34,832 nucleotides of DNA, from NCBI RefSeq assembly GCF_013304445.1, contig NZ_JAAITA010000025.1:1-34832 (forward strand), given 5' to 3'. Positions 1 to 34,832 of the stretch are shown here, one piece after another. The stretch is from Blautia hansenii (GTDB lineage: Bacteria > Bacillota > Clostridia > Lachnospirales > Lachnospiraceae). Below the pieces are notes generated by a model. That model saw only the letters and a list, made by a program, of their open reading frames with translations, did no database searches and was not told the DNA's origin. The first letter of the stretch is position 1; each line of letters opens with the position of its first letter. Made by a program: the position numbers and the translations under genes.

Positions 1-24
1 TAATATCCCCTTATAGGGGGAGAA

Positions 25-52
25 CATGCCACCCGCTAAGCGGGTGGTCATG
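25..52. repeat. GC-rich palindromic hairpin at left edge
   Basis: An 8-bp perfect stem (29-36 with 40-47, loop TAA) is extended by CATG arms (25-28 and 49-52) with one bulged T. A smaller hairpin, CCCC-TTATA-GGGG, lies just before it at 7-19. No T-tract follows, so it is not a typical intrinsic terminator. Strong small palindromes like this occur at ends of IS200/IS605-type elements and in REP-like repeats, so it may be the edge of such an element lying outside the window. That origin is inference; the palindrome is seen directly. Confidence 0.45.
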
Positions 53-95
53 ACTTTTCAGGCAGAAATAGAAATCGGGTGCATCCTCGTGTATT

Positions 96-107
96 ATTGT
101 ATACAAT
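96..107. promoter_or_regulatory. 12-bp perfect palindrome, possible GntR-type operator
   Basis: ATTGTATACAAT is a perfect inverted repeat about 90 bp before the hydratase start. The core TTGTATACAA fits the T-N-G-T...A-C-N-A pattern bound by FadR-subfamily GntR repressors. The TTGTAT half could also serve as a -35 element, with a weak AT-rich -10 near 120-126, so a bound repressor would block the promoter. No GntR gene is in the window, so the regulator is unknown. Confidence 0.35.
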
Positions 108-194
108 TATTTTATTGCGATAAATTACTTGCTTTTTAAAGCGATAAAATTTATAATGGTAGAAAATACGTTAAGAACAGACGGAGGGAAAGCC

Positions 195-2486
195 ATGATT
201 CAATTATATAAAAACGGTGCCTGGCTGATAAACGGAACAGAGCTGGTGGAGGATTCCCCGGAAGCGAAAGCACAGATTCAGCAGAAGTATGACAAAGTTG
301 TTCCCGGTAAGGAAGAGGCGGGAAAGAATACCATTGCCTATTCTATTTTACAGGCGCACAATACATCAGACAATATGGAAGACCTGAAAATCAAGTTTGA
401 CAAACTGACTTCTCATGATATTACCTTTGTGGGAATTATTCAGACGGCCAGAGCCTCAGGACTGGAAAGATTTCCAATTCCCTATGTGCTGACAAACTGC
501 CACAATTCCCTGTGCGCAGTAGGCGGAACCATTAATGAAGATGATCATATGTTTGGCCTGACCTGTGCCAAACGTTATGGCGGTGTGTACGTACCTCCAC
601 ATCAGGCTGTGATTCATCAGTTTGCCAGAGAAATGCTGGCAGAGGGAGGGAAGATGATTCTGGGCTCTGACAGCCATACCCGCTATGGGGCGCTGGGCAC
701 TATGGCAATGGGGGAAGGCGGACCGGAACTGGTAAAACAGCTTCTGGGAAGAACTTACGATATTAAACGTCCCGAAGTTGTGGGCGTGTATCTCACCGGG
801 AAACCAGTGCCGGGGGTAGGACCTCAGGATGTTGCCCTGGCCATTATCGGCGCAGTGTTTGAGAGCGGTTATGTGAAAAATAAAGTGATGGAATTTGTAG
901 GGCCCGGCGTGGAAAATTTAAGTGCAGATTACCGTATCGGTATTGATGTTATGACTACAGAAACCACTTGTTTGTCATCTATCTGGAAGACCGATGACAA
1001 GATAAAGGAATTTTACGAAATCCACGGCAGAGGCGGGGACTTTAGAGAACTGAACCCGAAAGAGGTGGCCTATTATGACGGACTGGTTTATGTGGATTTG
1101 AGCCAGATAAGACCTATGATTGCCATGCCGTTCCACCCAAGCAATACATATACCATTGAAGAATTGAATGCAAATCTTATGGATATTTTGGAGGATGTGG
1201 AGAAGAAGGCGCAAATCAGTCTGGACGGAAAGATACCATATACGCTGAAAGATAAAGTGAAAAACGGCAGACTGTGTGTAGAACAGGGAATTATTGCAGG
1301 CTGTGCAGGCGGAGGTTTTGAAAATATCTGTGACGCAGCGGATATTTTAAGAGGGGCCAGCATTGGTGCAGACGCTTTTACTTTAAGTGTTTACCCGGCA
1401 AGTACGCCGATTTATATGGAGCTTGCTAAAAATGGTGTGCTGGCCGACTTGCTGCAGACCGGAGCAGTAGTGAAGACAGCCTTCTGCGGTCCATGCTTCG
1501 GCGCAGGGGACACACCGGCAAATAATGCGCTGAGTATTCGACACTCTACCAGAAACTTCCCTAACCGGGAAGGCTCTAAGATTCAGAATGGACAGATTTC
1601 TTCTGTGGCTCTTATGGATGCCCGATCCATTGCAGCAACCGCAGCCAATAAGGGACGGCTTACCCCTGCAACAGAATATGCAGGAGAATACAGAAGACCG
1701 GTTTATCACTTTGACGGACAGATTTACGAAAATCGCGTTTTTGACAGTAAGGGAAAGGCAGATTCCAGTGTGGAAATCCAGTTTGGACCGAATATTAAGG
1801 ACTGGCCGTCTATGCCGAAACTGACAGATAATCTGCTCTTAAAGACCGTAGCAGAGATTCATGACCCGGTAACCACTACGGATGAACTGATTCCTTCCGG
1901 GGAAACTTCTTCTTACCGCTCCAATCCGCTGAAACTGGCAGAATTTGCTCTGTCCAGAAAAGCGCCGGATTATGTGGGGCTGGCAAAAGAGATTCAGAAG
2001 GCGGAACTGGCCAGAGAGCAGGGCGAAAATCCAGTAAAGGCTGTGCCGGAACTGGAAGGCGTCTGGAGCAAAATCAAAGAAGCCTGCCCGGAGGCAGATG
2101 TGGAAAATACCGGAATCGGAAGCACGATTTTCGCTGTGAAACCGGGAGACGGTTCTGCCAGAGAACAGGCGGCTTCCTGCCAGAAAGTGCTGGGAGGATG
2201 GGCAAACATTGCCAATGAATACGCAACCAAGAGATACCGTTCCAATCTGATGAACTGGGGTATGCTGCCGTTCCTGATTCCGGAAGGCAAGCTGCCGTTC
2301 CGGAAAGGAGATTTCATTTTTGTTCCCGAAATCCGAAAAGCGGTGGAAGAGGGCAGCAGGGAAGTCCGTGCCCTGGCTGTAGGAGAAACAGTCACAGAGT
2401 TCACTCTAGGCCTGGGAGAAATGACGGAGGATGAGCGAGAGATTATTCTCCAGGGATGTTTGATTAATTATTATCGGGCGAAGTAA
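195..2486 (+). CDS. Aconitase-superfamily hydratase
   Basis: A 763-residue member of the aconitase/homoaconitase superfamily, cytoplasmic and [4Fe-4S] dependent. The cluster ligands are visible as C370 (AGCAGGG) and C431/C434 (CGPCFGAGD). The signature [12 protein letters not shown] lies near 158-169 and a C-terminal swivel domain follows. The sequence resembles the YbhJ-type 'putative hydratase' branch (about 750 residues) more than the about 900-residue AcnA, so the substrate is uncertain and citrate/isocitrate should not be assumed. The start is ATG 195, preceded by GGAGGG at 183-188; an upstream in-frame TTG at 129 has no ribosome binding site. It is flanked by a palindromic operator-like site upstream and a GH3 gene 184 bp downstream. 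No citrate synthase or isocitrate dehydrogenase gene is adjacent, which argues for a catabolic rather than TCA role. Confidence 0.85.
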
Positions 2487-2670
2487 GGATAGTGTATTGT
2501 GTCACGCATACAGTACCCTGGTTGCGCAGTCTGGCATAAATTTTTCTGAAATCCGAAGGTGATATTTAAAAAAGCAATATTTGGGCAATAATGCGCATTT
2601 ATAGTAATGACGAATTTGGAAAAACCAGTAAAATAAAGGTTAAGAAATACAAGAGACCGGAGGATGTAGT

Positions 2671-4794
2671 ATGAAAAATCATAGAAAAGAAAGAGCCCAG
2701 GCGCGGGAAAAGGCAAAAAAACTGGTGGCTCAGATGACACTTATGGAAAAGGCAGCGCAGCTTCGTTATGATGCGGCACCAGTGGAAAGACTGGGAGTTC
2801 CCACCTACAATTACTGGAATGAGGCTTTGCACGGTGTGGCAAGAGCGGGAGTAGCAACCATGTTTCCCCAGGCCATTGGAATGGCAGCAGCCTTTGATGA
2901 GGAAGCTATGGAAAGAGTAGGGGATATCATTGCTACAGAAGGAAGAGCAAAATATAATGAATATTCCAAACACGATGACAGAGATATTTACAAAGGACTG
3001 ACTTTCTGGTCACCTAACGTAAATATTTTCCGTGACCCAAGATGGGGCAGAGGACATGAGACATACGGAGAGGACCCGTATCTGACTTCACGTCTGGGCG
3101 TGCGGTTCGTGGAAGGTCTGCAGGGAGACGGGCCGGTGATGAAAGCCGCGGCTTGTGCGAAACATTACGCAGTGCACAGCGGACCAGAGGCCATCCGCCA
3201 TGAATTTAATGCAGAGTGCAGCATGAAGGATATGTGGGAAACGTACCTTCCGGCCTTTGAGGCATTGGTAACCGAGGCGGATGTGGAGGCTGTGATGGGC
3301 GCTTATAACCGTACTAATGGAGAGCCATGCTGTGGACATCAATATCTCATGGAAGAGGTTTTGAGAGGAAAATGGAAATTTGATGGACATTTTACTTCCG
3401 ACTGCTGGGCAATCAAAGATTTCCATGAATTTCATAAAGTGACGAAAAATGCCAGAGAATCTGCAGCGCTTGCTCTTAAACGGGGCTGTGATGTGAACTG
3501 TGGAAATACATATCTGCATCTTTTGGGGGCTGTGGAAGAAGGACTCATTACAGAAGAAGAAATTACCACATCGGCAGAACGTCTGATGACTACCAGATAC
3601 CTGCTTGGCTTATTTGAAGGAAGCGAATATGATAAAATTCCTTATGAAGTGGTGGAATGTAAAGAGCATATAGAAGCGGCTCTGGATATGGCGAGAAAAG
3701 GCAGTGTACTTTTGAAAAATGATGGTGTGCTGCCTCTGGACAAGACCAAACTGCAGACCATTGGCGTTATCGGTCCAAATGCCAACAGCCGTGCGGCATT
3801 GATTGGAAATTACCATGGTACTTCTTCCAGATACATTACAGTTTTGGAAGGGATTCAGGATGAAGTGGGAGACGATGTGCGGGTGCTGTATTCCGAAGGG
3901 TGTCAGCTTGCAAAGGACAGAGCGGAAAATCTGGCATGGACACAGGACAGGATTTCGGAGGCAGTGATTACTGCAGAACACAGTGATGTGGTGATTCTCT
4001 GTGTAGGACTTGATGAAACTCTGGAAGGGGAAGAAGGAGATACTGGAAACAGCGATGCTTCCGGTGATAAGAAAGACCTTCATCTTCCGAAAGTGCAGGA
4101 AGAGCTCATTGAAAGAGTGACAGCTGTAGGAAAACCTACTATCCTAGTGCTTATGGCAGGGAGCGCTATTGATTTGAACTATGCAGAAGAAAACTGCAGC
4201 GGTATTCTTCTGGCCTGGTATCCGGGTGCCAGAGGCGGAAAAGCTGTGGCAGACCTGTTGTTTGGCAAGGTATCTCCGTCGGGAAAACTACCTGTTACTT
4301 TCTACAAGGATTTGGAAGGTATGCCGGAATTTACGGATTACTCTATGAAAAACCGTACTTACCGCTACATGGAAGGAGAGGCTTTATATCCCTTTGGATA
4401 TGGGCTGACCTATGGAGCTGTACGGGTGAAGGAAGTGCAGGTTTTAAATGCTGTGACCGGAGAAAGCGATATAGAAGTGCAGGTAGCAGTGGAAAACAGG
4501 GGAGGCACAGACACAGAAGACGTGGTACAGATTTACATAAAAGATATGGAATCGCCACTGGCTGTGAGAAATTACAATCTGTGTGCTTTTCACAGGGTAT
4601 TTTTGAAGGCTGGCGAAAGTCAGACTCTGACCTTGACCGTTCCGAACCGTGCTATGGAAGTGGTTGATGAACAGGGAAACCGCCATATTGACAGTAAGAA
4701 TTTCAAGCTGTTTGTGGGAGTTTCACAGCCGGATAAGAGAAGTGAAGAACTTACCGGAGAAAAAACAGTGGAAGTGACTGTGACACTTGAATAG
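2671..4794 (+). CDS. GH3 beta-xylosidase / beta-glucosidase
   Basis: A 707-residue glycoside hydrolase family 3 enzyme that should remove non-reducing-end beta-linked xylose or glucose from short oligosaccharides by a retaining mechanism. There is no signal peptide, so it is cytoplasmic and acts on imported oligosaccharides. The N-terminal barrel has SPNVNIFRDPRWGRG (114-128), the K164-H165 substrate-binding pair, and the nucleophile D244 in FTSDCWA. The second alpha/beta domain starts near 355 (VIGPNANSR), and an FnIII-like C-terminal domain occupies about the last 130 residues. The DPRWGRGHETYGEDP block is typical of the xylosidase-like clade, so xylosidase is slightly favoured; specificity cannot be fixed from sequence alone. 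Start ATG 2671 follows GGAGGATGTAGT. The sugar transporter operon lies downstream, separated by a terminator. Confidence 0.88.
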   Translation: MKNHRKERAQAREKAKKLVAQMTLMEKAAQLRYDAAPVERLGVPTYNYWNEALHGVARAGVATMFPQAIGMAAAFDEEAMERVGDIIATEGRAKYNEYSKHDDRDIYKGLTFWSPNVNIFRDPRWGRGHETYGEDPYLTSRLGVRFVEGLQGDGPVMKAAACAKHYAVHSGPEAIRHEFNAECSMKDMWETYLPAFEALVTEADVEAVMGAYNRTNGEPCCGHQYLMEEVLRGKWKFDGHFTSDCWAIKDFHEFHKVTKNARESAALALKRGCDVNCGNTYLHLLGAVEEGLITEEEITTSAERLMTTRYLLGLFEGSEYDKIPYEVVECKEHIEAALDMARKGSVLLKNDGVLPLDKTKLQTIGVIGPNANSRAALIGNYHGTSSRYITVLEGIQDEVGDDVRVLYSEGCQLAKDRAENLAWTQDRISEAVITAEHSDVVILCVGLDETLEGEEGDTGNSDASGDKKDLHLPKVQEELIERVTAVGKPTILVLMAGSAIDLNYAEENCSGILLAWYPGARGGKAVADLLFGKVSPSGKLPVTFYKDLEGMPEFTDYSMKNRTYRYMEGEALYPFGYGLTYGAVRVKEVQVLNAVTGESDIEVQVAVENRGGTDTEDVVQIYIKDMESPLAVRNYNLCAFHRVFLKAGESQTLTLTVPNRAMEVVDEQGNRHIDSKNFKLFVGVSQPDKRSEELTGEKTVEVTVTLE

Positions 4795-4809
4795 AAAATA
4801 ATATTAGAC

Positions 4810-4837
4810 AGGGCAGAACGAAAAGAAGTTCTGCCCT
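4810..4837 (+). terminator. Rho-independent terminator after GH3
   Basis: A 10-bp perfect stem (4810-4819 with 4828-4837, AGGGCAGAAC/GTTCTGCCCT) starts 16 bp after the GH3 stop. The loop is 8 nt and an AT-rich run follows with a T6 at 4851-4856. The T-tract is interrupted, so termination may be partial. Confidence 0.7.
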
Positions 4838-4912
4838 ATATTTATGCGGTTTTTTGAGAAAGTTTATGCAGTTCGTTGTATCTAAGCGACATGATGTTAA
4901 AATATCCATATT

Positions 4913-4940
4913 TTGACAAAATATATGAAAATATTATACC
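4913..4940 (+). promoter_or_regulatory. Sigma-A promoter of the sugar ABC transporter operon
   Basis: A consensus -35 TTGACA (4913-4918) and a 16-bp spacer lead to -10 TATACC (4935-4940). The predicted transcript has a leader of about 135 nt before the binding-protein ATG at 5084. The surrounding DNA is very AT rich, as expected for a strong promoter or a YesN-activated one. No specific activator site could be recognised. Confidence 0.6.
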
Positions 4941-5083
4941 ATATAACCAATAAAATCTTAAAAATTTCAATGTAAAGCGAAAAAAATTCTATGTTTTATT
5001 TCCTGGATATTGTGTATAGTGTCAATATCAATAAAAGGCACGGACGAAAAAGAAAATGTGCCGATGGAAGGGAGAATATTTCA

Positions 5084-6385
5084 ATGAAAAGAAAATTAGC
5101 AGTATTAACAATGGCAGCCGTTTTAGGTCTTTCCGCTGTTGCATGTGGTTCTGAACCAGCAAAAGACACAGCGAAAACAGAGGATACCGGCAAAACAGAA
5201 GACACTGGAAAAACAGAGGGTTCTGAAGTGGCGAACAAAGACAAACCTCTGGTATGGTTCAACCGTCAGCCGTCTAACAGCTCTACAGGTGAGTTGGACA
5301 TGAACGCTCTGAACTTTAACAAAGATACATATTATGTAGGATTTGACGCAAACCAGGGTGCTGAACTGCAGGGACAGATGGTGAAAGAATACATCGAAAA
5401 AAATGCAGATACTATTGACCGTAATGGCGATGGCGTAATCGGATATGTTCTGGCTATCGGTGATATCGGACATAATGATTCTATCGCACGTACAAGAGGT
5501 GTTCGTAAAGCTCTTGGAACAGGTGTAGAAAAAGACGGCGCTATTAACAGTGAGCCGGTTGGAACAAACGTAGACGGAAAAGCTTCTGCAGTACAGGACG
5601 GTTCTTTAGAAGCTGGCGGAAAGAAATTCGTAGTTCGTGAGTTGGGTTCTCAGGAAATGAAGAACTCTGCAGGCGCTACATGGGACGCAGCTACAGCCGG
5701 TAACGCAATTGGAACATGGTCATCTTCCTTTGGTAAAGAAATTGATGTTGTTGTTTCTAACAACGATGGTATGGGAATGTCGATGTTCAATGCATGGTCA
5801 AAAGAAAACAAAGTTCCTACTTTCGGATACGATGCGAACAGTGATGCAGTAGCAGCCATTGCAGAAGGCTACGGCGGAACCATCAGCCAGCATGCAGATG
5901 TACAGGCTTACTTAACACTTCGTGTTCTTCGTAACGCATTAGATGGTGTTGATATTGATACAGGTATCGGTACAGCAGATGAAGCTGGAAACGTTCTTAG
6001 TGACCAGGAATATGTATACAAAGAAGACGAGCGTTCTTACTACGCATTAAACGTAGCTGTAACCGCAGACAACTATCAGGATTTCACAGACTCTACTAAG
6101 ACCTTCGAGCCTGTATCCAAACAGTTAGATGAAAGCAAATCTCCTTCCAAGAAAGTATGGCTGAACATTTACAATGCTTCTGATAACTTCTTAAGCTCTA
6201 CATACCAGCCGCTTCTTGAAAAATATGATGACCTTCTGAACTTAGACGTTGAATACATCGGTGGTGACGGACAGACAGAGTCCAACATTACAAACCGTCT
6301 TGGAAACCCGGGTCAGTATGATGCATTTGCTATTAACATGGTGAAAACAGACAATGCAGCTTCTTACACAGCTTTACTGCAGTAA
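5084..6385 (+). CDS. mglB: Circularly permuted galactose/glucose-binding lipoprotein (MglB type)
   Basis: A 433-residue extracellular sugar-binding lipoprotein for the adjacent ABC importer. A signal peptide with lipobox LSAVAC (C21) and a KTEDTG linker precede the domain. The order is rearranged relative to MglB. Residue 55 starts at PLVWFNRQP, equivalent to the middle of the first lobe (VPIIFFNREP in the paralogue at 14307). The C-lobe follows, and residues 357-433 (VWLNIYNASDNF ... AINMVKT) match the normal N-terminus. Ligand residues of E. coli MglB have counterparts: D367, F369, N418, H130, D132, R136, W200, N227, D250. A calcium-type loop is D112-R-N-G-D-G. N256 of MglB appears replaced by Q. 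The new termini fall in a loop between a helix and a strand, and old ends are joined by a linker near 335-356. Start ATG 5084 follows GGAAGGGAG; an upstream in-frame start would destroy the signal peptide. Arginine codons are almost all CGT, suggesting high expression. Confidence 0.9.
   Translation: MKRKLAVLTMAAVLGLSAVACGSEPAKDTAKTEDTGKTEDTGKTEGSEVANKDKPLVWFNRQPSNSSTGELDMNALNFNKDTYYVGFDANQGAELQGQMVKEYIEKNADTIDRNGDGVIGYVLAIGDIGHNDSIARTRGVRKALGTGVEKDGAINSEPVGTNVDGKASAVQDGSLEAGGKKFVVRELGSQEMKNSAGATWDAATAGNAIGTWSSSFGKEIDVVVSNNDGMGMSMFNAWSKENKVPTFGYDANSDAVAAIAEGYGGTISQHADVQAYLTLRVLRNALDGVDIDTGIGTADEAGNVLSDQEYVYKEDERSYYALNVAVTADNYQDFTDSTKTFEPVSKQLDESKSPSKKVWLNIYNASDNFLSSTYQPLLEKYDDLLNLDVEYIGGDGQTESNITNRLGNPGQYDAFAINMVKTDNAASYTALLQ
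5174..5221 (+). repeat. 18-bp tandem repeat encoding KTEDTG linker
   Basis: Two full copies and one partial copy of an 18-bp unit encode KTEDTG-KTEDTG-KTEG, directly after the lipid-attachment region of the binding protein. Third positions differ between copies (GAG/GAA, ACC/ACT, GGC/GGA), so selection probably keeps the peptide. It would form a flexible charged tether between the lipid anchor and the permuted domain. Confidence 0.75.
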
Positions 6386-6422
6386 TTCATAACTCAGTAG
6401 CGTTTATGTAAAACGATGACAG

Positions 6423-6482
6423 ACGGAGGGTGTCGCGTTAAGACAGTGTTTTTGATAATGTCCTTAATGCAGCAGCCTCCGT
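6423..6482 (+). promoter_or_regulatory. Two-tier stem-loop between binding protein and ATPase genes
   Basis: An outer stem ACGGAGG/CCTCCGT (6423-6429 with 6476-6482) encloses an inner stem 6435-6445 with 6459-6470 (one bulged C, one G-T pair). There is no T-tract. Such structures between a binding-protein gene and the membrane-component genes usually stabilise the upstream mRNA or reduce downstream expression, giving an excess of binding protein; that role is inferred. The outer 5' arm contains GGAGGG, which resembles a ribosome binding site but serves no ORF. Confidence 0.6.
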
Positions 6483-6540
6483 TCAATCTGAAAGCGAGAG
6501 TGCGCTGCAATACCAATATACAGATACAGGAGTAAAAAGA

Positions 6541-8049
6541 ATGGCAGATAAGAAAGATGAAGTTGTCTTATCCATACGCAATATGAGTAAGTCCTTTGGA
6601 CGAAACCGGGTTCTTGACCATATTAACCTGGATTTGAAACGGGGAACCGTTATGGGGCTTATGGGTGAAAACGGTGCCGGTAAGTCAACAATGATGAAAT
6701 GTCTTTTTGGAACTTATCAGAAAGATGAAGGAAAAATCACTCTGGACGGCAGAGAAGTCAGTTTCTCCGGGCCGAAAGATGCTCTGGAAAACGGAATTGC
6801 CATGGTTCATCAGGAGTTGAACCAGTGTCTGGAAAGAAATGTTATGGATAATCTTTTCCTGGGACGTTATCCCGTGAATTCCATGGGGGTTATCGATGAA
6901 GGAAGAATGAAAAAAGAAGCTTCTGAACTTTTCAGAAAGCTGGGCATGACTGTAAATCTGACGCAGCCTATGCGCAATATGTCAGTATCCCAAAGACAGA
7001 TGTGTGAAATTGCAAAGGCGATTTCCTATAATGCGAAGGTAATTGTTCTTGATGAACCGACTTCTTCTCTGACTGTACAGGAAGTCGATAAGTTGTTTGA
7101 AATGATGAGAATGTTAAAAGAACAGGGAATTTCTCTGATTTATATTTCTCATAAAATGGACGAAATCTTTGAGATTTGTGATGAGATTTCCGTACTCCGA
7201 GATGGTAATCTGGTTATGACAAAGAGTGCCAAAGACACGGATATGAATGAACTGATTGCAGCTATGGTTGGACGTTCTTTGGAAAACCGGTTTCCACCGG
7301 TAGATAACCAGCCAAAGGATGTAATCTTATCCATACAGCACCTGTCCACAAAATTTGAACCTCATCTGCAAGATATCAGTTTTGACGTAAGAGAGGGAGA
7401 AATTTTCGGACTTTATGGCCTGGTAGGCGCAGGTCGTACAGAACTTCTGGAAACGATTTTCGGTATTCGTACCAGAGCGGCAGGACGTGTTTACTTTAAC
7501 AAGAAACTGATGAATTTCAACAGCGCAAAAGAAGCAATGGACCATGGTTTTGCCCTGATTACAGAGGAAAGAAAGGCGAATGGTCTGTTTCTGAAGTGTG
7601 ATTTGACGTTTAACACAACGATTGCAAATCTGCCGCAGTATAAAACCGGCCTGGCTCTTTCCGATGCCAAGATGGTAAAGGCAACCGCCAACGAAATTAA
7701 AATTATGCATACGAAATGTATGGGACCGGATGATATGATTTCCAGTCTGTCCGGCGGTAATCAGCAGAAAGTTATTTTCGGAAAATGGCTGGAACGCAGC
7801 CCTCAGGTGTTCATGATGGACGAACCTACCCGAGGAATCGACGTTGGTGCAAAATATGAAATTTATGAGCTGATTATTCAGATGGCAAAACAGGGAAAAA
7901 CAATTATCGTTGTTTCTTCGGAAATGCCTGAAATTCTGGGTATCACAAACCGTATCGGCGTTATGTCAAACGGACATCTCTCCGGTATTGTGAATACAAA
8001 AGAAACAAATCAGGAAGAACTCTTAAGACTCAGCGCAAAATACCTATAA
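6541..8049 (+). CDS. mglA: Sugar ABC transporter ATP-binding protein (double NBD)
   Basis: A 502-residue tandem ATPase of the MglA/RbsA/XylG class that drives monosaccharide import. The first domain has Walker A GENGAGKST, signature NMSVSQRQ and Walker B VIVLDEPTSSLT. The second has a degenerate Walker A (GLVGAGRTE), signature LSGGNQQK and DEPTRGIDVG. One good and one degenerate site are normal for this family, as is the length. Start ATG 6541 follows AGGAG at 6528-6532. It lies between the permuted binding-protein gene (155-bp gap with a stem-loop) and the permease (12-bp gap), so the three form an mglBAC operon. The glucose/galactose assignment rests on the binding protein and is likely but not proven. 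Confidence 0.93.
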   Translation: MADKKDEVVLSIRNMSKSFGRNRVLDHINLDLKRGTVMGLMGENGAGKSTMMKCLFGTYQKDEGKITLDGREVSFSGPKDALENGIAMVHQELNQCLERNVMDNLFLGRYPVNSMGVIDEGRMKKEASELFRKLGMTVNLTQPMRNMSVSQRQMCEIAKAISYNAKVIVLDEPTSSLTVQEVDKLFEMMRMLKEQGISLIYISHKMDEIFEICDEISVLRDGNLVMTKSAKDTDMNELIAAMVGRSLENRFPPVDNQPKDVILSIQHLSTKFEPHLQDISFDVREGEIFGLYGLVGAGRTELLETIFGIRTRAAGRVYFNKKLMNFNSAKEAMDHGFALITEERKANGLFLKCDLTFNTTIANLPQYKTGLALSDAKMVKATANEIKIMHTKCMGPDDMISSLSGGNQQKVIFGKWLERSPQVFMMDEPTRGIDVGAKYEIYELIIQMAKQGKTIIVVSSEMPEILGITNRIGVMSNGHLSGIVNTKETNQEELLRLSAKYL

Positions 8050-8061
8050 TAAGGGAGAAGA

Positions 8062-9723
8062 ATGGATATGGCGAACGGAAATAGTAATATCCTTACAGCT
8101 GAACAGGAAATGAAACTGCGTCAGCCAATCGAGGATTATGTTGGTAAAATTCAGAAAAAAATTGACAGCCTGAGGGCTGACGGTACGGATAAAATCGTAG
8201 AAATCCAAAACTTAATGGACAGCATTAAAAGAGACCGTACCCTTACAAAAGGAGAAAAGGAAAGCAGGCTTGCAAAATGTAAAACAGAGTTGGAAGCAGC
8301 AAAAGCAGTGGAAGCAAAGCATAAAGACGAAGTTTCTAAACTGATTGCAGATGCTGAAAATTATTTGAAAGAGCATTTTGATAAGGATTATTATCAGGCT
8401 GTAAAAGCCAGCTGTGCGGCAGAAAAAGCAGCAGCCAAAGCTCGCTATCAGAAAAAAGTGGCAGAGCTGGAAAAAGAACATAAAGCAGCTGTGGCAAAGC
8501 TTTCCGATCATCAGGAAATTAAAGACGAAAACTATGTTTATAAAAACAGGCTCTTTGACGCAAAGATGACCATGGAAAAAGAATTCCAGGAAGCAAAAGA
8601 CAGAAGACATGCGGCGTATTCTTATAAGTTTCACTTAATTGATTTGCTGCGTATGTCCAAGTTTACTTTTATAGAAGCGAGAGCACAGAAATGGGAAAAC
8701 TACAAATATACCTTTAACCGCAGAACGTTCCTTTTGCAGAACGGTTTGTATATTGCCATTCTGTTGATATTCGTTGCACTGTGTATTATTACGCCGATTG
8801 TTAAAGGTTCACCACTTTTGACTTACAACAATGTGTTAAATATTCTTCAGCAGGCTTCCCCTCGTATGTTCCTTGCGTTAGGTGTAGCAGCGTTAATCCT
8901 TTTAGCTGGTACAGACCTTTCTATCGGACGTATGGTTGGTATGGGTATGACAGCCGCAACGATTATTATGCATCAGGGTGTGAACACAGGTGGTGTGTTC
9001 GGGCATATTTTTGACTTCACAGGTATGCCGGTTATAGCCAGAGTGATTTTGGCCTTGGTGGTTTGTATTTTGTTATGTACTTTCTTTACAACCATAGCAG
9101 GTTTCTTTACAGCGAAGTTTAAAATGCACCCGTTTATTTCTACCATGGCAAACATGCTGGTAATCTTCGGTCTTGTTACTTATGCAACAAAGGGTGTGTC
9201 CTTCGGTGCTATTGAAGCTACAATTCCAAATATGGTAATTCCGAAAGTAAACGGCTTCCCGACTATTATTCTGTGGGCTGTTGCAGCTATTGCCATTGTG
9301 TGGTTTATCTGGAATAAAACAACGTTTGGTAAAAATCTGTATGCAGTAGGCGGAAACCCGGAAGCTGCATCTGTATCCGGTATTTCCGTATTCGGTGTAA
9401 CAGTAGGCGCTTTCGTTATGGCTGGTGTTCTTTATGGATTTGGTTCCTGGCTGGAATGTATCCGAATGGTTGGTTCCGGTTCTGCAGCTTATGGACAGGG
9501 CTGGGAAATGGACGCTATCGCAGCCTGCGTGGTAGGTGGCGTATCCTTTACGGGTGGTATTGGTAAAATCTCCGGTGTCGTAGTCGGTGTATTTATCTTT
9601 ACAGCGCTTACTTATTCCCTGACAATCCTTGGTATTGACACGAACCTGCAGTTCGTATTCTCAGGTATCATTATCCTTGTAGCCGTTACACTGGACTGTC
9701 TGAAATACGTTCAGAAGAAATAG
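8062..9723 (+). CDS. mglC: Sugar ABC permease with long N-terminal coiled-coil extension
   Basis: A 553-residue MglC/RbsC-class (BPD_transp_2) permease, the membrane channel of the importer. The transport domain runs from about 223 to 553 with the expected hydrophobic segments, starting at LYIAILLIFVALCIITPIV. It includes GTDLSIGRMVG and the late GGVSFTGGIGKISG motif. That part alone is about 330 residues, the usual full length of MglC. The first about 220 residues are extra: hydrophilic, rich in K/E/A, without hydrophobic segments, and heptad-like (for example KKVAELEKEHKAAVAKL at 131-147). This suggests cytoplasmic coiled coils before the first membrane helix. Start ATG 8062 follows AAGGGAG; the extension is in frame from a good ribosome binding site, so it is not an annotation artefact. 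A terminator follows 40 bp after the stop. Confidence 0.92.
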   Translation: MDMANGNSNILTAEQEMKLRQPIEDYVGKIQKKIDSLRADGTDKIVEIQNLMDSIKRDRTLTKGEKESRLAKCKTELEAAKAVEAKHKDEVSKLIADAENYLKEHFDKDYYQAVKASCAAEKAAAKARYQKKVAELEKEHKAAVAKLSDHQEIKDENYVYKNRLFDAKMTMEKEFQEAKDRRHAAYSYKFHLIDLLRMSKFTFIEARAQKWENYKYTFNRRTFLLQNGLYIAILLIFVALCIITPIVKGSPLLTYNNVLNILQQASPRMFLALGVAALILLAGTDLSIGRMVGMGMTAATIIMHQGVNTGGVFGHIFDFTGMPVIARVILALVVCILLCTFFTTIAGFFTAKFKMHPFISTMANMLVIFGLVTYATKGVSFGAIEATIPNMVIPKVNGFPTIILWAVAAIAIVWFIWNKTTFGKNLYAVGGNPEAASVSGISVFGVTVGAFVMAGVLYGFGSWLECIRMVGSGSAAYGQGWEMDAIAACVVGGVSFTGGIGKISGVVVGVFIFTALTYSLTILGIDTNLQFVFSGIIILVAVTLDCLKYVQKK

Positions 9724-9763
9724 GCGGAAGGTTTAAAAAGACATTATTCATAAGAAGATTTTC

Positions 9764-9793
9764 AAAAGAGTCAGATGCGGGTCTGGCTCTTTT
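9764..9793 (+). terminator. Terminator of the mgl-type operon
   Basis: A 12-bp stem (9764-9775 with 9782-9793, one G-T pair) has an A-rich 5' arm and a TTTT-ending 3' arm, so it would work as a stem plus U-run. It separates the transporter operon from the regulatory operon, whose response-regulator gene starts 47 bp later. A TATAAT at 9798-9803 could be that gene's -10, but no matching -35 is visible. Confidence 0.8.
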
Positions 9794-9839
9794 ATGTTAT
9801 AATAATGCAAAAAGATGAGTGAAAATACGGAGAAGGAAA

Positions 9840-11450
9840 ATGGATACATATACAGTACTTTTGGTAGATGATGAAGAAGAAGTCATTCAGGTGATTATGC
9901 GAAAGATTAACTGGGAGGGGTTGGGATTTTCTGTTATCGGATATGCCAATAATGGTGTGAAAGCATTGGAAATGGTGGAAGAATTTCAGCCGGATGTGGT
10001 GATGACGGATATTAAAATGCCCTACATGGACGGCATGGAACTGGCGGGACATATCAAAGCCGATTATCCGGCTACCAAGCTGCTTCTTTTTACCGGGTTT
10101 GATGAATTTGAATATGCCAAAGAAGCCGTCCATCTGGAAGTGGAGGAGTATATTCTGAAACCGGTGAATTCTGTGGAACTGACGAATGTGTTTACCCAGT
10201 TGAAGATAAAGCTGGACCAGGAAATCGGCGAAAAGCGAAATGCAGAATCCTTAAAAAAATATTATATGGATTCTCTGCCGCTTCTGCAGGCGAATTTTTA
10301 TGCAACTTTGCTGGAGGGGCGGATTCGTGAAGAGGAACTGGATCGCTATCTTTCTGATTACCAGATTTCTCTTTCGGGCCCTTTTTTCTGCTGTCTGGTG
10401 ATTCATACTTCATCGTCCCAGATACCGGAAGATATGAATCCGCTGCTTCTGGCGGCTTCCGTGGAAAAGCAGGCCAAGGAATATCTGGGGGAAAAGTGGA
10501 GAGCCAGGTGTTTCTCTTATCTGGGGAAAACCATTTTGATTGCCCAGTTGTCCGGAGAAAATGAAATGTCTGAACTGACGGATGACAGCGACCGTTTTTG
10601 CCGGTACGCACACCGGATTATCGGCGCCAATGTAACTGTGGGAATCGGCCAGGTGTGCGGAAGTATTCTGGAACTGTCCCAGTCTTACAGCAGCGCCAGA
10701 GAAGCCATTTCCTACCGGGTGCTCTACGGAACTTCCAGAGCCATTAATATTCAGGAAATTGCTCCACATGAGAGGAATAACCCGGGTTCCAGCCACGAAG
10801 GGGAACTGTCCCACCTGTTTAAAACCATTCGTCTGAACGAGCCGCCGGAAATCGCCCAGGCAGTCCATGAGTATCTTGGCAGCATTTCCTTTAAGGAAAA
10901 ATCCCTGCAGCAGCACCACCTGGACGTCATGGAACTTCTCAGCGAATTCTGCCGGTTTGCGGCAAACAATGATATTGTACTGGGAGAACTGTCAAAAGAT
11001 ATGGGAAAACTATACGGCAGAGTTCTGGACATGGGACCGGATACGCTGGAAAAGTGGCTGGTAAACATCAGTGTTTCTCTTCACGAAAAACTGTTGAATG
11101 CCCGGACAAAGTCTACCAAATCCTTTGTGGAAAAGGCAAAAGATTATGTGCACAACAATTATGTGAACGAAGAACTTTCTCTGGACCGTATCTGTGAAGT
11201 GCTGGGAGTCTCCAATTCTTATTTTTCTACCATTTTTAAAAAGGAGACAGGGAAGTCCTTTATTGGCTACCTGACGGATTATCGCATGGACAGAGCATCC
11301 CGGCTTTTGTTGGAGACAAACGAAAAGAGTTATATTATAGGGAAGAAAGTGGGATATACGGACCCCAATTATTTCAGTTATGTGTTTAAACGGCGGTTCG
11401 GAGTATCGCCTTCCAAGTACAGAACGGAGTACAGAGAAAGTGAAAAATAA
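9840..11450 (+). CDS. AraC-type response regulator (YesN family)
   Basis: A 536-residue two-component response regulator. The receiver domain occupies about 1-120, with acidic pocket D10/D11, phospho-acceptor D57 (VVMTDIKMP) and the conserved lysine in YILKPVN. A long linker region (about 130-420) is followed by a C-terminal AraC/XylS double helix-turn-helix (LSLDRICEVLGVSNSYFS ... GYTDPNYFSYVFKRRFGVSP). This is the YesN architecture, usually an activator of carbohydrate transport operons. Start ATG 9840 follows GGAGAAGG; an in-frame GTG at 9819 would add seven residues but has no site. The gene overlaps the kinase gene by 11 nt, indicating translational coupling. The likely target is the mgl-type operon just upstream; that is inference from position. 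Confidence 0.92.
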   Translation: MDTYTVLLVDDEEEVIQVIMRKINWEGLGFSVIGYANNGVKALEMVEEFQPDVVMTDIKMPYMDGMELAGHIKADYPATKLLLFTGFDEFEYAKEAVHLEVEEYILKPVNSVELTNVFTQLKIKLDQEIGEKRNAESLKKYYMDSLPLLQANFYATLLEGRIREEELDRYLSDYQISLSGPFFCCLVIHTSSSQIPEDMNPLLLAASVEKQAKEYLGEKWRARCFSYLGKTILIAQLSGENEMSELTDDSDRFCRYAHRIIGANVTVGIGQVCGSILELSQSYSSAREAISYRVLYGTSRAINIQEIAPHERNNPGSSHEGELSHLFKTIRLNEPPEIAQAVHEYLGSISFKEKSLQQHHLDVMELLSEFCRFAANNDIVLGELSKDMGKLYGRVLDMGPDTLEKWLVNISVSLHEKLLNARTKSTKSFVEKAKDYVHNNYVNEELSLDRICEVLGVSNSYFSTIFKKETGKSFIGYLTDYRMDRASRLLLETNEKSYIIGKKVGYTDPNYFSYVFKRRFGVSPSKYRTEYRESEK

Positions 11451-13308
11451 GTATTTCAGACAACTGAAAAAAATGAAGCCAAAGGAAATTCAGACCACCA
11501 TTATGCTGGCTTCTTCCGTGGTGTCGATTTCCATTATGCTGATTCTGGGAGTGGTTCTGTATCTGCGGTTTTCCAATTCTGCCAGGGCGGAAACCATAAA
11601 CAGTACACAGAAGCTGATGGAGCAGACTGGGGAGAACCTGGAAGAATATCTGATGAGCATGCGGCAGATTTCCGATGCGGTTTATTACAACGTGGTAAAG
11701 GAAAATGATTTTGAGAAGAATAAGCAGGATATTCAAAGCGGAATGAATCTTTTGTACGAGGCAAACAAAGAAAAACTCAGAAGTATTGCCATATATAACA
11801 ACTACGGAAGCCTTATGGCGGCGGAACCGGTGGCCTCCCAGAAGGAAGACCCGGACGTAACCAGCCAGGACTGGTATCAGAAGGCCATGGAGGAAATGGA
11901 AAATATGCATTTTTCCACACCTCATATTCAGAATTTGTTCAATGACACAACACACCGTTATTATTGGGTGGTTTCTTTAAGCCGCGTGGTAGAATTGACA
12001 GACCAGGGAGTTCCACAGGCAGGTGTACTTTTGGTAGATATGGATTTTTCCAGTATTTCTCGTATGATGAAGCAGATTAATGAAGTGAACAACGGGCAGT
12101 ATTATTATCTGTGCGACAGCAGCGGTGAAATTGTCTATCACCCCAGGCAGATACAAATCAGCGACGGAATTTACGAAGAAAACAGCAAACGGGCAGCGAC
12201 CTACAAAGACGGCGTTTATGACGAGGCTTTTCAAGGGGAAAACCGGAAAGTGGTGGTAAATACCATCAGTTATACCGGATGGAAACTGGTAGGAGTGATT
12301 CCCTATTCTACGTTTAATCACGGCATGGTAAATCTCCGTTATTTTGCGGTTATGATGATTCTGTTGATGACCATGATGCTGGTGGTGATTAACCGGGTGG
12401 TTTCCCTTAGGATTTCCAGCCCGATTTTGAAACTGAATCAATCGGTGCGGAAGTATGAAGCAGGGGAGAAACCGGAAATTTACATTGGCGGTTCTCAGGA
12501 AATCCGTCATCTGGGGTATTTCATTCAGAAGTCTTATGAACAGATTGATGAACTGATGAAGGAAATTGTCCTGGAACAAAATGAGAGAAGAAAGAGTGAA
12601 TTAGACGCCTTGCAGGGCCAGATTCATCCCCATTTTCTGTACAATACGCTGGAATCCATTACCTGGATGATAGAGGGAGAACGGAACGATGAGGCGGTCT
12701 TTATGATTTCCCAGCTGGCCAGACTGTTTCGTATCAGTCTTTCTAAGGGCAGAACCGTGATTTCCGTAAAAGATGAACTGCAGCATGCGCAGAGCTATAT
12801 GAATATACAGAAGGTCCGGTATAAAAACTCTTTTTCTGTGACCTTTGATGTGGAGGAAGAGTTGTATTCCTATTGTACAGTTAAGCTGATTCTGCAGCCC
12901 ATACTGGAGAATGCTATTAATTATGGCGTGGGCAATATGGAAGACGGCGGAGAAATCCGGATAACCGGAAGGCGTGAAGGAGACTTGATTGTTCTGGCTG
13001 TTTCCGATAACGGGCTTGGTATGTCAGAGGAGGAAGTGGCTCTTGTACTGACGGACAGTAACCGGATTCACAAGCACGGCTCCGGGGTAGGACTGGTGAA
13101 TGTCAACAGCCGTATCCAGATTCTCTTTGGAAAGGAATACGGGCTTGTGGTGGAAAGTGAACCGGATGAGGGAACCCGGGTTTCCATACACATTCCGGCT
13201 GTCCCTTATACAGAAGAAAATCGCAGGATACTGGAGATGGGACATATGATGAGCCGGGAAGAAATCGTAGACAGGAAAGTACAGGGACAAAGCAATGAAA
13301 AAGGATAA
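11440..13308 (+). CDS. Sensor histidine kinase (YesM/LytS type)
   Basis: A 622-residue membrane kinase. Transmembrane helix 1 is near 18-42, the extracellular sensor domain about 43-295 (Cache-like by position), and helix 2 about 296-320. A HAMP-like segment (SPILKLNQSVRKYEAGE) follows. The His_kinase motif QIHPHFLYN gives H398 as probable phospho-acceptor. The ATPase domain shows ILQPILENAINYG, DNGLGM and GSGVGLVNV. The GTG start at 11440 overlaps the end of the regulator gene and follows CGGAG at 11425-11429; ATG 11473 is a possible alternative, removing 11 residues. The last 14 nt overlap the next gene. It should phosphorylate the upstream YesN-type regulator in response to extracellular sugar, possibly through the neighbouring binding-protein-like sensor. 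Confidence 0.9.
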   Translation: MKNKYFRQLKKMKPKEIQTTIMLASSVVSISIMLILGVVLYLRFSNSARAETINSTQKLMEQTGENLEEYLMSMRQISDAVYYNVVKENDFEKNKQDIQSGMNLLYEANKEKLRSIAIYNNYGSLMAAEPVASQKEDPDVTSQDWYQKAMEEMENMHFSTPHIQNLFNDTTHRYYWVVSLSRVVELTDQGVPQAGVLLVDMDFSSISRMMKQINEVNNGQYYYLCDSSGEIVYHPRQIQISDGIYEENSKRAATYKDGVYDEAFQGENRKVVVNTISYTGWKLVGVIPYSTFNHGMVNLRYFAVMMILLMTMMLVVINRVVSLRISSPILKLNQSVRKYEAGEKPEIYIGGSQEIRHLGYFIQKSYEQIDELMKEIVLEQNERRKSELDALQGQIHPHFLYNTLESITWMIEGERNDEAVFMISQLARLFRISLSKGRTVISVKDELQHAQSYMNIQKVRYKNSFSVTFDVEEELYSYCTVKLILQPILENAINYGVGNMEDGGEIRITGRREGDLIVLAVSDNGLGMSEEEVALVLTDSNRIHKHGSGVGLVNVNSRIQILFGKEYGLVVESEPDEGTRVSIHIPAVPYTEENRRILEMGHMMSREEIVDRKVQGQSNEKG

Positions 13309-14269
13309 GAAGATGTTTATTCTGATACAGGCAGTTCTGAGCCTGCTGGTGATTCTGCTGGTGGTTGTCATGCTGCGGGAGCAAAGTGGAAAAGAGCAGT
13401 ATCAGGTGTCTGTGATTGTGGAAAACTCAGACGACAATCAGTGGTCTGCCTTTAAATACGGATTGAAAATGGCAGCAGAGGACAGAGGGGCAGAAATGTT
13501 TATGGTCAGCACAGGGGCGGTGCTCACCCCGGAGGAAGAAAAAAAGCTGATAGAACAGGAAGTGAAAAACGGCGCAGACGCTGTGATTGCAGAGCCCGTT
13601 CCCGGCACAGACCCAGCGAAACTGCTGAAGGAAGTTCAGGGGAAAATTTCGGTTATGCTGGTGGGAGGAGAATTGCCCAAAAGTGAAAAGCGCAGGGGAT
13701 TTCCGGTGGTTCGGGCAGATGATTATGCAATGGGACAGGCTTTGGCAGAAGAACTGTTAAAGGATTACGACGGAAAGCTGAATGGAAAAAGTCTTGGTAT
13801 GATAGGCGGGCGGAGAGACTCACAAAGTATCCGGAACCGGGAGGAAGGATTTACAGAAACCTTAAAGGAAACAGGGGTGGAAGTCCTCTGGTCTGGTATG
13901 AAAAATCCGGAGGAAAATATTAAGGCTTTTCTGGAAAGCCAGCCGGAGGTGGATTTTGTGATTGCGTTTGATGATGACAGTCTGACTGCGGCGGGAGAAT
14001 GTGGAGAAGCCAATAATCTCCACGGGGCTCTTGTGTATGGAATCGGCAATTCCACAGAAGCGGTTTATTATCTGGATGTGGGAACGGCAGAATGTGTGGT
14101 TGTGTCAGATGCCTTTTATGCAGGATACCAAAGTCTGACAGGACTTATGAACGGAATGGAGAATTCCTTCCGCAATTATGAAGAACCACAGATTTCTTAT
14201 ACGGTTATGAGGAGAGAAAATCTGTTTTCCAAAGAGAATCAGGATATTCTGTTTACTATGAGTCAGTAA
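13295..14269 (+). CDS. Membrane-anchored periplasmic-binding-like protein, probable co-sensor
   Basis: A 324-residue type I periplasmic-binding (Peripla_BP_4-like) protein. The N-terminus is KKDKK followed by a hydrophobic helix (about 8-26) with no lipobox cysteine, so it is held by a signal anchor rather than lipid. The binding domain starts near 36 (QVSVIVENSDDNQWSAFKYG) and ends with ISYTVMRRENLFSKE. Its ATG lies inside the last 14 nt of the kinase gene, so the two are translationally coupled. This matches the arrangement of the XylFII-LytS-YesN system of Clostridium beijerinckii, where an anchored binding protein passes sugar occupancy to the kinase. Co-sensor function is therefore inferred. 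It is a poorer match to MglB than the next gene and its ligand is unknown. Confidence 0.8.
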   Translation: MKKDKKMFILIQAVLSLLVILLVVVMLREQSGKEQYQVSVIVENSDDNQWSAFKYGLKMAAEDRGAEMFMVSTGAVLTPEEEKKLIEQEVKNGADAVIAEPVPGTDPAKLLKEVQGKISVMLVGGELPKSEKRRGFPVVRADDYAMGQALAEELLKDYDGKLNGKSLGMIGGRRDSQSIRNREEGFTETLKETGVEVLWSGMKNPEENIKAFLESQPEVDFVIAFDDDSLTAAGECGEANNLHGALVYGIGNSTEAVYYLDVGTAECVVVSDAFYAGYQSLTGLMNGMENSFRNYEEPQISYTVMRRENLFSKENQDILFTMSQ

Positions 14270-14306
14270 AGGACGGGAAAACGGAGAAGAAATGCGGAGG
14301 TAAAGC

Positions 14307-15359
14307 ATGAGAAAGAACAAAAGAAGGGCAGCGGGAATGCTCCTGGCTTTTGCAGCGCTGTTTCTGGGCGGCTGTAAGGAGGGGGAGTCAGAGGCGCCGG
14401 ATAAACTTCATGTGGGAGTTGCTTCTTATAATCAGAGTGATACCTATATGAATGCCCTGATTGGAAGGTTTAAAGAAAATATGAATGAATTGGGCAGCGA
14501 CAGGCTGGAAGTAACCGTAACGGTCCGGGACGCGGCTGGTCTGCAGAAGACGCAGAATGACCAGGTGGAAGAAATGATAGATGAGGGGTGCAATGTACTC
14601 TGTGTAAACCTGGTGGACCGGGCAGACCCGTCGGAGATTATTGATTTGGCCAGAGAAAATGACGTGCCGATTATCTTTTTTAACAGAGAGCCGGTGGCGG
14701 AAGACCTGCACCAGTGGGAACATCTGTATTATGTAGGAGCGGATGCCAGACAGTCCGGCATATTGCAGGGAGAACTGGCGGTTGACCTTATCAAGGAGGA
14801 CGACCGTATTGACAAGAATAAGGATGGAAAAATCCAGTATGTGGTTCTGGAAGGAGAAATGGGACACCAGGATGCAATTATCCGCACAGAAAATGCAGTG
14901 AATACGCTGAAACAGAATGGCGTTGAAGTGGAAAAACTCAGCTGCAAAATCGCAAACTGGAACCGGGCACAGGCACAGAACAGAATGGAGCAGATAATAG
15001 GAGAGTATCAGAACAAAATAGAACTGGTTCTGGCCAACAATGACGACATGGCCCTGGGCGCTGTGGATGCGTATAAGAAGTTGAATTATACATCTTCGGC
15101 CTTGCCTGTGTTTTTTGGAATCGACGGTACGGATGTGGGACTGGAAGCTGTCAAAAAGGGAGAATTGCAGGGCACTGTATATAACGACAAAGAAGGCCAG
15201 GCTGAAGTCATGGCAAAGCTGGCGGCAGCTCTGATTACAGGCCAGAGTATGGAAGAGATTCCCTTTGAAAATGACAGGTATGTGTACCTGCCTTATCACA
15301 AAGTGAGCGATGAGAATATAGAACAATTTTCGGAGAAATCCATGGAACTGTCGCAATAA
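14307..15359 (+). CDS. Galactose/glucose-binding lipoprotein, canonical domain order
   Basis: A 350-residue MglB-like binding lipoprotein. The signal peptide has lipobox LGGC (C23). The order is normal: HVGVASYNQSDTY (35-47) begins lobe 1, CVNLVDRADP (99-108) and VPIIFFNREP (120-129) follow, then the calcium loop DKNKDGKIQ (169-177), then sugar contacts H187, D189, R193 in GHQDAIIRTE. The C-lobe has NNDDMALGA and GIDGTD, and the protein ends in VYLPYHKVSDENI. F16 of E. coli MglB is tyrosine here. Start ATG 14307 follows GCGGAGG. It lies 37 bp after the anchored sensor gene in the regulatory operon with no ATPase or permease of its own. It may feed the upstream transporter or signal to the kinase. 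It is the internal reference that exposes the permutation in the protein at 5084. Confidence 0.9.
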   Translation: MRKNKRRAAGMLLAFAALFLGGCKEGESEAPDKLHVGVASYNQSDTYMNALIGRFKENMNELGSDRLEVTVTVRDAAGLQKTQNDQVEEMIDEGCNVLCVNLVDRADPSEIIDLARENDVPIIFFNREPVAEDLHQWEHLYYVGADARQSGILQGELAVDLIKEDDRIDKNKDGKIQYVVLEGEMGHQDAIIRTENAVNTLKQNGVEVEKLSCKIANWNRAQAQNRMEQIIGEYQNKIELVLANNDDMALGAVDAYKKLNYTSSALPVFFGIDGTDVGLEAVKKGELQGTVYNDKEGQAEVMAKLAAALITGQSMEEIPFENDRYVYLPYHKVSDENIEQFSEKSMELSQ

Positions 15360-15371
15360 GAAGAAAGAACA

Positions 15372-15424
15372 GCCCCATGGCACGGCAATCCTGTATAAAG
15401 ATTCTGATTGCCGTGTCATGGGGC
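15372..15424. terminator. Bidirectional terminator between convergent operons
   Basis: A 19-bp stem (15372-15390 with 15406-15424, one G-T pair) with a 15-nt loop lies 12 bp after the binding-protein stop. It is followed by GCTTTTTA on the plus strand and by a T-rich run on the minus strand, so it can stop both the regulatory operon and the convergent GH43 gene. Confidence 0.88.
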
Positions 15425-15439
15425 GCTTTTTATGAGAGA

Positions 15440-17014
15440 TTATTCCCCCTGGTAAGTAAACCAGTCAAAATCGGCGAAAGCCAGGGAATCTCTGTGGTTG
15501 GCGCTGGCGTACATACCCAGATAAGTACCGGTGAAGCCATTGTTTACATCGGAACTTAAAAGCACACCATCTGCGCAGAGGACCAGAGGAAGCATTTCCT
15601 GTTCCTCATATCCGTAGTAAAAAGAATACGTATCGGTATGTCCCTGTACACTGAGATAAAGGCGGGAGGATTCTTTGATTTCCTGTTCTTTTTTCAGGCT
15701 TCGGATTCCATTTCGGGTTTCCCAAAGCTGCAGGAAAGTCTTTCCCTGTTTTTTACGCATCGTCATAAGATAGTGGAAACGGTCATCCTGTACCAGAGCT
15801 AAGCCCGCCTCCTGAAAATCGGTTTCAGGCGAAAATTCCATAGCAGTTTTGGACAGGAAATTTTTGTGCTGTTGTCTTCTGCCCACAAAAGCAGGGGTAC
15901 AGATTTCTTCCATAACTTCAGGCCTTGTATAGAGCCGCAGAAATCCTTTGCGCTCAGTCAGGGAATACAGTGTCTGCAAGGGGGGATGAATGGTGTTCCA
16001 CTGCATTTGCAGCACAGGGCTTTCAAAGTTATCAGAGGCAGGTAAGGGAGGATAAATGGTTTCCGGGAGTCTGGGGAGTCGTTCCCGTTCATTTACCATA
16101 CCGTTTGCATTGTCAATTCTGGGCCAGCCGTCTTCGTCCCAGACCATGGGAATCATGAAGGTTTCCCGGCCGATGTTGTAGTGTCCGCCTGTGTAGGGGC
16201 GCACAGCCAGCAGAACCATCCACCATTCCCCGTTCTGGGTATCGGTAATGTCCGCATGTCCTGTGACGGCAATGGGGATTTCCAGGGGAAGATGTCTGTG
16301 AGATACGATGGGGTTTCGCGGGCAGATTTCATAATCCCCATCAATGGTACGGCAGCGGGCCATCTGCACACTGTGGTTGATAAAGGTACCGCCTTCTGCA
16401 ACCAGCAGGTAATACCAGCCGTCTTTTTTGTAAATATGGGGCGCTTCAATCCAACGGCTGTAGGTTTTCTTTCCGTCCCAGATAATGCGGCGTTCTCCTT
16501 TAAACTGCAGGGTGACAGGGTCCAGTTCGTTTAAGTAAATGCCATGGTGGCCTTCATAGAGACATTCGCTGCTGATGAAATTTCCCACATACCATACAGA
16601 GCCGTCATCGTCAAAGAACAGGCTGGAATCAATACCGTCAGCTCCCTCTACAAAGACGGGGTCACTCCAGGGGCCGGCTGGATTTTTTGCAGTGATGATA
16701 TAGTTGTCACGGTCTGCCTCTCTGCCTTTGGAAACAAAGGTATTGATGATGTAAAAGGTACCGTTGTGATAACGGATAGAGGGCGCCCAGAGTCCTTCGG
16801 AAGTCTCACAGTTTTTGTAGTCTAACTGGTCGGGGCGGTGGATTCCGTGTCCGATTTGTTCCCAGTGCACCAGGTCTTTGCTGTGGAAAATGGGAAGGCC
16901 CGGAAAGTACACAAAGGAAGAGGTTACCATGTAATAGTCCTCGCCTACCCGGCAGATAGAAGGATCCGGATAAAAGCCGGGCAGCAGGGGATTGGAAAAA
17001 GTTTTTTCTGGCAT
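15440..17014 (-). CDS. GH43 beta-xylosidase / arabinofuranosidase-like
   Basis: A 524-residue glycoside hydrolase family 43 protein, inverting, releasing xylose or arabinose from xylo- or arabino-oligosaccharides. The five-bladed propeller occupies about 1-310, with catalytic base D17 (FYPDPS), pKa modulator D129 (DGIDSSLF) and general acid E190 (RWIEAPHIY). A C-terminal beta-sandwich (about 325-524) is typical of xylosidase subfamilies. No signal peptide is present, so it is cytoplasmic like the GH3 enzyme. Start ATG at 17014 is preceded on the minus strand by AAGGAG. It is transcribed divergently from the deacetylase and converges on the regulatory operon across a shared terminator. Xylosidase is the best guess; arabinofuranosidase activity is common in the same family. 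Confidence 0.9.
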   Translation of the reverse strand: MPEKTFSNPLLPGFYPDPSICRVGEDYYMVTSSFVYFPGLPIFHSKDLVHWEQIGHGIHRPDQLDYKNCETSEGLWAPSIRYHNGTFYIINTFVSKGREADRDNYIITAKNPAGPWSDPVFVEGADGIDSSLFFDDDGSVWYVGNFISSECLYEGHHGIYLNELDPVTLQFKGERRIIWDGKKTYSRWIEAPHIYKKDGWYYLLVAEGGTFINHSVQMARCRTIDGDYEICPRNPIVSHRHLPLEIPIAVTGHADITDTQNGEWWMVLLAVRPYTGGHYNIGRETFMIPMVWDEDGWPRIDNANGMVNERERLPRLPETIYPPLPASDNFESPVLQMQWNTIHPPLQTLYSLTERKGFLRLYTRPEVMEEICTPAFVGRRQQHKNFLSKTAMEFSPETDFQEAGLALVQDDRFHYLMTMRKKQGKTFLQLWETRNGIRSLKKEQEIKESSRLYLSVQGHTDTYSFYYGYEEQEMLPLVLCADGVLLSSDVNNGFTGTYLGMYASANHRDSLAFADFDWFTYQGE

Positions 17015-17157
17015 TGTAAAAGTTCTCCTTGTTTTGAATTTCTACCTTGATTATAGAAAGAAATCCTGCGGTGGTCTACGAAAAAATTGCTTTTTTCTGT
17101 GCAAAAAGAAAGTTGAAACAAACTGGAGAAAAAAAGGAAAATTTGTCGAAAATTACC

Positions 17158-17186
17158 TATACAAGTACCGGAGGGTTGTGTATAAT
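17158..17186 (+). promoter_or_regulatory. Sigma-A promoter of the deacetylase gene
   Basis: The -10 is a perfect TATAAT (17181-17186). With a 17-bp spacer the -35 is TATACA (17158-17163), four of six matches. The start codon lies 36 bp downstream behind GGAGAAAGGAG. The intergenic stretch 17015-17221 must also hold the divergent GH43 promoter, which I could not place. Confidence 0.55.
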
Positions 17187-17221
17187 AAAAGTATATCAGA
17201 AACAGGAGAAAGGAGCGGATT

Positions 17222-18364
17222 ATGGGACAACCATTCGATGAAATAGACGAAGAAGAGTACGAAAGACGAAGACGGGCATTAATTATGCGCAAACGGCAGG
17301 AGAAAATTCGGCAGATGAAAATTCGGAAGCTGACACGGTTGGTTATTATGGCGGTTCTTTTGGTAACCGTGGTTGTGGCAGCAGGAACGGGAATTACCAA
17401 ATTAGCCGGAGGCGGAGACAAAAAGGAACCATCTAAAATTACCCAGGAGGTACAGGCTGACACAGAAAAGGGGGAGACGGAAACATCAGCGGCAAAACAG
17501 CCGGTCATGAGTTCCTCGGACATTGAAAAGCTGGCCTCTGATACCACGATTTTCGGCTGGCAGCAGGACGAAACTGGCAAATGGTATCGCAATGCAGACG
17601 GAACTTTTTATGAAAATGGCTGGAAAGAAATAGATGGTGCGCAGTACTATTTTGATGAAAACGGTTATGTAACTACCGGTTGGTTGGAACTGGACGGAAA
17701 AGATTATTATTTTGACGAGGAAGGAAAGTATGACAGCACGAAGGTTCGTCCTATGGTTGCACTGACTTATGATGACGGACCGGGACAGTACACAGAGAAG
17801 CTGTTGCAGTGTCTGCAGGAGAACAATGCCAAGGCTACCTTCTTTATGTTGGGAGAAAACGCAGAGAAGTATCCTGATATTGTGAAAGAACTGAAGGACG
17901 CAGGCATGGAATTGGGCAATCATACATATGACCATCAGATTCTTACCAGTCTCTCTCAGGACCAGATAAGCAGTGAAATCAGTAAAGCCAATGAAGCAAT
18001 TCAAAACGGTGCGGGTGTTCCGGCAGATACGCTTCGTCCGCCGGGAGGAAGCTGTAATGAAACCGTACAGCAGCTGGCAAATATGCCTATTATCAAATGG
18101 AGTTTAGATACCAAAGACTGGAAGACAAAGAGTGCAGATAAGACGTATCAGAAAGTAATGGATAACGTGCAGGACGGTTCTGTAGTCCTTATGCATGATA
18201 TTCATGAGTGGTCTGTAGAAGCGTCTTTGCGCATGATTCCGGAACTGGTGGAAAAGGGTTACAAGCTGGTAACCGTACAGGAACTGGCAGAAGCCAAAGG
18301 AATTACTCTGGAAAACGGAAAAGTGTACTATTACTTTGGTGAAGGAACCCAGCAGGTGGAATAA
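17222..18364 (+). CDS. Membrane-anchored polysaccharide deacetylase with cell-wall-binding repeats
   Basis: A 380-residue NodB-family (carbohydrate esterase 4) deacetylase, probably acting on N-acetylglucosamine of peptidoglycan and so reducing lysozyme sensitivity. A charged cytoplasmic N-terminus (1-37) and one transmembrane helix (about 38-56) give type II topology. Residues about 110-170 hold choline-binding-type repeats (GWQQDETGKWYRNADG, GWKEIDGAQYYFDENG, GWLELDGKDYYFDEEG). The catalytic domain follows with TYDDGP (D184, D185), metal ligands H234 and H238 in NHTYDH, RPPGG (R272) and LMHDIH (H325). All motifs are intact. Start ATG 17222 follows AGGAG. The gene is alone in its transcript, ending at a strong terminator. 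PgdA-like peptidoglycan activity is the most likely; other chitin-type substrates are possible. Confidence 0.88.
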   Translation: MGQPFDEIDEEEYERRRRALIMRKRQEKIRQMKIRKLTRLVIMAVLLVTVVVAAGTGITKLAGGGDKKEPSKITQEVQADTEKGETETSAAKQPVMSSSDIEKLASDTTIFGWQQDETGKWYRNADGTFYENGWKEIDGAQYYFDENGYVTTGWLELDGKDYYFDEEGKYDSTKVRPMVALTYDDGPGQYTEKLLQCLQENNAKATFFMLGENAEKYPDIVKELKDAGMELGNHTYDHQILTSLSQDQISSEISKANEAIQNGAGVPADTLRPPGGSCNETVQQLANMPIIKWSLDTKDWKTKSADKTYQKVMDNVQDGSVVLMHDIHEWSVEASLRMIPELVEKGYKLVTVQELAEAKGITLENGKVYYYFGEGTQQVE

Positions 18365-18391
18365 AACAGTCTCGTTAGATTGTGAAATAGG

Positions 18392-18434
18392 AAAAAGGAG
18401 GAAACTGCCAATGGACGGCAGTTTCCTCCTTTTT
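18392..18434. terminator. Bidirectional terminator between deacetylase and adhE
   Basis: A perfect 18-bp stem (18392-18409 with 18417-18434) with a 7-nt loop has A5 at the start and T5 at the end. It therefore works as a stem plus U-run on either strand. It sits 28 bp after the deacetylase stop and 14 bp from the adhE stop on the opposite strand. Confidence 0.93.
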
Positions 18435-18447
18435 CATATGGTCTTTA

Positions 18448-21066
18448 TCAGCCTTCATGATAAGCTTTCAGATACATTTCTTTTATCTCTTTCATAAGCG
18501 GATACCGTGGGTTGGCGCCTGTACACTGGTCATTGAAGGCATTTTCAACCATTTCGTCCAGAGTAGCCATAAAGTCTTCCTCGGTAACGCCATACTCTTT
18601 AATCGTTCTCTTGATTCCTACTTTTGCTTTCAGTTCAGCAATGGCTTTGATGAAGTTTTCAAATACTTCGTCATCGTTTTTGCCCTGAATACCAATGAAA
18701 CGAGCCATTTCGCAGTATCTTTCCTTTGCATGCGGATATGGATACTGGGAGAAGGTTCCCATCTTCACCGGTGCCGGGTCTGCGTTGTAGCGCATCACAT
18801 GCTCAATGAGCAGGGCATTTGCAATACCGTGAGGCAGGTGATGGTAAGCACCTAATTTATGTGCCATGGAGTGGCATACACCCAGGAACGCATTGGAGAA
18901 GGCCAGACCTGCAAGGGTGGAAGCATTTGCCATTTTTTCTCTTGCAATAGGGTCATCTGCGCCTTTTTCGTAAGCGGAAGGCAGGTAGTCAAAGATTAAT
19001 TTGGCTGCCTTTAAAGCCAGACCATCGGTGTAATCCGTAGCCATAATAGAAGCATAGGCTTCCAAAGCATGGGTCAGTGCGTCAATACCGGAAGCGCTGG
19101 TCAGTCCTTTTGGCTGTCCCATCATATAATCAGCATCAATAATAGCCATGTTTGGCATTAATTCATAGTCTGCAATGGGCCATTTCGTTCCGGTTGTGGC
19201 GTCTGTAATAATCGCGAACGGTGTTACCTCAGAACCGGTACCGGAAGAGGTAGGAATAGCAACCATCATAGCTTTTACACCCATTTTTGGGAATACGTAA
19301 ACTCTCTTTCGGATATCCATGAAATCCATAGCCAAATCTTCAAAATTGCATTCCGGATGTTCGTACATCAGCCACATGATTTTAGCAGCATCCATAGCAG
19401 AACCGCCGCCCAGGGCAATAATGGTGTCAGGAGCAAAGGCTGTTAATTTTTCCAGACCTTTCTGAGCGCACTGCAGTGTAGGATCCGGGGCAACTTCAAA
19501 GAAGCAGTCATAAGTAATTCCCATTTCATCCAGTTTGTCTGTGATTGGTTTGGTGTAACCATTGTTATATAAGAAAGTATCGGTAACAATAAAGGCTTTT
19601 TTCTTGCCGTATACGTTTTTCAGTTCATCTAAGGCAACAGGCAGGCAGCCTTTTTTGAAGTAAACTTTTTCCGGTGTTCTGAACCAAAGCATGTTTTCTC
19701 TCCTTTCGGCAACGGTCTTCACGTTCAACAGGTGTTTCACTCCTACGTTTTCAGAAACAGAGTTTCCACCGTAAGAACCACAGCCAAGAGTCAGGGAAGG
19801 CGCCAGCTTGAAGTTGTATAAGTCACCGATACCGCCGTGTGCAGAAGGTGTATTTACCAGAATACGGCAGGTCTTCATACGGTCAGCAAATTTGTTCAGC
19901 TTTTCTGTCTGCGATGGGTGCAGATAGATAGAAGCAGTATGTCCGTAGCCGCCGTCTTTTACCAGCTGGTCAGCCATATCCAGGGCGGTATCGAAGTCTT
20001 TTGCTTTGTAAAGAGCCAGAACCGGTGACAATTTTTCATGGGCAAAAGGTTCGGAAATATCTACGGAAGTTACTTCACCAATGAGAATCTTGGTATCAGA
20101 GGGAACAGCAACACCTGCCATTTCCGCAATGACTGCCGCAGGCTGTCCGACGATTTTAGCGTTTACTGTGCCGGCTTCTGTAAGGATGATTTTCCGTACT
20201 TTATCCAGTTCTTCTTTGTTCAGTACATGGCAGCCGCGTTTGATAAATTCAGCTTTTACTTTATCATAAATATCAGCCAGAGCTGTTACAGACTGTTCGG
20301 AAGCACAAATCATACCATTGTCGAAAGTCTTGGAATGAATAACGGAATATACCGCTGTCTGAATGTCACAGGAACTGTCCATAATAACCGGTACGTTTCC
20401 AGGACCTACGCCGATAGCCGGTTTGCCGGAGGAATACGCAGCCTTTACCATGCCCGGGCCGCCTGTAGCTAAAATAACATCAACAGATTTCATTAATTCA
20501 TTGGAAAGTTCAATGGTGGGTTCTTCAATGCAGCCGATAATGCCTTCCGGTGCCCCTGCTTTTACAGCAGCTTCCAGAACGATTCTTGCAGCCTCTGCAG
20601 TACATTTTTTTGCACGGGGATGAGGGCTGATAAGAATGGCATTTCTGGTCTTTAAGCAGATAAGGCACTTAAAGATTGCGGTGGAGGTTGGATTGGTAGT
20701 TGGGATAACTGCGCCTACAACTCCTACAGGCTCTGCGATTTTCTTAATTCCATAGGAGGTATCCTGCTCGATGACGCCGCAGGTTTTCACTCTTTTATAA
20801 GTGTTGTATGTATATTCTGCCGCATAGTGGTTTTTGATAACCTTATCTTCCAGCACACCCATACCTGTCTCTTCACAAGCCAGTCTTGCAAGAGGAATAC
20901 GCATTTTGTTGGCAGCCATAGCCGCTTCAAAAAAGATTTTGTCCACCTGCTCCTGGGTGAATGTGGCAAATTTTTTCTGGGCTTCTCTCATAGAAGAGAT
21001 TTTAGCCTGAAGAGCCTCGACACTGTTAATGGTTTCCGGTACTTTTGTTTCTGCTTTTTTAGCCAT
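18448..21066 (-). CDS. adhE: Bifunctional acetaldehyde-CoA / alcohol dehydrogenase
   Basis: An 872-residue AdhE that converts acetyl-CoA to acetaldehyde and then ethanol, reoxidising two NADH. It is cytoplasmic and forms spirosome filaments in known members. The N-terminal aldehyde dehydrogenase half (about 1-440) has the catalytic cysteine C254 in NGMICASEQ and GPGNVP. The C-terminal iron-dependent alcohol dehydrogenase half starts near 455 and shows GGGSAMDAAK, PTSSGTGSEVTPF and the metal-binding HSMAHKLGAYHHLPHG. Length is standard and both active sites are intact. Start ATG at 21066 is preceded on the minus strand by AAGGAGG. The gene is monocistronic, with a consensus promoter and two Rex-like operators upstream, implying induction at high NADH/NAD+. 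Confidence 0.97.
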   Translation of the reverse strand: MAKKAETKVPETINSVEALQAKISSMREAQKKFATFTQEQVDKIFFEAAMAANKMRIPLARLACEETGMGVLEDKVIKNHYAAEYTYNTYKRVKTCGVIEQDTSYGIKKIAEPVGVVGAVIPTTNPTSTAIFKCLICLKTRNAILISPHPRAKKCTAEAARIVLEAAVKAGAPEGIIGCIEEPTIELSNELMKSVDVILATGGPGMVKAAYSSGKPAIGVGPGNVPVIMDSSCDIQTAVYSVIHSKTFDNGMICASEQSVTALADIYDKVKAEFIKRGCHVLNKEELDKVRKIILTEAGTVNAKIVGQPAAVIAEMAGVAVPSDTKILIGEVTSVDISEPFAHEKLSPVLALYKAKDFDTALDMADQLVKDGGYGHTASIYLHPSQTEKLNKFADRMKTCRILVNTPSAHGGIGDLYNFKLAPSLTLGCGSYGGNSVSENVGVKHLLNVKTVAERRENMLWFRTPEKVYFKKGCLPVALDELKNVYGKKKAFIVTDTFLYNNGYTKPITDKLDEMGITYDCFFEVAPDPTLQCAQKGLEKLTAFAPDTIIALGGGSAMDAAKIMWLMYEHPECNFEDLAMDFMDIRKRVYVFPKMGVKAMMVAIPTSSGTGSEVTPFAIITDATTGTKWPIADYELMPNMAIIDADYMMGQPKGLTSASGIDALTHALEAYASIMATDYTDGLALKAAKLIFDYLPSAYEKGADDPIAREKMANASTLAGLAFSNAFLGVCHSMAHKLGAYHHLPHGIANALLIEHVMRYNADPAPVKMGTFSQYPYPHAKERYCEMARFIGIQGKNDDEVFENFIKAIAELKAKVGIKRTIKEYGVTEEDFMATLDEMVENAFNDQCTGANPRYPLMKEIKEMYLKAYHEG

Positions 21067-21148
21067 GGGAAATCCTCCTTAAATTAATTAAATAATAATT
21101 TTAATACAGTGTGTTGCAATAGCAGGAAGCATCTGATTTCCTGTTTTA

Positions 21149-21166
21149 TTGATAAATATTTAACAA
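21149..21166. promoter_or_regulatory. Rex-like operator (downstream of -10)
   Basis: TTGATAAATATTTAACAA matches the Rex consensus TTGTTAA-N4-TTAACAA at all but one position. It lies just downstream of the adhE -10 element, about where transcription begins, so bound Rex would block initiation or clearance. Its centre is 40 bp from that of the second site. Confidence 0.75.
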
Positions 21167-21177
21167 GTGTTGAGGCT

Positions 21178-21206
21178 ATTATATCTCGTTGTTAAATATT
21201 TGTCAA
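21178..21206 (-). promoter_or_regulatory. Consensus sigma-A promoter of adhE
   Basis: On the minus strand TTGACA (21206-21201) and TATAAT (21183-21178) are separated by exactly 17 bp, a perfect consensus promoter. The predicted start near 21171 gives a leader of about 105 nt. The -35 lies inside one Rex-like site, and the other begins a few bases after the predicted start. Confidence 0.88.
21189..21206. promoter_or_regulatory. Second Rex-like operator (over -35)
   Basis: TTGTTAAATATTTGTCAA has one perfect Rex half-site and one with two mismatches. It covers the -35 hexamer of the adhE promoter. Rex releases DNA when bound by NADH, so this arrangement predicts derepression of adhE under reducing conditions. 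Confidence 0.65.
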
Positions 21207-21410
21207 TATCAAATTCTAAGAAAAAAGGAAATACTGAAGTCGTTTTGTATGCCCTTATTATACCATAAACAGTGAGAAATATAAAGAAAAAAGATTGTTA
21301 AAATTAAAATTATCAGAAAATAGAGAAGAAGAGGATTTGAATACAATATTCTGGAATTAATGTACATTTCCATAGGTGAAATTGATAAAAAAATAACATA
21401 GCGACAAAAA
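21207..21410. other. AT-rich intergenic stretch, nothing recognised
   Basis: This is the rest of the 396-bp gap between adhE and typA. It is strongly AT rich and has no convincing ORF, repeat or RNA gene. Both flanking genes are on the minus strand: the typA terminator lies at one end and the adhE promoter at the other. Confidence 0.5.
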
Positions 21411-21440
21411 AGAAGAACTGTTCACAGGAACAGCTCTTCT
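21411..21440 (-). terminator. Terminator of typA
   Basis: On the minus strand a 12-bp stem (21440-21429 with 21422-21411, one G-T pair) with a 6-nt loop is followed by a T6 run (21410-21405). It starts 22 bp after the typA stop. Confidence 0.9.
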
Positions 21441-21462
21441 GGTTATAGAAAATATAGAAGAA

Positions 21463-23292
21463 TTATTTTTTCAGATTCTGTCTTTTCCGAAGTCTGGAAT
21501 CCAGGATTTTTTTACGGATACGCAGGGTTTCCGGTGTGATTTCCAGAAGTTCGTCCGTATCGATAAATTCCAGGGCCTGTTCCAGGCTGAGGATTTTCGG
21601 CGGCGTCAGCTTTAAGGCTTCGTCTGCGGAAGAAGAGCGGGTGTTGGTCAGATGTTTGGTCTTACATACGTTCAGTTCAATATCCTCCGGCTTGCCGCTC
21701 TGTCCGATAACCATACCGCTGTAAACTTTTTCGCCGGGGCCGATAAACAGAGTGCCTCTGTCCTGCGCGGAAAACAGACCATAGGTAACGGATTCGCCTG
21801 TCTCAAAGGCAATTAAGGAGCCCTGTTTACGATACTGCATGTCTCCTTTGTATGGAGCATAGCCGTCAAAAGCTGTGTTCAGAATGCCGGAGCCTTTGGT
21901 GGAGGTCATAAATTCTCCGCGGAAGCCGATAAGTCCTCTGGAAGGAATGTTGAATTCCAGGCGGGTAGTGCCGTCGCTGGCGGGGCTCATGCCCTGCAGT
22001 TCACCCTTTCGCTCGCTGAGTCTTTGGATAACCGTACCGGAAAATTCTTCAGGAACATCTACATAAGCGATTTCCATAGGCTCCAGTTTACGGCCTCTTT
22101 CGTCCTCCTGATAGATGACCTCTGCCTTGCTCACAGCAAATTCATAGCCTTCCCGGCGCATGTTTTCAATCAGTACGGATAAGTGCAGTTCGCCCCGTCC
22201 GGACACCTTGAAGCAGTCGGTGCTGTCCGTATCCTCCACCCGCAGGCTGACGTCTGTGTTTAACTCTCTCATGAGGCGTTCTCTTAAGTGGCGGGAGGTT
22301 ACAAACTTTCCTTCCTGTCCTGCAAAAGGACTGTCGTTGACCATGAAGTTCATGGAAATCGTAGGCTCTGAAATTTTCTGGAAAGGAATGGGATCCGGAT
22401 TTTCCGGTGAGCATAAGGTATCTCCGATATGGATATCTGCAATGCCGGCAATGGCAACAATAGAGCCAATACCAGCTTCTTTTACGTCTACCTTGTTCAG
22501 ACCGTCAAATTCGTAAAGTTTGCTGATTTTTACCTTCTTCATTTTGTCCGGGTCATGATGGTTGACCAGCACCACTTCCTGGTTCACGCTTAAAGTGCCG
22601 TTTTCCACCTTGCCCACACCGATACGGCCCACGTATTCATTGTAGTCAATGGTGCTGATAAGGGCCTGAGTAGGCGCTTTTGGGTCGCCGGTAGGAGCCG
22701 GGATGTATTTTAAGATGGTTTCAAACAGAGGAACCATGTTTTCCGGTGTGTCGTTTAAGTCCAAAACCGCATGACCTGCTTTTGCGGAGGCATACAGGAA
22801 GGGACAGTCAAGCTGCTCGTCAGAGGCATCCAAATCCATAAGAAGTTCCAGGACTTCATCTATAACCTCATCAGGACGCGCTTCAGGACGGTCGATTTTG
22901 TTGATGCACACAATGACATGAAGGTCTAATTCCAGTGCTTTTTTCAGAACGAATTTGGTCTGGGGCATAGCGCCCTCAAAAGCGTCTACCAGAAGGATTA
23001 CGCCGTCCACCATTTTCAATACACGTTCTACCTCACCGCCGAAGTCCGCATGGCCGGGTGTATCAATAATGTTGATTTTGGTATCTTTGTAATATACAGC
23101 GGTATTTTTTGATAAAATGGTAATGCCGCGTTCTCTTTCAATATCATTGGAGTCCATAACACGTTCCTGTACGGCCTGGTTTTCACGGAATACACCGCTC
23201 TGGCGTAAAAGCTGGTCTACCAGAGTGGTTTTGCCGTGGTCAACGTGAGCAATAATGGCTACGTTTCTGATATCTTCTCTTGCTGTTTTCAT
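21463..23292 (-). CDS. typA: Ribosome-associated GTPase TypA/BipA
   Basis: A 609-residue translational GTPase of the EF-G-like superfamily that binds the ribosome and helps 50S assembly and stress or low-temperature growth. The G domain has G1 AHVDHGKTT (15-23), a G2 region with RERGITI, G3 [10 protein letters not shown] and G4 [10 protein letters not shown]. Domain II, EF-G-like domains III and V, and the TypA-specific C-terminal domain follow ([18 protein letters not shown]). Length is standard. Start ATG at 23292 is preceded by AGAGG on the minus strand. It is monocistronic and divergent from the SSB-like gene. Confidence 0.97.
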
Positions 23293-23404
23293 AAATAACC
23301 TCTTTTCTTTTAAATCAACAGATTTCAGTTGTTTTTATGCAGTAAACAGAATTTCCGCCGGAAAACCGGGGAAAAGCCTGTGTTTTCGGTAAAATCCGGA
23401 TTTC

Positions 23405-23432
23405 ATTCTATCACACTTGCTTCTAAATACAA
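23405..23432 (-). promoter_or_regulatory. Probable typA promoter
   Basis: On the minus strand TTGTAT (23432-23427), a 16-bp spacer and TAGAAT (23410-23405) form a plausible sigma-A promoter, giving a leader of about 105 nt. The leader contains imperfect CCGG/GTTTTCGG complementarity that might fold, but no known leader RNA is recognised. Confidence 0.45.
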
Positions 23433-23542
23433 AGGGGAAATAAAAATTTTTTGAAAAAAATAGAAAATGTGGTTCTAAAAGGTGCCGGGGCTGAATAAAC
23501 ATAATACAGACAAGATACGAGAAAGAGGAGAGGGAAAAAATC

Positions 23543-24169
23543 ATGGCAGATAAAATTATTGAAAACAATCAGGTGTCAATTATGGGAAAGATTGCATCCG
23601 GCTTTACCTTCAGCCATCAGGTGTATGGAGAGGGCTTCTATCTGGTGGATGTGCTGGTAAAGAGACTAAGCGATTCAGAGGACAGAATTCCGCTGATGGT
23701 TTCCGAGCGTCTGGTTGATGTCACACAGGATTACGAGGGAGAGTACATTATGGTGCAGGGACAGTTCCGGTCCTATAACCGCCACGAGGAGAAGAAAAAC
23801 AGGCTGGTGCTTTCTGTTTTTGTAAGAGAACTGTCTTTTGTGGAAGAGGAAGATGATACGGTGAAGACGAACCAGATATTCCTGGACGGATATATCTGTA
23901 AGCCTCCGGTATACAGGAAAACCCCTCTTGGAAGAGAGATTGCGGATTTGCTGCTGGCAGTGAACCGGCCTTACGGAAAATCCGATTACATACCCTGTAT
24001 CTGTTGGGGAAGAAATGCCAGATATGCGTCTGCTTTTGAAGTGGGCGGACATGTTCTTATCTGGGGAAGAATCCAGAGCAGGGAGTATATTAAGAAATTA
24101 AGTGAAAGTCAGACCGAGAAGCGGACGGCTTACGAAGTATCTGTGAGCAAACTGGAATATGCGGATTAA
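23543..24169 (+). CDS. Tandem OB-fold, SSB-like protein
   Basis: A 208-residue protein related to single-stranded DNA-binding proteins. Two similar halves are visible. Residues 9-98 start NNQVSIMGKI, contain DRIPLMVSERL and end near YIMVQGQFRSYN. Residues 109-205 start TNQIFLDGYI, contain DYIPCICWGRNARYAS and end near HVLIWGRIQSREY. The second half is closer to SSB (the CxxWG-N-A and G-x-V-x-x-x-G-R-I patterns). It has no acidic C-terminal tail like the DDDIPF of housekeeping SSB, so it should not recruit the usual SSB partners. Start ATG 23543 follows GAGGAGAGGG. Its biological role is unknown; nucleic-acid binding is inferred from the fold. Confidence 0.75.
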   Translation: MADKIIENNQVSIMGKIASGFTFSHQVYGEGFYLVDVLVKRLSDSEDRIPLMVSERLVDVTQDYEGEYIMVQGQFRSYNRHEEKKNRLVLSVFVRELSFVEEEDDTVKTNQIFLDGYICKPPVYRKTPLGREIADLLLAVNRPYGKSDYIPCICWGRNARYASAFEVGGHVLIWGRIQSREYIKKLSESQTEKRTAYEVSVSKLEYAD

Positions 24170-24181
24170 TACGGTCCGCAT
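24159..24181 (+). terminator. Possible weak terminator after SSB-like gene
   Basis: A 7-bp stem (ATGCGGA 24159-24165 with TCCGCAT 24175-24181) overlaps the stop codon and is followed by GGCTTTTGGGCTGTTTTGG, a broken T-tract. Termination is likely inefficient, so the downstream gene may be co-transcribed. Confidence 0.35.
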
Positions 24182-24288
24182 GGCTTTTGGGCTGTTTTGG
24201 TTGCAATATGCCCGCAGGTGTAGTAATATATACACAACTCTTAAACAAAACAAAAGCAGAACAGGCAGTCTGTAAGAGGTGTAGTATT

Positions 24289-24780
24289 ATGTATGAAAAA
24301 AAAGGATTAACGCAGATATACTGCGGCCCGGGGAAAGGGAAAACCAGTGTGGCAATCGGCCAGGCTATCAGAGCCGTGGGGCATGGAAAACGTGCCATTG
24401 TGATTCAGTTTTTAAAGGGAAGAGAGACGTCCAGACTGGATTATCTGTCTTCCATGGAACCGGACGTCCGTTTGTTCAGGTTTGAAAAGAAAGACAAATA
24501 TTATGAAGATTTGACCGAAGAAGAGAAGAAAGAAGAAAATGAAAATATCCGCAATGGTCTGAATTTTGCAAGAAAGGTGTTGCTGACAGAGGAAAGCGAT
24601 ATGCTGATTCTGGATGAGATTCTGGGTGTTCAGGAATTTGGAATTGTGACAGAAGAAGAAGTAATTGCACTGATTCAGGCAAAAGATGACGAGACAGAAC
24701 TGATTATGACAGGCAATGTGGTAACAGATGGCGTAAAAAATGCGGCGGACAGAGTGGTTTCTCTGGAAGTAGTCAAATAG
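24289..24780 (+). CDS. Cob(I)yrinic acid a,c-diamide adenosyltransferase-like (CobO/BtuR family)
   Basis: A 163-residue P-loop protein of the CobA/CobO/BtuR family, which transfers the adenosyl group of ATP to reduced corrinoid. Walker A is GPGKGKTS (13-20), followed by IGQAIRAVGHGKRAIVIQFLKG. A Walker-B-like segment MLILDE precedes a family-typical VQEFGIVTEEEV region. It is slightly shorter than E. coli BtuR (about 196 residues) and lacks its N-terminal extension. ATG 24289 is preceded by AAGAGG; an upstream in-frame TTG (24187) would add an unrelated Cys-containing leader with no ribosome binding site. No other cobalamin gene is nearby, so it may salvage corrinoids or have drifted in function. 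It is followed after 62 bp by dapA, perhaps in one transcript. Confidence 0.8.
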   Translation: MYEKKGLTQIYCGPGKGKTSVAIGQAIRAVGHGKRAIVIQFLKGRETSRLDYLSSMEPDVRLFRFEKKDKYYEDLTEEEKKEENENIRNGLNFARKVLLTEESDMLILDEILGVQEFGIVTEEEVIALIQAKDDETELIMTGNVVTDGVKNAADRVVSLEVVK

Positions 24781-24842
24781 ACTGCAGGTTTTGGAGCAGG
24801 AAAATGAAGAGAAAGAATCTTTACTATTGAAGGAGGAAGCGT

Positions 24843-25733
24843 ATGTCTATTTTTACAGGTGCAGGTGTAGCCATTGTCACACCGATGAAGGAAAACGGAG
24901 ACGTGAATTTTGAAAAGCTGGGAGAAATTCTGGAAGAGCAGATTGCAGAAGGAACAGATGCCGTTATTATATGCGGAACTACCGGCGAATCTTCCACCAT
25001 GACCCATGAAGAGCATCTGGAGGCTATCAAATATACAGTTGATAAAGTCAATAAAAGAATTCCTGTCATTGCAGGAACAGGTTCAAACTGTACGGAGACC
25101 GCGATTTATCTGTCAAAAGAGGCAGAGCAGTATGGTGCAGACGGATTGCTTTTAGTGACTCCGTATTATAATAAAGCGACACAGAAGGGACTTATTGCCC
25201 ATTACACAGCTGTGGCAAATGCAGTGAAACTTCCTATTATCCTGTACAATGTGGCCAGCAGAACCGGCTGCAACATTACCCCGGAAACGGCTGCATATCT
25301 TGCAGAGCATGTGGAAAACATAGTAGGTATCAAAGAAGCATCGGGAAATATTTCCCAGGTGGCGCAGATTGCAGCGCTGACAAAAGGGAAAATGGATATT
25401 TATTCGGGAAACGATGACCAGATTGTACCCATTCTTTCCCTGGGAGGAAAGGGTGTTATTTCCGTATTGTCCAATGTAGCGCCCAAATATACCCATGAAA
25501 TTGTAGCGAAGTTTATGGAAGGGGAAGTGAAGGAAAGCTGTGAAATGCAGCTGGCAGCACTTCCGCTGGTACACGCACTGTTCAGCGAAGTAAATCCCAT
25601 TCCGGTAAAAGCGGCTATGAACCTTATGGGAAAAGAAGTAGGGCCTCTTAGAATGCCTTTGACAGAGATGGAAGAGGAACATAAGGAGGCGCTGAAAAAG
25701 GCCATGACAGATTTTGGCCTGAAACTTGCATAA
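24843..25733 (+). CDS. dapA: 4-hydroxy-tetrahydrodipicolinate synthase
   Basis: A 296-residue TIM-barrel enzyme that condenses pyruvate with aspartate semialdehyde, the first committed step to diaminopimelate and lysine. The Schiff-base lysine is K164 in VGIKEASGN. The proton-relay residues T46/T47 (CGTTGES) and Y135 (ILYNV) are present, as is YYNKATQKGL. Length is normal. Start ATG 24843 follows AAGGAGGAAGCGT. It is followed after 46 bp by dapB, forming a dapAB operon that supplies peptidoglycan cross-links. No lysine riboswitch-like structure was recognised upstream. Confidence 0.97.
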   Translation: MSIFTGAGVAIVTPMKENGDVNFEKLGEILEEQIAEGTDAVIICGTTGESSTMTHEEHLEAIKYTVDKVNKRIPVIAGTGSNCTETAIYLSKEAEQYGADGLLLVTPYYNKATQKGLIAHYTAVANAVKLPIILYNVASRTGCNITPETAAYLAEHVENIVGIKEASGNISQVAQIAALTKGKMDIYSGNDDQIVPILSLGGKGVISVLSNVAPKYTHEIVAKFMEGEVKESCEMQLAALPLVHALFSEVNPIPVKAAMNLMGKEVGPLRMPLTEMEEEHKEALKKAMTDFGLKLA

Positions 25734-25779
25734 GAAGAGAGGAAAGTAGAGAAACTGCAAAAGAAAAGAGGATAAAAAG

Positions 25780-26538
25780 ATGGTCAGAATCATTATGAAT
25801 GGCTGTAATGGCCATATGGGGCAGGTGATTTCCGGGCTGGTATCTGAAGACGGCGGCGCGGAGATTGTGGCAGGTGTGGATGTTGCAGACAAGGGATTGT
25901 ATACTTATCCTGTATTTACGGATATAACCAAATGTGATGTGCAGGCAGATGTGATGATTGATTTTTCTTCTGCCAAAGCGGTAGACGGGGTGCTGGATTT
26001 CTGCAGGGAGAAAAAACTGCCTCTGGTGCTTTGTACCACAGGTTTATCTTCCGGGCAGCTGGAGAAAGCGGAAAAAACGGCACAGGAAACCGCAGTGCTG
26101 CGCTCGGCAAACATGTCTTTGGGAATTAATACCTTGCTGAAGCTTTTGCAGGATGCAGCAAAAGTGCTTGCAGCAGCAGGTTTTGATATGGAAATTGTGG
26201 AGCGCCATCATAATTTAAAAGTAGATGCTCCAAGCGGTACGGCTCTGGCTCTGGCAGACAGCCTCAATGAGGCCATGGATAACCAGTATCACTATGTGTA
26301 TGACAGAAGCCAGACCAGAGAAAAGAGAGATACCAAAGAAATCGGAATTTCCGCAGTCAGGGGCGGTACCATTGTCGGAGACCATGAAGTGATTTTTGCA
26401 GGTCCGGACGAGGTGATTGAATTCAGGCATACGGCTTATTCCAAAACTGTATTTGCAAAAGGCGCCGTGGAAGCGGCGAAATTCCTCAGCGGAAAACCAG
26501 CAGGTATGTATGATATGAGTCATGTAATTAACGGCTAA
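25780..26538 (+). CDS. dapB: 4-hydroxy-tetrahydrodipicolinate reductase
   Basis: A 252-residue NAD(P)H-dependent reductase, the second step of the diaminopimelate pathway. The N-terminal dinucleotide-binding loop is GCNGHMG (8-14), and CTTG lies near 85-88. The catalytic signature ERHHNLKVDAPSGTA (141-155) contains H143/H144 and K147. Length is typical of Firmicute DapB. Start ATG 25780 follows GAGGATAAAAAG. It is likely co-transcribed with dapA. No clear terminator was found between it and the small lipoprotein gene, although T-runs lie at 26590-26620. Confidence 0.97.
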   Translation: MVRIIMNGCNGHMGQVISGLVSEDGGAEIVAGVDVADKGLYTYPVFTDITKCDVQADVMIDFSSAKAVDGVLDFCREKKLPLVLCTTGLSSGQLEKAEKTAQETAVLRSANMSLGINTLLKLLQDAAKVLAAAGFDMEIVERHHNLKVDAPSGTALALADSLNEAMDNQYHYVYDRSQTREKRDTKEIGISAVRGGTIVGDHEVIFAGPDEVIEFRHTAYSKTVFAKGAVEAAKFLSGKPAGMYDMSHVING

Positions 26539-26715
26539 AAGCAGAGCTGTCACAGAAAGCGTTATAGAGAAGCAGAGACTTTTTCGGAGCGTTTTTTGGG
26601 GCAGTTTTTGTTTTATAAATTTTTATGAAAAAAATGGTTCTGTATGTCTCCTGCATAAAAAGTGTCCGGTATGCGCATATTAACAGCAGAACTTAAAAGA
26701 AAAGGAGACAATCTT

Positions 26716-27066
26716 ATGAAAAATCTAAGAAAAATATCTTTGGGGCTGCTTCTGGCTATGAGCTTCTGTGCATTGACAGCATGTGGAAACAACACGACAA
26801 AGGATAACAATGGAAATACCACGACAGAGGACGCCAGAGACAAAAACAACACCAACACCAACAGAGACACGAATGGAACGAACAGAACAGACAGCACAAC
26901 AGACGGAACAGGAAGTCGCGACGGAGTAATAGAGGATACCGGGGAAGCCATAGGAGACGGTATCGAAGATTTGGGTGAGGATATCCGTAACGGTGCAGAG
27001 GATATGGGGGGAAATACCAACGCAGCAGGAGAACGCACCCACACAGAGACAGATAATAACCGCTAG
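26716..27066 (+). CDS. Small Asn/Thr/Asp-rich lipoprotein
   Basis: A 116-residue predicted lipoprotein of unknown function. The signal peptide has lipobox LTAC. The mature part has low complexity (NTNTNRDTNGTNRTDSTTDG) and is followed by a short amphipathic acidic stretch (GEAIGDGIEDLGEDIRNGAE). It ends in a polar tail without any domain I recognise. ATG 26716 is preceded by AAAGGAGA; the frame is open further upstream but without a ribosome binding site. It stands between dapB and hpf. The disordered composition suggests a surface spacer or wall-associated peptide; no function can be assigned. Confidence 0.7.
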   Translation: MKNLRKISLGLLLAMSFCALTACGNNTTKDNNGNTTTEDARDKNNTNTNRDTNGTNRTDSTTDGTGSRDGVIEDTGEAIGDGIEDLGEDIRNGAEDMGGNTNAAGERTHTETDNNR

Positions 27067-27211
27067 ATTCTCGCAGAAACAGAGAAGTTTTGTGCTGCTT
27101 TTCTATTAAAAGTGTAAAAGAGCGCAAAACTTTTCTTTACATACAGAGTCCGGGAAAGTATTGGATTCGGTTATACAAAATATAATCAATTTCTAAATTT
27201 TCTAAAAACTC

Positions 27212-27240
27212 TTGAATTTGAGAAGGAATATTGGTATAAT
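27212..27240 (+). promoter_or_regulatory. Strong promoter of hpf
   Basis: TTGAAT (27212-27217), a 17-bp spacer and a perfect TATAAT (27235-27240) preceded by an extended TGG make a strong sigma-A promoter. The leader is about 57 nt. No sigma-B or sigma-H type element was recognised. Confidence 0.8.
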
Positions 27241-27303
27241 AAGGATACATTACAAGACCAAAGGTTCATTCTTGTAAAATACATGTAAAAGGGGTTGGAC
27301 ATA

Positions 27304-27834
27304 ATGAAGTTTGTTATAAGCGGAAAAAATATTGAGGTCACACAGGGACTGAAAAATGCAGTCGAAGATAAATTAGGAAAGTTGGAACGGTACTTCACCT
27401 CTGACACAGAAATCATGGTTACATTGAGTGTGGAGAAAGAAAGGCAGAAAATAGAAGTTACCATTCCCGTAAAAGGAAATATTATCCGCTCCGAACAAGT
27501 AAGCAGTGACATGTATGTTTCCATTGATTTGGTAGAAGAAATTATTGAAAGGCAGTTAAGAAAATACAAAAATAAGATTATTGATAAAAAGCAGAGTGTA
27601 GGTTTCCAGCCGGAATTTGTGGAAAAAGACTACGAAGAGGATACGAATGAAATTAAGATTATCCGTACCAAGAAATTCGGCTTCAAGCCTATGTATCCGG
27701 AAGATGCCTGTGTGCAGATGGAACTTTTAGGACATAACTTTTTTGTATTTCTCAATGCAGAGACAGAAGAAGTCAATGTGGTTTATAAGAGAAAAGGCAA
27801 TACTTATGGTTTGATTGAGCCGGATTTTGGTTGA
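27304..27834 (+). CDS. hpf: Long-form ribosome hibernation promoting factor
   Basis: A 176-residue long HPF that binds the 30S decoding region and dimerises ribosomes into 100S particles in stationary phase or starvation. The N-terminal YfiA-like domain is about 1-100 (KFVISGKNIEVTQGLKNAV). The C-terminal dimerisation domain is about 118-176 (KFGFKPMYPEDACVQMELLG, ending in YGLIEPDF). Both parts are intact. ATG 27304 is preferred over an in-frame TTG at 27295, which lies inside the AGGGG ribosome binding site. It has its own promoter and terminator. Confidence 0.95.
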   Translation: MKFVISGKNIEVTQGLKNAVEDKLGKLERYFTSDTEIMVTLSVEKERQKIEVTIPVKGNIIRSEQVSSDMYVSIDLVEEIIERQLRKYKNKIIDKKQSVGFQPEFVEKDYEEDTNEIKIIRTKKFGFKPMYPEDACVQMELLGHNFFVFLNAETEEVNVVYKRKGNTYGLIEPDFG

Positions 27835-27882
27835 ATCAGGTACGGAGCAGCATAAAGAATAAAAAGAAAAAAGGATAGCAAG

Positions 27883-27926
27883 AATACCGTGTATACAGTC
27901 TGAGATTGTGTATACGGTATTTTTTT
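27883..27926 (+). terminator. Terminator of hpf
   Basis: A 7-bp stem AATACCG/CGGTATT (27883-27889 with 27915-27921) continues, after a two-base bulge, into TATAC/GTATA (27892-27896 with 27910-27914). The T-run extends to 27926. It lies 49 bp after the hpf stop. Confidence 0.85.
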
Positions 27927-28043
27927 GTTTGCCAGTTATCAGGAAAATGAAATTTGGAATAAGAATAATGTTAAGTAACAAAATTAAAAGTTAACATAAA
28001 AATAGGTAAACAAACAAAAAAAAGGAAGATAACAAAAGATGAT

Positions 28044-28071
28044 GTCGTGCATGATGTGCATGGCGTTTTTT
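28044..28071 (+). terminator. Small hairpin plus T-run (terminator-like)
   Basis: An 8-bp stem with two G-T pairs (28044-28051 with 28057-28064) and a 5-nt loop is followed by T6 at 28066-28071. It lies upstream of the predicted GH85 promoter, so it is not that gene's attenuator unless a second, upstream promoter exists. It could end read-through from hpf or a short RNA made from about 27950-28070. Confidence 0.4.
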
Positions 28072-28160
28072 ACATAAAAATAAAAAGCGGAAAAATGTAC
28101 AAAAAATAAATGTAAAAACTAGGAAAAACAGATAAAATGTAAGTTGATATAAGAAAAGTA

Positions 28161-28188
28161 TTGAAAAAATATAGGGAATATGTATACT
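28161..28188 (+). promoter_or_regulatory. Probable promoter of the GH85 gene
   Basis: TTGAAA (28161-28166), a 16-bp spacer and TATACT (28183-28188) make a good sigma-A promoter. The leader would be about 57 nt, ending in AAAGGGGAAACC before the ATG. Confidence 0.6.
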
Positions 28189-28251
28189 CTAAATGTAAGG
28201 TAACAAAAGCAAAAACAATATTACTAATTATGTACCAAGAAAGGGGAAACC

Positions 28252-31200
28252 ATGAAGAAAAAAAGCTTGAAAAAGACCGTGGCTGTCATGTTGAGCGGTG
28301 TGTGTCTTGCATCGGGAGTTGCAGTTCCGGCAGATACGGTGCAGGCATCAGCTGGTCTGGGGTATTGGCCGGAGAACCTGCCCATTCCCAACCAGTATTA
28401 CTATCAAAAGGAGTCGCTGCAGCCATATGGAACCTGTCTGCAGATAGGAGAATTGAAGAACTGGAGTCCGGATAATGACCCGGATGCACGGTATAACCGG
28501 AGTTCCATTCCTCTGCGGCAGAGGTATATGGGACCCAGTGTAAATCCTCTGGCTTCCAGGGATGCCAAAGTAATGCCTCTAGCCATGTCTAACGCAAGGG
28601 CCAGTGAGGCAGAATCCCAGGGAGGAGAAGGAGATTTTGTCTATGCCTTCAATAATTTCCAGTATATAGACACCTACAATTTCTGGGGCGGTTCTTCAGC
28701 AGAAGGACCTATCTGTATTCCGTCTCCGGAGCACATTGATTCCGCTCACCGGAATGGAGTGCAGGCAACCGGTACGATTTTCATTCCGTGGGGGGATGAG
28801 GAGTATGGCGGAAGATTTGTGCGGGAACTGGTGGCGCAGGACGAACAGGGCAATTATCCATGCGCAGATAAGCTGATTGAAGTGGCTCAGTATTATGGTT
28901 TTGATGGCTATATTTTCAATGCGGAATCCGGTACAGGTGTCAGTGGGTTTAAAGAGTTTCTGGCTTATATGCAGGAGAAAGCCCCGGAAAATTTTCGAAT
29001 CAGCTGGTACAACGGAAGCGGAACGCTGGGAGCAGATTCTATTGATGCCTGGATGCAGGATGAAGACAAGCGTATTACGGATGAGTGGTGGCTGGATATG
29101 TCCGGAAACGGAAACGTAGACAGTACGATAGACGCAACTTATGAAGCAGACAGAGATAAGTGGGACATCCATTCTACCTGGGAGTACATTCCTATGCAGG
29201 ACGGTGCAAAGGGAGGAGATTACCACACGAGACTGGATAAGGACGGGAAGCTGAAGATTTCCCTTGGTATTCTGGCCCCTACGTCTACTTTAACCCAGTC
29301 GAAAAATTCGGATGACTTTATGAATGTGCAGGACCAGAAACTCTGGGTGGGACCGGATTTTGACCCGTCATCCACCAATCGCCCCGACGATGAATTTTGT
29401 GGTTTTGCCAATCTGGTAGCAGACCAGACACCGGTTCTGGGAACAGATTTCGTAACACATTTTAATCCGGGAAACGGCTATAAATTCTACGAAAACGGTG
29501 CAGTGACCGGCATGGAAAGCGGTTGGCACAACCGTTCTCTGACAGAAGTGCTTCCGACCTGGCGTTGGATTGTAGATGCCGAAGACGGCGCAAAAAAGGT
29601 GGAGCCTAAGATTGATTATGAAGATGCCTACTGGGGCGGTGCATCCATGAAAATCAGCGGTGGTTTAAGCGCAGGCAAGGCAAATCATATCAAGTTGTAC
29701 AGCACTCAGTTGGATATTACAGACAGCTCTACGTTTGAACTGGTTTACAAGACAAAGAAAAACAGCGATGTGAAACTGTCTGTGGGACTTTGTTTTGGCG
29801 ATACATATGAAGATAAGAATTTCCAGTTCTATCCCGTGGAAATTCAGGGAGATGAAAGCTGGAAAGAGGCGTCTATTCCTCTTGCAGATGAAAGCGGACA
29901 GAGGGTCAGTGCGATTTCTCTGAAACTGGAATCAGCAGGCGGTGTGGATGACTATAGCATGAATATTGGAAAGATGGGGATTGTGACAGACAAATCCCAG
30001 CCGGAAGCACCGGGAGAGATTACACTGGATGATGTGATTTATCCTACGGATTTAAGTGCAGAGGCAAGAATTTACTGGGATAAGGGGGAACATTCTTTTA
30101 TCGATATTATTCACCGTGTACGTCCGGATGGACAGGAAGAATTTGTAGGTGCTACTCCTTCCGATGCGTTCTACATTCCAAAATTCCGCAAGCTGGAAGG
30201 GGAAAAAGAAGCAACCTTTAAGATTACTTCTATCAGTGAAAATGGAATTGAGGGTGATTCCAGAGAAATTAAGATTGCATGGCCCAAAGAGGTGCCGGAC
30301 GGCTTTGGTCCCAGTGCAGAGTTGGGAGAAAATCTTGCTCTTCGAGCTCCGGCCGTGTGTGATGTGCCCTGTGCAGCAGATGGCCCGGTAGATAAAATCA
30401 ATGATGGTGTTATTCCTTCCAGCAAATGGTGTGGTACGGCAAACAGCGGAAGCGCTTATTTGGATTTGGGGAAAGAAGTGGATATCAGCCGCTGGATTGT
30501 TTATCATGCGAATTGTAGAGGAGCCGGAGAAGGTGTAAACTACAATACGGTAGATTTTGAACTTTTATATGCTCCGGATGACGGAAAGCCAGTGTTGGAC
30601 CCAACGGATAAAACTGCAGCGGAACGCGTGAAAAAGCTGAATTATAAAGAGGCAGACAAGGTAACCGGCAATAAGCAGAATGTGACAGACAGAAATCTGG
30701 ATGGGCCAATCAAAGCCCGGTATATCAAGCTGCACATTACAGACTCAGATAACAGTCCATGGTCTGCAATCCGTATTTACGAGATGGAACTGTATGGAGA
30801 AAAAGGAGAAGGCAGTGTAGCGGTGCCTACAGCTCCGCTGGAAAGAAATGTTACCGTTTATAACGAAAAGGGCAATCAGGATAAGGTGATTATTGACAAT
30901 GTGGGCATGCCTTATGCAGAAGGTTCTTATCCGAATGGAACTGTAAATGAGAAAACCGGAGTGGTATCTCTTTATGACAGCATGGATGCAAAAGAGCCCA
31001 TTGCACAGGTTCGGGCCCAGCAGCCGGATAATGTGTATAAGCAGTACGCCGTGGGAATTGCCCAGTTTGACAATCTGAAACTCAAACCAGAGGGCGGACG
31101 CCTTTGGTATTCTGTGCAGGATGCATCCACGGGGGAAACGGTTACTACTCAGCGCTCCAGTGTGGCGTATCCGCCGGAGGATGGAAAGAAAATTCCAGAG

Positions 31201-34200
31201 GCTCAGGCAAAGCTTTATGGAGAGGCAGCCGGTGTGAACCTTTCCGGTGCATACGGCGCTCTGGAAATCAGCGGACTTCCCAAAGAAGCTACAGTGAAGG
31301 TTTATGACAGCAAAGATGCCTTAAAACCCATTCTGCATTCCGCTCCTGCAGGCGAAGATAAGAAAATTCTTTTGGAGAGCGTACCATTAAAAGAAGAAGG
31401 CGGAACGGTATATTATACCATTCATGCACCTGGATATTCAGATACAGAAAGATTGGAATTGGCCTATGGAGAGGTGGGGGCGCTTCCGGCTTATCAGGGA
31501 ACCCTGGCAGAAATGGTCAATATGTATGAAAGAGGATTCTTTGAAGAAGAGTATCTGGATTCTACCTGGGGTGCGTTTGCTTCTGCACGCACAAAGGCGG
31601 CCGGACTTTTGGAAGGAAATCCTACAAAAGCGGAAGCGGATGCGGTGCGAATGGAATTGAAACAGGCAGAATGCGGGCTTTTAAAGAAAGCAGATAAATC
31701 CAGAATTCAGGAAGTATGTGCAGACTATGAAGCAAATAAAGGTCATTATTCCAAAGAAAGCTGGGAAAAATTCCAACCAGTGTTTGAAGAAGTAAAAGCT
31801 TTTGCTCAGGCAGAGGATGAAACAGATAAAATGACCATTCAGACCCAGCGGGTAAAGCTGGACAAGGCAGCCAGACAACTGGTAGAAATTGTACCGATTA
31901 ACAGCTCGGTGATTCCGGATGAAGCGCTTTTAAAAGCTATTAAGGAGCAGACGGGCTTTGAATCTGTGGACCAGTTAAGCACCTATGAGGGCACTCTGGA
32001 TTTGACCAATCTTCCAGTGAAAGACCTTACTGGTTTGGAAAAAATGGAGAAACTCAAAGGACTTATTTTAGACGGAACAAAGGTAAAAGAAGTAAATGCA
32101 AAGAATCTGCCCAAAACGCTGGAAACGCTCAGTATGAAAAACTGTGGGGGTCTGGAAACCATCGACCTGAGAAACAGCGGAATGGATAAGCTGAAACAGG
32201 CAGACATTACAGGCTGTGAAAAACTGGTTCTGGTGTATATGAATACCGGAAATCTGGAAAAACTGGAAGTTTCCGAAAATGGAAAATATGCCAATATTTA
32301 CGCTCTGGATATCAGTGGAAATAAGCTGGATTTAAGTGAGAAAACTCCAGAAGGCAAGTTGGCTGCAAAGGTGGAAGAAAATCTGAAGAAGAATCCGCCT
32401 GAAAAATTGGAGAAATATACAAATGTAACACAGGGACGGAATGTAACCGCAGACGTGATGCAGGGACGTCACGAAAAACCGGAAGTCATGGTAGATGGAA
32501 AGAAAGACCAGAATGCAGATATTTATTATCTGGATACAAATGGGAAGGCGGTTATCAATCTTGGAGAAGCAAAAGATATTTCCAAAGTGGGAGCAACTTT
32601 CCAGAAGGATAACTTCCCGGCAGAGTACAAGTGGGAATATTCCGAAGACGGAAAGGATTACAAAGAACTGGCTGCTGTAAAGAAGAATGAGAAGTATCAG
32701 ACTGAAAATACGTTAAAAACTCCGGTGAAGGCGCAGTACTTGAGATTTACTGTGTTAAACAAAGGAAAAGGAGAAGCCGTTGTGGTGGAACTGGAAGGGT
32801 TCGAGAAGAAAACCATTGCAAGTGGTGTTACCAGCGGCAATCAGAAACCGGAAGCAGTAGTGGATTATAAGACCATTCCGGCAGAACTTTCACTAAAACA
32901 GGGAAGCGAAGCGGTGGATATGCTGGACTATATGAAAAACTGCTACAAAGAAGTAAAAACAGTCAGAGGAACAAAAATTGCAGAGTTGACTGACGCAAAA
33001 TGGCTGGCAAAAGATTACGATATTGAGGCGGCTGCAAAGATGCCGGAAGGTATGAAGGTTGTGATTACCAAAGAAGATGGAAGCGCGTGTCAAAATCCGT
33101 TTGTACCTGAAAATACAGGAAACTACACGGCAGAATACCGAGTAGGAGAAGGCAAAGCACTGGCTTCGGTCAAGGTAAAAGTAACCGCGGATAAGTCTTA
33201 TCTGGAAGAGTTGGCTGCTTCCTGTGAAGGAAAGAAGGAGACGGACTACACGCCTGCTACCTGGGCCGTTTTCCAGGAAAAACTGGCAAAGGCAAAGGAA
33301 CTTTTAGAAAATGAATTTGCAGGACAGGATGAAATTGATGCGGCAGAACAGGAGCTTTCAGAGGCATTGACCGGCTTGCGGGTGAAACCGATAAAAACGG
33401 TGCTGCATGTATTTATTGAACTCGCAGAAAAAGAACTGGAAAATGCAGCAGATAAGGCGCCGGAAACCATGGATGCTTTAAATACTGCTCTGACGGAAGC
33501 CAAAACTGTTTTTGAAAATCCAAATGCAACGCAGGAGGAAGTAGATGCAGCAGGCGATAAACTGTTGGAGGCTCTGAACAAAATTCGTCCTATGGCAGAT
33601 AAAGAAAAACTTCTGAATCTGATTGCTCGTGTGGAAAGCATGGAGACAAGCGGCTATACAGATGCAAGTGTAAAGACTTTGGAAGAGAAACTTGCAGAAG
33701 CAAAAACAGTGGCAGAAGACGACAATGCCTTTGAAGAAGATGTGGAACTGGCATACAATAATCTGCTGCAGGCCGTGGCTCATCTGGAGGTAAAGGTTCA
33801 TACTGCAGAACTGGAATATGTGATAGCAAAAGCAGAAGATATTCTTGCTAAAAAGGACAAATATATTGCGGCAACACTGGAAGGTTTAAGTGAGGAAACC
33901 AAAAAGGCAAAAGAAGTTCTGGAAAAAGCGGACGCAACACAGGAAGAAGTGAATCAGGCAGCAGCAGACCTGGCATGGAAAGTCGGGAATGCAAGACTCA
34001 AAGCAGAGAAACAGGCACTTTTGGATATGCTGGAGGAGGCAGAGAAAATGGATGTTGCTCTGTACACCGAGGAAAGTGCCCGTGCCTTTACAGGGGCACT
34101 GTTGAAGACCCGTCAGGCAGCAGAGGATGAATATGCAACGCAGGCGGAAGTGGATGCGGCCGTTTCTGAACTGGATGATGCTATGACAAATCTGGTGAAA

Positions 34201-34686
34201 GCAGAACCTGAGCAGCCGGAAACAAAACCTGAGGAAGAGCAGAAACCGGAGCAGAAGCCGGAATCAGAACCTGAGGAAGAACAGCACCAAGACAAGGGAA
34301 CAGAAGAAGGGCAGCAGGAAGAAGCTAAAGAAGAGAAACTGGAAACTCCTTCCCACCAGGCTCCTTCTAAGAAACCGGTAAGCAGTACCAGAGACTATGC
34401 AGTTCGCAGCAGAAGACAGCACAGTGATAACACAGCGTCACAAAGCAGCAAAGAAGAACAGACGGAAGAGAGAAAGGAAACAAAAGAAGAAACTCTTCTG
34501 GCAAAGGGAGACGGTGAAGAGAATTCCAACAAGGAGACGGAAGACACCGCTGATTCAGAAAAGGCAGAAAAAGATAAAACTGTCCAGAAAGAAGAGAAAG
34601 CTTCTTATGGCTGGATTCTGGCGGGAGTCCTGATTCTTGCAGCAGCTGGAGGTCTGTGGTATTGGAAGAAAAAACAGAAAAAATAA
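28252..34686 (+). CDS. Giant secreted GH85 endo-beta-N-acetylglucosaminidase
   Basis: A 2144-residue cell-surface enzyme predicted to cut the chitobiose core of N-glycans. Signal peptide is about 1-32. The GH85 barrel (about 125-440) holds GFDGYIFNAE, giving N223 and catalytic E225. Then follow a jelly-roll region (about 440-585), an FnIII-like domain (586-680) and an F5/8-type C (CBM32-like) module (about 688-850). Next come two related beta-rich domains (about 859-979 and 980-1080), sharing YDS-x-DA-x-x-PI, and two FIVAR-like helical units (about 1080-1215). An LRR block (about 1216-1379) and a second F5/8-like module (about 1383-1519) precede an Ig-like region, five more FIVAR-like units (about 1646-1983) and a Pro/Glu-rich spacer. 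A membrane helix (2119-2138) and KKKQKK tail end the protein. No LPXTG is visible, so it seems held by the helix. Start ATG 28252 follows AAAGGGG. Its sugar target is inferred from the family. Confidence 0.93.
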   Translation: MKKKSLKKTVAVMLSGVCLASGVAVPADTVQASAGLGYWPENLPIPNQYYYQKESLQPYGTCLQIGELKNWSPDNDPDARYNRSSIPLRQRYMGPSVNPLASRDAKVMPLAMSNARASEAESQGGEGDFVYAFNNFQYIDTYNFWGGSSAEGPICIPSPEHIDSAHRNGVQATGTIFIPWGDEEYGGRFVRELVAQDEQGNYPCADKLIEVAQYYGFDGYIFNAESGTGVSGFKEFLAYMQEKAPENFRISWYNGSGTLGADSIDAWMQDEDKRITDEWWLDMSGNGNVDSTIDATYEADRDKWDIHSTWEYIPMQDGAKGGDYHTRLDKDGKLKISLGILAPTSTLTQSKNSDDFMNVQDQKLWVGPDFDPSSTNRPDDEFCGFANLVADQTPVLGTDFVTHFNPGNGYKFYENGAVTGMESGWHNRSLTEVLPTWRWIVDAEDGAKKVEPKIDYEDAYWGGASMKISGGLSAGKANHIKLYSTQLDITDSSTFELVYKTKKNSDVKLSVGLCFGDTYEDKNFQFYPVEIQGDESWKEASIPLADESGQRVSAISLKLESAGGVDDYSMNIGKMGIVTDKSQPEAPGEITLDDVIYPTDLSAEARIYWDKGEHSFIDIIHRVRPDGQEEFVGATPSDAFYIPKFRKLEGEKEATFKITSISENGIEGDSREIKIAWPKEVPDGFGPSAELGENLALRAPAVCDVPCAADGPVDKINDGVIPSSKWCGTANSGSAYLDLGKEVDISRWIVYHANCRGAGEGVNYNTVDFELLYAPDDGKPVLDPTDKTAAERVKKLNYKEADKVTGNKQNVTDRNLDGPIKARYIKLHITDSDNSPWSAIRIYEMELYGEKGEGSVAVPTAPLERNVTVYNEKGNQDKVIIDNVGMPYAEGSYPNGTVNEKTGVVSLYDSMDAKEPIAQVRAQQPDNVYKQYAVGIAQFDNLKLKPEGGRLWYSVQDASTGETVTTQRSSVAYPPEDGKKIPEAQAKLYGEAAGVNLSGAYGALEISGLPKEATVKVYDSKDALKPILHSAPAGEDKKILLESVPLKEEGGTVYYTIHAPGYSDTERLELAYGEVGALPAYQGTLAEMVNMYERGFFEEEYLDSTWGAFASARTKAAGLLEGNPTKAEADAVRMELKQAECGLLKKADKSRIQEVCADYEANKGHYSKESWEKFQPVFEEVKAFAQAEDETDKMTIQTQRVKLDKAARQLVEIVPINSSVIPDEALLKAIKEQTGFESVDQLSTYEGTLDLTNLPVKDLTGLEKMEKLKGLILDGTKVKEVNAKNLPKTLETLSMKNCGGLETIDLRNSGMDKLKQADITGCEKLVLVYMNTGNLEKLEVSENGKYANIYALDISGNKLDLSEKTPEGKLAAKVEENLKKNPPEKLEKYTNVTQGRNVTADVMQGRHEKPEVMVDGKKDQNADIYYLDTNGKAVINLGEAKDISKVGATFQKDNFPAEYKWEYSEDGKDYKELAAVKKNEKYQTENTLKTPVKAQYLRFTVLNKGKGEAVVVELEGFEKKTIASGVTSGNQKPEAVVDYKTIPAELSLKQGSEAVDMLDYMKNCYKEVKTVRGTKIAELTDAKWLAKDYDIEAAAKMPEGMKVVITKEDGSACQNPFVPENTGNYTAEYRVGEGKALASVKVKVTADKSYLEELAASCEGKKETDYTPATWAVFQEKLAKAKELLENEFAGQDEIDAAEQELSEALTGLRVKPIKTVLHVFIELAEKELENAADKAPETMDALNTALTEAKTVFENPNATQEEVDAAGDKLLEALNKIRPMADKEKLLNLIARVESMETSGYTDASVKTLEEKLAEAKTVAEDDNAFEEDVELAYNNLLQAVAHLEVKVHTAELEYVIAKAEDILAKKDKYIAATLEGLSEETKKAKEVLEKADATQEEVNQAAADLAWKVGNARLKAEKQALLDMLEEAEKMDVALYTEESARAFTGALLKTRQAAEDEYATQAEVDAAVSELDDAMTNLVKAEPEQPETKPEEEQKPEQKPESEPEEEQHQDKGTEEGQQEEAKEEKLETPSHQAPSKKPVSSTRDYAVRSRRQHSDNTASQSSKEEQTEERKETKEETLLAKGDGEENSNKETEDTADSEKAEKDKTVQKEEKASYGWILAGVLILAAAGGLWYWKKKQKK

Positions 34687-34715
34687 GCAGCAGTAGAAGA
34701 TAAAAGAAAGACTGC

Positions 34716-34760
34716 AGGAAAGCAGAAACCGGATTTTGCGAGGACGGCTTCTGCTTTCCT
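34716..34760. terminator. Terminator of the GH85 gene, possibly bidirectional
   Basis: A perfect 12-bp stem (34716-34727 with 34749-34760, AGGAAAGCAGAA/TTCTGCTTTCCT) contains an inner CCG/CGG pairing. It is followed by TTATTTC on the plus strand and by a T-rich stretch on the minus strand. It starts 29 bp after the GH85 stop. Confidence 0.8.
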
Positions 34761-34832
34761 TTATTTCGTGGAATTATCTTGAGTTTCCGCAAACTGTAAT
34801 TCAAAAATGAATATGTCTGCCCAAAGTGCCAA
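34761..34832 (-). CDS. Possible C-terminal end of a convergent gene (partial)
   Basis: On the minus strand the frame entering from the right edge reads 23 codons (ending FAETQDNSTK) and stops at 34763-34761, directly beside the shared terminator. That is the layout expected for a convergent gene end. The fragment is too short to identify and could be chance. Confidence 0.25.
   Translation of the reverse strand: MALWADIFIFELQFAETQDNSTK

Follow-up and report, generated by a model that had tools for sequence, protein, structure and literature searches.

The gene at positions 5084-6385 (forward strand) of a 34,832-nucleotide stretch of Blautia hansenii DNA (hereafter the window) encodes a 433-residue sugar-binding lipoprotein which, with a probability of about 95%, is a naturally circularly permuted MglB-type binding protein of the known MglB-2 ("Type Ic / Cluster Bc") subclass. 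The rotated order of its segments, its operon, its conserved sugar contacts and its grouping with TpMglB-2 are established here for the window protein. The permutation itself is already known: the crystal structure of TpMglB-2 (Tp0684) from Treponema pallidum was reported with a topology called circularly permuted, and the subclass name was proposed in the same paper (Brautigam et al., 2016, PLoS One; PMC4990184). A sequence-only reading of this DNA had known of no description of such a protein as a natural form, and this claim is overtaken by the 2016 publication and by the Pfam family that covers the moved piece, PF18610 (Peripla_BP_7). Within the open-licence literature, no paper naming Peripla_BP_7 was found, nor one on Lachnospiraceae MglB under a strict term search. 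A natural permutation in a venus-flytrap receptor, and one that is common in gut commensals, provides a clean case for the part of chain order in docking and tethering.

A rotated chain colinear with TpMglB-2

The open reading frame is intact. Its start is placed at the ATG at 5084 rather than at 4991, the start in a mechanical list of open reading frames, because AGGGAG precedes this ATG and the product then begins with a signal peptide and lipobox. This leader (5084-5146) ends in LSAVAC (residues 16-21), which we take to be the lipobox, and Cys21 is present in 33 of 34 aligned rows. Residues 55-330 (5246-6073), which make up the latter part of lobe 1 together with the C lobe, now lead the chain; PF13407 matches at 79-288, and hhalign places the segment on positions 88-313 of the canonical MglB profile (E 6.4e-32). 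They are followed by a linker from the old C-terminus to the old N-terminus (residues 331-355; 6074-6148), and the suggestion that a charged linker joins these termini is supported. In position it matches the "fourth hinge/extended structure", a feature ascribed to TpMglB-2 but not to E. coli MglB (PMC4990184). The moved N-terminal piece occupies residues 356-425 (6149-6358), where PF18610, a family that spans this piece only, scores 143.9 bits (cut-off 36.8); a profile search of the genome returns a single PF18610 match, at the same place. In the predicted secondary structure of a low-confidence model the cut separates a helix at 425-432 from a strand at 56-61, as had been expected.

The rotated order is seen by comparison with the canonical-order protein encoded at 14307-15359. 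Residues 52-336 of the permuted protein align to residues 118-343 of this protein (hhalign E 6.4e-32), and residues 355-426 align, as profiles, to residues 33-109 (E 6.3e-6 for a single comparison, probability 85%). When the canonical profile is doubled head to tail, hhalign gives one continuous alignment of query 3-377 with positions 88-394. These two profile alignments and the single run on the doubled profile establish the order first read from the letters, residues 55-330 and then 357-433. Profiles were used for the moved piece because its pairwise match to the window's canonical protein fails to reach significance: when single sequences are compared, 205 of 2000 shuffles score as high. 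The pairwise match of the C-terminal piece proposed earlier was thus right, but unprovable by single sequences. hhalign's own probability for the moved piece ranges from 41 to 85% by target profile, the 41% being against the full canonical profile. NF011924, the canonical MglB equivalog, matches the permuted protein in two stretches with 92.6 bits and misses its cut-off of 420.

A search of PDB sequences with phmmer places TpMglB-2 in the top three positions (5jx2, 6bgc and 6bgd; E 1.3e-90 to 1.6e-88), aligned in one colinear stretch over residues 51-431; in 5jx2 (E 1.3e-90) this stretch lies on residues 19-384 of a 387-residue chain. The next 11 sequences, mostly galactose/glucose-binding proteins, have E values of 1e-19 to 4e-17 and align in two stretches each. 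Membership of Type Ic / Cluster Bc was assigned by coverage above 90% and matching N-termini (PMC4990184). The window protein follows the same permuted order along TpMglB-2, both PF18610 and the profile match equate its C-terminal piece with the N-terminal strands of MglB, and it is encoded, as a lipoprotein by its conserved Cys21 and presumably tethered, together with an ATPase and a permease. The fold expected of the subclass is bilobed with a lobe-1 strand order of 5-4-6-1-2-3. The predicted structure of the window protein reaches a pLDDT of only 57.1 (pTM 0.47) from an alignment of 34 rows, none below 78% identity to the query, and no superposition is claimed from a model with so shallow an alignment and so low a pLDDT. 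Its Foldseek hits at E < 0.001 are four, all TpMglB-2 with E near 1e-24, at TM-scores of 0.26-0.31 and an rmsd near 20 Å, values too poor to confirm the fold independently.

The window protein resembles TpMglB-2 in its permuted order, cut, sugar contacts, old-termini linker and lipoprotein character, and in the putative cognate permease encoded in the same genome (PMC4990184). The two are about 41% identical, and differ in about 15 more residues around 149-170 of the window protein and in its D367, the counterpart of N311 in T. pallidum. Canonical MglB (E. coli 2gbp/2fvy; NF011924) shares the sugar contacts and the core, in two stretches, but has a different order of lobe-1 segments.

Across all 103 aligned permuted rows, ten sugar-contact positions never vary and the same C-terminus is reached. 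Nine of the ten are identical to E. coli MglB, and all nine contacts named from the sequence beforehand are present; N256 is replaced by Q269, with Q also in TpMglB-2. The equivalents of D14 and F16, which lie in the moved piece, are kept in every row. Equivalent contacts have been tabulated for TpMglB-2, which binds glucose with a KD of 1.1 uM, and its N19A, D195A and F313A variants showed no observable binding heat with glucose (PMC4990184). Of these residues, F313 belongs to the moved piece and corresponds to F369 in the window protein.

The fold, glucose binding and ligand-induced closure of TpMglB-2 are experimentally established, and a tethering hypothesis has already been raised for it (PMC4990184). 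For the window protein, the sequence-only reading suggested that the lipid tether, leaving from a different edge of lobe 1, might alter docking on the permease. Strands one to three of lobe 1 have moved to the C-terminus, with the linker joining the old termini. In the working we infer for the window protein, the permuted chain would retain the customary two-lobed fold. The lipid-anchored protein would close on its sugar as TpMglB-2 does, the ligand suggested by the conserved contacts being glucose, perhaps galactose. The sugar would then pass to the MglC-type permease, with the MglA-type ATPase of the neighbouring gene supplying the power.

Distribution and descent of the moved piece

A genome scan yielded 477 candidate stretches, 463 of which encode relatives, and the best 80 of these were kept as loci. 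Most of the 80 are titled Lachnospiraceae or its genera, complete chromosomes among them, and the same order, for which a search of this family had been proposed, is found there. A further 21 loci bring the total besides the window to 101; with the window and one row from Treponema saccharophilum the alignment holds 103 rows. The 102 permuted rows represent 95 distinct proteins, the window's included. Samples that each count the window's genome show PF18610 in 21 of 200 genomes for the family, 2 of 245 for the class and 2 of 299 for the phylum. Proteins of similar topology were previously divided into two groups, one of spirochaetes and one mostly Gram-positive, with gut commensals (PMC4990184). 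Permuted importer genes are also carried on two plasmids, one from Agathobacter rectalis (NZ_CP143948.1) and one from T. saccharophilum (NZ_AP025290.1), and this location fits the horizontal sharing suggested in PMC4990184. On the A. rectalis plasmid, integrase and IS91-type transposase genes lie nearby. One contig, titled as a "Bacteroidales bacterium" MAG (L014), has a permuted gene 84% identical to the window protein, reflecting transfer or mis-binning.

Could the gene be an assembly join, or a frameshift between two separate binding-protein genes? The same continuous order occurs in the 101 further loci, complete chromosomes included, in both plasmid records and in the solved protein, and these independent records refute such an artefact, in favour of which nothing was found and whose probability is negligible.

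The source of the C-terminal piece is a separate matter. Its identity to the MglB N-terminus was given as only 13% for TpMglB-2, and an origin from a different gene, which would have converged on the MglB N lobe, was left open (PMC4990184). This low identity, the single-sequence shuffles and the 41% hhalign probability above speak for such an origin. Against it, the moved-piece profile finds canonical MglB in the expected N-terminal register, scoring 29.8 with the full profile and 32.5 with its N-terminal part, or 33.8 and 32.1, respectively, once a T. pallidum row is added. The score of 32.1 stands above all 300 column shuffles, the best of which reaches 20.6; the reversed profile gives 10.6, and none of 15 windows taken elsewhere in the protein exceeds 12.0. 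The only other families compared score lower, RbsB-like proteins at 16.0 (none of these rows coming from a genome above that model's cut-off) and ChvE at 14.1-14.8. As MglB scores above both, profile comparison favours derivation of the moved piece from MglB itself, a true permutation; descent from a different gene appears improbable, also in view of the D14 and F16 equivalents kept throughout. This profile evidence for MglB descent was not found in print and may be new.

A tree of 20 permuted, 60 canonical and 10 outgroup rows places the permuted rows, including 5jx2, on one side of a branch with an SH-aLRT of 99, though long branches meet in this tree. Canonical rows were drawn from 82 candidates (at least 120 bits to P0002, 300-410 residues, complete, match starting by residue 45), which were thinned, together with P0002, to 60 at 75% identity. 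The 102 permuted rows were reduced to 54 at 88%, and 22 of these 54 were used by hhalign. One "canonical" row (L033) is probably not an MglB, since it sits beside RbsB in the tree.

The proposal that the permuted gene arose by tandem duplication and loss of the outer halves found no backing, as no locus with two permuted copies is present among L001-L132 and tblastn detected no duplication remnant in the window. A canonical MglB-like reading frame lies within 4 kb upstream of the permuted gene in 2 of 63 loci with enough flank. Among four chosen permuted regions, one (L148, 175-2787) has a canonical-order MglB-like gene directly upstream of the permuted one.

The importer operon and its extended permease

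The binding protein is followed on the same strand by genes for an MglA-type ATPase of 502 residues (6541-8049), with NF008215 as its best NCBIfam match at 671.6 bits (below the cut-off of 828), and an MglC-type permease of 553 residues (8062-9723). PF02653 covers residues 258-541 of the permease and NF007014 residues 220-553 (265.3 bits, below the cut-off of 386). About 215 residues precede its first membrane segment. This N-terminal extension (approximately residues 1-218; 8062-8715) is conserved and charged, has no Pfam match and is predicted to form long helices between residues 13 and 197, with pLDDT means mostly of 80-92; the permease prediction overall has a mean pLDDT of 53.3, confident in the helical extension only and weak in the membrane part. 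The transmembrane core is shared with canonical MglC permeases (NF007014, PF02653), from which the permuted-type cassette differs by ~215 extra N-terminal residues.

All 74 loci of the best 80 with a complete permease reading frame have the order binding protein-MglA-MglC on one strand. Four of the other six end before the permease, and in L015 the permease is cut by the contig end with the extension present. The sixth, L062, runs counter to the pattern: its mglA match stops at residue 346, and no permease is found in more than 3 kb after it. Permeases of 508-563 residues with the extension (~170 residues in the 508-residue ones) are encoded in 72 of the 74. In L020 and L064 two reading frames match the permease in turn; mutation, rearrangement or assembly error may lie behind these two loci and L062.

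A set of 20 chosen regions contained 16 canonical mgl regions, of which 15 have a permease, at 334-367 residues and never with the extension, and one (L146) has none; in the four permuted regions all permeases are 550-553 residues long. A search for the extension in 200 genomes of the family recovered exactly the 21 with PF18610 and none of the other 179, the two features sharing a contig in 20 of 21. The 562-residue permease of T. saccharophilum also carries it, residues 4-215 aligning with residues 14-214 of the window permease at 24% identity (E 1e-12; E 6e-6 over 14-218 after composition correction). This match scores 125; shuffled sequences peaked at 88 in 2000 trials, and at 104 in 2000 trials that shuffled seven-residue blocks.

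The N-terminus of the MglC-type permease family faces the cytoplasm, and the extension is expected to do likewise. Tentatively, the permuted receptor and the ~215-residue, coiled-coil-like extension might be linked parts of one transporter subclass spread across two phyla and plasmids, the extension regulating or organising the ATPase side so that coupling or control differs from canonical Mgl importers; we regard this as a possibility on the doubtful side. The extended permease is a second point, open to test, at which this importer subclass departs from canonical Mgl systems. The similar distribution of the permease has been mentioned in a paper where the terms "extension" and "coiled" do not occur in the sense used here (PMC4990184). 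One strict term search of the open-licence literature found no paper on the permease extension, and the pairing of a permuted receptor with an extended permease may be new.

The downstream sensor cassette

Four further genes on the same strand lie downstream of the importer. The first two encode a response regulator with an AraC-type DNA-binding domain (9819-11450; PF00072, PF12833) and a sensor histidine kinase with a dCache domain (11380-13308; PF02743, PF06580, PF02518). They are followed by a sugar-binding-domain protein with an N-terminal hydrophobic stretch, a probable sensor (13295-14269; PF13407), and by the canonical-order MglB-like lipoprotein (14307-15359), to which NF011924 aligns in normal order over residues 29-341 with 245.3 bits (cut-off 420). 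A relative of the latter (>200 bits) is found downstream in 52 of 63 loci whose flank on that side exceeds 9 kb. Described earlier as the canonical paralogue, this protein does have the ordinary order, but it adjoins the two-component system and is not in the transporter operon. On account of this neighbourhood, and of its recurrence downstream of the permuted gene, it is more likely a sensor, and a probable partner in sensing, than a second transport receptor. The cassette at 9819-15359 probably senses the sugar carried by the importer.

These neighbours also bear on whether the permuted protein might itself be mainly a chemoreceptor-like sensor partner of the two-component system rather than a transport receptor. 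The regulator, kinase and two binding-domain proteins downstream, the recurrence of the canonical-type protein, and the discussion of a chemoreceptor role for TpMglB-2 (PMC4990184) would be consistent with this. Yet mglA and mglC follow the permuted gene in each of the 74 loci noted above, the cassette has binding proteins of its own, and T. saccharophilum keeps binding protein, MglA and MglC with no sensor cassette annotated within 9 kb; a mainly sensory role is highly improbable, and the permuted protein is best regarded as the receptor, probably for glucose or galactose, of an MglBAC-type ABC importer. The A. rectalis plasmid carries the sensor cassette along with the importer genes. Further along the window, positions 28252-34686 encode a 2144-residue protein with GH85, EndoS-type LRR, F5/8 type C and FIVAR domains, probably an endo-N-acetylglucosaminidase of the cell surface.
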